Shown here: positions 1 through 64,000 of the stretch, piece by piece
Numbering within the stretch: position 1 is the first letter of the stretch
Layout of the letters: every line of letters begins with the position of its first letter
Position numbers and translations under genes: made by a program
DNA from: Sorangium cellulosum
GTDB lineage: Bacteria > Myxococcota_A > Polyangia > Polyangiales > Polyangiaceae
Length of the DNA stretch: 64,000 nt
Direction of reading: 5' to 3'
Assembly: GCF_004135735.1 (NCBI RefSeq)
Contig: NZ_CP012670.1
Coordinates: 5,782,501-5,846,500, forward strand
Notes under the pieces: model-generated
Seen by the model: only the letters and a program-made list of their open reading frames with translations
What the model was told of the DNA's origin: nothing
Database searches by the model: none

Positions 1-152
1 CGTACGCAACGGGCCACGAAGAGAGGGTCGTGGACCGCAGCGTGCTGGACACGCTGACCGCTTCGTTCGAGGCGTCGGGGTTCAAGCTGCGCGAGCTGGT
101 CCTCGACGTCGTGACGCACGAAGCCTTCTCGTCCGTCGCCCCGCAACCCTGA
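1..152 (+). CDS. C-terminal end of a DUF1592-family exported protein (partial)
   Basis: Reading from base 3, the frame encodes about 49 residues beginning YATGHEERVVD and ending at TGA (150-152). The tail has the DUF1585 pattern: a YATG start, a helix with SGFKLRELV, and a final T-H-E-A-F close to the stop. It matches the C-terminal domain of the complete DUF1587/1592/1588/1585 protein further downstream in this window (…ELLIELTQTDAFHY). The gene is cut by the left edge. It lies 15 bases before a DUF1552 gene on the same strand, the same pair order seen again at 3.5-6.7 kb. The biochemical role of the family is not established. Confidence 0.75.
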   Translation, partial: YATGHEERVVDRSVLDTLTASFEASGFKLRELVLDVVTHEAFSSVAPQP

Positions 153-167
153 TCGCAGGTGCCTCCC

Positions 168-1544
168 ATGAAGAACAAAGCCTTGAACCGACGAACCGTT
201 CTCCGGGGCCTGCTGGCGACGGGCGCCGCCGTGACCGTCCCGCTCCCGCTGCTGGAGATCATGCTGAACCAGAGCGGCACGGCGCTCGCTCAGACGAAGA
301 CCCCGGTCTCGCCGCTCTACGTCACGTGGTTCTTCGGGAACGGCACGCTGCCCGGCCGCTGGAAGCCGACGCGCACGGGCTCCGGTCCGGCCTGGGACCT
401 CAGCCCCCAGCTCCAGCCGCTCGCGGAGCTCAAGCCGTACCTCACGGTGATCAGCGGCCTCGAGAACAAGCTCGTGGTATCCGGCTTCGAGCACCCCACG
501 GGGTCGGCGGGGGCCACGACCGGCGCGCCGCTCAGCGGGAACGCCGTGCGGGCCGCATCCATCGACCAGGTCGTCGCGAACGCCATCTCGGAGGGGGCGC
601 CGTACCGCTCGCTCGAGGTGGGATTGACGCCGGCGACGCCGGGCGGCCCTCAGGACTCGCTGCACACGGTCTCGCACCGGGGGCCGAACTCGCGCAACAA
701 CCCGGAGTTCGATCCGAGGGCCGTGTTCAACCGGTTGTTCATGGGCGGCGCGCCCGTGCCCGACGACGATGAGGCGGACCAGGCCACGAAGATCGCGAAC
801 GTCCGGAAGAGCGTGCTCGACTCCATCCTGCAAGACGGCGCGAGGCTGCAGCAGCGGCTCGGGGCGGCCGACAGGCAGCGCGTGGAGCAGCACCTCGAGT
901 CGATCCGCGCCATCGAGCGGCGCCTCGAGACGATGGCCCCCGGCGGCGGCTCGCCGCCGGCGTGCAGCAGCCCGACGGCGCCCACCGTCGGCAAGGACGC
1001 GCAGAGCGAGGCCCCCCCGGCGGTGAACGCCGCCATGGTCGAGCTCTCGGCGCTCGCGCTCGCCTGCGAGAGGACCCGCGTGCTCTCGTTCATGTTCTCG
1101 CTGCCCGCCGCGCACGTCTACTACCGGCACCTCGCGCAGGACATGAACGACGACTTTCACGACACCATCTGCCACGGGGATCCCGGGGATCAATCGGGTC
1201 AGCCTCGCGTCGACAAGGGCGTGATTTACACGATGGGCTGCCTGAACGAGTTCTTGACGAAGCTCAAGGACACGCCGCATGGCAGCTCGAACCTGCTCGA
1301 GAGCTCGCTCGTGTACATCACGTCCGACACCGCCTGGGGCAAGACGCACACGAGGACGGAGTGGCCGGTGCTCTTCGCCGGGAGAGCCGGAGGGCGGCTG
1401 CGCGGCGACGAGCACCACAGCTTCCCCGACGACAACCTGAGCAAGGCGCTCCTGACGATCGCCCAGATCATGGGCCTGAACGTGACGGAGATCGGCGTCG
1501 ACGCGGGGCGGGTCACGTCACCGCTCGCGGGCATCCAGGCCTGA
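168..1544 (+). CDS. DUF1552 family protein with Tat-like signal peptide
   Basis: The product is about 458 residues. The N-terminus has a twin-arginine-like signal (NRRTVLRGLLATGAAV) followed by a hydrophobic stretch and a cleavage-like ALAQ, so export in a folded state is likely. The body matches DUF1552: LYVTWFFGNGTLPGRWKP near the start, a GAADRQRVEQHLESIRAIERRL helix in the middle, and a metal-site-like HSFPDDNLSKALL near the end. I chose ATG 168 over the in-frame GTG at 159 because AGGTG lies about 7 bases before 168. The gene directly follows a DUF1592-family gene and is probably co-transcribed with it. Family function is unknown; its fold group is related to sulfatase/phosphatase-like DUF1501 proteins. 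The neighbouring xylanase hints at polymer degradation, but that is inference. Confidence 0.85.
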   Translation: MKNKALNRRTVLRGLLATGAAVTVPLPLLEIMLNQSGTALAQTKTPVSPLYVTWFFGNGTLPGRWKPTRTGSGPAWDLSPQLQPLAELKPYLTVISGLENKLVVSGFEHPTGSAGATTGAPLSGNAVRAASIDQVVANAISEGAPYRSLEVGLTPATPGGPQDSLHTVSHRGPNSRNNPEFDPRAVFNRLFMGGAPVPDDDEADQATKIANVRKSVLDSILQDGARLQQRLGAADRQRVEQHLESIRAIERRLETMAPGGGSPPACSSPTAPTVGKDAQSEAPPAVNAAMVELSALALACERTRVLSFMFSLPAAHVYYRHLAQDMNDDFHDTICHGDPGDQSGQPRVDKGVIYTMGCLNEFLTKLKDTPHGSSNLLESSLVYITSDTAWGKTHTRTEWPVLFAGRAGGRLRGDEHHSFPDDNLSKALLTIAQIMGLNVTEIGVDAGRVTSPLAGIQA

Positions 1545-1607
1545 GCGCGGGGGCGCGCGAGCCCCCTTCATCGAGGGAGCTCGCGCGCTCATCGCATCGC
1601 CGCGAGG

Positions 1608-2837
1608 TCAGTTGCGGCCCAGGAAATCCATGAGCCACTGCATGGCCGGCCGCATGTTGCCGTTCGAGTGCTGGATGCCGGTGTTGTCCCGCCACGTGGT
1701 GCCGACGATGTACCCCCAGAGGGTGATGCCGGGGACGGCGGGGTGGTTCCAGAACATCGTGAACTGCTCCTCCATCACCTGCTTCTGCCGGTTGTCGTCC
1801 GCGATGCCGATGTCGTACTCGGTGATGTACACGGGCTTGCCCAGGGAGGCCATCTTGTCGAGGTACCCCTTCACGGTGCCGGTGTTGATCTTGTACGCGT
1901 CGTGGGCCTGCGCGCCGAGCGCGTCGACCGGCGCGCCCGCGTCGATGACCGCCCTCGCGATCCTCATGAAGTTGTTGTGATCGTTCTCGTACTCGATGTT
2001 GTTGTAGTCGTTGAGGATCAGGACCGCGCCCGGGCAGAACTCGCGCGCCCACTTGAAGGAGTTGACGATCCAGTCCCAGCCGCTGGCGCCGTCGCCGCCG
2101 ATGCCGTTCTTGTAGGAGGGCGTGGTGTGGGGCGGCGGCTCGTTGACGACGTCGATGTACTTCGTCTCGGGGTAGCGCTCGCAGAACTGCTTCATCCAGT
2201 CCCGCACGGCGTTCCGCTGCTCGTCCGCGGAGAGGCGACCGACCCAGTCCGGCTGCTGGGAGCCCCACACGAAGACGTGGTGCTTGAAGATGATGTTGTT
2301 GTCCTGCGCGTACTTGTAGATCCTGTCGAGCGCGCTCCAGTCCTTGTTACCGCGGCTCCTCTCGACGGAGCCCCACTTGCCCTCGTTCTCGGGCGTGATC
2401 TGGTTCCAGTACCGCGCGAAGCCATCGCGCACGGCGCCGCTCGTCGTGATGTTGCCGACGAACTTCTCGCCGCTGGACGAGCCGCCGGCTCCGTCGCCGC
2501 CGGTGCCGCCGTTCGAGCCGCCCGTCCCGCCGCCGCCCTCGCCCGAGCTGCTGGTCGACGAGCTGCTGGTCGACGAGCTGCTGGTCGACGAGCTGCTGGT
2601 CGACGAGCTGCTGGTCGACGAGCTGCTCGTCGCAGCGCCGCCCACGCCGCTGGTGACCGACGTGCTGCTGCTCGTCGTCGTGCCGACGCCGGAGGTGACG
2701 GTGCTGCCCGCTCCCCCCGATCCATCCGAGCCGCCGTCACCTCCGTCGTCCCCACCAGCGCATCCAAAGAGGGTCGCGACTCCGAGCGCGATCCAGGTCG
2801 TGCCGCACAACCATCGAGAAGAACGGTTCTTGTTCAT
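1608..2837 (-). CDS. GH10 endo-1,4-beta-xylanase, lipoprotein with Ser/Thr-rich linker
   Basis: The 409-residue protein has a lipoprotein signal (lipobox ATLFGC, Cys near residue 26). A Gly/Ser/Thr linker follows to about residue 125, then a glycoside hydrolase family 10 barrel. Family hallmarks are present: ITPENEGKW near the start of the domain, HHVFVWGSQQPDW, the acid/base Glu in DVVNEPPP, and the nucleophile Glu in VYITEYDIG. It should hydrolyse xylan, tethered to the outer membrane or cell surface by its lipid anchor. The linker contains a perfect 15-bp tandem repeat encoding STSSS units. GGAAG lies about 7 bases before ATG 2837. It is convergent with the preceding DUF1552 gene and divergent from the next DUF1592 gene. 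The catalytic domain is shorter than many GH10 domains, but the core motifs are intact. Confidence 0.93.
   Translation of the reverse strand: MNKNRSSRWLCGTTWIALGVATLFGCAGGDDGGDGGSDGSGGAGSTVTSGVGTTTSSSTSVTSGVGGAATSSSSTSSSSTSSSSTSSSSTSSSSTSSSGEGGGGTGGSNGGTGGDGAGGSSSGEKFVGNITTSGAVRDGFARYWNQITPENEGKWGSVERSRGNKDWSALDRIYKYAQDNNIIFKHHVFVWGSQQPDWVGRLSADEQRNAVRDWMKQFCERYPETKYIDVVNEPPPHTTPSYKNGIGGDGASGWDWIVNSFKWAREFCPGAVLILNDYNNIEYENDHNNFMRIARAVIDAGAPVDALGAQAHDAYKINTGTVKGYLDKMASLGKPVYITEYDIGIADDNRQKQVMEEQFTMFWNHPAVPGITLWGYIVGTTWRDNTGIQHSNGNMRPAMQWLMDFLGRN
2545..2634 (-). repeat. 15-bp tandem repeat in the xylanase linker
   Basis: Six head-to-tail copies of GAGCTGCTGGTCGAC (plus-strand reading), the last with two changes. 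Because the unit is a multiple of three, it stays in frame and encodes Ser/Thr-only pentapeptides. Copy-number slippage would change linker length without breaking the gene. Confidence 0.95.
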
Positions 2838-3542
2838 GTGCCACTTCCTCGCCAGGGCAAAGTAAAAGGATGACCGTGAACATTTTGTGAACGCTCACAC
2901 ACACGATGTCAACCCGAAACGGACCGGTAATACAGCCAACAAATACTGCTCCCCCGGCGCGCATCCACCTCGCCGCCGACCCGACGCGGCGCGCGCTGGG
3001 CGCTCGATCCTGCTCACGAACGCGGCCATCTCCGTCGACTCGGGCGGCCGCCCCCGGCCTCGGATGAGCTACAGGGGCAACACCCTCGATAACGTATTAC
3101 AGCGCACGCGGACGCCGCCGCGGACGCCGCCGCGCCCCCTCGGGATCGAGGGCCACGCGCGCCGGTTTTTGTTTGACGCCGCGGATGTGATCGATCACAT
3201 TTCGACATCAGGGTTTCTTCTGCCCTGCCATGGGCAGGGCGTCATGTGGACCGGGCCCCGCGTCCTCGTGCGCGTGGAACCTCGACGGTCGGGCGCCGAG
3301 GGGCGCGATGCAGGGGCGATCGAGGGCGTGCCCCCGGGGGGCCTCGGGGCGCCGGCGGGCCCTCGTTGCCCGTGCATGGGGCGCCTCGTTCCGCGCCCTC
3401 CGCTCGAATGCATTCTTCGTGGTGCGTGTCCTATCGGGCGCGCAGCTCGTGCCGCACATCACAAACGTCTGGTACGCCGCGATCGGCGATTTACTGCAAT
3501 GAAGCCACGTCGTGCTCTCTACCAAGGAAGGCCGGTTGTTCG
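2838..3542. other. Divergent intergenic region between xylanase and DUF1592 gene
   Basis: About 700 bases without a convincing gene; the open frames here lack domains and are shadows. It should hold the promoters for both divergent genes. Two structures stand out: a perfect 16-bp palindrome at 3185-3200 and a short hairpin with 8-bp arms (GCCCTGCC / GGCAGGGC) at 3222-3240. The stretch 3110-3135 contains a CGCGGACGCCGC tandem duplication. No clear -35/-10 pair could be chosen. Confidence 0.5.
3185..3200. promoter_or_regulatory. Perfect 16-bp palindrome ATGTGATCGATCACAT, operator candidate
   Basis: The 16 bases equal their own reverse complement. The arms TGTGA/TCACA resemble CRP/FNR-family half sites, but the spacing is 4 bases instead of the 6 of the classical CRP site. 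It sits about 350 bases from both divergent start codons, so either gene could be the target. No regulator gene is adjacent, so binding by a CRP/FNR-family protein is a guess. Confidence 0.45.
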
Positions 3543-5342
3543 ATGATGGGACTTCTGCGTGCCCTCAGCGGGCGAAGAGCGACATCCATATCCAGGCACT
3601 CAAGCCATGGGCAGGCGCGTCGTCTCCGAGGGCCTCGGTCGGCCGTCCCGATCGCGCTGCTCTTGGCCAGCGGCTGCATCGGGACCGTGGGCGATGCTGA
3701 CGTCGAGGCGAGAGGATCCGGCGCGGGGGGCGACTCCAGCGCGGCCGGCCCCGGCGGCCCCGGCGATCCGAGCTCCGGCGGGCCCTCCCAGGCCGCTTGC
3801 GACGACGGCGAGGTGCACCCGGGACGCGCGCCCCTGCGGCGGCTGACGCGGTTCGAGTACAACAACACCGTTCGCGACCTGCTGGGCGACACGACGCAGC
3901 CAGGCTTCTCGCTGCCGAGCGAGGACCTCGGAAACGGCTTCGGCAACGACGCGGACACGCTGTCGGTCTCCAGCCTGCTCGCCGAGCAGCTCGGCACCGT
4001 GGCCGAGGGCATCGCCCAGCGCGCGACCGCGACCCCAGAGGCGCTCGCGAAGCTCGCCCCCTGCGCGGGCGACGTGGACGCGGCCAGCGAGCTGGCGTGC
4101 GCGCGCACGATCGTCGAGCGCCTCGCCCCGCGCGCGTACCGCCGCCCCCTCGCCGATGGCGAGGCGGACGAGCTCCTCGCCCTGTACACCGCCGGGCGAG
4201 AGGGCGCGACGTTCGCCGCTGGCGTCGCGACGGTGATCGAGGCGCTGCTCCAGACGCCGGACTTTCTCTATCGCATCGAGTGGGGCAGCCCGGACCCCGC
4301 GCGCCCCGAGCTCCTCCGGCCGACGGGCGACGAGATGGCGACACGGCTCTCGTACCTCTTCTGGGGCACGATGCCTGACGAGGAGCTGCGTGTGGCCGCG
4401 CAGGCGGGGGAGCTCTCGACGAAGGAAGGGGTGCGCGCGCACGCCGAGCGCATGCTCGACGATCCCAAGGCGCGGCCCGTCCTCCGGTTCTTCTTCGACA
4501 ACCTGCTCCCCATCAGCAACCTCGCGGATCTCGAACGCGACGCGGAGACCTTCCCGACCTTCTCTCGCTCGATCGGCGCGCTCCTGCGCGAGGAGACGCA
4601 GCGGTTCCTCGAGCACGAGATCTTCGAGGCGGACGGCACCTGGGCGTCCATCTTGACGGCCCCGTACTCGTTCATGAACGGTCCGCTCGCCCAGTTCTAC
4701 GGGATCCCCGGCGTGACGGGCGACGAGTTCCGGAAGGTGGAGCTCGATACGACCCAGCGCCTCGGGCTGCTCACCCAGGCGGGCGTGATGGCCGGAACGA
4801 CGCACTCGAACATGACGAACCCGGTGGTCCGCGGCTCGTTCGTGGTCCAGAAGCTGATGTGCCGCACGATCCCGCTCCCCACCGGCGCCATCCTGGAGCA
4901 GGTGAAGCCGCCGGAGCCGTACACCGGCGACACGGCGCGGCAGCGGTACAGCCAGCACAGCAAGGATCCGGTCTGCGCCGGGTGCCACAAGTTCATGGAT
5001 CCGATCGGGTTCGCGTTCGAGAACTACGACGCGGTCGGGCTGTTCCGCACCACCGAGAACGACGTCGAAATCGACGCGAGCGGCTCGGTCCCGGGCACGG
5101 AGGGCACGGTGAGCGGGCCGATCGAGCTCGTGCAGAAGCTCGCCGAGACCGAGGAGGCGCAGAGCTGCTTCGCGACGCGCTGGACCGAGTACGCCTACGG
5201 CCTCACCCTGCGCTCCGAGGACGCGTGCACCAGGGAGGCCGTCACGACCGCCTTCAAGGCATCCGGGTACAACGTGAAAGAGCTCCTGATCGAGCTCACG
5301 CAGACGGACGCTTTCCACTACATGGATCCCCGGCAGGAGTAA
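3543..5342 (+). CDS. DUF1587/DUF1592/DUF1588/DUF1585 lipoprotein with CxxCH motif
   Basis: The protein is about 599 residues from ATG 3543. A hydrophobic stretch VPIALLLASGC looks like a lipobox after an unusually long basic N-terminus, so a later start is possible; the frame is also open far upstream without homology. Domain order as in myxobacterial and planctomycete exported proteins: DUF1587 (RFEYNNTVRDLLGD, about 95-160), DUF1595 (AYRRPLADGEADELLALY), DUF1592 (TRLSYLFWGTMPDEEL, about 265-395), DUF1588 (about 410-510) with the c-type haem motif CAGCH and DPIGFAFENYD, then DUF1585 at the end. A cytochrome-c-like role is suggested by CAGCH but is unproven. The stop overlaps the first possible start of the following DUF1552 gene, so the two are translationally coupled. 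Confidence 0.85.
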   Translation: MMGLLRALSGRRATSISRHSSHGQARRLRGPRSAVPIALLLASGCIGTVGDADVEARGSGAGGDSSAAGPGGPGDPSSGGPSQAACDDGEVHPGRAPLRRLTRFEYNNTVRDLLGDTTQPGFSLPSEDLGNGFGNDADTLSVSSLLAEQLGTVAEGIAQRATATPEALAKLAPCAGDVDAASELACARTIVERLAPRAYRRPLADGEADELLALYTAGREGATFAAGVATVIEALLQTPDFLYRIEWGSPDPARPELLRPTGDEMATRLSYLFWGTMPDEELRVAAQAGELSTKEGVRAHAERMLDDPKARPVLRFFFDNLLPISNLADLERDAETFPTFSRSIGALLREETQRFLEHEIFEADGTWASILTAPYSFMNGPLAQFYGIPGVTGDEFRKVELDTTQRLGLLTQAGVMAGTTHSNMTNPVVRGSFVVQKLMCRTIPLPTGAILEQVKPPEPYTGDTARQRYSQHSKDPVCAGCHKFMDPIGFAFENYDAVGLFRTTENDVEIDASGSVPGTEGTVSGPIELVQKLAETEEAQSCFATRWTEYAYGLTLRSEDACTREAVTTAFKASGYNVKELLIELTQTDAFHYMDPRQE

Positions 5343-5347
5343 TGGTC

Positions 5348-6724
5348 ATGGCAACGCATCGATTGACCCGACGTGCCGTGCTGCGAGGCGCTGGCGCCAT
5401 CGCCATCGCGCTCCCCTGGCTCGAGATCATGGGCGAAGCGCGCGAGGCGCGCGCGCAGGCCGCCCCCGCCAAGCGCTTCCTCGCCGTCTACACGCCCGGC
5501 GGGACCGTGCTGGACCGCTGGCGGCCGACAGGCGACGAGACGCGCTTCACCCTGAGCCCCATCCTGGAGCCGCTCGCGCCGGTGCAGAGCCGGCTGCTCG
5601 TCGTCGACGGCCTCGACATGAAGAGCGGGCTCGGCGAGCAGCACCAGGCCGGGATCATCGCCTGGCTCACGGGCACGCCCCAGGCGGGCGCCGCGGGCCG
5701 CGCCTACGGGAGCGGGCCGTCCGTCGATCAGGTGATCGCGTCGCGCATCTCCGCCGGTCAAAAGGCGAAGGCGAGCCTCCAGTTCGCGGTGCGCTGGGCC
5801 ACGGGCAAATCCCACGGCCTGCTGTCGCCGATCAACGCCGTCAATTTCGAGAGCAAGGCGCCCTACAGCCCGATCCCGCCGCGCCTGGATCCGGTCGAGA
5901 TCTTCACCGAGCTCTTCGGCACGCTGAACCCCGACGCGAAGGACGACGCCGCCCTGCGCCTCGCGCGAAAGCAATCGATCCTCGACTTCCTCGACCGGCG
6001 CTACGCTTCCCTGTCGGCGCGGCTCGGCGCCGCCGACAGGCAGAAGATCGACCAGCACCTGACGAAGATCCGCGAGATCGAGGAGAGCCTCAGCAAGACG
6101 CCGGTCACGACGAGCGCTTGCAAGGCCCCGGAGAGGGTCGACACCTCCGACTACAACCCGCGCACGGGGCTCAACTCTGCGGACAACGGCTCGATCAAGG
6201 ACACCTCGACCGACGCGGCGATCCCCAAGGTCGGCAAGCTCATGATGGACATGATGGTGATGGCGCTCGCCTGCGACATCACCGCGGTCGGCACCTTGCA
6301 GTGGAGCGACACCGAGGCGAAGCACACCTTCCCCTGGCTGAACCTGAGCGAGCACCACCACTTCTACCAGCACGACGGCGGCTTCCGGCCGGCCGAGTGC
6401 GAGCGCATCTGCAACTGGTATTCGAAGCAGCACGCCTATCTCCTGCAGGAGATGGAGAAGGTCGACATGGGCGGCCACTCGCTGCTCGACGAGAGCGTCG
6501 TCTTCTTCGGCTCCGAGCTCTCGGATCCGCCGAGCCACAAGAAGAACAACATGCCGTTCTTGCTGGCCGGCGGCGGCGGCGGCCTGCGCGCCGGACGCTG
6601 GGTCCGGTACCCGAACCTCCCGCACAACAACCTGCTCGTCTCGATCCTGAACCTGTTCGGCGATGGCCGGACCACGTTCGGCGACCCGAGCCACTGCACC
6701 GGGCCGCTCACGAACTTGACGTAG
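5348..6724 (+). CDS. DUF1552 family protein with Tat-like signal peptide (second copy)
   Basis: The protein has 458 residues with an N-terminal RRAVLRGAGAIAIALPWLEI twin-arginine-like signal ending near ARAQ. The body shows DUF1552 features: RFLAVYTPGGTVLDRWRP, GAADRQKIDQHLTKIREIEE, a His-rich LSEHHHFYQHDGG segment, and PHNNLLVSILNLFGD near the end. ATG 5342 overlaps the stop of the preceding gene by one base, but AGGAG (5335-5339) is spaced 8 bases from ATG 5348, so 5348 is preferred. It is a paralogue of the DUF1552 gene near base 168; the DUF1592-DUF1552 pair therefore occurs twice within 7 kb. A strong hairpin follows the stop. Function is unknown. Confidence 0.85.
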   Translation: MATHRLTRRAVLRGAGAIAIALPWLEIMGEAREARAQAAPAKRFLAVYTPGGTVLDRWRPTGDETRFTLSPILEPLAPVQSRLLVVDGLDMKSGLGEQHQAGIIAWLTGTPQAGAAGRAYGSGPSVDQVIASRISAGQKAKASLQFAVRWATGKSHGLLSPINAVNFESKAPYSPIPPRLDPVEIFTELFGTLNPDAKDDAALRLARKQSILDFLDRRYASLSARLGAADRQKIDQHLTKIREIEESLSKTPVTTSACKAPERVDTSDYNPRTGLNSADNGSIKDTSTDAAIPKVGKLMMDMMVMALACDITAVGTLQWSDTEAKHTFPWLNLSEHHHFYQHDGGFRPAECERICNWYSKQHAYLLQEMEKVDMGGHSLLDESVVFFGSELSDPPSHKKNNMPFLLAGGGGGLRAGRWVRYPNLPHNNLLVSILNLFGDGRTTFGDPSHCTGPLTNLT

Positions 6725-6731
6725 CTCGGCG

Positions 6732-6754
6732 CCCCCCGGGACGAGCCCGGGGGG
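6732..6754 (+). terminator. Strong GC hairpin after DUF1552 gene
   Basis: Perfect 9-bp arms CCCCCCGGG and CCCGGGGGG around a 5-base loop, beginning 8 bases after the stop codon. There is no T tract, which is common for hairpins in very GC-rich genomes. It lies between a plus-strand operon end and a convergent minus-strand gene, where a terminator is expected. Confidence 0.55.
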
Positions 6755-6823
6755 TGCTCGCCGATCGCGTCGTCATGCTCGAAGGCGAACCCGGCTGGGT
6801 TGATCCATCAGCGCGATCGAGGC

Positions 6824-7840
6824 TCACCGCATCTGGTAGCGCCCCGTCTTCTCCACCGGCTCGATGCGACCGACGACCGCGCCGCGACCCCCTGCGTAGG
6901 CCCGGTGACCGAGCGCGTCGTCGGCGGGAATCACGGACGGGCGAGGCCAGGCGTCCTCCTCGGTGAGGAGGGACGCCAGCCGGTCGCGGATGCGCTGCTG
7001 GCCCTCGACCGCCTCCTGCGCCGTGAGCTCGCGGAACACCCCGAACACGATGACGCTCTCCCAGTCGGCGAGGCTCTGGATGTGGTCGACCTGGAAGCAG
7101 ACCTCCGGGTTCTCGCGCATCATCCCGACCTTGGCGCCTTCCGCCGAGCGCAGGTAGAGGACGCCTCCCTCGTACGCGTAGCACATCGGCACGACGTACG
7201 TCCGTCCTCGCGCGTGGCAGCCCAGCCGGCCGAAGGCGCAGCGCTCGAGGAGCGCCTCGATCCGCTCCGCGCCGAGGACGCCGGCCGCTGGCGCCTCCGG
7301 CGGCCACGCCGCTGCGGGCACATCGAACATGCGGAGCTGGGCGCGGCAAGCGGCGCAGAACTGGTACTCCGAGCGCGCGCCGCAGCGCAGGCAGCGGTGA
7401 GACCGCGAGGCGCCCGGCGGCGGCCCCATGCTCGTCGCGATCCCGTGGGCAGCGGCCTCCGGGGGCACGAGCAGCACGGGGCGGTTCGAGATGCGCGCGA
7501 CGCGCTCGGCGACGCTCCCGAGGAGCACGGCCGTGGCGCCGGTGTGCCCGTGGCGGCCCATCACGATGAGCTGGGCGTCGTCCTCGTCCGCGCACCGGAG
7601 GATCTCTTCCGCGGCAGACCCCACCCGGACGAGCGGGACGACGCGGACCGCGTCGCCGAGCTTCGCCATGAAGCCGCGCAGCGCGTCCGTGGCGTCCGGC
7701 TGCGCCTGCGTCGATGCCGCCACGTGGAGGACCCGGAGCTCGGCGCCCCGGGAACGCGCCTCTTCCATGGCGACGCTCACGGCCGCTGCCGAGAGCTCCG
7801 AGAGATCCGTGGCGACCAGGATCCGCTGCGCTGGCTTCAT
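6824..7840 (-). CDS. UspA - zinc-ribbon - PNPOx-like split-barrel fusion protein
   Basis: The 338-residue protein combines three parts. Residues 1 to about 130 form a universal stress protein domain (start RILVATDLSE) with the ATP-binding pattern G-x2-G-x9-GS in GRHGHTGATAVLLGS. Around residues 149-168 is a CxxC…CxxC zinc-ribbon-like segment (CLRCG and CAAC). From about 185 to the end is a pyridoxamine-phosphate-oxidase-like FMN-binding split barrel (GRLGCHARGRTYVVPMCYAY, then VCFQVDHI). Separate USP and PNPOx-like proteins are common in stress and dormancy regulons; fusion in one chain suggests a cytosolic sensor linking nucleotide state with a flavin or redox ligand. That role is inference. 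No catalytic activity can be assigned. Confidence 0.85.
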   Translation of the reverse strand: MKPAQRILVATDLSELSAAAVSVAMEEARSRGAELRVLHVAASTQAQPDATDALRGFMAKLGDAVRVVPLVRVGSAAEEILRCADEDDAQLIVMGRHGHTGATAVLLGSVAERVARISNRPVLLVPPEAAAHGIATSMGPPPGASRSHRCLRCGARSEYQFCAACRAQLRMFDVPAAAWPPEAPAAGVLGAERIEALLERCAFGRLGCHARGRTYVVPMCYAYEGGVLYLRSAEGAKVGMMRENPEVCFQVDHIQSLADWESVIVFGVFRELTAQEAVEGQQRIRDRLASLLTEEDAWPRPSVIPADDALGHRAYAGGRGAVVGRIEPVEKTGRYQMR

Positions 7841-7934
7841 GCTGCCCCCCTGCCGGTCCAGGGTTCATGGCCGCGGCGACCGGCTCGTGTGTGTGTCGAT
7901 CGTGTCCACCCGTCGCAGCAATCACCGTGCCCCG

Positions 7935-8708
7935 TCACCCGACCCGCACCTCGCGCCGCGGGGGCACCCGGGTCGCGGAAAGCCCGGCTCGCTCCGCCGC
8001 GCGCGCGAACACGATGGCGTCGCGCACGGCGCACCCGGCGCCGTCGTTGTTGAAGAAGACGTAGGCGTCTGCGCCCGGGCCCCACAGGGAGGCCAGCCGG
8101 TCGGCCGCGGCGCGGAGGGCGGCCGCGCCGTAGCATGGGCTCGGCGTGGCGCACCCCGCGTGGAACCTCAGGTAAGCCCACGTCGCCGTGCGGCGGAAGG
8201 GCGTCTTGAGCCAGGGGCTGTCGGCGACGCACAGCGCGGCGTCGCGCGCGGAGAGCAGCGCCGCGATCTCGTCGCTGAACCACGAGGCGTCCCGGGGCTC
8301 GACGGCCACGCGGACACGCCGCGGGAAGCAGTCGAGGGCGGACGCGAGCCGACCCGCGTCGGCCTTCATCCGCGGCGGGAGCTGCAGCAGCACCGGGCCG
8401 AGCTTGCCGCCCAGGTGCCGCACGCGATCGAGGAACCGCGCCGCCGGCTCGGCCGGCTCGCGGAGGCGACGCATGTGCGTGAGGAACCGGCTCATCTTGA
8501 CCGCCATCACGAAGTCCTCCGGCGTGCGGGCGGCCCAGTCCTCACACGTCGAGGCCTCGGGGAGCCGGTAGAACGCGGAGTTCACCTCGACGGCCTGGAA
8601 GCGCTCGGCGTAGTGCTCGAGCCAGCGCGAGGCGCTCAGGCGCTCGGGGTAGAAGCGCCCTCGCCAGTGGGGGTACTGCCACCCCGAGGTGCCGACGAGC
8701 ACCGGCAT
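7935..8708 (-). CDS. DUF72 family protein
   Basis: The 257-residue protein matches DUF72 (YecE-like TIM-barrel family): VLVGTSGWQYPHWRGRFYP at the N-terminus, FQAVEVNSAFYRLP, VLLQLPPRMKAD, VAVEPRDASWF and YVFFNNDGAG near the C-terminus. An upstream in-frame TTG (8717) is possible, but ATG 8708 puts the start directly before the conserved segment. No strong Shine-Dalgarno sequence is visible. The family's molecular function is not settled. It is on the same strand as the USP fusion, with a 94-base gap. The association with PolX, CBS and USP genes suggests a stress or repair context. Confidence 0.85.
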   Translation of the reverse strand: MPVLVGTSGWQYPHWRGRFYPERLSASRWLEHYAERFQAVEVNSAFYRLPEASTCEDWAARTPEDFVMAVKMSRFLTHMRRLREPAEPAARFLDRVRHLGGKLGPVLLQLPPRMKADAGRLASALDCFPRRVRVAVEPRDASWFSDEIAALLSARDAALCVADSPWLKTPFRRTATWAYLRFHAGCATPSPCYGAAALRAAADRLASLWGPGADAYVFFNNDGAGCAVRDAIVFARAAERAGLSATRVPPRREVRVG

Positions 8709-8909
8709 GACAAGCAAGAGTCATGGGCACGGGGGCGGCCGCCCTCCCCCCGAGGGGGCGCGAGCGGGGTGTGCGGTGGCGCCCGCAGCGGGCGGCGGAG
8801 CCGCCGCGTGGCCTGTACGTCGCCGCCGCTCGGCGCCATGGCCCGAGACATGGATGGCGCAGCGTCGGTCACGCGCAGGGCCCACGCCGGCGGGCGGACC
8901 GGCGAAGCG

Positions 8910-9116
8910 CTACGGCGCTGGCGCCTGCCCGGCCAGGATCCCATCGAGGCGCCGGAGCACCACTTCGAGCCGCTCGATCGTCGCCTTCAGGTACGCCCGG
9001 TACTCTCGATCGTCGGTGTGAACCAGCTCTTCTCTCATTCCCACGAGCCGGATCGACAGGGCGGTCCTCATGTCTTTCGCTTCGCGTTCATCGAGCTCGA
9101 AATGAAGCTGGGCCAT
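8910..9116 (-). CDS. Small helical protein, unknown function
   Basis: A 68-residue protein beginning MAQLHFELDEREAKDM, followed by an almost continuous amphipathic, charged helix (LRTALSIRLVGMREELV, YRAYLKATIERLEVVLRRL). It probably dimerises or forms a coiled coil. AGGGAGAG stands directly before the ATG, and third codon positions are GC-rich, supporting real coding. No known family is recognised. It shares a 24-bp element about 54 bases upstream of its start with another small minus-strand gene (13559-13858), hinting at common control. Confidence 0.65.
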   Translation of the reverse strand: MAQLHFELDEREAKDMRTALSIRLVGMREELVHTDDREYRAYLKATIERLEVVLRRLDGILAGQAPAP

Positions 9117-9163
9117 ATCTCTCCCTGATCCACGAGCCGCGTGTCCCCAGGACCGAGGGGTAC

Positions 9164-9382
9164 ATGGCGACGCGACGCCTCGCTGTCATCGGCTCCCGTG
9201 ATCTCGAGAGCGCCCGCCGCGAAGGCCGTCCTGGCCCGCCGGCGTCCGGAGACGCCACGGGCACGGCCGACTCGGTGGATCCGGACGAGCTCAAGGTCAA
9301 GATCTCGATCTTCGCTCGGCCGACGGCCATCGCGCTCGACGACACCGCGGTCGGGAAGCTCGAGGAGCGCGCCGCAGCGTGA
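9164..9382 (+). CDS. Possible small protein, unknown function
   Basis: A 72-residue frame, MATRRLAVIGSRDLESARRE… to …DDTAVGKLEERAAA, with GC-biased third positions and a plausible acidic C-terminal half (DELKVKISIF). No family is recognised. Its first codons fall inside the 24-bp element that recurs at 13.9 kb, where a plus-strand GTG frame would start VPRRLAVIG. The shared bases could therefore be either the 5' ends of two related short genes or a DNA element for the minus-strand genes. I regard this gene as uncertain. Confidence 0.35.
   Translation: MATRRLAVIGSRDLESARREGRPGPPASGDATGTADSVDPDELKVKISIFARPTAIALDDTAVGKLEERAAA
9171..9194 (-). promoter_or_regulatory. 24-bp shared upstream element, copy 1
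   Basis: Identical over 24 bases to 13922-13945. Read on the minus strand it starts AGCCGATGACAGCGAGGC. The similarity continues weakly beyond the exact match, as a C-run followed by TC…GGG. It ends 54 bases before the start codon of the 68-residue gene. TGACAG could be a -35-like hexamer, but no convincing -10 follows. Confidence 0.4.
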
Positions 9383-9544
9383 CATCCCCAGAGCAGGGCG
9401 GATCGAGGGCGATCTGGCGTGTGATCGCGCTGCGCCTCGCGCCGATGGAGAGCCGCTGTGGATCGGCGCTCGGCGCGGCCGGCTCGCGGGCTCCTCGCGA
9501 TCCGGCCGCGTGCGAGCCGTAGGCGGGCGGGAGCGCGCCGGGCC

Positions 9545-10439
9545 TCACCCCTTCACCACGCCCATCGGCCGGAGCCGCGCCACCTTCCGCGCGATGCCCG
9601 CGCGGTGCACGACGTCGACCACGCGCTCGACGTCCTTGTAGGCGACGGGCGCCTCCTCCGCGAGCTCGGCGTTCGACGGGCAGCGGACCACGATGCCGCG
9701 CCCTTCGAGCTCCTTGCGCAGCTCGTGGCCCGTCACCTGGCGCTTCGCCGCGCCGCGGCTCATGGTCCTGCCCGCGCCGTGGCAGGTGCTGCTGAACGAC
9801 ACCGCCGCCGACGCGTCCGTGCCCACGAGGACGAACGAGGCCGTCCCCATGCTGCCGGGGATGAACACGGGCTGGCCGAGCCCGCGGTAGCGCGCGGGGA
9901 TCTCGGCGCTCGACGGCCCGAACGCGCGCGTCGCGCCCTTCCTGTGCACGCAGACCTCGCGGCCGGCGGCGCGCTCGATCTTCGCCGTGTTGTGGGCGAC
10001 GTCGTAGACCAGGACGAGCTCCCCGTCGCCCAGGACGCGCGCGAACACGCGCCGCGCCGTCTCCGCGATGACCTGCCGGTTGGCGAAGCCGAAGTTCGCC
10101 GCGGCGCACATCGCCGCGAAGTAGCGGCGGCCCTCCGGCGAGGACAGCGGCGCGCAGGCGAGCTCGCGGTCCGGCAGCTCGATGCCGAGGCGCCCGGCCG
10201 CCTCGTCCATCGGGCGCACGTGATCGGCGCACACCTGGTGACCGAGGCCGCGCGAGCCGGTGTGGATCAGCACGGCGACGCGGCCCTGCGCGAGGCCGAG
10301 CCGCTCCGCCGCGGCCTCGTCGAAGATCTCGTCGACCACCTGCACCTCGACGAAATGGTTGCCGCTGCCGAGCGAGCCGAGCTGACCGCGGCCGCGCTGC
10401 TTGGCGCGCGAGGAGACGTGCGCCGCGTCGGCCCCGGGC
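9545..10439 (-). pseudogene. rtcB: RtcB RNA ligase, 5'-truncated remnant fused to archease remnant
   Basis: The minus frame ending at 9545 encodes about 290 residues of the C-terminal part of the RNA-splicing ligase RtcB. Conserved blocks in order: [17 protein letters not shown] (metal His), HTGSRGLGH (metal His), [11 protein letters not shown] (metal His), [11 protein letters not shown], and [12 protein letters not shown] carrying the GMP-accepting His. A full RtcB is roughly 400-480 residues. The first ~190 residues, which carry the conserved Asp/Cys metal ligands, are absent. Upstream of the [10 protein letters not shown] segment the DNA instead encodes, in another frame, the N-terminus of archease. 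No start codon of the normal type supports the truncated frame, so this is called a remnant. Normal RtcB joins 2',3'-cyclic-phosphate and 5'-OH RNA ends. Confidence 0.8.
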
Positions 10440-10643
10440 AGCTCGATCGCGCGACCGCAGGCGGACCGGCTGGGCCTCGCCCTCCGGCGAGGGCGGCGGC
10501 CGGTCGCCGCACGCTATCCGGGCGAGCGCGCGGCCCGCCTCGGCGAAGAGCTCCGCGAGCGCGGGGGCGTCGACGCGGAGGCGAAGCTCGCCCGTGTGCT
10601 CCTCGAAGGCGTGCGAGGCAGCAGAGGTCGGACGCGGCGGCAC
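10440..10643 (-). pseudogene. Archease, N-terminal remnant
   Basis: From GTG 10643, with GGAGGAGG about 10 bases upstream, the frame encodes about 67 residues. They include HAFEEHTGELRLRVDAP, then LAELFAEAGRALARI and [12 protein letters not shown], which is the archease N-terminus (the RtcB-activating cofactor). In intact archeases this continues with LLVDWLNEL and about 80 more residues. Here homology stops at RSRDRA, and the following bases are RtcB coding in a different frame. So the 3' two-thirds of archease and the 5' 40% of rtcB are missing, as expected from one deletion of several hundred bases across an archease-rtcB operon. Translation of this frame would run on into shadow sequence. 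Confidence 0.75.
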
Positions 10644-10767
10644 GGGCAGATCACCTCCTCCGGGAGGAGCATGGTCGCGCCGACCGCGCCGACAAGGTGG
10701 CGCCGTCAGCGTGGAGCCCGGCCAGCGCCGAGGTCGCGAGCGCGCCGTGCTCCTGTCCCAAAGAGGC

Positions 10768-10799
10768 GCTGTCGGACAGGCCAGAGGGGCTGTCGGACA
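10768..10799. promoter_or_regulatory. Twin near-palindrome CTGTCGGACAG
   Basis: CTGTCGGACAG, an inverted repeat CTGTC/GACAG with one central base, occurs at 10768-10778 and again at 10789-10799, 21 bases apart, roughly two helical turns. It lies about 130-160 bases upstream of the archease start and behind the CBS gene. The spacing suits cooperative repressor binding, but no regulator is known. A related half (GGCGCTGTCCGA) occurs near 15525. Confidence 0.35.
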
Positions 10800-10864
10800 G
10801 ACCCGCTCGACACGGCAGGACGCGATCGAGAGGACGCGATCGCGCCGGATGGGCGGCGTCGGGG

Positions 10865-11266
10865 TCACTCGCCCGTGACCGGCCCGGCGCGCTCCTCGCG
10901 CGGCAGGGTCGCGAGATCGTCGCCCGTGATGACGCCGACCATCCGCTCGCCCCGATCGAAGACGATGAGCCGCCGGATCGTGTGCTCCTCCATCCGGCGG
11001 GCCGCCTCCTCGATGGACTCGTCCTCGTAGCAGCAGAAGACCCTCCGCGTCATCACGTCGCCGACGTGGCTCGTCCTCGGGTCCAGCCCGTTGGCGGTCG
11101 CCCGGACGGTGATGTCGCGGTCGGTGACGACCCCGATCGGACGCTCGTTCTCGAGGACCAGCAGCATGCCCACCCCCGCCTCTCGCATCTTGAGCGCCGT
11201 CGCCTGGAGCGTCGCCCCCGTGGACGTCGTCTCCACCCCTCTCGTCATGACGTCTCCGATGAGCAT
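10865..11266 (-). CDS. CBS-domain pair protein
   Basis: The 133-residue protein consists of two CBS motifs: MLIGDVMTRGVETTSTGATL…GVVTDRDITVRA (1-55) and HVGDVMTRRVFCCYEDES…MVGVITGDDLATLP (65-125). Each has the usual DVMT start and GV(V/I)T end. Such stand-alone pairs bind adenine nucleotides and act as energy or redox sensors; the ligand here is unknown. ATG 11266 is chosen because GGGAGAG precedes it by about 8 bases and the domain begins immediately; the frame is open further upstream without homology. It is on the same strand as, and upstream of, the archease/rtcB remnants, and adjacent to the ligA remnant and polX. Confidence 0.9.
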   Translation of the reverse strand: MLIGDVMTRGVETTSTGATLQATALKMREAGVGMLLVLENERPIGVVTDRDITVRATANGLDPRTSHVGDVMTRRVFCCYEDESIEEAARRMEEHTIRRLIVFDRGERMVGVITGDDLATLPREERAGPVTGE

Positions 11267-11462
11267 CGATCTCTCCCTGGGACGGGGCGGAGCACGGTCC
11301 GTACCGCGCAGCGAGCCGCACAGGCGGCCTCCCTGGCCTCGCCCTCCTTCGCCTCGGCCGCCCTCCTGCACGCCCCCCCGGCCTCGTGGCACATCACCTG
11401 CTTTGACGGCGTGGCGGGGAGGGTGGGTATCGTGCGCGCATCCGACTGGCAGGGATCTCACG

Positions 11463-11702
11463 CATGAGCGCGTCGGCGCGACCGCGCGTCACCCGCGCTG
11501 GGCGCTCGCGTTCAAGCTCGCGCCGCGGCGCGAGGCGACGACCATCGAGGGCATCGTGGTCCAGGTCAGCAAGGCAAGGGCGCTCGGCGTCGCCGTGCTG
11601 ACGGAGGACCAGCTCCGGGAGCTGCTCCAGGCGGGAACCCGACGGGAGAGCCAAACGGGAACCCGACGGGAGAGCCAGGCGGGAACCCGACGGGAGCCGA
11701 GG
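11463..11702 (+). pseudogene. ligA: NAD-dependent DNA ligase (LigA) remnant, internally deleted
   Basis: One plus-strand frame reads ERVGATARHPRWALAFKL, then APRREATTIEGIVVQV and SKARALGVAVLTEDQLRELL. The first two parts are the LigA segment at the end of the adenylation domain and start of the OB fold (usual form: ELGAT…APRWAIAFKF…I.VQVGRTG). The last part is the end of the C-terminal BRCT domain (usual form: SKLEKARELGVPVLDE..F..LL). The ~300 residues that normally lie between, and the ~290 residues before, are absent. No suitable start exists. The frame then enters a 24-bp tandem repeat and overlaps the start of polX. It is a non-functional scar of a ligase gene formerly upstream of polX. 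Confidence 0.7.
11631..11702 (+). repeat. 24-bp tandem repeat, three copies
   Basis: Units at 11631-11654, 11655-11678 and 11679-11702, each starting (G/A)CGGGAACCCGACGGGAG; the third diverges at its end. In the ligA-remnant frame it encodes 8-residue units such as AGTRRESQ. It separates the ligA scar from the polX start codon, and its last copy supplies the GAGGGG sequence before the polX ATG. Confidence 0.9.
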
Positions 11703-11707
11703 GGCGC

Positions 11708-13486
11708 ATGGAAAACGTCGACATCGCTCGCGTCTTCGAGGAGGTGGCGGATCTGCTCGAAATCCAGGACGAGAGCCCGTTCCGCGTGCGGGCCTACCGC
11801 ACCGCGGCGCGCACCCTCGGGGCGCTCGGCGAGCCCGTCGCGGGGCTCCTCGAGCGCGAGGGCGCGGGCGCGCTCACCGCCTTGCCCGGGATCGGCAAGG
11901 ACCTCGCGGGCAAGATCGTCGAGCTCCTCGAGACCGGCGAGCTGTCGCTGCTGAAAGAGCTGACGGCGAAGACCCCCGAGAGCCTCGTCGGGATGATGCG
12001 GATCCCGTCGCTCGGGCCGAGGCGCGCGCGCCTGCTCCACGACAGCCTCGGCGTCGCGACGGTCGACGAGCTCGAGGAGGCCGCGCGGTCGGGTCGCCTC
12101 GTCGGCGTGCGCGGCTTCGGCGAGAAGCTCGCCGCGACGATCCTCGACGGCTGCCTGAAGCGGCGGGCGACCGCCGGGCGCGTGCGGCTCGCGGACGCCG
12201 AGGCGCAGGTCGAGCCGCTGCTCCGGCACCTCAGGGCGGCGCGCGAGGCCCTGGTCGTCGAGGTGGCCGGCAGCCTCCGGCGCCGCAAGGAGACGGTGGG
12301 CGACGTCGACATCCTCGTGTGCGCGCGGCGCGGAGAGCCGGTCGCGGCGCGCCTCCTTTCGTATCCGGAGATCAAGCAGGTGCTCGCCCGCGGCGCGACG
12401 AAGTGCTCGGTCGTGCTGCGGTCCGGGCTCCAGATCGACCTCCGCGTCGTGCCGCCGGCGTCCTACGGCGCGGCCCTCCACTACTTCACCGGCTCGAAGG
12501 CCCACAACATCACCGTCCGCACGCTGGGCGTGGCCCGCGGGCTGAAGATCAACGAATACGGGGTCTTCCGGGGCGACCGGCGGATCGGGGGCCAGGCAGA
12601 GGAGGACGTCTTCCGCGCGGTCGGGCTGCCCTGGATCCCGCCCGAGCTGCGCGAGGACGCCGGCGAGATCGAGGCCGCGCGCGCGCGGCGGCTCCCCGAG
12701 CTCGTCGAGGTCGGCGCCATCCGGGGCGACCTCCACGTGCACACGACGTACACCGACGGGCGCGACGAGCTCGAGGCGATGGTCAGGGCGTGCGCGGCCC
12801 GCGGGTACGACTACGTGGCCATCACCGACCCGACGCGGGCGGTCCGCGTGGCGGGCGGGCTCGACGCGTCGGGGCTCCGCAGGCAGGCGCGGGCCATCGA
12901 CCGGCTCCGCCGGACGATCGGCGGGATCACGATCCTGCACGGGGCCGAGGTCGACATCCTCGAGGACGGAGCGCTCGACCTCGACGACGCGGCGCTGGCG
13001 GCGCTCGATTACGTCGTCGCCAGCGTGCGCTCGAAGCTCACGATGGCGGAGCCCGACATGACGCGCCGTGTGCTCCGCGCGCTCGAGAGCCCGTTCGTGA
13101 CGGCGCTCGGCCACCCGACCGGGCGCCTCCTCGGCAAGCGCGAGCCGTACGCGCTCGACCTGCCGCGGATCGCGCGCGCCGCGCGCGATCTCGGCGTGCT
13201 GCTCGAGATCAACGCGCAGCCCGAGCGCCTGGACCTCTGCGACGTCCACATCCGCCTCGCGCGAGAGGCCGGCGCGAAGCTCGTGGTCGCCACCGACGCG
13301 CACGCCGTGGCGGAGCTCGACTTCATGCGCCACGGGATCGATCAGGCGCGGCGGGGCTGGTGCGCCGCGGCCGACATCGCGAACACGGCGCCCCTCGCGG
13401 AGTTCTTGGAGCTCATCGGCAAGCGCAGGGGCGCGGCGACCGCCGCCGCGAGATCGCGCCCGGCCGGGAGCGCCGCCAGCGCGTAG
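11708..13486 (+). CDS. polX: DNA polymerase/3'-5' exonuclease PolX with altered PHP site
   Basis: The 592-residue protein has the bacterial family X layout. First comes a helix-hairpin-helix N-terminus (ALPGIGKDLAGKIVELLETG, about 60-80). The polymerase palm follows, with GSLRRRKETVGDVDILV (catalytic Asp pair, about 198) and the third Asp in LQIDLRV (about 242). The C-terminal PHP domain starts at about 338 with GDLHVHTTYTDG. Family X repair polymerases fill short gaps; the PHP part normally gives metal-dependent 3'-5' exonuclease. Here two usual metal-ligand His residues are replaced: TDHS is TDPT (about 372) and SVHS is SVRS (about 438). GHPTG and TDAH remain. Polymerase motifs look intact, whereas the exonuclease may be weak or lost. 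GAGGGG precedes ATG 11708 closely. Confidence 0.93.
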   Translation: MENVDIARVFEEVADLLEIQDESPFRVRAYRTAARTLGALGEPVAGLLEREGAGALTALPGIGKDLAGKIVELLETGELSLLKELTAKTPESLVGMMRIPSLGPRRARLLHDSLGVATVDELEEAARSGRLVGVRGFGEKLAATILDGCLKRRATAGRVRLADAEAQVEPLLRHLRAAREALVVEVAGSLRRRKETVGDVDILVCARRGEPVAARLLSYPEIKQVLARGATKCSVVLRSGLQIDLRVVPPASYGAALHYFTGSKAHNITVRTLGVARGLKINEYGVFRGDRRIGGQAEEDVFRAVGLPWIPPELREDAGEIEAARARRLPELVEVGAIRGDLHVHTTYTDGRDELEAMVRACAARGYDYVAITDPTRAVRVAGGLDASGLRRQARAIDRLRRTIGGITILHGAEVDILEDGALDLDDAALAALDYVVASVRSKLTMAEPDMTRRVLRALESPFVTALGHPTGRLLGKREPYALDLPRIARAARDLGVLLEINAQPERLDLCDVHIRLAREAGAKLVVATDAHAVAELDFMRHGIDQARRGWCAAADIANTAPLAEFLELIGKRRGAATAAARSRPAGSAASA

Positions 13487-13558
13487 GCCCCCGGAGCGGC
13501 GGCCCGAGGCGAGGCCGCACGCGCGCGAGGTGCGCCGGCGCTCCGGGGCGTGCGTCCT

Positions 13559-13858
13559 CTACCGATCCAGCCCCTTGTCCTCGCACGCGCGGCCCCGGTC
13601 CAGAGGCTCGCCGTGCTCCTCTTCCTCTTCTTCCCGCGGCTCTTCGAGCGCTCCCGGGGAGAGGCCCTCGTCCCCTGCCTCGCCCGCCCGCGCCCCCTCC
13701 TGCCCGCTGCCCGCGGCGGTGTCGGCGTCGCCGCCGTTCCGCTCGGTCGGCTCGCGCGGCTGCGCGCCCTCGCCCGGGCCGCGCGGCTCGCCCGGGCCGC
13801 GCGGCTCGCCCGGGCCGCCTGCCGGCGCCTCGTGCCCGCTCGCTCGGTTGACGCTCAT
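13559..13858 (-). CDS. Acidic, Gly/Pro/Glu-rich disordered small protein
   Basis: A 99-residue protein with no predicted fold: MSVNRASGHEAPAGGPGEPR, two to three GEPRGP repeats (18-bp DNA repeat near 13770-13815), then an acidic tail with EEPREEEEEEHGEPLD. GAGGAGAG lies about 7 bases before ATG 13858, which supports translation. Composition resembles hydrophilic stress-associated proteins, but no family is recognised. It shares a 24-bp element about 63 bases upstream of its start with the 68-residue gene at 8910-9116. Low complexity means the coding call rests on the ribosome binding site and the shared element. Confidence 0.5.
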   Translation of the reverse strand: MSVNRASGHEAPAGGPGEPRGPGEPRGPGEGAQPREPTERNGGDADTAAGSGQEGARAGEAGDEGLSPGALEEPREEEEEEHGEPLDRGRACEDKGLDR

Positions 13859-13921
13859 CGCTGCTCTCCTCGACCCCTCCGCCAGGATCCCGCTGCCCGG
13901 GATCGAGAGGGGACCTGGTGC

Positions 13922-13945
13922 CGCGACGCCTCGCTGTCATCGGCT
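13922..13945 (-). promoter_or_regulatory. 24-bp shared upstream element, copy 2
   Basis: Exact 24-base match to 9171-9194, on the same strand and at a similar distance (63 versus 54 bases) from a small minus-strand gene. The similarity downstream of the exact block (C-run, then TC…GGG) also continues here with a one-base shift. This fits a shared promoter or operator, though a shared plus-strand 5' coding end is an alternative. Confidence 0.4.
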
Positions 13946-14077
13946 GGGCGAGGGCTCCCCGAATATCTTTGAGAGGGTCGCAGCCGGCGCGGCACGGCCA
14001 GCTCGAGCCGAAGGAGAACGGGCTCCTCCATTCCACGATGATCGCCGACTCTCTCCGGAGATTTCGGTGACAACGAA

Positions 14078-15256
14078 CTAGCGCGCGCCGGTCCAGCGCA
14101 GATCGGCGATCATGGGGAGGTGGTCCGAGCCGAGGTCCGGCCCGACCCACGCGCGCTCGCTCGTCCAGCCCGGTCCGACGAGCACGTGGTCGATGCGAAC
14201 ACCGAACCAGCGCGTCCGCTTCGTCGCGCCGAAGCCCAGCCCGGCGCGGGAGAACGCGTTCTCGAAGCCTGCCCAGAAGCGCCGATAGATGGCGCTGTCG
14301 ACTGGCATGTTGAAGTCCCCGACGATGACCGCCGGATAGGGCGCCTCGTCGACCCACTGCCTCGCGAGCTCCGATTCCCAGGTGCGCAGCGCGATGTTCC
14401 TGTCGTGCTCCTCCGCCTGCTTCCATCCGCCGTGGATCAGCGCCTCGATCGCGTCCCGCGGTGTCTCGAGGTGCAGGTGGATGAGGGAGAAGGCGCGACC
14501 CCCGGCCGGCTGCACGCTCGACGGCTCGGGTGAAGGCGCGCCCGCCGCCGCGCCGGCGCTGCGGCCGGAGGAGCTGGCCGAAGCGGCAGCGGCCGCGCGG
14601 TCCGGCAGCGCGATCGCATAGCGGAGGATGGCGCCGTGGCCGCCGGCACGCCAGACGTCGCTGCGATCCCTGGATTCGATCTCCTGGAGAGGATGCCGGC
14701 TCAGAAGGCACATCCCGCGCTCGGTGTGGACGAACCACGCCGGAAAGGCCTCTTCCAGCGACCGCGCCGGAATGCTGCACTCCTGCAGCGCGAACACGTC
14801 GGGTCGGGTCTCGGCGACGAAGCGCCCGAGGCGCCCCAGATCGAGCGCGCGAGCCCCCATGTTGAAGGAGGCCACGCGCAGATCGCCCTCGCCCGTCGCC
14901 CCGACGAGCGCGCGGGGCGAGACCGAGAACCCCAGGATGGGCCCGACCACGATCACGGACGCCACGGAGAGCGGGAGGAGGGCCCGGCGCTGCACCGCGA
15001 GCGCGGCGGGCACGAGCACGAGGAGAGGGAGAGCGAGGATCGCGCGCGGGCCGAAGAGGAAGAGCGTCCCGGGCCAGAAGCGGTCGCCCACGACCGGCAG
15101 GGCGAGCCAAATCGCGACGACCCCGAGCAGGTAGAGCACGGCGCCGGCGAGCACGAGCCGCCGGAGCAGCCGCCAGCGCGGCGCAGGAGAAGTAGGCCGC
15201 GCAGCAGGTGCTTGCGGCTCCGATGTCGCTCCCCTCCCCTGGTCACTGAGCCGCAT
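14078..15256 (-). CDS. Endonuclease/exonuclease/phosphatase (EEP) family membrane protein
   Basis: The 392-residue protein begins with a Pro/Ala-rich cytoplasmic tail and three hydrophobic helices (about 33-55, 66-88 and 92-112), then an EEP domain. EEP signatures: LRVASFNMGAR, FALQECSIP (metal Glu), LIHLHLETP, VIVGDFNMPVD, FGVRIDHVLVG and GSDHLPMIADL at the C-terminus. This is the membrane-anchored, extracytoplasmic-facing subtype. Substrates of that subtype (lipid, phosphodiester or nucleic acid) cannot be told from sequence. An insertion rich in Ala/Ser (about 225-250) lies between the Glu and His motifs. It is divergent from manA with a 422-base gap. Confidence 0.85.
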   Translation of the reverse strand: MRLSDQGRGATSEPQAPAARPTSPAPRWRLLRRLVLAGAVLYLLGVVAIWLALPVVGDRFWPGTLFLFGPRAILALPLLVLVPAALAVQRRALLPLSVASVIVVGPILGFSVSPRALVGATGEGDLRVASFNMGARALDLGRLGRFVAETRPDVFALQECSIPARSLEEAFPAWFVHTERGMCLLSRHPLQEIESRDRSDVWRAGGHGAILRYAIALPDRAAAAASASSSGRSAGAAAGAPSPEPSSVQPAGGRAFSLIHLHLETPRDAIEALIHGGWKQAEEHDRNIALRTWESELARQWVDEAPYPAVIVGDFNMPVDSAIYRRFWAGFENAFSRAGLGFGATKRTRWFGVRIDHVLVGPGWTSERAWVGPDLGSDHLPMIADLRWTGAR

Positions 15257-15339
15257 GGCTGTCCGTTTGCGGGCGTGAAGACACCGTCTCGATGAAGAGC
15301 GGCATAGTTCACATCAGCGGCAGGCGCAACCGCCACCAC

Positions 15340-15361
15340 TGGATAATCTGAAAGCTATCCA
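15340..15361. promoter_or_regulatory. Inverted repeat TGGATA-N10-TATCCA
   Basis: Six-base perfect arms separated by ten bases in an AT-richer patch of an otherwise GC-rich intergenic region. Its position is closer to the EEP gene than to manA. It is an operator candidate only. Confidence 0.3.
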
Positions 15362-15650
15362 TCGACGCCGGCGGACATGCGTCAAGCGCTGTCGGCGCCG
15401 ATGACCATGGCGGAGATCCGTGGTGGCCCGCGGTCCCCTACCCTGCGCCCTGCGATCTCGCGGAGTCCCTCCGGACCTCGGCGCCGAGGCGCCTCCGGAC
15501 AGATCGGCCCCTGGAGCACCAGAGGCGCTGTCCGATGCCAGACGACCGGATTCGTCGCGTCGTGACGACGCTCTCCCGCTCCGAGGCGCCCTCCAGGGCG
15601 GGCCCGGACGCAGGAGGCACGATCGCCCCCATCCCGCATGCGCGCTCCTG

Positions 15651-15656
15651 TATAGT
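15651..15656 (+). promoter_or_regulatory. manA: Candidate -10 hexamer TATAGT for manA
   Basis: Five of six bases match TATAAT. Transcription would begin near 15662, about 17 bases before ATG 15679. No good -35 hexamer is present at 16-18 bases upstream. Confidence 0.35.
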
Positions 15657-15678
15657 GAGGGCCTCACAGGAAATTCGC

Positions 15679-16878
15679 ATGTTCTCCCTCGACAATCGTG
15701 TTCAGGAATATGCCTGGGGCTCGCGGACGGCCATCGCGGCGCTGCTCGGACAGCCGCCTTCCGACAGGCCGCAGGCCGAGCTGTGGATGGGCGCCCACCC
15801 GGCCGCCTCCTCGTGCATCGAGCTCGACGGGCGGAAGGAGCGCCTGATCGACGCCATCGCCGGGCGCGCGGAGGCCTTCCTCGGCGAGCCGGTCCGCGCG
15901 CGCTTCGGCGCGCAGCTCCCGTTCCTGCTCAAGGTGCTCGCGGCCGATCAGCCGCTCTCGCTCCAGGCGCACCCGGACGAGGCGCAGGCGCGGCGCGGGT
16001 TCGACGCGGAGAACGCGGCCGGCATCCCGCTCGACGCGCCCGGGCGCACCTACCGCGATCCGCACCACAAGCCCGAGCTGCTCTGCGCGCTCACCCCGTT
16101 CGACGCGCTCTGCGGCTTCAGGCCGGCCGAGGCTCTGCGCGAGGTGCTCGAGCTCGTCGCCGGGGGCCCGGGGGACGCGCTCGTCCCGCGCGGCGCCGCG
16201 CCGATCGACGCGGCCGCGATCGCGGAGCTCGTCCGGGGCCTGCTGGCGCTCGACCCGGCGGCGCGGCGGGAGCTCGTCGCCTCGGTGGTCGAGGCCTGCC
16301 GGACGCGCGCCCGGGGGGGCGGGTGGCTCGCGAGGCCGTGCGGCTGGGCGCTGCGCCTGCACGAGCTCTACCCGGGGGATATCGGCGTCGTCATCGCCCT
16401 GCTGCTCAACGACGTGCACCTCGAGCCGGGCGAGGCGCTGTACCTGCCGCCGCGCCGGCTGCACGCGTACGTGCGAGGGGTGGGGATCGAGATCATGGCG
16501 AGCTCCGACAACGTGCTCCGCGGCGGGCTCACGCCGAAGCACGTCGACGTCGACGAGCTCCTGCGGGTGCTCGATTTCGCGCCGTGGCGCGTGGATCCGG
16601 TCACGCCGCACCGGGTCGGCGAGGAGTTCGTCTACGACACCCCCGCGCCGGAGTTCCGGCTCTCGCGCGTCGAGCTCGAACCAGGGAGCGCGTGGCGGAG
16701 CAGCGAGCGGCGCGGGCCGGAGATCGTGCTGTGCACCCGGGGAGAGGCGACCGTGGTCGATGCGCGGGGGACTGCCCGGGATCTCCGTCAGGGCGGCTCG
16801 ATCTTCGTCCCGTTCGCGTCGGGGAGCTACTCCATCGAGGGAGGTGGCCAGTTCTTCCGGGCCACCGTGGGTGGCTGA
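15679..16878 (+). CDS. manA: Mannose-6-phosphate isomerase, class I
   Basis: The 399-residue protein interconverts mannose-6-phosphate and fructose-6-phosphate in the cytosol, feeding GDP-mannose and exopolysaccharide synthesis. Type I phosphomannose isomerase motifs are intact: VQEYAWGSRTAI at the N-terminus, PLSLQAHPDEAQA (zinc Gln/His), the signature TYRDPHHKPELLCALTPFDA (zinc Glu), and PRRLHAYVRGVGIEIMASSDN with RGGLTPKHVD. ATG 15679 starts directly at the conserved N-terminus, with CAGG 8-9 bases upstream; the frame extends further upstream without homology. It appears monocistronic. Confidence 0.95.
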   Translation: MFSLDNRVQEYAWGSRTAIAALLGQPPSDRPQAELWMGAHPAASSCIELDGRKERLIDAIAGRAEAFLGEPVRARFGAQLPFLLKVLAADQPLSLQAHPDEAQARRGFDAENAAGIPLDAPGRTYRDPHHKPELLCALTPFDALCGFRPAEALREVLELVAGGPGDALVPRGAAPIDAAAIAELVRGLLALDPAARRELVASVVEACRTRARGGGWLARPCGWALRLHELYPGDIGVVIALLLNDVHLEPGEALYLPPRRLHAYVRGVGIEIMASSDNVLRGGLTPKHVDVDELLRVLDFAPWRVDPVTPHRVGEEFVYDTPAPEFRLSRVELEPGSAWRSSERRGPEIVLCTRGEATVVDARGTARDLRQGGSIFVPFASGSYSIEGGGQFFRATVGG

Positions 16879-17123
16879 GGGCCGAGGTCCGGGCGCGCTC
16901 TCGACAACCGAGCTCGGCGAGGAGCGCGACCGGAGCCCGTCGGTCGCCTGGTCGGGGCGGCGCCCCGGTCGACCGCATCCTCGACGGCGCACGTGCGCGC
17001 CGAGCCGGCGACGCGAGGTGGCCCGGGCGCCGGCGCGGGCTACGATGCGCGCCGCGGCGAGCCCCCGCGTCGGCGCCGCGTCGCCGCGAGATGTCGATCG
17101 AATCCTTGGAGGACTGTCGGGAG

Positions 17124-18110
17124 ATGAAGACCATCGATTTCGCCGGAACCGGCGCGCAGATCAGCTCGCTCTGCCTGGGCTGCATGTATCTCGGGACCAA
17201 GACCGACCAGGAGACATCTTACGCGCTCCTCGATCTGTATCACGAGCGCGGTGGCCGGTTTTTGGACACGTCCAACAACTATGCTTTCTGGGTGAACGGC
17301 CGGCGCGGAGGGGACAGTGAATCCCTCATCGGGCGCTGGATGAAGGAGCGGAGAAACCGCGGCGAGATCTTCCTCGCGACGAAGGTCGGAGCGAGGCCGA
17401 CGGCCCCCGGAGCAGGCCTCGAGGCCGCCGAAGGGCTCACGGCGAAGGCCATCGCCCGCGCGGTGGACGAGAGCTTGTCCCGCCTCGGCACGGATCACAT
17501 CGATCTGTACTACGCGCACATCGATCAGAGGACGACGCCGCTGGAAGAGACGCTGGAGGCGCTCGACGGGCTCGTGAGGCAGGGCAAGGTCCGGCACCTC
17601 GGCTGCAGCAACATGGCCACGTGGCGCATCGCCGAGGCCAGGACCTTGAGCCGCCTCAAGGGGTGGGCCCCGTATCGCTGCGTACAGCAGTGGCACTCGT
17701 ACCTGCGCCCGCGTCCCGGCACCGGCGGGATCGAGGTCCCGGCGGCCGGCTTCACGTTCCAGCTGAACGTGGACGATGAGCTCCTCGATTACTGCAAGTC
17801 GAACAAGGACTTCACGATCGTGGCGTATTCCCCGCTGCTCCTCGGCGCCTACGCCCGCGCGGATCGACCGCTCCCCGAGAAATTCCTCGGGGCCGACGCC
17901 GACGCGCGCCTCCGCGCCCTCGAGAGCGTCGCGAAAGAGACCGGCCGTACGCGCAACCAGGTCGTCCTTGCGTGGCTGCGCCAGAGCGGACCGGCGGTGG
18001 TGTCCATCGTCGCGGCCAGCACGCCGGAGCAGCTCCGAGAGAACCTCGGGTCGCTCGACCTCGTCCTGAGCGAGGAGCAGATGCGGACGCTGAGCGAGGC
18101 GCACGGTTGA
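17124..18110 (+). CDS. Aldo/keto reductase
   Basis: The 328-residue NADPH-dependent oxidoreductase of the AKR superfamily is a cytosolic TIM barrel. The catalytic tetrad is visible: Asp in FLDTSNN, Tyr in NNYAFW, Lys in ATKVG and His in LYYAHID. Later motifs include VRHLGCSNMATWRI, VAYSPLLLGAY and the C-terminal cofactor loop around SIVAASTPEQLRENL. The substrate is unknown; natural substrates are aldehydes or sugar-like carbonyls. ATG 17124 is chosen because the fold begins at MKTIDFAG and GGAGGA lies about 11 bases upstream; the in-frame ATG 17091 would add 11 residues. It is followed immediately by a repeat array. Confidence 0.9.
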   Translation: MKTIDFAGTGAQISSLCLGCMYLGTKTDQETSYALLDLYHERGGRFLDTSNNYAFWVNGRRGGDSESLIGRWMKERRNRGEIFLATKVGARPTAPGAGLEAAEGLTAKAIARAVDESLSRLGTDHIDLYYAHIDQRTTPLEETLEALDGLVRQGKVRHLGCSNMATWRIAEARTLSRLKGWAPYRCVQQWHSYLRPRPGTGGIEVPAAGFTFQLNVDDELLDYCKSNKDFTIVAYSPLLLGAYARADRPLPEKFLGADADARLRALESVAKETGRTRNQVVLAWLRQSGPAVVSIVAASTPEQLRENLGSLDLVLSEEQMRTLSEAHG

Positions 18111-18124
18111 GGCGGCGGCGACCT

Positions 18125-18324
18125 GACCCAGGTTGGTCCACAGGCAGGCGGCGGCGGCGACCTGACCCAGGTTGGTCCACAGGCAGGCGGCGGCGGCGAC
18201 CTGACCCAGGTTGGTCCACAGGCGGCGGCGGCGGCGACCTGACCCAGGTTGGTCCGCCGCGCGCACACCTTGACCCAGGTTGATCCACCTTCGGCGGTGG
18301 CGGCGAGCCGACCCAGGTTGGTCC
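18125..18324 (+). repeat. REP-like array 1: six copies of GACCCAGGTTGGTCC
   Basis: Copies begin at 18125, 18164, 18203, 18241, 18272 (one mismatch) and 18310. The first three are spaced exactly 39 bases, with GGC-rich linkers. Each core contains a GACC…GGTC inverted repeat around CAGGTT and could form a small hairpin. The array lies between the aldo/keto reductase stop and the 3' end of the RAYT-like transposase gene. The remainder of the 18111-18464 gap holds a 12-bp palindrome TACAAATTTGTA at 18401-18412. Confidence 0.9.
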
Positions 18325-18464
18325 GCCTCGCATGGCTTCGCGCGCGCTCTCGATCGGATTCACCTGATCCATGCACCCAGGCGACGACCGAGGCTCCGCA
18401 TACAAATTTGTACGACCCCGGCCAGCCAGCCGCCGCTCCCCGCAGCCCGAGGCTCCCGAGGTGA

Positions 18465-19385
18465 TTACGCGAGGACTGCGCTCTCCTCGACACGAACCCC
18501 ATGGAGCACGCGCATCCACCAAGTACCAACAGGAAACACGGCGCTGCGCACACCCGCACGCCAGCTCGCTAGCGCGTCGCGGTATGCCGCACGAAAGGCG
18601 CGTACCGCGGTAGCGGCAAGCTGCAATGCCTCCGGCTGCTGCCGACCCACGGCAAACGTGGGGTTGCGCCCGCGCACCGGCTCGACGCTCGTCGCACGGC
18701 GGTAGGGCGAGACCTCGCCCGCGCGCACGGGACCGAGGACGCCCGAGCCCTGCCGTTGCAACGCCATGCGCGCCTGCTCCTCCTGTCCCTCGAGCTCCAC
18801 AGCCACCTCCTCGCGGAAGCTGTCGGCGTCCTCCTGGGCGATCCCCGGTGGCAGCGTGAGCGCAAGCGTCGCCTCGTCAGGCCACCGGGGGTTGGTCGGG
18901 TCGAAGTACACGTCGGGGCGCATGGCGCGCAGCATGCCGCGGCCCAGCTCGTCCACAAGCACCTTGGCGCCCGACCAGTCGCACGCTCGACTGACCAGCC
19001 CCGCGACGACAGGATTGGCCAGGGTGTAGGCGACCTTCTCCACCACGGCCGCTGGCGTCATCAGGCGCACAACGCTGGTCGGTTCGTGATCCCACACCGG
19101 GCCCTCCCATGCGCGCAGCACCTTGGTACCGAGCGCGACGAGGCGATGGAAAAATTGCAGGAAGCGCGGAAGGACGCCATCGACGTCGGTGATGACGAGG
19201 TGAAGGTGAGTGGACATGACGCACAGCGCGTGGACCTGGACACCGAAGCGGCGCGCCGAGACGGCGAGTGAATACAGCACGAGCTGGGAGATGGCGGCGT
19301 CGGGGCGCAAGAGCATGTGCCGGCGCAGAGCGCGGCGGGTGAGCAGATAGGTGGCGCCGGGGACGATCGAACGGGGCTGGCTCAT
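18465..19385 (-). CDS. REP-associated tyrosine transposase-like (Y1/HUH) protein
   Basis: The 306-residue protein begins MSQPRSIVPGATYLLTRRAL, typical of the IS200/RAYT Y1 transposase family. The HUH metal motif is HLH in MSTHLHLVIT (about residues 60-62). The segment EKVAYTLANPVVAGLVSRA (about 115-130) matches the helix carrying the catalytic tyrosine and the NPV.AGLV signature. A further ~170 residues of unassigned sequence follow. RAYT enzymes nick single-stranded DNA at REP hairpins. Here the gene lies between two arrays of the same GACC…GGTTGG core in opposite orientations, the arrangement of a REPtron. ATG 19385 is preferred; upstream in-frame sequence is repeat-derived. The transposition activity is inferred. 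Confidence 0.8.
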   Translation of the reverse strand: MSQPRSIVPGATYLLTRRALRRHMLLRPDAAISQLVLYSLAVSARRFGVQVHALCVMSTHLHLVITDVDGVLPRFLQFFHRLVALGTKVLRAWEGPVWDHEPTSVVRLMTPAAVVEKVAYTLANPVVAGLVSRACDWSGAKVLVDELGRGMLRAMRPDVYFDPTNPRWPDEATLALTLPPGIAQEDADSFREEVAVELEGQEEQARMALQRQGSGVLGPVRAGEVSPYRRATSVEPVRGRNPTFAVGRQQPEALQLAATAVRAFRAAYRDALASWRAGVRSAVFPVGTWWMRVLHGVRVEESAVLA

Positions 19386-19532
19386 GGTCCGCGGGTATTG
19401 ACAAACGCTGTGCCAGATGCGGACAGCTGGGATTTCCGCAATTTGAGCGCCGAAGGACGTGGCGGCCGCCACCCGCTCACCATGCAACCGCCAGCCATCG
19501 TTAAGTTGGGTCCCCCTGCCACGCGGGCGGGA

Positions 19533-19801
19533 GACCCAACCTCGGTCGGGAGACCCAACCTCGGTCGCGTCGCGGTCGGGAGACCCAACCTCGGTCGCGT
19601 GGTCACCCAACCAAGGTCAACACGCAACCATGGTCGGTCGCTCCCAACCACGGTCAGGTCCGGTCAACCACGGTCGGGTCCGGATCGCCAACCACGGTCG
19701 GGTCGGGACGCCCCAACCAGGTCGGGACGCCCCAACCACGGTCGGGTCGGGACGGGACGGGACGGGACGACGGTCGCGGGTCCGGATCGCCAACCACGGT
19801 C
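19533..19801 (-). repeat. REP-like array 2: about eleven copies of CCAACC-NN-GGTC
   Basis: The core CCAACC(A/T)(C/A/T)GGTC recurs at about 19533, 19552, 19582, 19604, 19624, 19643, 19664, 19687, 19711 (one base shorter), 19731 and 19789. The first three are GACCCAACCTCGGTC with 19-30 base spacing. Read on the minus strand this is GACC-NN-GGTTGG, the same core as array 1 but inverted. Between 19800 and 19860 the array degrades into GGTCGGGACG runs. It occupies most of the 573-base gap between the transposase and the NUDIX gene. Confidence 0.85.
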
Positions 19802-19946
19802 GGGTCGGGACGGTCGGGTCGGGACGCCGCCGCGACGGTCGGGGCGGGACGCCGCCGCGCGGCCAGTACGACCGAGCAGCTCCGGTCGCCGCAGCCGAGC
19901 GGCGCGCGCGGTGTCCTGGGCCGCAAAGGCCGCCGGCCGGAGATGC

Positions 19947-19952
19947 TATCCT
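19947..19952 (+). promoter_or_regulatory. Candidate -10 TATCCT, leaderless NUDIX mRNA
   Basis: TATCCT lies 7 bases before GTG 19959, so transcription would start at or next to the start codon, giving a leaderless transcript. There is no Shine-Dalgarno sequence between the repeat array and the start. Suggestive only. Confidence 0.3.
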
Positions 19953-19958
19953 CGCCCC

Positions 19959-20591
19959 GTGCTGCCCTCCTACGATCTCACCGCCATCACGGCCCGCCTC
20001 GCAGGGCGCGACGCCGCGCTCGACGCGCTCACGCAGGAGCGCCAGGCCGCGGTCGCGGCGATCCTGCGCGCGCCGGCCCGGCCTCCGGGCGCGCAGCGGA
20101 CGCCCGCGGAGCAGGTCGGGCCCGGGGAAGCCGAGCTCCTCCTGATCCGCCGGGCCGAACGCCGCGGCGATCCGTGGTCGGGGCACATGGCCCTCCCGGG
20201 CGGGCGGCGCGACCCGGTGGACGAGCACCTGCTCGCCACCGCGATCCGCGAGACGCGCGAGGAGGTGGGAATCGACCTCGTCGAGAATGGCACTCTGCTC
20301 ACGCGCCTGCCCGATGTCCCCGCCGTCGTGCGCGGGCGGCGCGTCGGGATGATCATCGCCCCCTTCGTGTTCGCCCTGCGCTCCACGCCCGAGCTCACCC
20401 TGAGCGACGAGGTGGCCGAGGCGCTCTGGACGCCGCTCGGCCCGCTCGCTCGTGGCGAGTGTTCGTCGACCTACAGGTACACGCACGAGGGGGATGTCCT
20501 CGATCTACCGTGCTTGCTGGTGGACGAGCGGATCGTCTGGGGGCTGACCTATCTCATGCTGGAGCAGCTCTTCGAGGTGCTCCACGCGTGA
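19959..20591 (+). CDS. NUDIX hydrolase, CoA-pyrophosphatase-like
   Basis: The 210-residue protein has the NUDIX box in GGRRDPVDEHLL…AIRETREEVGIDL (about 87-111), preceded by WSGHMALPGG. The spacing and the DVPAVVRGRRVGMIIAPFVFAL segment resemble bacterial CoA pyrophosphatases (NudL type), which cleave CoA and acyl-CoA to 4'-phosphopantetheine and 3',5'-ADP. Substrate assignment is by family resemblance only. GTG 19959 begins just before the conserved N-terminal helix (SYDLTAITARLAGRD). The frame extends upstream into the repeat array without homology. Possibly leaderless. Confidence 0.85.
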   Translation: MLPSYDLTAITARLAGRDAALDALTQERQAAVAAILRAPARPPGAQRTPAEQVGPGEAELLLIRRAERRGDPWSGHMALPGGRRDPVDEHLLATAIRETREEVGIDLVENGTLLTRLPDVPAVVRGRRVGMIIAPFVFALRSTPELTLSDEVAEALWTPLGPLARGECSSTYRYTHEGDVLDLPCLLVDERIVWGLTYLMLEQLFEVLHA

Positions 20592-20919
20592 GCGGCCACG
20601 CGCCCGCGACTCGCCGGAATACCCCGTCGGTCGTGACGACACCGCCCTCGCGCGCGCCCGCGCCGACCTGCTTTCCCTCTTGCCCGGCTCGATCGCGCCA
20701 TGATACGTGTCGGCGGCCTGGGGTTCGGGGGTGGGCCTGCTGCGCTACAGGCCGAGGCATGCTGTCCGCCATCATGCGTCCGTCCCCGTCTCCCACGGTC
20801 GGCCCTCGTCGTCGCAAGCCTGTTGCTCCGCTCCGCGCTCGTCCGTACGGTCGAGGAGGGGCGCTCTCCGTCTCGTGCGCCAGCCCGCCTGCCGGAGCGG
20901 CGCTCTCTCGACATCGGCG
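20592..20919. other. Intergenic gap, nothing recognised
   Basis: 328 bases between the NUDIX gene and the giant regulator. The regulator's frame is open through much of it (from 20707), but the peptide is Arg/Ser-rich without domain character, so it is treated as leader or untranslated DNA. No clear promoter, palindrome or repeat was found. Confidence 0.4.
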
Positions 20920-23900
20920 ATGCTCACCCTACCCAGCTATCACTCCGTCATCCATTTCGACACGAGGGGCGACTCCGCCCGCTACCGCGCCATCCGCGCG
21001 AGCGACGGCGCCCCGGTCATGCTCAAGGTGCTCGACGCCGGCGCCTCGCGCGTCGTGGATCGCGCCCGCCTCAAGCACGAGTACAAGCACATCGCGCGCA
21101 TCGAGTCCGAGCGCGTCGTCAAGGTCCATGGCGTGGAGGAGCACGACGGGGGCCTCGTCCTGGTCCTCGAGGACACGACCGGAGAGGAGCTCGGGAGCTT
21201 CCTCGCGGCGCGCGGCAGGCTCGATGTCGCGAGGTGCCTCGATCTCGCGGTCTCCATGGCCGAGGCCGTGCGCGTGCTGCACGGGCACGCGATCGTGCAC
21301 GGCGCCATCGGGCCGAAGAGCTTCCTCGTCACCGGCGACGATCAAGCCCGGATCCTGAACTACGGGGTCGACGCCGCGGTCACGCACGAGGTCGAGTCGC
21401 TCTACAGCGATGCGGTCGTGTCCGACGTGCTCCCCTACCGCTCGCCCGAGCAGACCGGCCGGATGAACCGCAGCGTCGACCACCGCTCGGATCTCTACTC
21501 GCTCGGCGTGCTGTTCTACCGGATGCTCACCGGGCGGCTGCCCTTCGAGGCGAGCGACCCGCTCGAGCTCATCCACGCCCACATCGCCCTCACCCCCGAG
21601 CGCCCCACGTCGCGGCGCGCCGAAGTGCCCGCCCCGCTCGGCGATGTGGTCATGAAGCTGCTCGAGAAGAACGCGGAGGATCGTTATCAGTCCGCGAGCG
21701 GCCTCCTCGCCGATCTGCACGAGTGCACGCGGCGCCTCGCCGAGGGCCGCCTCGACCGCTTCGAGCTCGGCCAGCGCGACGCCGCGTACCTGCTCCAGAT
21801 CCACCAGAAGCTCTACGGTCGCGAGGAGAGCATCCAGCGCCTCACGGACGCCTTCCTCGGCGTCCTCCGCGGGGCGCGCAAGGTCGTCCTCGTCTCCGGC
21901 TACTCGGGCATCGGCAAGTCGTCCCTGGTGCAGGAGATCCTGAAGCCCCTCGCGCGCGAGAAGGGCTATTATATCAGCGGCAAGTACGACCAGTACAACC
22001 GGGACCGGCCCCTCGGCCCGGTGCTGCAGGCGTTCGACGCGCTGCTCCGGCAGATCCTGTCCGAGAGCGAGGAGCGGATCGCCCGCTGGCGAGCGGCGAT
22101 GCTCCAGGGGCTCGGGAGCAACGCGCAGGTCGTCTGCGAGGTCCTCCCGGCGCTCGAGTACCTCATCGGCGCGCAGCCGCCCGTGCCCGCCCTCGGCCCC
22201 GTCGAGGCGCAGAACCGCCTGAACCTCACCTTCCAGCGCTTCGTCTCGGTCTTCACCGGGCAAGGGCGCCCCATCGTCCTCTTCCTCGACGATCTCCAGT
22301 GGATCGACGCCGCGAGCCTGAGCCTCGTCAACGCGCTGCTCGAGGGCGACGGGCTCGGGGCCTTCTTCTTCTGCGGCGCCTACCGCGACAACGAGGTGAG
22401 CTCCGCGCACCCCTTCATCCGCGCCGTCGACGACCTCCGCAAGGGCGGCGTCGAGATCGAGCCGATCGTGCTCGACGCGCTGGAGCTCCCGCACGTCACG
22501 GCGCTCATCCAGGACAGCCTCGGGCGCTCGGACGGCGAGCAGCTCGCGGCGCTCGTCCTGAAGAAGACCGGCGGGAACCCGTTCTTCATCAAGCGCTTCC
22601 TCAAATCGATCCACGACAGCGGCGCGCTCTCCTTCGACGAGGCCGGCCGCTGGTCGTGGGACCTCGCCGCGATAAGCGCCCTCGAGTACACCGATAACGT
22701 CCTCGACCTCATGGCGAGCAACATCCGCCGCCTGCCCGCGCCCACGCAGGACGCGCTCCGGCTCGCGGCGGCCCTCGGCAACCGCTTCGATCTGGGCACG
22801 CTCTCGACCATCAGCGGGTGCTCCGTCGACGAGCTCTACGGGCGCGTCGAGCCGGCGCTCAAGGAAGAGCTCATCGCGAGCGACGGCGCGTGCCACCGCT
22901 TCGTCCACGACAAGATCCAGGAGGCCGCCTACTCGATGATCCCCGTCGAGGAGCGGCCGGGCCTCCACCACCGCATCGGCGTGCTCCTGCGCGACGCGCT
23001 CGGGGCCGACGCGCAGGCGCTCTTCGACGTCGTGAACCACCTGAACCGCGCCGGCGACCTCATCCGCGATCCCAAAGAGCGCCTCGAGCTCTCGCGGATG
23101 AACCTCCGCGCGGCCGAGCGGGCCGAGGAGAGCGCCGCCTTCGACGCCGCGGCCAAGTACCTGACCGAGGGCATCGCGCGGCTCCCGGACGAGCCCTGGG
23201 CGACCGAGTACGATCTCGCCTTCGCGCTCATCACGAAGATGGGCCTCATGCAGGCGCTCACCGGCCGCCCCGACGACGCCCTCGCCACGCTGGCCCAGGC
23301 CGTCGTCCACGCGAGGAGCCGGATCGACGCGACCCGGGCCCACCGGCTCAAGGTCAAGGTGCATATCCTCAAGGCCGATCTGCACGCCGCCCTCGCCGAG
23401 GGGCTCGTGGCGTTGCGCGCATTCGGGATCGATCTCCCGCCCTTCCCCTCGGACGAGGCGGTCGCCGGCGACGTCGAGGCGACGCTGAGGTTCCTCGGGG
23501 ACCGCTCGATGGAGTCGCTCTGCGATCTCCCCCGCCTCGAGGACCCCGAGCTCGCCGTCCTGCACAGCGTGCTCGAGGAGATGATCTCGTCCTGCTACTT
23601 CCTCGCGAGCAACAACTTCGGCTTCTGCGTGATGAAGATCCTCCGGGACACCGTGCAATACGGCGTCTCGCAGAGCTCGGTCTTCGCCTATGTCTGCTTC
23701 GGCCAGATGCTGTGCGTCAGCGGCCGCATCGAGCTCGGGTACGCCTTCGGCGAGGCCGCGGTCGAGCTCAACCGGCGCTATCCGGACAGGCGGAACGATC
23801 CCATCCTCGCCTGCATGTGGGGCGCCTTCGTCCAGCACTGGAGGACGAGCTACGCGAAGGGGCGAGAGATCTTGCTCTCCGGCATCCACGCCGGCGTGGA

Positions 23901-25800
23901 GACGGGGCAGTACGTCTGGACCTTCTACTGCATGACCAACGCGAACACGGCCAGCCTCCTCCTCGGCTTGCCCCTCGCCGAGATCAAGGCCGAGTCGCGC
24001 TCGCTCCTCCCCCTGCGGAGGTACGACCGGTGGAACATCATCACCTGGATGGTCACCGCCGTCGGTCAGCTCTGCGAGCACCTCATGAGCCCGGATCCGG
24101 GCCCGACGCACCTCGCCGGCGAGTGGATCCAGATCGACGAGATCATCGACGCCGCGGTCCAGATCAACAACCAGGCCTCGCTCTTCTTCACCATCTTTTA
24201 CCGCCTCCTCCTGCGCCTGTTCCAGGGCGATTACCCGACGGCGGCGGCGCTCGCCTACGACGCGAACCCCAGCATCATGGGCATCGCGGGCTGGCACGGC
24301 AATCCTCCGTTCCACTTCTACGGGGGTGTCGCCCTGCTCCAGGCGGCCGACAGCGTGGACGCGGAGACCCGGGCGCGGTACCTCGAGAAGGCCCGCGCCT
24401 TCGGCGAGCGGGTCGCCTTCTGGGCCAGCCACGCGCCCGACAACATGAGGCACCGCGACCTCCTGCTCGCGGCCGAGCTCGCGCGCGTGAGCGGCGACGT
24501 GCGGAGGGCCGTGGACCTCTACGACGAGGGCATCCGCGCGGCGGACCAGGGCGGCTACCTGCACGACGTCGCGCTCGGCAACGAGCTCTGCGCGCGCTGC
24601 TACCTCGGCCTCGGGAGGACCACGATCGCGCGCGCCTACATGATCGAGGCCCACGCCCGGTATGCGCGCTGGGGCGCGACGAGCGCCATGACCCGCCTCG
24701 AGCGCGCCTATCCCGATCTCCTGCGGCGCGAGGCGCCGGCCGTCTCCAGCGCGCCGCGGGTCGTCCGGGAGGACCTCGACCTCCGCAGCGTGCTCAAGGC
24801 CTCCCAGGCCCTCGCCGGGGAGATCGTCCTGCCCCGGCTGCTCGAGGCGCTGATGCGCATCATGCTCGAGAACGCCGGCGCGCGCCGCGGCTTCCTGATC
24901 CTGAAGAGCGAGGGTCGCCTCACCATCGAGGCCGCCGGCGACGTCGCGGGCGACCGCATCGAGCGGATCGACTCGGCGCCCCTGGGCTCCCGCGCCGATC
25001 TGGCCGCCAGCGTGATCCAGTATGTCGCGCGGACCGAGGAGAGCGTCGTCATCGACGACGCCCCGAGCCACCCCTCCTTCGCCTCCGACCCCTATGTCCG
25101 GGCCGCGCAGCCGAGGTCGCTGCTCGCCTCGCCCATCCATCATCAGGGGCGGGTCATCGGGATCGTGTACCTGGAGAACGCGCTCACCTGCGCGGCCTTC
25201 ACGCGCGATCGCGTCGAGCTCATCGGGCTGCTCTCGTCCCAGGTCGCCGTCTCGCTGGAGAACGCCCGCCTCTTCGCGCAGCTCGAGGAGAAGGTGGAGG
25301 CCCGCACGGCCGAGCTCCGCGCGGCGCACGCCGAGCTCGGCCAGCTCTACGCCGCGCGGGAGCGCGAGCAGGAGGAGCGGATGCTGGAGCAGCGCGCCCT
25401 CATCGAGCAGCAGCGCGAGATGATCCACGCCCTCTCCGCCCCCATCCTCCAGGTCTGGGACGGCGTCCTGGCCGTGCCGCTCATCGGCGCCCTGGACCGC
25501 GGGCGCGCGGACGAGCTGATGCACAGCCTGCTGCAGGCCGTCGCGCGCGGCGAGGTCCGCTTCGCCCTGCTCGACACGACGGGCGTGGAGACCATCGACG
25601 AGGCCGTGGCCGATCACCTCGTCCGCATCGTGCGCGCCGTCGAGCTGCTGGGCGTGCGGGCGATCATCACCGGGATCCGCCCCGCGGTCGCCCGGACCAT
25701 GACCTCGCTCGACATCGACCTGCGCGCGCTCGGCACGCACGCCACCCTGCGCGAGGCGCTCAAGTTCTGCATGCGGAGCCTCGCGGCCAGGCCGGGGTGA
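20920..25800 (+). CDS. Pseudokinase - AAA ATPase - GAF - STAS giant regulator
   Basis: The 1626-residue cytosolic signalling protein. Residues ~10-275 have the Ser/Thr-kinase fold (VMLKVLDAG Lys, [33 protein letters not shown] activation segment split here for length). The catalytic loop reads [12 protein letters not shown] and the DFG position reads NYG, so the catalytic Asp and metal Asp are lost: a pseudokinase. Residues ~295-560 are an AAA/STAND ATPase with Walker A [11 protein letters not shown] (~326) and Walker B [12 protein letters not shown] (~451). A long TPR-like helical region follows, then GAF (~1290-1450), a coiled coil and an RsbR-type STAS domain (~1498-1617; [20 protein letters not shown]). 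Myxobacterial relatives usually end in a histidine kinase; STAS suggests stressosome-like partner switching. ATG 20920 starts right at the domain. Confidence 0.9.
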   Translation: [1626 protein letters not shown]

Positions 25801-25898
25801 CCGGCGGGGCGCCCGCGCTCTCGCGACCGCGACCACGAGGAGGAGCTGCCCATCTCGACGCGCGCAGCACGCGCGAGGAGGCGTCCACCCGGTCAGGC

Positions 25899-25950
25899 GT
25901 TGTCACGTGACATGTCGACTCATGTCACGTGACAACCGTGACATGTCACG
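25899..25950. promoter_or_regulatory. Cluster of perfect palindromes, operator array candidate
   Basis: Two 16-base arms, GTTGTCACGTGACATG (25899-25914) and its exact reverse complement (25921-25936), flank TCGACT. Each arm also contains the self-palindrome GTCACGTGAC. A third palindrome, CGTGACATGTCACG, follows directly at 25937-25950. The cluster is about 180 bases upstream of the lipoprotein gene and 100 after the giant regulator. The half-site TGTCACG/CGTGACA recurs throughout. A terminator for the upstream gene is less likely because there is no T tract and the arms are themselves palindromic. The rest of the 25801-26128 gap shows no gene. Confidence 0.6.
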
Positions 25951-26128
25951 ATAGCCCGGGTGCAGCCTTGACCTGCGGGACGCGCGCTGAGCGCCTCGTC
26001 CTCGCCCGTGCCTCGCGCGACCGGCGCGGCACAGGGCTTGCCGTGCGCCGCCTGACCGGCGGCCCGCCCCCGCGCGGGCGTACGGCTGGACATCCCCTGG
26101 AAACTCAACACGGAGAGGCACGGTTCCA

Positions 26129-26746
26129 ATGCAAAGCATCCTCCTGAAAACAGGCGTTGCGGCCTTCCTTTGCCTGGCGGCGTCGGGCTGCGTCGTGGCC
26201 GAGGGCGGCGAGCCCGAGGACGACGAGGACCTGGGCACGGCGAGCGCGGCGCAGATCGACATTGGATACAAGAAGAAGTGGCGGCTCTACACGGCGACGT
26301 TCTCGAACGGGCAGCCTTTCTTTCGCGTGCTCGCGATCGGGGGGAGCGACGTGGGCCCGTACCAGGCCAACACGGAGTACTGGTATGTGACGAGTGCGAA
26401 CCTGGGCTACCTCGGCCAGAACAGCGTGGTCTTCAGCCACGTCGACGGCGACGACACGCCGCCGAAGCAGAGCGGCTCGGCGCAGTTCCAGACGCCCTGG
26501 CTCGTGCCCTGGACGTCGTTCTCGAACGACCCGGTGAGCGGCGGCTACCGCTACGACAACGGCAGCGTGCACCTGCGCATCGCCGTCAACGGCGGCGAGA
26601 TCTCGGGGCTGACCTGGTACCAGACGATCCCGGCGGCGCAGACTCCGACCAACATCGCGCTGAACGGCACGTTCACGGTCGGCTCCGGATCCGTGGTGGT
26701 CCCGCAGGGGAGCGTCGGCTACTACGTGAACAGCGCGATCCCGTGA
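26129..26746 (+). CDS. Small exported lipoprotein, unknown function
   Basis: The 205-residue protein starts with a lipoprotein signal (MQSILLKTGVAAFLCLAASGC, lipobox ASGC at about residue 21). An acidic linker GEPEDDEDL follows, then a beta-rich, aromatic domain without recognised family (KKWRLYTATFSNGQPFFRV, VLAIGGSDVGPYQAN, EYWYVTSANLGYLGQ, GYRYDNGSVHLRI). Alternating polar/hydrophobic strands suggest a beta-sandwich presented outside the inner membrane, possibly on the cell surface. GGAGAGG lies about 11 bases upstream of ATG. A palindrome cluster lies ahead, and the gene is likely under its control. A hairpin follows the stop. Confidence 0.75.
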   Translation: MQSILLKTGVAAFLCLAASGCVVAEGGEPEDDEDLGTASAAQIDIGYKKKWRLYTATFSNGQPFFRVLAIGGSDVGPYQANTEYWYVTSANLGYLGQNSVVFSHVDGDDTPPKQSGSAQFQTPWLVPWTSFSNDPVSGGYRYDNGSVHLRIAVNGGEISGLTWYQTIPAAQTPTNIALNGTFTVGSGSVVVPQGSVGYYVNSAIP

Positions 26747-26749
26747 TGC

Positions 26750-26771
26750 CCCCGGGCCTGTGTCCCCGGGG
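26750..26771 (+). terminator. GC hairpin after lipoprotein gene
   Basis: Arms CCCCGGG (26750-26756) and CCCGGGG (26765-26771) with an 8-base loop, starting 4 bases after the stop codon. No T tract. It lies between convergent genes. Confidence 0.45.
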
Positions 26772-26844
26772 CCCACGTTGACCGGGCGCCGCCGTCCTCG
26801 GGGCCGGCGCGGCGCCGGCGGCCGCGAGGGGCGCCGGCGCTCGC

Positions 26845-28890
26845 TCAGAACCCGCCCTCGATCGCGATCCCTGGCATCGTGATGGGCCCCACGGTCTGGG
26901 GTGTACACCCGCGCTCGTCGCAGCTCACGTCGAACACCTCCTTGGCCAGCGTCGCGTTCTGCAGATCGAGCACCAGCCCGAGGTAGCCGCGCGCGCCGAG
27001 CGACCAGCGCTTCGACACGCGCATGTCGAGCCGGTAGAACGGGCGGACGCGCTCCGGGTCCGCGCGCGGTGGGCGGCCCTCGACGATCTCGTCGGCGGGG
27101 AAGCCCGTGTAGAAGACGTGCCGGATGCCGGCGCGAACGCCGCGGCCGAGGTCGTAGAGCAGCGCGACGTGCGCGACGTGCGTGCGGTCGTAGGCGGACG
27201 GGAGCGTCGCCTTGCCGCGCGTGCGCGTGGCGCGCGAGAGCGTGTACGACGCGAGGAAGAACAGGTCGCGGCGGAGCGCGCCGCGCGCGCCGAGCTCTAG
27301 GCCGTAGGTGTCGCCGAGGCTGCGCGTCAGGAAGCGCTCGGTGCTGAGGGTCGTGCCGCGGCCGGTGCCGATCGGATCGCTCAGGCCGAGGGTCGCCTGG
27401 CGGAACGCCGCGCCGCCGAAGCGGACCGGGCCGGCGTCGACCTCGACGCCGAAGCTCGCCTGCAGGCTCCGCTGGAGGCCGCCCGGGATGCCGCCGATCT
27501 GGAGCGCCGGCAGCGGGGCGAGGCCGGGGAGCTGCGACGCGAGGCCGAACGCGGGGATGAGCCGCACGTGATCGCCGACGCCGAAGCGACCGACGATCCT
27601 CGGATCCACGGCGAGCGCGGTCTTGCCGAGGGAGGTGTAATGGTCGACGCGCACGCCGGGCGTGAGGGTCGAGCGCTCGTCGAGGACGAGCAGCGCGTCG
27701 GCCCACGCGCCCACGGCGAGGTCGAGCCGGCTGCGGAAGAGCTCGGGGAAGCTCTCGTCGAGCTGGGCCGTGCCCTCGGCGGGCTTGGCGTCGGGCTCGC
27801 CGTCGGGCGAGCCGGGGCGCGGCGCGACGGCGCGCGGGGTGACGTCGTAGCGGTCGATCGCGGCGTCGACCCCGGCGCGCAGGAGCGCGCGCCCCCCGAG
27901 GGCGGGACGGGCGAGGCTCATGCGCGCGTTGAGCTTGAAGGCCCGGGCGCTCTCGACGCCGACCCCGCGCGACTGGTCGAGCCCGAGGGTGAGCGCCGCC
28001 CGGACGCGGGCCCCGGAGGCGTCGTCGCGGTCGTAGCGCAGGTCGAGGCGGTGGAAGTCGCTGTCGAGCAGGACGTTGGTCGTCTCGGCGCCGTCCTCGT
28101 CGCCGAGGGTCGCGAGGTAGTCGTACGCGCCGAACGCGAACACGGTGAAGCGCGCGTCCGGCCCGAGGCGGTAGGCGACGCGGGCCTGGTAGTCGGCGTA
28201 ACCCACGTCGACGCTCGGCACGAGCGCGGAGGTGAGCGCCGCGCCGGCGGCGTAATGGCCCCCGAGGAGGACGTGGGTGTCCCTGTCCACCGGCCCCTCG
28301 ACCACGCCGCCGACGTCGACGAACCGGAAGGCCCCCTCCCCGCGCCAGACATCGGACGGCGGAGCGCTCTCGGCCTCGATCGCCGCGCCCGCGAGCCGCC
28401 CGATGTCGGCCGGATAGGGCCCGAGGTGCATCTCGAGGCGCTGGACGATGGAGGCCGGGATGACGCCGGGGCCAGCGCCCACGTGAAAGAGGAGCGGGAC
28501 CTGGATGCCGTTGAAGAAGTAGCCGACGTTCCCCGGCGGCGCGCCGCGGATGTAGTAGTATGGCATGCCGCTCGCGATGGTGGTCACGCCCGGCTGCACC
28601 TCGATGGCGCGGAACGGGTCGCCGAGGGCGCCGGGCATCTCGCGGATGTCGCGCCGCGAGAGCGACACGGAGCCCGGCGGGGCCCGGCTGCCCTCGACGG
28701 TCACCTCGATGCCCGCGGGGGCGGCGGGCGCCTCCGCCGGGGGCGGCGGGACGGCCTCGGGCGGCGGGGCGACGCCCTCCGGGGACGGGGGCGCGGCGGC
28801 CGGCGACGCAGGCTGCGGGCGCGCCTCGCCCGGGGGGAGGCCTGCCACGCTGGCGAGCGCGAAGGCGAGGATGGCGGTGGGGGATCTCAC
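26845..28890 (-). CDS. TonB-dependent receptor
   Basis: The 681-residue outer-membrane protein starts at GTG with a signal peptide (MRSPTAILAFALASVAGLPP). A Pro/Ala-rich stretch follows, then a plug domain (about 60-190: SLSRRDIREMPGALGDPFRA, YYYIRGAPPGNVGYFFNGIQ, RLEMHLGPYPADIG) and a 22-strand-type beta barrel that ends in Phe (…IAIEGGF). It imports a ligand across the outer membrane using TonB energy. The ligand is unknown. The gene lies about 1.5 kb beyond the end of the NRPS operon on the same strand, making it a candidate ferric-siderophore receptor, but an ArsR-SRPBCC pair and a repeat array intervene. A nearly continuous frame of unknown content lies upstream. Confidence 0.85.
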   Translation of the reverse strand: MRSPTAILAFALASVAGLPPGEARPQPASPAAAPPSPEGVAPPPEAVPPPPAEAPAAPAGIEVTVEGSRAPPGSVSLSRRDIREMPGALGDPFRAIEVQPGVTTIASGMPYYYIRGAPPGNVGYFFNGIQVPLLFHVGAGPGVIPASIVQRLEMHLGPYPADIGRLAGAAIEAESAPPSDVWRGEGAFRFVDVGGVVEGPVDRDTHVLLGGHYAAGAALTSALVPSVDVGYADYQARVAYRLGPDARFTVFAFGAYDYLATLGDEDGAETTNVLLDSDFHRLDLRYDRDDASGARVRAALTLGLDQSRGVGVESARAFKLNARMSLARPALGGRALLRAGVDAAIDRYDVTPRAVAPRPGSPDGEPDAKPAEGTAQLDESFPELFRSRLDLAVGAWADALLVLDERSTLTPGVRVDHYTSLGKTALAVDPRIVGRFGVGDHVRLIPAFGLASQLPGLAPLPALQIGGIPGGLQRSLQASFGVEVDAGPVRFGGAAFRQATLGLSDPIGTGRGTTLSTERFLTRSLGDTYGLELGARGALRRDLFFLASYTLSRATRTRGKATLPSAYDRTHVAHVALLYDLGRGVRAGIRHVFYTGFPADEIVEGRPPRADPERVRPFYRLDMRVSKRWSLGARGYLGLVLDLQNATLAKEVFDVSCDERGCTPQTVGPITMPGIAIEGGF

Positions 28891-29042
28891 ACGGCTGCCG
28901 CGGGTGCGCCGCTCGGGACAGGAAAGGACAGCACCGCGGCGCGCTACCCGCTCGGCGGGTTAGCAAATCCTGCCGCGCAGCGAAAGGCGGCGCTCTCCAG
29001 CATCGGCGCCCTCCGTGGGAGGTTTCCGTCCCGGGCTTCCGT

Positions 29043-29410
29043 CCCAGGTTGGCAGGCTTCCGTCCCAGGTTGGGGACCCCTCACGCCTCCCCCATCCGAC
29101 CCAGGTTGGGGAGGTCTCCCCCATCCGACCCAGGTTGGGGACGCCTCCCCCATCCGACCCAGGTTGGGGAGGTCTCCCCCATCCGACCCAGGTTGGGGAC
29201 GCCTCCCCCATCCGACCCAGGTTGGGGACGCCTCCCCCATCCGACCCAGGTTGGGGACGCCTCCCCCATCCGACCCAGGTTGGGGAGGTCTCCCCCATCC
29301 GACCCAGGTTGGGGAGGTCTCAGGTTGGGGAGGTCTCCGAGGTTGGGGAGGTCTCCGAGGTTGGGGAGGTCTCCGGGGGAGGTCTCCGAGGTTGGGGAGG
29401 TCTCCGTCCC
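29043..29410 (+). repeat. REP-like array 3: GACCCAGGTTGGGGA at 29-bp period
   Basis: Two CCCAGGTTGG copies near 29043 and 29063 lead into eight copies of GACCCAGGTTGGGGA at 29098, 29127, 29156, 29185, 29214, 29243, 29272 and 29301, an exact 29-base period. The linkers alternate between GGTCTCCCCCATCC and CGCCTCCCCCATCC. Degenerate 18-base units GAGGTTGGGGAGGTCTCC follow to 29410. The core matches array 1 (GACCCAGGTTGG). It fills the gap between the TonB receptor (divergent) and the ArsR promoter. The region 28891-29040 shows nothing else. Confidence 0.92.
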
Positions 29411-29430
29411 AGGTCGGATGGAGTCCGCGC

Positions 29431-29459
29431 TTGACAAGCACGGCTCCGCATCATATTTA
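29431..29459 (+). promoter_or_regulatory. Candidate promoter of the arsR-type operon
   Basis: A perfect TTGACA at 29431-29436, followed 15-17 bases later by an AT-rich CATATTTA that can serve as -10 (29452-29459). This is the most AT-rich patch in the area and sits 40-60 bases before the ArsR start. Confidence 0.55.
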
Positions 29460-29474
29460 ACCAACAGGCTAATT

Positions 29475-29486
29475 AACCATATGGTT
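29475..29486. promoter_or_regulatory. Perfect palindrome AACCATATGGTT, likely autoregulatory operator
   Basis: A 12-bp self-complementary site, extended imperfectly to AATTAACCATATGGTTCAATT, 8 bases before the start codon of an ArsR-family gene. Autorepression through such sites is usual for ArsR-SRPBCC operons; binding here is inferred from position. Confidence 0.6.
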
Positions 29487-29494
29487 CAATTCAG

Positions 29495-29854
29495 ATGCCA
29501 ACCGATCCGCTGAGCACCACCTTCGCCGCCCTGGCGGACCCGACACGTCGGGCGATCCTGGCCCGTCTCGCCTCGGGCGAATGCTCGGTCACCGAGCTCG
29601 CCGAGCCCTTCGACATGAGCATGCCCGCCGTCTCGAAGCACCTCCGGGTGCTCGAGCGCGCGGGGCTCATCACGCGGAGACGTGACGCGCAGTGGCGGTG
29701 GTGCCGGATCGAGGCGGCGCCCCTGAAGGAAGTGGCCGACTGGGCCGAGCACTACCGGCAGCTCTGGGAAGGGCGGCTCGATCGTCTGGACGTGTATCTA
29801 CAGGAACTGCAAGCGAAGGAGAGGAATCATGGCGGTGGGCAGCACGGCAAATAA
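29495..29854 (+). CDS. ArsR-family HTH transcriptional regulator
   Basis: The 119-residue winged-helix repressor starts MPTDPLSTTFAALADPTRRAILARL. The recognition helix lies in FDMSMPAVSKHLRVLERAGLI and the wing in TRRRDAQWRWCRIE. No Cys-rich metal site is present: ELCVC-type alpha-3 motifs are absent and only isolated Cys residues are seen. It therefore belongs to the metal-independent group that pairs with SRPBCC/AHSA1 proteins. It overlaps the next gene by 26 bases, so the two are co-translated. A perfect palindrome just upstream suggests autoregulation. Confidence 0.93.
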   Translation: MPTDPLSTTFAALADPTRRAILARLASGECSVTELAEPFDMSMPAVSKHLRVLERAGLITRRRDAQWRWCRIEAAPLKEVADWAEHYRQLWEGRLDRLDVYLQELQAKERNHGGGQHGK

Positions 29855-30332
29855 GGATAGCTTCAAGGTCATGACGCCGTCGGAGCACGAGATCTGCTTG
29901 ACGCGCGTGTTCAATGCGCCGAGGCACCTCGTGTTCGAGGCGATGACGCGACCCGAGCACGTGAGGCGATGGTGGGGCTGCCTGAGCGAGGGCTACTCGG
30001 TGCCCGTCTGCGAGATCGACCTCCGCCCGGGCGGCGCGTGGCGCTTCGTGAACCGCTTCCCCGGGGGCGAGGCCGCCTTCCACGGCGAGTACCGCGAGAT
30101 CACGCCGCCGAGCCGGCTCGTGTTCACCGAGATCTTCGAGCAGTACCCGGACGTCGTCTCGGTGGTGACATCGGTCTTCACCGAGGAGGGCGGCAAGACG
30201 CGATTGACGGTCACGATCCGCTATCCGTCGCTGGAAGTGCGCGACGCGGTGCTCGCGTCCGGCATGGACAAGGGCGCGGCCCTCAGCTACGACCGCCTCG
30301 AGGATCTCATCGGAGAGCTGCAGCGGTCGTGA
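29829..30332 (+). CDS. SRPBCC (AHSA1-like) domain protein
   Basis: The 167-residue protein has the START-like helix-grip fold typical of AHSA1/SRPBCC proteins encoded behind ArsR-type regulators. Motifs: ICLTRVFNAPRHLVFEAMTRPEHVRRWWG at the start (given in two joined halves), DLRPGGAWRFVNR, FHGEYREITPPSRLVFTEIF, and a C-terminal GMDKGAALSYDRLEDLI helix. The fold holds a hydrophobic ligand, whose identity is unknown. AGGAG lies about 6 bases upstream of ATG 29829, inside the 3' end of the preceding gene. It is convergent with the end of the NRPS operon, with only 19 bases between. Confidence 0.9.
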   Translation: MAVGSTANKDSFKVMTPSEHEICLTRVFNAPRHLVFEAMTRPEHVRRWWGCLSEGYSVPVCEIDLRPGGAWRFVNRFPGGEAAFHGEYREITPPSRLVFTEIFEQYPDVVSVVTSVFTEEGGKTRLTVTIRYPSLEVRDAVLASGMDKGAALSYDRLEDLIGELQRS

Positions 30333-30351
30333 GCGCCGGGTAATCAGCGGG

Positions 30352-31802
30352 CTACACGCAGGCCGCCGCGAGCGCCTCACCGAAGATCCGCGCCACCTCG
30401 TCGATCTGCGCCGCGGTGATGACGAGCGGCGGCAGGAACCGCACCACGCTGCCGTGGCGGCCGCCGAGCTCCACGATCATCCCCCGCCGCAGGCACTCGC
30501 GCTGCACGCGCGCCGCGAGCGCGCGGTGGGCAGGGCGCGCCCCGAGCGCGTCGGGCAAGGCCGCCGCGTCCACCAGCTCCACGCCGATCATCAGGCCGCG
30601 CCCCCGCACGTCGCCGATGCACGCGTGCTCCTCGCCGAGCGCGGCGAGCCGCTCCCTCAGCCGCGCGCCGAGCTCCGCCGCCGCGGCGTCCAGGCGCTCC
30701 GCGCGCAGCACCGAGAGCGTGGCCGAGCCCGCGGCCATGGCGAGCTGGTTGCCGCGGAACGTGCCCGCGTGGGCCCCCGGGCGCCAGGCGTCGAAGCGCT
30801 CGTGATACACCACCACCGAGAGCGGCAGCCCGCCGCCGAGCGCCTTCGACAGGACCAGCACGTCCGGCTCGATGCCCGCGTGCTCGAACGCGAACATGCG
30901 CCCGGTGCGGCCAAAGCCCGTCTGCACCTCGTCGAGGATCAAGGGGATATCATGGCGCGTCGCCAGCCCCCGCAGCCCCTTCAGCCAGGCGACGGGCGCC
31001 GGGATCACGCCCCCCTCGCCCTGCACCGCCTCGACGATGATGGCCGCCGGCCTGGGCACGCCGCCCTCCGGGTCGGACAGCAGGTTGTCGATGGTCGCGA
31101 GCGAGGCCGCGACACCGGCGTCGCCGCCGAGCCCGAACGGGCAGCGGTACTCGTACGGATACGGCAGGAACTGCACGCCGTGCAGACTGCCGCCGAGCGC
31201 CACCTTGGGCCCGAGGTTGCCCATCAGGGTGAGCGCGCCCTGCGTCATGCCGTGATACGCGCCCTGAAAAGCGAGCACCGTGCCGCGCCCGGTGACGGTC
31301 TTGACCAGCTTCAGCGCAGCTTCCACCGCGTCGGCCCCGGTGGGGCCGCAGAACTGGATGCGCGCATGGCGGGCGAAGGGCGCCGGCAGCACGCCGAGCA
31401 CGTCCTGCATGAAGCGGTCTTTGACCGGCGTGGTGATGTCGAGCGTGTGCAGCGGCAGCCCGGAGTGCAGCGTCCGCATCAGGACGTCGGTGACCGCCGG
31501 GTGGTTGTGCCCGAGCGCCAGGGTGCCGGCCCCGGCCAGACAGTCGAGGAACACGCGCCCCTCGACGTCCTCCACATACACGCCCTGCGCGCGCGCGAGC
31601 GCCAGCGGCAGCCGCCGCGGGTACGAGCGGGCGTTCGACTCGCGCTGCCGCTGCCGCTCGAGCAAGGGGTGATCCCCCAGCTCGTACAGCGCGCGCCGCC
31701 GGTGACGCTCGCCGAGCTCGGCGGCGAGCCCCGCGTGCAGCAGCGGCCTGGGGGCCGCGGGGACCTGATCCGAAACAGGGATACTGGAAGCTGCGGACAG
31801 AT

Positions 31803-31806
<4 letters not shown>
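30352..31806 (-). CDS. Diaminobutyrate-2-oxoglutarate aminotransferase
   Basis: The 484-residue class-III PLP aminotransferase makes L-2,4-diaminobutyrate (Dab) from aspartate semialdehyde, with glutamate as donor. Family motifs: SNARSYPRRLPLALARAQGV near the N-terminus, FLDCLAGAGTLALGHNHPAV, FCGPTGADAVEAALKL, AYHGMTQGAL, LILDEVQTGFGRTG and the PLP lysine in VLVLSKALGGGLPLS. The N-terminal extension and GPTGADAVEAA are typical of the siderophore/Dab-type enzyme rather than of ornithine aminotransferases. It is the last gene of the NRPS operon; its ATG overlaps the NRPS stop by 4 bases (ATGA), and AGGGAGT precedes it. It most likely supplies Dab to an NRPS module. Confidence 0.9.
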
Positions 31807-35815
<4,009 letters not shown>

Positions 35816-35819
<4 letters not shown>

Positions 35820-38800
35820 GACGCCACCGCGCCCTGGGCCGCCTGCGCCGCCCGCTCGGCGCCCTGGGCCGCCTGCTCCGACCGCTCGGCCGTCATCATC
35901 TCGCCCATGGCCACCACGATCTTCCGCGGGCCGGAGAACGGATCGCGGCCGTGGGCCACGAGCATGTTGTCGAGCAGGAGGATGTCGCCCTCCTGCCACG
36001 GGAACCGCACGGCGCAGCGCTCGTAGGCCTCGCCGAGCGCGCGGGTCGTCTCGACCTCGATCGGCGCGCCGTCGCCGTAGGTGACGTTGCGGGGCAGCCA
36101 CTCCTCGCCGACCATGGCCAGGAGCGACGCGCGCACCGGCGCGTCCAGGTACGCCGGGTGGTGGAGCTGGATCTGGTTGAAGAACACCGGCTCCCCCGTC
36201 TTCGGGTGCGCGAGCACCGCCGGCCCGCGCTGGCTGATCCGCAGCCGGCCGCCCGCGAGCCACTCGCACCGCATGCCGCCCGCGCGGCAGCGCTCCTCCA
36301 CGACCGCGGGATCGGTGGTGTGGAAGAAGTCCTGCCAGCCCACGTCGAAGCCCGGCGTGAAGTTCCGCACGTAGAGCAGCCCCGACCGCCGGAAGCGCTC
36401 GCGGACGTCGGGCGCGAGCGCCCCGAGGAGCCTCCGGCAGTCCACGATCGGCGTCGCGCCGCCCTCCGGCGCGGCCTGCACGCAGAAGAACCACTGCTTG
36501 AGCGGCCAGCGCGGCAGGTGCGAGCTCTCGTTGTGGAACAGGATGGCCTTGTCGGCCGGATAGGGCGTCGAGCCGTAGATGTGCCGCCCGGTCTTCTCCC
36601 GCGGGAGATCCCCGTACTCGCCGAACAGCTCGCCACAGACGGCCTGCGCGACCTGCTCGAACTCCTGCACGGTCCGGATCGAAAAGCCGCGGAACAGGAC
36701 GGCCCCGTGCCGGAGGAGCTGCGCCTCGACGAACGCCCGCTCCTCGCGGGCCCAGGCCGCGAGCTCCACGTCGTCGACCGCCGGCCTCACGACCAGCGGC
36801 AGCGGCCCGTCGCCCAGCGTGCCGGTCGCGACCAGGGCGCTCGGGCCGACGTCCACCTTGCGGGGGGTGATGCGCTTGAGGCTCCGGAGCCGGCCCTCGT
36901 CACGCGCGCGTCCTTCCACGGTGCGTCCCTTCCTCTCCGCTGCCGCGAGCGCCGTCACGCGGCGGTCGGGGTCGTCCACGATGGCCCGCAGCACGGCCAT
37001 GAAGTGGGCCGCCATCGCTGCGATGGTCGGCGGCTCGAACAGATCGGCGCGGTACTTCCACGCGCACGTGAGCCCCTCGTCGCCCTCCTCGACGAACACG
37101 CCGAGGTCGAACCGCGACACCTCCCGGTCGAGCTCCACCGGGCTGAAGCGCACCCCGGGCAGCGAGATCTCGGACGCCGGCACGTTCTGCAGCACGAACA
37201 GCGCCTGCACGAGGGGGTGGCGGCCGGGCTCGCGGGCCGGCCGCACGGCGTCGACCACCTGCTCGAACGGCAGATCCTGGTGCGCGTACGCGTCGAGCGT
37301 GACCTCGCGGACCCGCCGGAGGAGCTCCCGGAACGTGGGCAGGCCGCCGAGATCCGTGCGCAGGACCAGCAGGTTGACGAAGAAGCCGATGAGCCCCTCG
37401 GTCTCCGCGCGGTTGCGGCCCGCGACGTCGGTCCCGACGAGGAGGTCGGTCTGGCCCGTGCGCCCGAGGAGCACGACCTGGAACGCCGCGAGCAGCGTCA
37501 TGAACAGGGTGGCGCCCTCGCGCCGGCCGAGCGCGCGCAGCGCCTCGGACAGCGCGCGGTCCACCGCGATCGTGTGGCGCCCGCCGCGGTAGCTCGACGC
37601 GGCGGACCGGGGGTGATCCGGGCGCAGATCGAGCGCCGGCGGGGGCCCGGCGAGCCGCTCGCGAAGGGCGCCGAGCAGCGCCTCGCGGGTCGCGCCCTGC
37701 ATCCACCGCCGCTGCCAGACCGCGAAGTCCGCGTACTGGACCGGCAGCGGCCGCAGCGCCGGCGGCCGCCCGGCCCTCGCCGCCGCGTACAGCTCGGCCA
37801 GGTCCGCGACCAGCACGCCCATGGTCCAGCCGTCCGCCACGATGTGGTGGACGACGACGACCAGCACGAGCTCGTCGTCGCGCAGCCGGATCGCGGTCAC
37901 CCGCAGGAGCGGGCCGCGGCCGAGGTCGAACGGCCGCTCCGCGCGGTCCGCGGCCAGGCGCTGGACCTGCGCGCCGCGCTCCGCGGCGGGCGTCGCCGAC
38001 AGGTCCACCACCTCGAAATCCGGCGCGCCGTCGGGCGCGATCACCTGCACCGGCTCGCCGGAGGCCACGCCGAACGTGGTCCGCAGCGACTCGTGGCGCC
38101 GGACGAGCGCGACGAGGCTCTCCCGGAGCAGCGCGAGGTCGAGCTCCCCCTCGACGCGCACGGCCGCGGTCATGTTGTACCCGGCGCTGTCGGGCTCGAG
38201 CTGCGCCAGAAACCACAGGCGCTGCTGGGCGAACGAGAGCGGCAGCGGCCCCTGCCGCGGCACCGGGACGAGCGGCGGCGGCATCGCGCCGCGCTGCTGC
38301 TCTTCGGCCTCGTCCACGGCGCCGGCGAGCTGCGCCACGGTCGGGTGATCGAAGATCGACCTGAGCGGCAGCTCCACCTGGAACGCGCCGCGGATGCGGG
38401 AGATCGCGCGGGTGGCCAGGAGCGAGTGCCCTCCGAGCTCGAAGAAGCTCTCGTGCACGCCGACGGCCTCGAGGCCGAGCACCTCGGCCCAGATCGCCGC
38501 CACGATCTCCTCCGTCGCGGTGCGGGGCCGCGCGCGCCGCTCGCGCGCGACGAGCCCCGGCGCGGGCAGGGCCTCCCGGTTCACCTTGCCGTTCGGCGTC
38601 AGCGGCAGCTCGTCGAGCCACACGTAGGCCGAGGGCACCATGTGGTCGGGCAGCCGCTCCTTCAGCCACGCGCGCAGCCCATCCGCGGTGAGCGCCGCGC
38701 TCCGCGCCGGGATGACGTACGCGGCGAGGCGCGGCGTCCCCGCGTCCTCGCGGGCCACGACCACCGCGTCGCGCACGTCCGGGCAGGCCCGCAGCTGCGC

Positions 38801-41800
38801 TTCGATCTCGCCCAGCTCGATCCGGAAGCCGCGGATCTTGATCTGGTGGTCGCGCCGCCCGAGGAACTCCAGGGTGCCGTCGCGCCGGAACCGCGCCAGG
38901 TCGCCGGTCCTGTACAGGCGGCGGCCCGGCTCCGGGCTGAACGGATCCGGGATGAAGCGATCGGCCGTCAGATCGGGGTGATCGAGGTACCCTCGCGCGA
39001 GGCCAGCGCCCCCGATGCAGAGCTCGCCGGCCACGCCGAGGGGCGCCGGGTAGAGCTGCCGATCGAGCACGTGAAGCTCGGTGTCGGCGATCGGGGTCCC
39101 CAGCGGGATCGGCCCGTCGCCTGCGGTCACGCGGTGGAGGCTCGACCAGACGGTGGTCTCCGTCGGCCCGTAGAGGTTCCAGGGGGCCACGCCCGCCTCG
39201 AGGAGCTGGCGCGCCAGCTCCCGCGGAAAGGCCTCGCCGCCGCACAGCACGGCCAGGCCGGCGAGCCGGGGCCGGCCGTTCTCCAGCAGCATCTTCCAGC
39301 CGGTCGGCGTCGCCTGCATCAGCGTCGCGCCGGACGCGCGGAGCAGCGCCGAGAGGCGCTCGCCGTCCGCCGCGTCCTCGCGGCGGGCGAGCTCCACCCG
39401 CCCGCCCGTGAGCAGCGGCAGGAACAGCTCCAGCGCGGCGATATCGAAGGAGATGGACGTGGTGGCGAGCACCACGACGTCCCGCGGGGGCGAGAGGTGC
39501 TCCTGCATGGAGAGGAGGAAGTTCGTCAGCCCTCCATGGCGGACCATGACGCCCTTGGGCCGGCCCGTGGACCCGGACGTGTAGATGACGTAGGCCAGGC
39601 TCTCCTCATCGAGGAGCGGCGTCGGATCCCGATCGGGCTCACCGGCGATCGAGGGCCAGTCCCGATCCAGGCAGATCGCGCGCGCGCCGGCGTCGGGCAA
39701 GGCGTGGAGCAGGCTCTCCTGCGTGAGGAGGAGCGGCAGCCGGGAGTCCTCCAGCATGGCGCGGAGCCGCTCGCGCGGATAGGCGGGATCCAGCGGGACG
39801 TAGGCGCCGCCCGACTTCAGGATGCCCAGCAAGCCCACCATCATCTCCAGCGAGCGCTCGACGCAGAGCCCCACCAGCGTCTCCGGGCCGACCCCGCGCC
39901 GCCGCAGGGCGTGCGCGAGCCGGTTGGCGCGGGCGTTCAGCGCTCCGTAGGTCAGGCGCTCTCGCCCGCACGTCACGGCGACGGCGTCGGGAGTCCGCGC
40001 CGCCTGCGCCGCGAGCATCTCCGGCAGGCAGGGTTGCGATCGACGGTCCCGCCGCGTCGCGCGCTGCGTCGCGGCGGGCGGCTCCTGCTCCGGATCGCTG
40101 AGGGGCGCGAGCCCGCCGAGCCGCGCCTCGGGCTGGCCCGCCATGCGCTCGAGCAGCGCGCACATCGCGGCCGCCATGCGGGCGACGGTGCCCTCATCGA
40201 GGCGCTGCGCGTCGAACGAGAGCGTCAGCGCGAGCTCGCTGCCGGGGACGACGTAGATCGTGAGCGGGTAGCTCGTCCAGGCCTCCGCCGTGCTCACCTC
40301 GATCCCGAGGGCCCGCCGGTGCTCGTCGACGGCCTGGTCCACGGGGTAGTTCTGGAACACGAGGAGCGAGTCGAAGAGCGGCGCGCCCGGCGCCACCTCG
40401 CTCCATCGCTGCACCTGCACCAGCGGGCTGTACTCGTACTGCCGCAGCTCCAGGTTGAGCGCCTGGATCTGCTGCAGCCAGTCCGCGAGCCGCGCGGCCG
40501 GGGGGACGCGCAGGCGCAGGGGGAGCGAGTTGATGAACGCGCCCATGATGGATCCGGCCTCGGGCAGGTCGGCGGGGCGGCCGGCCACGGTGATCCCGAA
40601 GAGCACGTCCGGCTCGCCGCTGTAGCGGGCGAGGAGCAGCGCCCACGCGGCCTGCACGACGGTGTTGAGCGTGACGCCCTGCGCCTGCGCGAACGCCTGG
40701 AGCGCCCTCGTCGCGTCCGGCGAGAGCAGCGCCCGGCGCTCGCGGAAGCCGGCGTGGCCCGGCGCCTGCGGGGCCTCGGTGGGCTCCGGCAGCCGGGTCG
40801 GCGCCGTCAGCCCCTTCAGGTGAGCCCGGAAGAAGGCCTCGGCGGCCGCCATGTCCTGCCGCCCGAGCCACGCGATGTAGCTCCGGTAGGGGGGCGCCGG
40901 TTCGCGCTCCCCGAGCGCGCCGCGCCGCGCCTCCTCGTAGAGCGTCAGCCACTCCTCGAGGACGAGCCCCTGACACCAGCCGTCGAGCAGCGCGTGATGA
41001 ACGCTCCAGACGACCTGGTCGACGCGCTCCGAGAGGCGCATCACCGCGACCCGCATGAGCGGCGGCTCCTCGAACCGGAAGCCCCGCCGGCGATCGTCCC
41101 GGAGGTAGCGCTCGAGCGCCGCCGCCCGCTCGGCGCCCGAGAGCTCCCGCCAGTCGAGGACGTCGATCGGCAGGCGCACGGCCCGCCGCACGACCTGGTG
41201 GGGCTCCGCGACGCCGGTGAGGAAGCCTGTCCGCAAGATCGCGTGACGCGCGCTGAGGACCTCGAAGGTCCGCGCGAACGCCTCGAGGTCCAGGCCCCGC
41301 GCGAACGTGCAGACGATCTGGTTGAAGTACGGGCTCGCCTCCGGCGTCAGGAGCGAGTGGAAGAGCATGCCCTGCTGCACCGGGGACGCGGGGAGCACGT
41401 CCTCGATGCCGTCATCGGCCTGCAGCAGGGCGTCGAGCTGCGCCCGCTCCAGCCGGGCGAGCTGGAAGGGCTCGATCGCGGGCGGCGGAGGCGGGGCCGG
41501 CGGCTCCGGCGCGGCCGGCGCCTCGGCCAGATCGCCCGCGAGCGCGGCGATCGTCCGGTGCGCGAAGATCTGCTTGGGCGAGAGGCGCAGCCCTTCCCGG
41601 TTGGCGCGGGCGATGATCTGCAGGCTCATGATGGAGTCGCCGCCCATCGCGAAGAAGTCGTCGTGGACGCCCACCGGCCCGCGACGCAGGACCTCGGCCC
41701 AGATCCGGGCGAGCGTCGCCTCCACGTCGGTGCGCGGCGCGACGTGCCCGTCGCTGCGCGGCGCGCGGGCCGCGTCGGGCTCCGGCAGCGCCGCGCGGTC

Positions 41801-44725
41801 GATCTTGCCGTTCGCGGTCAGCGGCAGCGCCGGCAGCGGCACGATCGCGCTCGGCACCAGGGTGTCCGGCAAGCGCTGCGCGAGCCGCGCGAGCAGCGCG
41901 GCCGCGTCGAGGACCGCCCCCTCGCGGCCCACCACGTAGGCCACGAGGCGCTTCGTCCCCTCGTGGTCCCGCGCCACGACGACCGCCTCGCGCACCTCGG
42001 GCTGCTCGCGCAGGCAGGCCTCGATCTCGCCGAGCTCGACGCGGTGGCCGCGCAGCTTGATCTGGTGGTCGGTGCGCCCGAGGAACTCGATCGCGCCGTC
42101 CGCGAGCCGGCGCGCCCGATCCCCGGTGCGGTACAGCCGGCCCCCCGGGACGCCCCCGAACGGATCCGGGACGAAGCGCTCCGCCGTCAGCTCCGGGCGC
42201 GCGTGGTAGCCGCGCGCCACGGAAGCCCCGCCCAGGTAGAGCTCCCCGGGCACGCCCACCGGCACCGGATCGAAATTTACACCAAGAACGTACGCCTGCG
42301 TGCGGGGGAGCGGCCGGCCGATGGGCACGGTCGCCCCGGAGCGGCCGGCCGCGGGGTCGATCTGCCACGTGAGCGAGCCAACGGTCGCCTCGGTGGGGCC
42401 GTAGTGGTTCACGACGGTGCAGCCCGGCGCGAGCGTGCGGATCCGCTCGACGAGCTCCCAGCTCGAGGCCTCTCCGCCGAGCACGAGGCAGCGCGCCGGC
42501 AGCACGCGCTCGGGCCGCGCCGCCTCGAGGAGCGCGGCGAGGTGGCTGGGGACGATCTTGAGCGCGTCGACCCCGTGGCGGCTCATGTACTCGGCGGTGG
42601 CGTCGGGATCGAAGATCCGCGCCTCGGACAGGACGTGCAGCGCGCGGCCCGAGCAGAGCGCGCCGAAGAGCGACGTGTGCCCGAGGTCCGCGGCCACGGT
42701 CGAGACCAGCGCCATGCCGCCGCCCTCGGCGAGGGGCAGCCGCGCGAGCACGCCGCGCACGTAGCTCACGAGGTGGCGGTGCTCGACGGCCACGCCCTTC
42801 GGGCGCCCGGTCGAGCCCGAGGTGTAGACGAGGTAGGCCAGGTTGTCGGGCCGGGCCGTTTGTCCAAGCGGCGCGTCCGATTCGGCCGCGAGGGCGCCCG
42901 CGTCGCGGTCCAGGAAGAGCAGCGCGGGCCCCGGCCCGTCGAACGCGCCGGCCCACCGCTGCTGCGTGACCACGACGCGCGCGCCGCTGTCCTCCACCAC
43001 GGCACGGAGCCGCGCGCGCGGGAACTTCGGGTCGACGGGCACGTACGCGGCGCCCGCCTTGAGCACGCCGAGCAGCGCGACGACCATCTCCGCCGAGCGC
43101 TCGATGCACAGGACGACCCGGTCCTCGGGCCCCACGCCGAGCGCCCGCAGCCGCCGCGCGAGCTGGTTCGTCCTCCGGTCGAGCTCCCGGTAGGTCAGCG
43201 CCGTCTCCTCGCAGACGACCGCGGGCGCGTCGGGCCGCGCGGCGGCGTGCGCCTCGAAGAGCTCGTGGACGCAGGCCGCCGGCGCGGAGGCCGTGGCCGT
43301 CGCGTTCCAGGCGGTGAGCAGGCGCCGCCGCTCCGCGCCGCTCACGAGGGGCAGCTCGGCCAGGCGGGCGCCCGGCCGCGCCGCCATCGCCTCGAGCAGC
43401 GCGCGGCACTGGCCGAGCAGGCTGGCCGCGGCCTCGTGCGCGAGGCGGCGGCGCTCGTAGCTCAGGAGGAGCCCGAGCTCGCTCGACGGCTCGACGATGA
43501 GCGACACCGGGTAGTTGTTGCGCCCGGCGGTGAGCAGGGCGTCGCCGACGCGCCCGCCGCCGGGGCGCGGGAGGGCACGGACGCGCACGTCGCGCACGGC
43601 AGATTGCGCGCCGCTCACGTCCTCCTCGGGGTAGCTGTCGAACACCACGAGGGTGTCGAAGAGCGACCGCCCGCCCGGCACCTCGCTCCAGCGCTGGACG
43701 CTGGACAGGGGGGTCCACTCGTGCTGGCGTAGCTCGCTGTTCCGGTCCTGCAGCCGCGAGAGCCACGCGGCGAGCGGCTCGTGCTCGTCCACGCGGACCC
43801 GCACCGGCAGGGTGTTGATCAGCACGCCGACGATGGCCTCGGCGCCGGGGAGGTCCGGGGGCCGGCCCGACACCGTGGCGCCGAAGACCACGTCGCGCTC
43901 TCCGCCGTGCCGGGAGAGCAGGAGGGCCCACGCGCCCTGCACGAGGGTGTTCAGCGTGACGCGCAGGCGGCGCGCGCAGGCCGCGAGCGCCTCCGTCTCC
44001 GCCCGCGAGAAGCGCAGCGCCTGCTCGGCGCAGGGGAACGCGCCGTCGCCCGCCGCGGCCGCCGCCGGGCCGGCCTCCATCGGGAGCGGCGTCGGCGCCC
44101 GGAACCCGGCCAGCGCGCCGCGGAAGAACCGCTCGGCCGCGCCCTCGTCCTGGGCCTGCACCCAGCTCAGGTACTCCCGGTACGGGCGCGCCCGCGGCAG
44201 CTCGGGAACCGTTCCCCGCGCGAGCGCCCGATAGACGAGCAGCGCCTCGCGCAGCAGCAGCGCGAAGCTCCACCCATCCAGCAAGAGGTGGTGATGGCTG
44301 TTGATGAAATAAAAGGCCTCCTCCCCGGCCTGGGCCACCGTGAGCCGCATGAGGGGCGCCTTCAGCAGGTCGAAGCCGGCGCGCCGGTCCGCGGCCAGGA
44401 GCGCGGAGAGGGCCTCCTCGCGCTCGCCGGCCGCGAGCCCGCGCAGGTCGTGGCGCGCCACGGGGATCGCCGCCCGTGGTCGGACCACCTGCACGGGCCT
44501 CGTGACGCCCTCCCAGACGAAGCCGGTGCGCAGGATGGGGTGCCGCTCCGCGAGCGCCTGCCAGGCGCGCTCGAAGGCGTCGAGATCGAGCCGCCCCTCC
44601 AGAAGGAAGGCCGTCTGGACGAAGTACGGGTCGGCGGACCGGTCCGAGATCGCGTGAAAGAGCAATCCCTGCTGGAGCGGGGAGAGGTAGTGAATCGACT
44701 CGACGTCTTTCTTCTTGTTCGTCAT
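35816..44725 (-). CDS. NRPS C-A(Asp)-T-C-A(Gly)-T-C with C-terminal Asp beta-hydroxylase
   Basis: The 2969-residue synthetase. Domains: C1 (HHHLLLDG, ~145), A1 (~500-1000; code DLTKVGHVG(K), Asp), T1 (GGDSIMSLQ, ~1029), C2 (HHALLDGW, ~1242), A2 (~1580-2070; code DILQLGLVW(K), Gly), T2 (GGHSLLATR, ~2097), C3 (HHIVADGW, ~2293). The last ~330 residues are a TauD/SyrP-type Fe(II)/2-oxoglutarate dioxygenase: RHGAVLFRGFSI, iron ligands H-x-E in LFHNESSH, and the distal His and 2OG Arg in LVAHGRDPFSGPRK. C1 follows an epimerisation domain in the preceding protein, so it should accept a D-residue. C-terminal fusion of the hydroxylase is the layout of siderophore aspartyl beta-hydroxylases that partner an interface domain. 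The Ala/Gln-rich tail (EQAAQGAERAAQAAQ) may dock to the next protein. Gap to the preceding gene is 4 bases. Confidence 0.94.
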
Positions 44726-44729
44726 GGCC

Positions 44730-47700
44730 TCAGTCCAAAGCTTCCAGGATGGAGTCCAGCTCGTCCGGCGCGAGCGCGACGTCCGTGAAGTCCGACGGCG
44801 TGTAGCCGCCGGCCTCGGGTGACAGGCAGTGCGCGATCAGCTCCCTCAGCGCGTCGCGCCACAGCGCGCCGAGCGCCGCGACCGTCTCCTGCCGGCAGCG
44901 CGCGGCGCTGTAACGGAAGGTCGCCTCGAGCCGGCCGTCGTACACGGCCGCGTCGATCTCGATCTCGTACGCGAGCGGGCTGCGCGGGTCGTGCTCGGCG
45001 CCGGGCGACTCCGCGGCCAGCGAGAACCGCGCGCCGGCGCCGACCACCTGATCCCACTGGCCCAGGTAGTTGAACGCGACGCCCGGCGTCGGCAGGCGGC
45101 GAAGCCGGTCGGCGATCGCCCCCGCGCCGAGCTCCCGCACCGCGCCGTAAGGGAGGCCGCGCCGCGGGACGCGGCGGAGCTGCTCCTTCACCGCCTTGAC
45201 CGCGTCGCCCGGCGCCGCGTCCCCCGCGACCTCGAGCAGCACCGGGTAGGCGCTCGTGAACCAGCCGACGGTGCGCGACAGGTCCAGGTCCTCGCCGTCG
45301 AGCGCCTCGCGCCCGTGGCCCTCGACCTCGATCGCCGCCACGCCCTGGCCGGTCCACCGCGCCAGCGCGAGGGCCAGCCCGGCCAGCAAGAGCTCGTCGA
45401 CGCGCGTCCGGTACGCGTCCGACACGGCCTCCAGCAGCGACCGCGTCTCGGCCCCGCTCAGGCCCGCCTTGAGCGTGGCCATGGCCACCTCCGCGCGATC
45501 CCCCGCCGGCGTATCGACCGGCAGCGGCGCCACCCGGTCCCAGGGGAGCCCGAGCCAGTAGGCCGCTTCTTCCTGGAGGGCGGCGCCCTGCGCCGCGGCC
45601 TCGAGGCGCTCCGCCCACCGCTTGAACGAGGTGGTCCTGTCGGGCAGCGCGGCCGGCGCCCCGCGACGGGCCTGGTCGTAGGCGGTCTGCAGGTCGTCGA
45701 GGAGGATCCGCCACGACACGCCGTCGACGACGAGGTGGTGCGCGGCCAGGAGCAGCCGCCCCGGCCGGCCGGCGCCGAGGTCGAAGCCGACCACGCGGAG
45801 CACCGGCCCCGCCGTCAGGTCGAGGCTCGCCTGCCACCGGGACGCGTGCGCCTCGATCGCCCGCGGCAGGTCGGCCTCGGGCACCCGGGAGAGGTCCGCC
45901 CGGTGCGCGACGGCCTCGGGCTCGCCGGGCGCGTGCGTCTGGCGATAGCCGCCCCCCTCCGGCACGTAGCGCAGCCGCAGGGCGTCGTGGTGGCCGACGA
46001 GCGCCTGCACCGCCGCCTGCAGGGCCGGCCAGTCGAGCGGCTCGGCGACCGTGAGCAGGAGCGCCTGGTTCCAGTGATGGGGGTTCGGCAAGTCGCGCGC
46101 GAAGAACCGCCGCTGGATCGGGGTCAGGGGGACGTCGCCCGTCGCCGACCCCTCTCCCGCCGGCCCCTCCCCCGCCGGCCCCTCCCCCGCCGACGCCGCG
46201 GCCGAGGCGACGCCCGCGGCCGCCGCGAGCGCCGCGAGGGTCTGGTGCTGGAACATCTGGCGCGCCGTCAGGCGGAGGCCCGCCTGCTTCGCGCGGGACA
46301 CGACCTGCAGGCTCAGGATCGAGTCGCCGCCCAGCTCGAAGAAGTTGTCGTGGCGGCCGACGCGCTCCCGGCCCAGCACCGCGGCCCAGATCCGCGCGAG
46401 CTCCGCCTCGACGTCCGTGGCCGGCGCGGCGTCCTGCGCCGCGGCGCGAGGCGCGCCTCCCGCGCCGGGGGGCGGCGCCACCTCGAGGGCCGCGCCCGCG
46501 CGCTCCGCCGCCTCGGGCGGCTCGGGCAGCGCCGGGGCCGCCGCCTCGGGCAGCGCCGGGGCCGGCGCCTCGGGCAGCGGGAGCTCGCCGAGCCGCGCGG
46601 TCGGCCGCGCCACGATCGCCTCCAGCAGGGCGCGGAGGTCGTCCGCCATGCGGCGGATCGTGGGCGCCTCGAAGAGCTCCGTGCTGTACTCGAACGAGCC
46701 GCTCAGCCCCTCCGGCGCGGTCGCCATGTGCAGCGAGAGGTCGAACTGGGCGCTGCCCGGATCCACCTCGACGGGCCGGAGCTCGAGGTCGGCGAGGGGG
46801 AGCGCGCGCCGCGAGGCCTCCTGGAGCGAGAACATCACCTGGAACAGCGGGGTGCTCCCGAGATCCCGCGCCGGCCGGAGCGCCTTCACGAGCTGCTCGA
46901 ACGGCAGATCCTGGTGCGCCTGCGCGGCCAGCACCTCTTCCCGCGTCCGCGCGAGGAGATCCGTGAAGCGCGGGTCCCCCGCGAGGTCCGCCCGCAGCAC
47001 GAGCGTGTTGACGAACAGCCCGATGAGGTCCTCGAGCTCGACGCGCGTGCGGCCCGCGATCGGCGTGCCGACGCAGAAGTCGGTCTGGCCGCTCCTCCGC
47101 GCGATCAGCGCCTGGAACGCGGCGAGGAGCAGCATGAACGCGGTGACGCCCTGGCCGCGGGCGAGCGCGCCGAGCGCGGCGGAGAGCTCGCGCGGGAGCG
47201 CGAAGTGGTGGCGGGCGCCCCGGTAGGTCCGCGCGGCGGGGCGCGGCCTGTCGGTGGGCAGCCGCAGGACGGGCGGCTCCGCGGAGAGCCGCTGCCGGAA
47301 GTGCGCGAGGTGCTGGTCGAGCGCCGCCCCCGCGAGCCACGCGCGCTGCCAGCTCGCGTAGTCGGCGTACTGGATCGGGAGCGCCGGGAGCGCCGCGGCG
47401 CGGCCCTCCGCGTCGGCGGCGTAGAGCTCCGCCACCTCGCGGACGAGGACGTTCATCGACCACCCGTCCGACACGATGTGGTGGAGGACGACGAGCAAGA
47501 GGTGCTCGCGCTCGCCGAGGCGCACGAGCGCGATCCGGAGCAGCGGCCCGCCGCGGAGATCGAACGGCCGGCGGGCCTCCTCCTCGAGCCGCCGCAGCGC
47601 CTCCGCCTCGCGCGCCTCGCCGGGCGCGCCGCGGACGTCCCCGAGGGCGAGCGCCACCGGCCGCTCGGCGTGGACGACCGCCACGGCCCGGCCGTCGCGC

Positions 47701-50700
47701 TCCTCGAACGTGGTGCGCAGCGGGTCGTGGCGGCGGACCACCGCGGCGAAGCTGCGCTCGAGCCGGGCCACGTCGAGCGGCCCGAGCAGGCGCACCGCCG
47801 CCGGGACGTTGTAGGACGCCGCGGTCTCCTCGAGCGCCGCGAGGAACCACAGGCGCTCCTGCGCGAAGGAGAGCGGCGGCGGGCCGCTCCGCGGCGCGGC
47901 GACGAGCGGCGGCGCCGGGGGGGCCAGGGGGCCTCGCCGGGCCGCCTCGACGGCGCGCGCCTGGGCGGCCACCGTCGGCGTCTCGAAGAGCGCGCGCAGC
48001 GGGAGCTCGACGTCGAGCACGCGGCGCACGCGCGAGAGGACCTGCGTCAGCAGCAGCGAGTGGCCGCCGAGGTCGAAGAACGAGTCCTCCACGGAGACCC
48101 GCTCCACGCCCAGCACCTCGGCCCAGATCCCGGCGAGCAGCTCCTCGGTCGCCGTGCGCGGCCCGACGTGGCGCCGCGCGTCGCCGGACCCGGGGGCGGG
48201 CAGCGCGCGCCGGTCGACCTTGCCGTTCGCCGTGCGGGGGAGCGCCGGCAGGAGCACGAAGGCCGACGGCACCATGTACTCGGGCAGGCGCTCCGCGAGC
48301 CACGCGCGCAGCGCCTCCGCGGGCGGCGCTGGAGCGCCCGCGGCCACGTCAGCGCAAGCGGCCGCGTAGGCGACCAGCCGCCGCACGCCCGGCCGGTCCT
48401 CGCGGACGAGCACCGCGGCCTCCCGCACGGCGGGGTGCTCGGCGAGCCGCGCCTCGATCTCGCCGAGCTCGATGCGGTAGCCCCGCAGCTTGACCTGGTG
48501 GTCCCGCCGCCCGGCGAACTCGATGGTGCCGTCGTCGCGGTAGCGACCGAGATCCCCGGTCCGGTAGAGCCTCCGCCCCGGCGCCTGGCTGAAGGGGTCG
48601 GGCAGGAACGCGGCGGCGGTCCGGCCCGGCTCGCCCAGGTAGCCGCGCCCGACGCCGACGCCGCCCACGTAGAGCTCGCCGGTCACGCCGACCGGCGACG
48701 GGGCGAGCAGGCGATCCAGGACGTAGAGCCGCAGGCCGTCCACCGGCCGCCCGATCGGGACCTGCGCCTCGTTCGACGCCGGCGGCGCGGTGATCGCGTG
48801 CAGCGCCACGTCGTCCGAGCACTCCGCGGGCCCGTAGGCGTTCATGAGGGGCACCGCCGGGTAGCGGTCGAGCCACGCCGCGGCGAGCGCGGCGGGGAGC
48901 GCCTCGCCGGTCGGCAGGATCCAGCGCAGCCGCCCGAGGGCCGGCGGCGCGGGGCGCTCGAGGGCCGCGTCCAGCATGCCCTGGAGCACGGCGGGGACGA
49001 CCTCGGCGACGGCGATCCCCCGGCGCTCGATGTGGTCGAGCAGGCGGCCCGGATCGCGCGTGATCTCGTCGGGCACGATGTCGACTGTGCCGCCGAAGAG
49101 CAGGGCCGTGAGGAGCTGCCAGACCGAGATGTCGAAGCACGGCGACGCCGTCTGCGCGATGACGTCGCCCGCCGCGAGGCCGAGCCGCGGGATCTTGCTC
49201 AGCATGTTGTTGAGCATCCCGCGCCGCTCGACCATCGCGCCCTTGGGTGCCCCGGTGGAGCCGCTCGTGGTGATGACGTAGGCGAGGTGCCCCGGTCCGC
49301 CGCGCTCCTCCGGGTCCTCGTCGGACGAGGCCTCGTCGAGGGCGCGCTCGATGGTGGCGATCGCCGGCCGGCGCGCCTCGGGCAGCGACGCGATGGCGCT
49401 CTCCAGGGCGCCGCGGTGCCGCTCGCGCGTCAGCACGACGCGGGGCGCGCTCGACGCGAGGATCTGCGCCACGCGCTCGGCCGGGTAGGCGGGGTCGATC
49501 GGCACGTAGGCCCCGCCCGCCTTGAACACGGCGAGGATCATGGTGAGCAGCGGGATGCCCCGGTCGTCGAGCAGCGCCACCCGCTGCTCGGGACCGACGC
49601 CGCGCGCGCGCAGCGCGTGCGCCGCGCGGTTCGCGTCGCGGTTCAGCGCGGCGTAGGTCAGCCGCGCGTCCCCGCAGGTCACGGCGACGGCCTCGGGCGT
49701 CCGCGCGACCTGGGCGCGGAAGCGCGCGGCGTAGGACGAGAGATCCTCCTCGACGGCGGGCGTCGTGTTCCACGCGACGAGCGCCTGCGCCCGCTCGGCC
49801 GGCGTGAGCAGCGGCAGCTCGCCGAGGCGCGCGCCGGGCCGCGCGGCCATGCCCTCGAGGAGGGCGCGGAGGTGCCCGAGCAGGCGCGCGGCGAGCTCGG
49901 GCCGGACGCGCGACCTGTCGTAGGAGAGCTTGAGGGGCAGCTCGGCGTCGGGCCACGACATGAGCGTGAGCGGGTAGTTCGTGTGGACGCGGTCGCGGAC
50001 GCCCCCGACCCGGAAGACGATGCGCCCCTCGCGGAGCGCGGGGTCGACCGGCGCGTTCTCGAACACGAGGAGGCTCTGGAACAGCGGCTGTCCGCGCTCG
50101 ATCTCGCTCCAGCGCTGGATGTCCACGAGCGGCGTGTGCTCGTGCTGCCGCAGCTTCAGGTTCTGATCGAGCAGCGCGGCGAGCCAAGGCAGCAGCGGCC
50201 TGTCCGCGGGGACCGGGACGCGCAGGGGCAGCGTGTTGATGAAGAGGCCCAGGATGGACTCGACCCCTGGCAGCTCCGGCGGGCGCCCGGCGACGGTGAC
50301 GCCGAAGAGCACCTCGGGCTCGCCGCTGTAATGGCTGAGGAGCAGGGCCCAGGCGCCCTGCACGATCGTGTTGAGCGTGAGGCGATGGCGCTGCGCGAGC
50401 GCGCGCAGCGCGGCCGTGGGCGCCGCGCCGAGCCGGCGCTCGAGGTCGTCGATCTCGGCGTGATCCGCGGCCGCCGCGCCCTCGGCGCGCTCCTCGAACC
50501 CGAGCGGCGTCGGGGCCCCGAAGCCCTCGAGGGCGCCCCGCCAGAACGCCTCCGCGGCCTTCACGTCCCGCCGCCCGAGCCAGTCGATGTAATCGCGGTA
50601 GGGGCGCGCGGGCGGGGGGCGCGACGCGTCGCCCCGGACCAGCGCCTCGTAGTGAGCGAGGAAGTCCATCATCAGGAGCGACGTGCACCACTCGTCGAGG

Positions 50701-51152
50701 AGGATGTGGTGGAAGCTGTGAATCAGCTCGTAGGTCCGGTCGCCCAGCCGGACGAGGCGCAGGCGCATCACCGGCGCCTTGCCGAAGTCGAGCCCTCGGT
50801 CGAGCTCGTCGCGGAGCTCCGCCGCGATGCGCGCCTCCTGCGCCTCTCCGGTGAGGCCCCGGTAGTCGAGCACCTGAAACGGCAGCTCCACGGACTTGTG
50901 GACGACCTGGAGCGGGCGCTTCTGGCTCCTCCAGACGAAGGAGGTGCGCAGGATCGCGTGCCGCGCCACCACCTCTCGAAAGCCCCGCTCGAACGCGTCG
51001 AGCTGCAGATCGCCCTCGATGCGATAGCGGTTCTGCATGAGGTAGACGCCCGAGGACGGGCGGAGCAGCGTGTGGAACAGCATCCCCTCCTGCATGGGTG
51101 AGAGGGGATAGACGCCTTCGATGTTGGCAGAGGGATCAGGCTTGGTAGACAC
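44730..51152 (-). CDS. NRPS C-A-T-C-T-E, second module lacks an A domain
   Basis: The 2140-residue synthetase. Module 1: C (HHILLDEW, ~152, Gly of HHxxxDG replaced by Glu), A (TTSGSTGAPKGAM, ~627; by-eye code DIWELTADD(K)) and T (GGHSLLLTQ, ~1027). The acidic code suggests a basic residue; it resembles, from memory, Dab codes of pyoverdine synthetases, and a Dab aminotransferase closes the operon. Module 2: intact C (HHIVSDGWS, ~1227), then only ~70 residues of Pro/Ala-rich linker (LPEAPAPALPEAAAPALPEP) before T (GGDSILSLQ, ~1609) and an epimerisation domain (HHLVVDGVSW, ~1809; VGWFTSAYPVLLE; FNYLGQWD). No A domain lies between C and T. A 15-bp tandem repeat encodes GEGPAGEGPAGEG between T and E. 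The second carrier must be loaded in trans, skipped, or the DNA has lost an A domain. Confidence 0.93.
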   Translation of the reverse strand: MSTKPDPSANIEGVYPLSPMQEGMLFHTLLRPSSGVYLMQNRYRIEGDLQLDAFERGFREVVARHAILRTSFVWRSQKRPLQVVHKSVELPFQVLDYRGLTGEAQEARIAAELRDELDRGLDFGKAPVMRLRLVRLGDRTYELIHSFHHILLDEWCTSLLMMDFLAHYEALVRGDASRPPPARPYRDYIDWLGRRDVKAAEAFWRGALEGFGAPTPLGFEERAEGAAAADHAEIDDLERRLGAAPTAALRALAQRHRLTLNTIVQGAWALLLSHYSGEPEVLFGVTVAGRPPELPGVESILGLFINTLPLRVPVPADRPLLPWLAALLDQNLKLRQHEHTPLVDIQRWSEIERGQPLFQSLLVFENAPVDPALREGRIVFRVGGVRDRVHTNYPLTLMSWPDAELPLKLSYDRSRVRPELAARLLGHLRALLEGMAARPGARLGELPLLTPAERAQALVAWNTTPAVEEDLSSYAARFRAQVARTPEAVAVTCGDARLTYAALNRDANRAAHALRARGVGPEQRVALLDDRGIPLLTMILAVFKAGGAYVPIDPAYPAERVAQILASSAPRVVLTRERHRGALESAIASLPEARRPAIATIERALDEASSDEDPEERGGPGHLAYVITTSGSTGAPKGAMVERRGMLNNMLSKIPRLGLAAGDVIAQTASPCFDISVWQLLTALLFGGTVDIVPDEITRDPGRLLDHIERRGIAVAEVVPAVLQGMLDAALERPAPPALGRLRWILPTGEALPAALAAAWLDRYPAVPLMNAYGPAECSDDVALHAITAPPASNEAQVPIGRPVDGLRLYVLDRLLAPSPVGVTGELYVGGVGVGRGYLGEPGRTAAAFLPDPFSQAPGRRLYRTGDLGRYRDDGTIEFAGRRDHQVKLRGYRIELGEIEARLAEHPAVREAAVLVREDRPGVRRLVAYAAACADVAAGAPAPPAEALRAWLAERLPEYMVPSAFVLLPALPRTANGKVDRRALPAPGSGDARRHVGPRTATEELLAGIWAEVLGVERVSVEDSFFDLGGHSLLLTQVLSRVRRVLDVELPLRALFETPTVAAQARAVEAARRGPLAPPAPPLVAAPRSGPPPLSFAQERLWFLAALEETAASYNVPAAVRLLGPLDVARLERSFAAVVRRHDPLRTTFEERDGRAVAVVHAERPVALALGDVRGAPGEAREAEALRRLEEEARRPFDLRGGPLLRIALVRLGEREHLLLVVLHHIVSDGWSMNVLVREVAELYAADAEGRAAALPALPIQYADYASWQRAWLAGAALDQHLAHFRQRLSAEPPVLRLPTDRPRPAARTYRGARHHFALPRELSAALGALARGQGVTAFMLLLAAFQALIARRSGQTDFCVGTPIAGRTRVELEDLIGLFVNTLVLRADLAGDPRFTDLLARTREEVLAAQAHQDLPFEQLVKALRPARDLGSTPLFQVMFSLQEASRRALPLADLELRPVEVDPGSAQFDLSLHMATAPEGLSGSFEYSTELFEAPTIRRMADDLRALLEAIVARPTARLGELPLPEAPAPALPEAAAPALPEPPEAAERAGAALEVAPPPGAGGAPRAAAQDAAPATDVEAELARIWAAVLGRERVGRHDNFFELGGDSILSLQVVSRAKQAGLRLTARQMFQHQTLAALAAAAGVASAAASAGEGPAGEGPAGEGSATGDVPLTPIQRRFFARDLPNPHHWNQALLLTVAEPLDWPALQAAVQALVGHHDALRLRYVPEGGGYRQTHAPGEPEAVAHRADLSRVPEADLPRAIEAHASRWQASLDLTAGPVLRVVGFDLGAGRPGRLLLAAHHLVVDGVSWRILLDDLQTAYDQARRGAPAALPDRTTSFKRWAERLEAAAQGAALQEEAAYWLGLPWDRVAPLPVDTPAGDRAEVAMATLKAGLSGAETRSLLEAVSDAYRTRVDELLLAGLALALARWTGQGVAAIEVEGHGREALDGEDLDLSRTVGWFTSAYPVLLEVAGDAAPGDAVKAVKEQLRRVPRRGLPYGAVRELGAGAIADRLRRLPTPGVAFNYLGQWDQVVGAGARFSLAAESPGAEHDPRSPLAYEIEIDAAVYDGRLEATFRYSAARCRQETVAALGALWRDALRELIAHCLSPEAGGYTPSDFTDVALAPDELDSILEALD

Positions 51153-51155
51153 GGT

Positions 51156-54100
51156 TCACCTTTGGAGCTCGTCCAGGAGATCGCTCCACTCTTCCGCGGA
51201 GAGGCCGGCATCAGGGGTCTCGGGGGCGGGCGGCGGCGCGGGCGGCGCCTCCACGGGCGCGGCCTCCACGGTGAGCCGCGCCGCGGCCTCGGCGACGGTC
51301 GGGTGCTCGAACAGCAGCTTGGGCGAGAGGCGCAGCCCCCGCCGGGCGGCGCGCGCGATGACCTGCAACGTCACGATCGAGTCGCCGCCCAGCTCGAAGA
51401 AGTCGTCCTCGACGCCGACCTCTGCGCGGTGCAGCACCTCGGCCCAGACCTCCGCGAGGATCCGCTCCGCCTCGGTCCGGGGCGCGACGTAGGGGCGATG
51501 GCCGAGCGCCGCCGCCTCCGGCGCGGGCAGGGCGCGGCGGTCGACCTTGCCGTTCGGGGAGAGCGGCAGCCGCTCCAGCACGACGATCGGCGCAGGCACC
51601 ATGTACGCCGGGAGCGCCTCGCCGACCCACCCGCGCAGCGCCTCCGGCTCGGGCGCGGCGCCGCCGTGGCCGGCCACGTAGGCGACGAGGCGCTTGCCGC
51701 CGTGCGCCTCGTCGCGCGCGACCACGACGGCCTCCTGGACCTCCGGGTGCTGGAGCAGGCGCGCCTCGATCTCGCCGAGCTCGACGCGCAGGCCGCGGAT
51801 CTTGACCTGGTGGTCGAGGCGGCCGAGGAACTCGATGGCGCCGTCGGGCCTGTGGCGCGCCAGATCCCCTGTCCGGTACAGCCGCCCTCCGGGCGCGGCG
51901 CCGAACGGATCGGGCACGAAGCGCTCGGCGGTCAGGTCGGGCCTCCGGTGATAGCCGCGCGCGAGGCCGACGCCGCCGATGTGGAGCTCGCCGGCGACGC
52001 CGGCCGGCACCGGCTGACCGTGGCGGTCGAGCAGGTAGATCTGCGTGTTGGCGATCGGGTGTCCGATGGGCACCGAGGCCGAGGTGTCGCCTGGCCGGCA
52101 GGCCCAGGACGTCACATCGATGGAGGCCTCGGTCGGGCCATAGAGGTTGTGGAGCTCGGCCCCCGAGAGCCGCTCGAAGAACCGCCGCGCGAGCTCCGAA
52201 GGCAGCCCCTCGCCGCTGCAGATGACCCGCCGGAGCGAGGCGCACGAGGCGACGCCGGGCGTCTCCAGGAACGCCTGGAGCATGGGCGGGACGAAGTGCA
52301 GCGTGGTGACGTCGTGCCGCGTGATGAGCTCCACGAGCCGCTCGCCGTCGCGGTGGTCGCCGGGCCTCGCGACGACGAGGCAGGCGCCCGTCATCAGGGG
52401 CCAGAAGAGCTCCCAGACCGAGACGTCGAAGCTGAAGGGCGTCTTCTGGAGCACCCGGTCTCCGGCGGTGAGCCCGTAGCGCTCCTGCATCCACTGGAGC
52501 CGGTTGAGCAGGCCCCGGTGGCTGTTGCCGGCGCCCTTGGGCCGCCCAGTCGAGCCCGAGGTGTAGATGGTGTACGCGAGGCTGTCCGGCGACAGCGGGG
52601 TCGCGAGGTTGCCTGTCGGCTCCCGGTCGATCTCGGCGCGATCCGCGTCCAGACACAGCACGTCGGCGCCGTGCGCCGGCAGGCGCGACGCCACGGGCCA
52701 CTGGCTGAGCAGGACCTGTGCCCCCGCGTCCTCGAGCATGAAGGCGACGCGGTCCGCGGGATACTCCGGGTCGATCGGCACGTAGGCGCCGCCGGCCTTG
52801 AGGACGCCGAGCAGCCCGACGACCAGCTCGACCGAGCGCTCCGCGGCGACGGCCACGAGCACGTCGGGGCCGACGCCGCGGCGCCGGAGGGCGTGCGCGA
52901 CCTGGTTGGCGCGCGCGTCGAGCTCTCGATAGCTCAGCCGCTGCTCGCCGAAGACGAGGGCCACGGCGTCCGGCGCCCGCTCGGCCTCTGCCTCGAACAG
53001 CTCGTGCACGAGCCGCTCGCCCGGATACGCCCGCTCCGTCGCGTTCCACGCCGTCACGACGCGCCGGCGCTCGGGCTCGCCGAGGAGCGACAGCTCCCCC
53101 ACCCGCGCCTCCGGGCGGCTGACGAGCTGCCTCAGCGCCGCCTCCACGAGGCCGAGCAGGCGGGACGCGGTCTCGTCGTCGAACCGCCGCCGGTCGTAGG
53201 ACAGGCGGAGCTCGAGCTGCTCGCCCGGCAGGACGGCCAGGGTGAGCGGGTAGTTGGTCTGGTCCGCGAACGCGACGTCGCGGACCCCGAGCTCGGCCAG
53301 CCCCTCCTGGGTCCGGGGATCGGTGGGGTAGTTCTCGAAGACGAGCAGGCTCTCGAAGAGCGGCTGTCCCGCCGGGATCGCGCTGAAGGCGCGCGCCTGG
53401 GCCAGCGGCGTGTGCTCGTGCGGGCCGAGCTCGGTGGTCGTCCTCAGGAGATCGCGCAGCCACGCGGCGACGGTGGCGGCCTGCGGGACGGCCACGCGCA
53501 GCGGCAGGGTGTTGATGAAGAGCCCCACCATGGCGTCGACGCTGGCGAGCGGGGCCGATCGCCCGGCCACCGTGATGCCGAAGAGCACGTCGTCGCTCCG
53601 GGCAGCCCGGCTGAGCAGCAGCGCCCACGCGGCCTGGACGAGCGTGCTCGCCGTCACGCGGTGCTGCTGCGCGAAGCGCTGGAGGCGCGCCGTGGCCGAT
53701 CCCGACAGCGCGATCATCCTCGCCCCGTGGCCGCCGGCCCCCTCGGCCGACGCCTCGCGCGGCGCGCGCTCCAGGGGCAGCGGCGTCGCCGCGCGGAAGC
53801 CCGCGAGGGCGCCCCGCCAGAACGGCTCCTCCGCGCCCGCGTCCCGCCCGCGCAGCCAGGCGATGTACTCGCGGTAAGGCCGGCGGGCCGGCAGCGCGAT
53901 CGGCCGGCCGGCGCGCAGGGCGTCGTAGGCCGCGAAGGCGTCCTGCAGCACCAGGGACGCCGCCCACCCGTCGAGGAGGAGGTGATGGTGGCTCCAGAGC
54001 ACGTGGTGGGCCTCGTCGCCCACGCGCGCGAGCCACAGGCGCATCAGCGGGCCCCGGGCCAGATCGAAGCCGCGCGCGCGATCCGCTTCGACGAGGGCGG

Positions 54101-57100
54101 CGATCCTCGCGCGCTGCGCCTCGGCCCCGGCGCCGCGGAGGTCCTCGATCGCGAGCTCCACCGGCCCCATCGACCCCGCGCGCCGCACGATCTGGAGCGG
54201 CTCGTCGGCGCCCTCCCACGCGAAGGTCGTGCGCAGGACGCCGTGGTGCAGGGCGACGGCCTCCCAGGCCCGGCGGAACGCGTCGACGTCGAGCGCCCCC
54301 TCCAGCCGGCACGTCACCTGCTCGACGTAGACGCCGGAGCCGGGCTCCCACAGGCTGTGGAAGAGCAGCCCCTGCTGGAGCGGGCTCAGGGGATAGACGT
54401 CCTCGACGTCGCGGCCGGGCGGCAGCAGGCGGTCCAGCCTGGCCTGGTCGAGCCGCGCCAGGGGGAAGTCCGAGGGCGTGTACCCCCCGCTGTCCGGCGC
54501 GAGGCAGTGCGCGACGAGGGCGCGCAGCCGCGCCGCGAAATCCTCGCTGAGCCGCGCCATGGTCCCGGGCCGGTAGCGGGCGCCGCTGTAGCTCCACATC
54601 ACGCGGAGGCGCCCGCCGACGATGGCCGCGTCGACCTCCAGCTCGTAGGCTCGCGGCGTGCGCGGATCGTGGTCGCGCCCGACGTCGCCCTCGGCGTGCG
54701 CGAACAGCGGGCTCGACGCGAAGAGGTCGTCCCACTGCCCGAGGTAGTTGAAGCTCACCTGCGGCGCCGCGTGCTCCCGGAGCCGCGCCGCGCGCTCGCC
54801 CTCGCCGAGGTACCGGAGCACGCCGTACGTGGCGCCGCCCCGGGGCACGGCGCGGAGCTGCTCCTTCGTCGCCTTGAGCGCGCCGCCGGGCGCCGCGTCG
54901 GCCGGGACCTCCAGCCGGACGGGGTAGATGCTCGTGAACCACCCGACCGTCCGCGAGAGATCCACGTCGTCGAGCGCGTCGCGCCCGTGGCCTTCCAGGT
55001 CGATGCGGACGGCCGGATCGCCCGTCCACCGCGCGAGCGCCCCGGCGAAGGCCGCGAGCAGGATCTCGTCCACGCGCATCCGGTACGCGGGCGTCGCCTG
55101 CAGCAGCGCGCGCGTGTCCTCGGCGCCGAGGAGCTGGATCAACGAGACGGTCTCCGCCTCGAGCGACCCGCCGGCCGGATCGTCCGCGGGCAGCGCCGCC
55201 GTGGGGCGGCTCGCGGCGAGCCACGCCTCGGCCTGCTGCGCCACGTCCTCGGATCGGGCGTGCGCGCACAGGCGCCGGGCCCACGCGCCGAAGGAGACGC
55301 TCTCGTCCGGGAGCCGGATCGCCTCGCCGCCGTCGTGCTGCTGGGTTGCGGTCTGGAGATCCTCGATCAGGATCCGCCAGGAGACCGCGTCGACCACGAG
55401 GTGGTGCGCGATGAGGAGGAGGCGGCCCGGGCGGTCCGGGCCCAGGTCGAACAGCACCGCGCGGAGGAGCGGCCCCTCGGTCAGGTGGAGCTGCGCCTGG
55501 TGCTCCCCGGCTGCCCTGGCCAGCGCCTCGGCCTGCGCCCCGGCGGGGAGGTCCGACAGGTCGACCCGCGCGACCGCCGCGCCGGCCGAGCCCGCGTAGC
55601 GCTGGCGCCATCCGCCCGCCCCGCGCGTGAACCGCAGCCGCAGCGCGCCGTGATGCTCGGCCGTGGCCCGGACCGCGGCCGTGAGCGCCTCCACGGAGAT
55701 CCGCCGCCGCAGCTCGAGCAGCACGGTCTGGTTCCAGTGGTGCGGGTTCGGCCCGCCGAGCTCGAAGAACCAGCGCTGGATCGGCGTGAGCGGCGCGTCG
55801 CCGGCGGCCGGCGCCGCCGCGACCGGCGCCGGGGCCGACGCCGCCGCCGCGGCCAGATCGGCGATGGTCTGGTGCTGGAAGATCTGCCGGGGCGTGAGCG
55901 AGAGGCCCGCGGCCCGCGCGCGGGAGACGACCTGGAGCGCGAGGATCGAGTCGCCGCCGAGCTCGAAGAAGTTCTCCTGGACCCCGACCGCCGGCCGCCC
56001 CAGCAGCTCCGCCCAGATCCCCGCGAGCGCCGCCTCGGCCTCCGTGCGCGGCGCTGCGGCCTCGCCGCTCGGCGCGGCAGGCAGAGGCAGCGCGCGCCGG
56101 TCGATCTTGCCGTACGGCGTGTGGGGCAGCTCCTCCAGCACCACGAACGCCGAGGGCACCATGTAGTCCGGCACCTGCGCCTTGAGCGCGCGCCGGAGCT
56201 CCTCCGGCGAGACGTCCGCGCCGGCCGCGACGTACGCCACGAGGCGCCGCTCCTCCGGCCGGTCCTGCCGCACGATCACGACCGCCTCGCGCACGCCGGG
56301 CTGCTCGCCGAGCCGCGCCTCGATCTCGCCGGGCTCGATCCGGAAGCCGCGCAGCTTCACCTGGTGATCCACGCGGCCGGCGAACTCGAGCTGCCCGTCC
56401 GCGCGCCACCGCGCCCGGTCCCCGGTCCGGTAGAGCCGCTCTCCGGGCCGGTCCGCGAACGGATCGGGGACGAAGCGCTCCGCGGTCAGATCCGGGCGCG
56501 CCCAGTACCCGCGCGCGAGCCCCTGGCCGCCGAGGTACAGCTCTCCGACGACGCCGACCGGCACCGGCTGCCCGGCGGGATCGAGCACGTACGCGCGCGT
56601 GTTCGCGAGCGGCCGGCCGATGGCGACCGCCCACGCGTCGCGCGGGTCCGCGGCGGCCGACAGGTGGCTCACCGTGGCGGTCACGGTGGTCTCGGTCGGG
56701 CCGTAGGCGTTCAGCAGGCGGACGCGCGCGGCCTCGGGCGACGCGCGCCAGGCGCTCACCCGCTCGGGCAAGGCCGCCTCGCCGGTGATGACGATCTGCC
56801 GGAGGCACGGCGGCAGCGCCGCGCCCTCGCCGAGCCCCGCGACGATGCGGTGCCAGTACATGGTCGGCAGCACCGCCGAGGTCACGCCCCACGCGCCGCA
56901 CGCCGCGAGGAACCCGGGCACGGACTCGAGCATCGCCTCGGTGCGCAGCACGAGCGTCGCGCCCCGCGCGAGGCACGGGAAGATCTCCTCCGCGCTCGCG
57001 TCGAAGCTCAGCGACGCGAACTGCAGCACCCGGTCGCGCGGCGAGATCTCGTAGACCCCCGCCGCGACGTCGACGAAGCTCGCGATCGCCCGGTGCGGGA

Positions 57101-58985
57101 CCACGACGCCCTTGGGCGCCCCCGTCGAGCCGGAGGTGTACAGGATGTAGGCCGCCTGCTCGGGGGCCGGCTCGGCCTCGGCCTCGCGCGGCGCGGCGGG
57201 CTCGCTTCGCGCGCACGTGAAGGCGGCGTCGAGCTGGAGGGCCGCCACGCCGGCGGGCAGGTCGGCCGCCGCGCCCTCCAGGGCGATCACGGTGCGGATC
57301 CCGGCGCCGTCGATCATCGCGGCGAGCCGCTCCCGGGGGAGGTTGGGATCGAGCGGGACGTAGGCGCCGCCCGCCTTCAGCACGCCGAGCAAGGCGGCGA
57401 TCATCTCGATCGAGCGCGGCAGGCAGAGGCCCACGCGGACCTCCGGCCCCACCCCGCGCCGCCGGAGGAGCTGCGCGAGCTGGTTGGCCCTCCGGTCGAG
57501 CTCGCCGTACGTGATCTGCCGCTCCTCGTGGACGACGGCCGTCGCCCCGGGCGCGCGCGCGGCCTGCTCCTCGAACCTCCGGTGAACGGCGCGCGGGGCG
57601 CCGCGGCGCGCCCCGGTCGTCCTCCACCCGAGCACCTGCCGCTGCTCCTCGGCCGCGAGCATCGGCAGCTCCGACAGGCGCGCCCCGGGGCTCGCCGCCG
57701 CGCCCGCGAGCAGGCGCAGGAGGTGGTCGGCCATCCGCGCGACCGTGGCCTCGTCGAACAGGTCGGTGTCGTACTCGAAGGCGGCCGAGAGCCCGTCCCC
57801 GTCGGGCGCGACGTCGAGCGACAGATCGAACTGGGCGCCCCCCACGTCCAGATCGAGGAGGCGCACCCCGAGGCCCGGGATCTCCACGGGCTGCCGGAGC
57901 ACCGGCTGGAGCGCGAACATCACCTGGCAGAGCGGCGCGTGGCTCAGGTCCCGGACCGGGCTCACGGCCTCCACCACCTGGTCGAACGGCACCTCCTGGT
58001 GCGACTGCGCCTCGCGCACGGTCCGCGTGACCCGGGCGAGGAGCGCCGCGAACGACGGATCCCCTTCGATCTCGGTGCGGATCACGACGGTGTTGGCGAA
58101 GCAGCCGACGATCCCCTCCAGCTCGGCCCGGCTGCGGTTCGTCACCGGCGTGCCCACGCTGACATCGGACGTCCCCGCGTGGCGGGCGAGGAGGACCTGG
58201 AACGCCGTCATCAGCACCGCGAACAGCGTCGTCTCCTCGCGCCGCGCCAGGGCAGCGAGCGCCTCGGCGAGCGCGCCGGGCACGCGGAAGGAGCGCCGCG
58301 CGCCCTGGTAGCGCTGGGTCGCCGGCCGGGGGCGATCCGTGGGCAGCTCCAGCACCCCCGGCTGCCCCGCGAGCTGCCTCGTCCAGTAGGCGAGCTGGGC
58401 GTCGAGCAGCCCGCCCTCGACGCGCTGGCGCTGCCAGTGCGCGAAGTCCGCGTACTGGAGCGCCGGGTCGGCGAGCGGGGCGGGCCGGCCCGCGACGAAC
58501 GCCGTGTACAGCGCGGCGAACTCGCCGAGGACCAGGCTCGTGGACCACCCGTCGAAGACGATGTGATGGACCCCCCAGAGGAGGACGTGCTCCTCCGATC
58601 CGAGCCGCAGGAGCGTGAGCCGGAGGAGCGGGCCGCTCGTGAGGTCGAACGGCCGCCGCGCCTCCCGCTCGATCACGCGCCGGACCTCGGCGTCCCGCTG
58701 CGCCGGCGGCAGGACGCCGAGATCGAGCCGCTCGAGCCGCGCCGCCCCGTCGGGCTGGACGACCTGGGACGGCTGGCCGTCGACGACGGCGAACGTCGTG
58801 CGCAGGATCTCGTGCCGGCGCACGATCTCGGAGAGGCACCGCTCCACCGCGGCGACGTCGAGCGATCCGGTGAGCCGCACGGCCGTGGCCAGGTTGTAAG
58901 AGGCGCTCTCCGGCTCGAGCTGGGCGAGGAACCACAGCCGCTCCTGGGCGAAGCTCATCGGAAAAACGAACACATCCTCACGCAT
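51156..58985 (-). CDS. NRPS C-A-T-E-C-A(Ser)-T
   Basis: The 2609-residue synthetase is the first NRPS of the operon inside the window. Domains: C1 starting FPMSFAQERLWFLAQLEPES with HHIVFDGWS (~142). A1 (~480-970; by-eye code DAEVVTAVT(K), not assignable). T1 (GGDSILALQ, ~1013). Epimerisation domain (HHLVVDAVSW, ~1198; VGWFTSIYPVRLE; FNYLGQWDDL). C2 (YPLSPLQQGLLFHSL, HHHLLLDGWA, ~1670). A2 (~1960-2460; code DVWHISLID(K), Ser). T2 (GGDSIVTLQ, ~2535). Predicted contribution: D-X then L-Ser. C1 may acylate the first residue with a fatty acid or receive a chain from an NRPS beyond the right edge; sequence alone does not decide. The T-E block is close to that of the next NRPS, suggesting module duplication. 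The gene starts 9 bases after the hydroxylase stop. Confidence 0.93.
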   Translation of the reverse strand: MREDVFVFPMSFAQERLWFLAQLEPESASYNLATAVRLTGSLDVAAVERCLSEIVRRHEILRTTFAVVDGQPSQVVQPDGAARLERLDLGVLPPAQRDAEVRRVIEREARRPFDLTSGPLLRLTLLRLGSEEHVLLWGVHHIVFDGWSTSLVLGEFAALYTAFVAGRPAPLADPALQYADFAHWQRQRVEGGLLDAQLAYWTRQLAGQPGVLELPTDRPRPATQRYQGARRSFRVPGALAEALAALARREETTLFAVLMTAFQVLLARHAGTSDVSVGTPVTNRSRAELEGIVGCFANTVVIRTEIEGDPSFAALLARVTRTVREAQSHQEVPFDQVVEAVSPVRDLSHAPLCQVMFALQPVLRQPVEIPGLGVRLLDLDVGGAQFDLSLDVAPDGDGLSAAFEYDTDLFDEATVARMADHLLRLLAGAAASPGARLSELPMLAAEEQRQVLGWRTTGARRGAPRAVHRRFEEQAARAPGATAVVHEERQITYGELDRRANQLAQLLRRRGVGPEVRVGLCLPRSIEMIAALLGVLKAGGAYVPLDPNLPRERLAAMIDGAGIRTVIALEGAAADLPAGVAALQLDAAFTCARSEPAAPREAEAEPAPEQAAYILYTSGSTGAPKGVVVPHRAIASFVDVAAGVYEISPRDRVLQFASLSFDASAEEIFPCLARGATLVLRTEAMLESVPGFLAACGAWGVTSAVLPTMYWHRIVAGLGEGAALPPCLRQIVITGEAALPERVSAWRASPEAARVRLLNAYGPTETTVTATVSHLSAAADPRDAWAVAIGRPLANTRAYVLDPAGQPVPVGVVGELYLGGQGLARGYWARPDLTAERFVPDPFADRPGERLYRTGDRARWRADGQLEFAGRVDHQVKLRGFRIEPGEIEARLGEQPGVREAVVIVRQDRPEERRLVAYVAAGADVSPEELRRALKAQVPDYMVPSAFVVLEELPHTPYGKIDRRALPLPAAPSGEAAAPRTEAEAALAGIWAELLGRPAVGVQENFFELGGDSILALQVVSRARAAGLSLTPRQIFQHQTIADLAAAAASAPAPVAAAPAAGDAPLTPIQRWFFELGGPNPHHWNQTVLLELRRRISVEALTAAVRATAEHHGALRLRFTRGAGGWRQRYAGSAGAAVARVDLSDLPAGAQAEALARAAGEHQAQLHLTEGPLLRAVLFDLGPDRPGRLLLIAHHLVVDAVSWRILIEDLQTATQQHDGGEAIRLPDESVSFGAWARRLCAHARSEDVAQQAEAWLAASRPTAALPADDPAGGSLEAETVSLIQLLGAEDTRALLQATPAYRMRVDEILLAAFAGALARWTGDPAVRIDLEGHGRDALDDVDLSRTVGWFTSIYPVRLEVPADAAPGGALKATKEQLRAVPRGGATYGVLRYLGEGERAARLREHAAPQVSFNYLGQWDDLFASSPLFAHAEGDVGRDHDPRTPRAYELEVDAAIVGGRLRVMWSYSGARYRPGTMARLSEDFAARLRALVAHCLAPDSGGYTPSDFPLARLDQARLDRLLPPGRDVEDVYPLSPLQQGLLFHSLWEPGSGVYVEQVTCRLEGALDVDAFRRAWEAVALHHGVLRTTFAWEGADEPLQIVRRAGSMGPVELAIEDLRGAGAEAQRARIAALVEADRARGFDLARGPLMRLWLARVGDEAHHVLWSHHHLLLDGWAASLVLQDAFAAYDALRAGRPIALPARRPYREYIAWLRGRDAGAEEPFWRGALAGFRAATPLPLERAPREASAEGAGGHGARMIALSGSATARLQRFAQQHRVTASTLVQAAWALLLSRAARSDDVLFGITVAGRSAPLASVDAMVGLFINTLPLRVAVPQAATVAAWLRDLLRTTTELGPHEHTPLAQARAFSAIPAGQPLFESLLVFENYPTDPRTQEGLAELGVRDVAFADQTNYPLTLAVLPGEQLELRLSYDRRRFDDETASRLLGLVEAALRQLVSRPEARVGELSLLGEPERRRVVTAWNATERAYPGERLVHELFEAEAERAPDAVALVFGEQRLSYRELDARANQVAHALRRRGVGPDVLVAVAAERSVELVVGLLGVLKAGGAYVPIDPEYPADRVAFMLEDAGAQVLLSQWPVASRLPAHGADVLCLDADRAEIDREPTGNLATPLSPDSLAYTIYTSGSTGRPKGAGNSHRGLLNRLQWMQERYGLTAGDRVLQKTPFSFDVSVWELFWPLMTGACLVVARPGDHRDGERLVELITRHDVTTLHFVPPMLQAFLETPGVASCASLRRVICSGEGLPSELARRFFERLSGAELHNLYGPTEASIDVTSWACRPGDTSASVPIGHPIANTQIYLLDRHGQPVPAGVAGELHIGGVGLARGYHRRPDLTAERFVPDPFGAAPGGRLYRTGDLARHRPDGAIEFLGRLDHQVKIRGLRVELGEIEARLLQHPEVQEAVVVARDEAHGGKRLVAYVAGHGGAAPEPEALRGWVGEALPAYMVPAPIVVLERLPLSPNGKVDRRALPAPEAAALGHRPYVAPRTEAERILAEVWAEVLHRAEVGVEDDFFELGGDSIVTLQVIARAARRGLRLSPKLLFEHPTVAEAAARLTVEAAPVEAPPAPPPAPETPDAGLSAEEWSDLLDELQR

Positions 58986-58994
58986 GAATGAACC

Positions 58995-60077
58995 TCAGGA
59001 GGCCTTGGCCCGGTACGGCTCGGCCATGGCGACAAGGACCTTGCGCGGGCCGCGGAAGGGCGCGCGCCCGTGGGCGACCAGCATGTTGTCCGCGAGGAGC
59101 ACGTCGCCCTCTCGCCAGGCGAACTCCACGGCGAGCTGCCCGTACACCTCGCGGATCTCGTCGAGCGCGGCGCCCTCGATGGGCGATCCGTCCCCGTACA
59201 GCGCGTTGCGGGGCAGGTCCTCCTCGGCGAAGATCGAGAGGAGCGCCTCTCGCGCGGCCGGCTCCAGGTTGGAGACGTGGAACAGGTGGGCCTGGTTGAA
59301 CCACACCGGCTCTCCGGTGCGCGGGTGGGCGGCCACGGCCTGGCACACCTGGCGCGTGCGCAGCTCGCCGTCGGCCTTCCACACGCACTCGATGCCTGCG
59401 GCCCGGCAGAAGCGCTCGACCTCGGCCCGGTCGCCCGTGCCGAAGACCTTCTGCCACGGCAGGTCCAGGCCGTTGCCGTAGTTGCGCACGTACATCACCC
59501 TCTTCGCCGCGAAGCGCTCGCGCAGGCGCGCCGGGATGCGCCGGAAGACCTCGCGGCTGTCGGCGAGCGGGGTGCTGCCGCCCTCGAGCGCGGCCTCGGC
59601 GCAGTGAAACCAGATCTTGAGCGGCCAATCGAGGGTGTACGACTGCTCGTTGTGGAGGGGGATGTGCTGGTGAGCGGGGTACTCCGTCGACGTGTAGATG
59701 CGGTCCTGCACGTGGGAGCGCGGCGTCGACCCGAACGTGTAGTCGAGGAGCTCCGGCGTCACGCGCCGGACGAAGGCGTGGAAGTCGGCGAGCGATCGGA
59801 CCGGGAAGCCGCGGAACAGGATCGCTCCGTGCCGGGAGAGCTCCTCTTCCACGCACGCCCGGATGGCCGCGCCGAGCGCGGGGACGCCGGCGACGCCCCC
59901 GCGGCCGTTCGGGCTCACGACGAGCGGCAGCGGGCCGCCGGGGAGGCAGGAGCGCACGAGGCCCGCCGTCTCGCCCCGCGCGGCGTCCTCCGGCGTCTCT
60001 CGCGGCGACTCCCGCGCTGCCTCTCGCGGCGACTCCCGCGTTGCCTCTCGCGTGGACAGAGCGCTCGAGTCGCTCAC
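58995..60077 (-). CDS. Stand-alone SyrP-type Asp beta-hydroxylase (TauD/TfdA family)
   Basis: The 360-residue Fe(II)/2-oxoglutarate dioxygenase. Motifs: [19 protein letters not shown], iron ligands H-x-E in [60 protein letters not shown], and the distal His/Arg in [21 protein letters not shown]. This is the family of SyrP and siderophore TbetaH_Asp enzymes, which hydroxylate Asp while it is tethered to an NRPS carrier domain. GTG 60077 overlaps the MbtH stop by 4 bases (GTGA), and GGGGGAG precedes it. The first ~45 residues are a repetitive Arg/Glu/Ser tail ([18 protein letters not shown]). It probably acts on the first Asp module, since the second has its own fused hydroxylase. Stereochemistry is inferred only. 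Confidence 0.9.
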
Positions 60078-60295
60078 GACCGCTCTCCCCCCTCCATCTG
60101 CTTGCGGAGGCTGAGCGGCCGCATGTCGGTCCAGACCTCCTTGATGTGATCGAGGCACTCGGCCTTCGTCCCGGTCTTGCCCGCGTCGCGCCAGCCGAGG
60201 GGGTTCTCCCGGTACTCGGGCCATATCGAGTACTGCTCCTCGTGGTTCACGACGACTTTGTAAACCGTGTTGTCTTCATGCTCTTCGTTCGCCAT
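60074..60295 (-). CDS. MbtH-like protein
   Basis: A 73-residue NRPS helper that binds and activates adenylation domains. The family pattern is complete: [16 protein letters not shown], a central [13 protein letters not shown], and MRPLSLR. GGAGGAG stands 4 bases before ATG 60295, the strongest ribosome binding site in the operon, as suits a small protein needed in excess over the NRPSs. It ends overlapping the hydroxylase start. It presumably serves several of the five A domains encoded downstream. Confidence 0.97.
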
Positions 60296-60345
60296 GGGGC
60301 TCCTCCGTTCGAGATGCGCTGCGAGATGGGGTGGGGTGAAAGCCG

Positions 60346-62745
60346 TTATGGGCGCTCGGGGACGAGCGTGAGCGCGCGCGCGGCCGGGCCTGCCAGCAGC
60401 GGCAGCGGGCGCCCGTCGACCCAGGCGCGCTGCTGATCGCGGTAGTGGGGCGACATCGGATCGCCCGATTGCCCGGCCGGCATGTGCAGGATCCCTTCGG
60501 GCTCGTGCCCCGGCGAGACCACGAGCCGCTCGCTCGCCGCGAGCGTGTCGCTCACCAGGCGCACGCAGACGTCGCACCCCGGCAGCGGCTCGTCGGGCAT
60601 GTTGAGGCGCGTGGCGAGCTCCGGCGTCACGCCGAGCGGGTGCGCGATCCGCACCCGGCTCACCGCGCCCCACGCGATCTGGTCGACGGGCCGCCCGCCG
60701 TGCTCCGCCTTGACCGCGGCGACGGCCTCCTCCAGCGCCGCGAGGACGAAGGCGTCCCAGCCGCCCTCCGGCGCCGGCACGAGATCGGCCGAGCGCTCGC
60801 TCAGCGCGCGCTGCAAGGGCGTGTCGATGTCGGGCAGCTCGAGCTCCAGGGTCGGCTCCGCGGCGCGGCTCGCGCCGAGCCACGCGGCGAACACCTCGCG
60901 GGCCAGGGCGCCGCGGAACCGATCGAGGAGCGGCAGGCCGACGCTCGACGCGTCCGCCCGGCGGTCCCACGCCGCCACCGCGCGCCGCGCCTCGGCGAGC
61001 GAGGGCCGCCTCGACACGGCCTCTCCGGTGAGCGCCCGCAGCGCGAGGTCGCGGTAGAAGCCGTAGAACTCGGCCCGCGTATCGAGCTGGAGCGAGAGCA
61101 TGTCCGCCTCGGTGACCTCCCGCGCCTCGCGCAGGCGCTCGGTGATGCGGTAGGCGCGGTAGCCGTTCGCGTAGTCCCGGCCGAGCGCCGGCGCGCCCTC
61201 GCCGCGGGGCATGCGGTGGTTGGCGTTGACGACGAACCCCGACGGCGGATCCACGACGCGCGGCAGCGCGGCGGGCGGCAGGTATCCTTCCCAGCCCGCG
61301 CGCCCGTCCGCCCACGAGACGCTGACCGCGCCGTCGAAGCCGCGGCGCCGGGGCAAGCGCCCGGTCACCGTCCACGCGACGCGGCCGCTCCGGTCGGCGA
61401 GCAGGACGTTGCACCCGGGCCCGCCGGCGGCGTTCATCACGAGGGCCGCCTCGTCGACGCTCCGGGCCCGATCCATCTCGAGGAGGCCGAGGTCGACCCC
61501 CTCGGGATCGAGCGCCGTCCAGCGGATCGCGACCTTCGCGCCGAGGAGCGGCCGCGGCGCGACGGGTCCCCAGATCGTCCTCTGGGCCGTGACGGTGACG
61601 TCGGGCTCGCCGCGGACCTCGATCGTCTCCTCCGCGACCTCGAACCGCCTCCACCCCGAGGGCGTCCGGTACTCGTCGGGGCGCCCGGGGTGGACCTCGA
61701 TCTGGACGAGATCCATCACGTCGCCGTCGAGGTTGGTCATCCCCCAGGCGACATGGCGGTTGGTCCCCACGATGACCATGGGCACGCCGGGCAGCACGAC
61801 GCCCGCGACCTCGCTGTCGTCATAGCGGAGCTCCGCGCGATACCAGATGTTGGGGACGCCGAGCTCCAGGTGCATGTCGTTCGCGAGCAGGGCGCGGCCG
61901 TCGCGCGTCCTCTGGCCGGCCACCGCCCAGCCGTTCGAGCCGACCGGCGCCTCGCCGGAGGCCGCGCTGAGCACCCCGCCGCGCCACGCGTGCGCCCTCC
62001 GGCTCCGGGCCACGAGCGCCCGCAGCTCCTCGGCGGGCAGCGGCGGCGCCGCGGGCGCCTGCGCGCCGAGCAGCGCCCTCGTGTAAGGGTCGATGTCCTC
62101 GAGCAGGAAGGACGTCACGCCCTCCGGGAGGCTGCGCGAGAGGACCGTGCGCGTCCGCTCCAGGTCCTCGCTGACGCTGAGCGCGTCGAACATCCCCAGC
62201 ACGACGAGGACGCTGTCCTCCGGGCGCCACGGCTCGGGCCGATAGCCCAGCTCCCGGAACTCGACGGGCAGCGTCTCCGCGCGCCGGAGGACCGCGTTGA
62301 CGCCCTCGGCGTACGCGTCGAGCGCGGCGCGCTGGCGCTCCGGGAGGCGCGCGAGGATCGCCGACGCGGCCCGAGGAACGCCGTACAGCCGCTGCCGGGT
62401 ATCGGCCGCCAGCAGATCGCGCCCGAGGATCTCCGCGAGCCGCCCTCCGCTGCTCCGGCGGAGCAGGTCGAGCTGGAACAGCCGGTCGCGCGCCGTGACG
62501 ACGCCGAGGGCCCGGAGGGCGTCCTGCCGCGAGGCGGCGCGGATCGTGGGGATCCCCAGGCGATCGAACGTGACCGTCACCGCGCTCTCCAGGCCCGGCA
62601 CGGCCACCGCGCTGCCGGCGCCGGCCATCGCGCCGCCGGCGCGCGGCGCCGGGGCGCGGGCGCCGCCCTGGGGCCCGTCCGCGCAGCCGGCGATCGTCAG
62701 CGAGGCGAGCGCCGAGAGGAGGAGTGATCGGACTCTGCGGCTCAT
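60346..62745 (-). CDS. Penicillin acylase family (S45) lipoprotein, PvdQ-like role proposed
   Basis: The 799-residue exported Ntn-hydrolase. The lipoprotein signal ends at TIAGC (Cys ~20). The alpha chain follows ([32 protein letters not shown]). The autocatalytic junction and nucleophile Ser are in [12 protein letters not shown] (~235), and the beta chain continues with [37 protein letters not shown] and [11 protein letters not shown]45 enzymes hydrolyse amides; in pyoverdine assembly PvdQ removes the fatty acyl chain in the periplasm. Position between exporter and NRPS genes suggests the same role for an acylated peptide precursor. ATG overlaps the exporter stop by 4 bases (ATGA). Whether it deacylates a siderophore or another amide is not shown by sequence. 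Confidence 0.9.
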
Positions 62746-64000
62746 GTCTCTTGCTCCACCGCCTTGAGGGCCTCGTGGCCGCGGGCGCCGGCGTGCTCTG
62801 CCCGCGCCGGTCGCCGCTCCGCGCCGCGCGCGGGCAGCTGCGTCAGCCGGCCGAAATCGAGCCGCAGGCAGCGATCCGCGAGCGCGAAGTACTGGTCGTC
62901 GTGGGTGATGACGAGGGCGGTCTTGCCCCTCGCCCGGAGCTCCGGGAGGAGCTCCGTGTAGAAGATCTTCCGGAACTGCGGGTCCTGGTCGGACGCCCAC
63001 TCGTCGAAGACGTAGAACGGCCGATCCTCGAGGTAGGCGGTGACCAGGGCGAGGCGCTTGCGCTGCCCCTGCGACAGCCCGCTCACGCGGAGGGCGCCGC
63101 CCTCGACGCGCACCCGGCGATCGAGCTGCAGCCGCTCGATGTAGCGCCGCGCGCGCTCGTCGAGGTCGGGGCCGCTCAGGCCGAGCAGGTGCTCGAAGAG
63201 GTGGTATTCCCCGAAGACGACCGAGAAGAGCTGTCGATACTGGTCGCGGCTCGCGTCGTCGACGGGCGCGCCGTCGAGCCGTATCTCGCCGGACTCCGGC
63301 GCGTAGAGCCCGAGGAGCAGGAGGGCCAGCGTCGTCTTGCCGCTGCCGTTGCCGCCCACGAGGAACACGAGCTCGCCGGGCTCGAAGGTCAGATCGATGG
63401 GCCCGAGCTGGAAGCTCCCTTCCTCCTTCTCCCGGTAATAACGGTGCGTGACGCCGGAGAGCGTGATGCGCTGCCACGCGCGCGCGCCCTCCGCGCCGCC
63501 GCCGCGCGGCGGCGCCTCGTCCGGCGCGATCGTCGCCTCCGGCGTCAGCGAGAGCCCGAGCTCGCTCGCCTTCGCGAGCGCGACGCTGGCGCGCCCGACC
63601 GACGGCAGGAGCTCGATCGTCTGCGCGAACGGCGTCAGCAGGAAGAGCATCGCCAGCACCACGCCGGACACCGCCGGCGGCGTCAGCCCTGCCCAGCCCG
63701 GCAGGACGAACAGGGCGAGCCCGAGGACGGCGTAGAAGAGCAGCGTGCCCCAGCCCATCGCGATGGCGTACTGGGTGGTGCCCGCCACGAACTCCCGCCC
63801 GTAGGTCGCGACGCTCCCGCGGAGGACGTCGGCCAGGAACGCGCGGCTGCGCCCGCGGTGCATCTTGAGCTCCTTGATCCCGCCCGTCAGCCCGCGGAAG
63901 TGCTGGAACAGGGCGTCGCTCGTCTCGCGGGCGCGCCGGAAGGCGCCGATCGCGCGCGCCTCGTGGGCCCGGAAGAGCACGGCGCCGACCGCCATGGCGC
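62742..64000 (-). CDS. Cyclic-peptide export ABC transporter, PvdE/SyrD type (partial)
   Basis: 419 residues of an exporter whose N-terminus lies beyond the right edge; full-length relatives have about 550 residues with membrane and ATPase parts fused. The last part of the membrane domain is present (FYAVLGLALFVLPGW; GVVLAMLFLLTPFAQTI). The nucleotide-binding domain has Walker A VGGNGSGKTTLA, signature LSQGQRKRLAL, Walker B FYVFDEWASDQDP and the switch His in VITHDDQYF. DEWASDQDP-FR-FYTELLP is characteristic of the PvdE/SyrD/YojI cyclic-peptide subfamily. It likely moves the acylated peptide to the periplasm, where the acylase acts. It is the first gene of the operon visible here. A Pro/Arg-rich C-terminal tail is unusual. 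Confidence 0.93.
   Translation of the reverse strand, partial: AMAVGAVLFRAHEARAIGAFRRARETSDALFQHFRGLTGGIKELKMHRGRSRAFLADVLRGSVATYGREFVAGTTQYAIAMGWGTLLFYAVLGLALFVLPGWAGLTPPAVSGVVLAMLFLLTPFAQTIELLPSVGRASVALAKASELGLSLTPEATIAPDEAPPRGGGAEGARAWQRITLSGVTHRYYREKEEGSFQLGPIDLTFEPGELVFLVGGNGSGKTTLALLLLGLYAPESGEIRLDGAPVDDASRDQYRQLFSVVFGEYHLFEHLLGLSGPDLDERARRYIERLQLDRRVRVEGGALRVSGLSQGQRKRLALVTAYLEDRPFYVFDEWASDQDPQFRKIFYTELLPELRARGKTALVITHDDQYFALADRCLRLDFGRLTQLPARGAERRPARAEHAGARGHEALKAVEQET

Follow-up and report, generated by a model that had tools for sequence, protein, structure and literature searches.

Sorangium is a soil bacterium with a large genome, and the genome analyzed here consists of a single contig of 11.26 Mb. 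The window (the whole stretch of DNA that was analyzed, 64,000 nucleotides) contains a gene for a RAYT-like protein lying between two arrays of a short repeat core, and a further array farther downstream in the coordinates. The features referred to below are as follows.

18111 to 18324, plus strand: 3'-side array, GGTTG end towards the gene; its six cores GACCCAGGTTGG are separated by linkers specific to this array.
18465 to 19385, minus strand: gene for a RAYT/TnpAREP-like Y1 HUH protein of 306 amino acids (MSQPRS...), assigned from motifs, profile match and fold match.
19386 to 19523, minus strand: leader that separates the start codon from the 5' array; its sequence is conserved in the paralogues.
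19402 to 19415, minus strand: sigma-54-like -24/-12 element TGGCACAGCGTTTG, ~30 bp upstream of the ATG, assigned by motif resemblance only.
19460 to 19471, no strand assigned: 12-bp palindrome TGGCGGCCGCCA, ~85 bp 5' of the start codon.
19524 to 19866, minus strand: 5'-side array of eight exact or ten relaxed cores, GGTTG end towards the gene.
29020 to 29410, plus strand: solo array of eight exact cores (29098–29315) with a 29-bp period, plus degenerate copies.

The HUH motif of the window protein is THLH (H60 and H62), and its catalytic tyrosine is Y120 in the sequence YTLANP. These three residues, the tyrosine in the context YxxxNP, are invariant across the aligned RAYT family members except at one broken locus (L118), and the THLH and YxLANP motifs that mark a Y1 HUH protein are present together in nearly all members. 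The NCBIfam model REP_Tyr_transpos matched the window protein (E = 6.8e-12, 45.5 bits, short of the curated cut-off of 80) and all nine paralogues, while a Pfam search of the window protein returned no match, its C-terminal extension included, where subclass 2.1 TIRYT proteins have an HTH/DnaA-like domain. This extension comprises ~160 residues, and past residue ~215 the AlphaFold2 model (mean pLDDT 72 overall) mostly fell below pLDDT 65. The best PDB fold match to the model was 4er8, the E. coli RAYT-REP complex (E = 1.9e-4, TM 0.72 on the target), with IS200/IS605 transposases (2xm3, 2vjv and others) ranking after it. As judged from family match and predicted fold, the window protein is of the RAYT/TnpAREP (Y1 HUH) kind. 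The window genome holds nine or ten RAYT paralogues with 67–72% identity to the window protein; five other Sorangium assemblies gave 4–10 RAYT matches each, and a related RAYT was detected in 78 of 184 Polyangiales genomes. Between orthologous pairs of the family dN/dS was 0.13–0.24, indicating that the RAYT genes are under purifying selection.

The paralogue at L009/L010/L118 (G000:C1:10559823-10562209) looks split, its first 29 codons lying ~1.5 kb from the remainder, apparently because of an inserted sequence. A second RAYT subfamily, ~42% identical and with an NHWH motif, was seen at L140 (G165:C1:380500-395500) and L126 (G166:C1:492500-507500); it has its own TAACCTGGGTC/T arrays, and those on the two sides of the gene share one orientation.

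In the 3'-side array of the window gene, exact copies of GACCCAGGTTGGTCC start at 18125, 18164, 18203, 18241 and 18310, and a copy with one mismatch starts at 18272. The six plus-orientation copies given in the preliminary description are thus present, one of them imperfect, but the uniform 39-bp period ascribed to them is not, the spacings being 39, 39, 38, 31 and 38 bp. On the 5' side, cores (GACCGA/GT/TT-GGTTGG) are found at 19533–19802 and degenerate copies extend to ~19866. The inverse orientation reported for these copies was confirmed, although their number, put at about eleven, came to eight exact copies of GACCNNGGTTGG or ten copies of the relaxed form GACCNNGGTTG, with irregular spacings of 17–58 bp. 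The exact 15-mer GACCCAGGTTGGTCC is absent from the 5'-side array, where the nearest sequence is GACCGAGGTTGGGTC, with three mismatches; only the core GACCNNGGTTG(G) is common to both sides of the gene. When up to three mismatches were allowed, the 15-mer matched 17 times in the window, compared with 1.8 matches expected and five in the highest shuffle. Eight of the 17 fall in the array at 29098–29315, which had escaped the earlier reading of this DNA.

One consensus was derived per array from 115 arrays (714 copies). Only GACCCGACC[C/G][A/G]GGTTG was conserved, with almost no information at the other positions; array periods ranged from 15 to >50 bp, and the linkers were array-specific. The two middle bases of the core were CA, CG, GG, GA, GT or TG at 675 of 689 sites, a constraint that makes the core site polar. 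A CRISPR-like array is ruled out because the linkers themselves repeat within an array.

The preliminary description had also proposed that GACC and GGTC arms form a hairpin in the core, and this part of it did not hold. The 3' GGTC arm is present in the window array, yet it is not conserved across the 115 arrays; only 6 of 689 core-like sites have the perfect-palindrome form GACC..GGTC, and folding of the 15-mer was no better than that of its shuffles (z = -0.2). Over 90 arrays, the mean folding z-score was -1.3 for the core strand, -0.4 for its complement and -0.6 for permuted cores, i.e., array folding on the core strand is only mildly better than shuffled. A conserved hairpin as the defining feature of the core is ruled out by the consensus together with these folding scores. 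The consensus of the 115 arrays contained neither the GT[AG]G (GTAG) guide tetranucleotide nor the GGGGWSAS motif. With no conserved GACC/GGTC hairpin, no GTAG and only weak folding, the repeats are not canonical REPs. A hairpin between neighbouring copies (GGTTG-linker-CGACC) is possible and would leave the linkers free; against it stand the weak mean z of the core strand and the G.T wobble, which is kept and not swapped for G-C or A-T.

The arrangement first noted at the window locus, in which a Y1/HUH protein of the RAYT family is flanked by inverted arrays sharing a core, recurs at the Sorangium paralogues. Within ~1 kb flanks of 31 Sorangium RAYT loci, 262 cores matching the relaxed pattern GACCNN[G/C]GTTG pointed inward and 21 outward. 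Inward cores were present at 30 of the 31 loci (at least one each) and on both sides of the gene at 23, so that terminal inverted repeats of the TIRtron type flank the gene at these 23 loci. Exceptions were found among some divergent Sorangium RAYTs, L142 having no core and L139 two arrays in the same direction, while the orthologous divergent RAYTs L116/L141 bear ACCGACGTTG in place of the usual core. RAYTs of other Polyangiales families (56–58% identical) have the same inverted core in 1–3 copies per side (for example, CTCACCCAGGTTGG ... CAACCTGGGTCGGGTCG). Minicystis rosea has two RAYTs, each with the variant ACCCACGTTGGCG twice on its 5' side; these account for four of the six ACCCACGTTGGCG copies in that genome. 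The presence of the inverted core or its variants at RAYTs of other families indicates that the core travels with the RAYT lineage.

In the window genome GACCNNGGTTGG occurs 136 times, compared with two occurrences of a reversed control pattern, and 34 clusters lie in the first 8.87 Mb of this genome (G000), as expected of a dispersed repeat (the listed core positions cover this part of G000 and 6.75 Mb of G165). Core and control counts in the six Sorangium genomes were 136/2, 70/6, 204/4, 66/8, 90/12 and 17/3. Most of the 178 other Polyangiales genomes had core counts near the control, the largest excesses being 48/21 (G062), 26/4 (G030) and 18/0 (G054), and high counts are thus nearly confined to Sorangium among the 184 genomes. 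Minicystis has close RAYTs without an amplified core. Amplification of the core into arrays is a feature of Sorangium. The association between arrays and transposase put forward in the preliminary description withstood this comparison: arrays are not equally common where the transposase is missing, strong amplification being seen only in Sorangium, with its 4–10 close RAYTs per genome. In a GC-rich genome one might imagine that tandem repeats of the microsatellite kind came to lie next to the transposase gene by coincidence, with no relation to it, the more so as the window holds many other short tandem repeats. Such a coincidence is contradicted by the 262:21 orientation ratio, the occurrence of inward cores at 30 of 31 loci, the count of 136 copies against 2 and the presence of the core at RAYTs of other families, and we assign it a near-negligible probability.

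Arrays also occur away from RAYT genes. With solo arrays defined as those with at least two exact cores and lying >2.5 kb from a RAYT, 35 were listed in four genomes; the one at 29020–29410 lies 9.7 kb from the window RAYT, with no RAYT adjoining it. Nine of the 35 are within 15 kb of a RAYT (0.60–0.70 expected) and 12 within 50 kb (2.3 expected), a proximity never matched by uniform placement (0 of 20,000) or by rotation (0 of 5,000). No RAYT remnants were found by tblastn beside the solo arrays that were fetched. At L098 (G000:C1:7774000-7779500) two arrays separated by ~900 bp face outwards, the opposite of the arrangement at RAYT loci, and no RAYT was detectable between them.

The positions of arrays relative to genes were surveyed with a crude gene caller. 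By its calls, arrays tended to follow the 3' end of a gene on their own strand (47 same-strand cases versus 32 opposite), convergent neighbours (same/opposite) were seen 27 times versus eight for the opposite/same arrangement, and many arrays start no more than 70 bp from a stop codon. REPs, too, have been reported between convergent genes or behind the 3' ends of genes (PMC3733652). The tendency of arrays to follow same-strand gene 3' ends or to lie between convergent genes, close to stop codons, would suit host-driven arrays, in which the core is a binding site for a host protein or a transcription-end element at gene 3' ends, arrays grow by slippage and RAYTs merely use the sites. Internally uniform arrays with array-specific periods do resemble products of slippage, and the solo arrays checked had no RAYT remnant. 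A host origin, however, fits poorly with the strict inward orientation at RAYTs, which extends even to single copies in array-free families, with the occurrence of the core together with the RAYT and not in its absence, with the different core variants borne by different RAYT lineages and with the clustering of solo arrays near RAYTs. We therefore consider host-driven arrays unlikely.

The extent of the unit was examined by comparing orthologous flanks. At L111 (G000, 2.28 Mb), homology to four relatives ends at the first repeat and resumes within ~12 bp of the last; because homology breaks at the array edges, the novel segment is exactly array-RAYT-array, a 1.6-kb unit and nothing more. The relatives have other DNA at this locus, and the gene upstream of L111 is truncated close to its 3' end and terminates within the array at GGTTGA. 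At L115 (0.71 Mb), the right array abuts conserved sequence; the flanks are 25–72 bp apart in three relatives and enclose 7.7 kb in G000, one edge of which is occupied by the RAYT unit. L117 (7.67 Mb) lies in a 6.5-kb insertion, and its left array starts where synteny with the relatives breaks off. No array was found at the far edges of the L115 and L117 insertions. That orthologous flanks end at array edges at some loci argues that array-RAYT-array is a unit. None of the compared loci showed an intact site into which just the unit had been cleanly inserted, and no clean empty site was found for the window locus, where the flanking genes of the relatives enclose 6–15 kb of other DNA. Next to the window unit, an ORF-bearing segment (~20598–26836, with a large kinase-like ORF at 20707–25800) is missing from three Sorangium relatives, in which its flanks are ~80–90 bp apart, pointing to a separate insertion adjoining the RAYT locus.

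In comparison with three relatives, the RAYTs L117 and L115 sit in insertions of 6.5–7.7 kb that have an array at a single edge, and solo arrays are located 3–14 kb from several RAYTs. These observations raise the question of whether the arrays are the ends of larger composite mobile islands with cargo, the RAYT being one gene of several. The novel segment at L111 contains the 1.6-kb unit only, the L115 and L117 insertions have no array at the far edge, and solo arrays in the vicinity face the RAYT about as often as they face away from it; we regard such islands as quite improbable. A composite transposon with the nearby solo arrays as its outer ends was likewise rejected, as their orientations show no inward bias.

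Between species, the RAYT loci include five orthologous pairs, and most of the other loci have no orthologue in the sample. Array size differs at orthologous loci, with 3 versus 29 five-prime cores at L127/L132 and arrays versus none at L139/L142. In a synteny control, which covered those loci for which the flanks mapped back to their own position, segments 2.9 kb apart and ~3–6 kb from the RAYT were more often collinear in relatives than RAYT-spanning ones, in small numbers.

The Sorangium system is REPtron-like in anatomy, with a repeat that is not a REP as the literature defines it. With REPtrons of the E. coli type (PMC8266576, PMC6006769) it shares the Y1 HUH domain and fold (4er8), the YxxxNP motif, inverted repeats around the gene together with genome-wide dispersal, location at gene 3' ends and low dN/dS. 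It differs in that its repeats lack the GT[AG]G guide and a conserved hairpin, its arrays are tandem and unidirectional whereas REPtrons have REPIN pairs, its RAYT carries the ~160-aa C-terminal extension, and several paralogues share one core. TIRtrons, or TIRYTs (Di Nocera et al., 2013, PMC3733652), combine a RAYT-like gene and terminal inverted repeats; they resemble the present system in having a RAYT-related gene, inverted non-GTAG repeats on both sides and further repeat copies elsewhere in dimers or clusters. The described TIRs mostly share GGGGWSAS, unlike the Sorangium consensus, and each Sorangium end is a tandem array in which a polar core of 16 bp alternates with array-specific linkers, and there are 4–10 units per genome. 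The main text of that paper does not mention Sorangium or the other myxobacteria looked up by name. TnpAY1 proteins of subclasses 2.1/2.3 are long, have a C-terminal domain and are listed with 'no REP found' (PMC6006769), and long RAYT relatives with C-terminal domains have been reported without flanking repeats. The window protein is similar to them in its length (306 aa), C-terminal extension, YxxxNP motif and lack of canonical REPs nearby, but here a flanking repeat exists and the residue before HUH is T, not N. IS200/IS605 TnpA proteins share the Y1 HUH fold; the Sorangium proteins have YxxxNP in place of YxxxQ, no subterminal hairpins were seen, and the paralogues, at 67–72% identity to the window protein, are not near-identical copies. 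On our best reading of these sequences, REPtrons and, more precisely, TIRtrons are the closest described systems, and Sorangium would have a new type in Myxococcota.

We consider it fairly probable that the array-RAYT-array segment is a REPtron/TIRtron-like element whose RAYT recognises a polar end that has been locally amplified into arrays. The Y1 HUH single-strand transposase would recognise the polar end GACCCGACC[C/G][A/G]GGTTG, inverted on both sides of its gene, and the unit would have moved or been copied among Sorangium sites over evolutionary time. Local duplication of the end sequence with adjacent DNA would give rise to tandem arrays, and most solo arrays would come to lie no more than tens of kb from a RAYT, a local spread that could reflect one-ended or short-range (e.g., replication-coupled) events. 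Points against this reading are the divergent RAYTs that depart from the inward orientation, the close RAYTs of Minicystis with no amplified core, and the lack among the compared loci of an intact site with a clean insertion of just the unit. From orientation, co-occurrence and proximity we infer that the RAYT recognises the core, and presumably binds or cuts it; a role for it in building or moving the arrays is suggested more weakly, and ordinary recombination or slippage may account for the spread or expansion of some of them.

How RAYTs spread repeats is an open question (PMC8266576). A more tentative and doubtful proposal is that this HUH lineage uses a short, polar, essentially unstructured end instead of a hairpin and spreads or amplifies it mainly within ~50 kb of its own gene. 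If true, this would be a repeat system that acts locally and builds arrays, with the core alone maintained and the linkers free. With 4–10 units per genome sharing a core, variable arrays at orthologous loci and nearby solo arrays, the birth, growth and range of repeats should be measurable across strains. The Sorangium system would also be the first known of its kind described in Myxococcota, none having been found in the literature searched, where absence is not proof.

The leader of the window gene has counterparts at its paralogues. The GGCGGCCGCC palindrome recurs ~85 bp upstream of many of them, and at ~105 bp in some (L111–L145); paralogue leaders also share a TTGAAAT element and a sigma-54-like TGGCAC...TTG ~30 bp before the ATG. 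By motif resemblance only, the leader suggests control by a bEBP and sigma-54, or auto-regulation. Elsewhere in the window, at 2544–2632, CGAGCTGCTGGTCGA is repeated in tandem with a 15-bp period, a codon multiple, in 5.9 copies of 98% identity.
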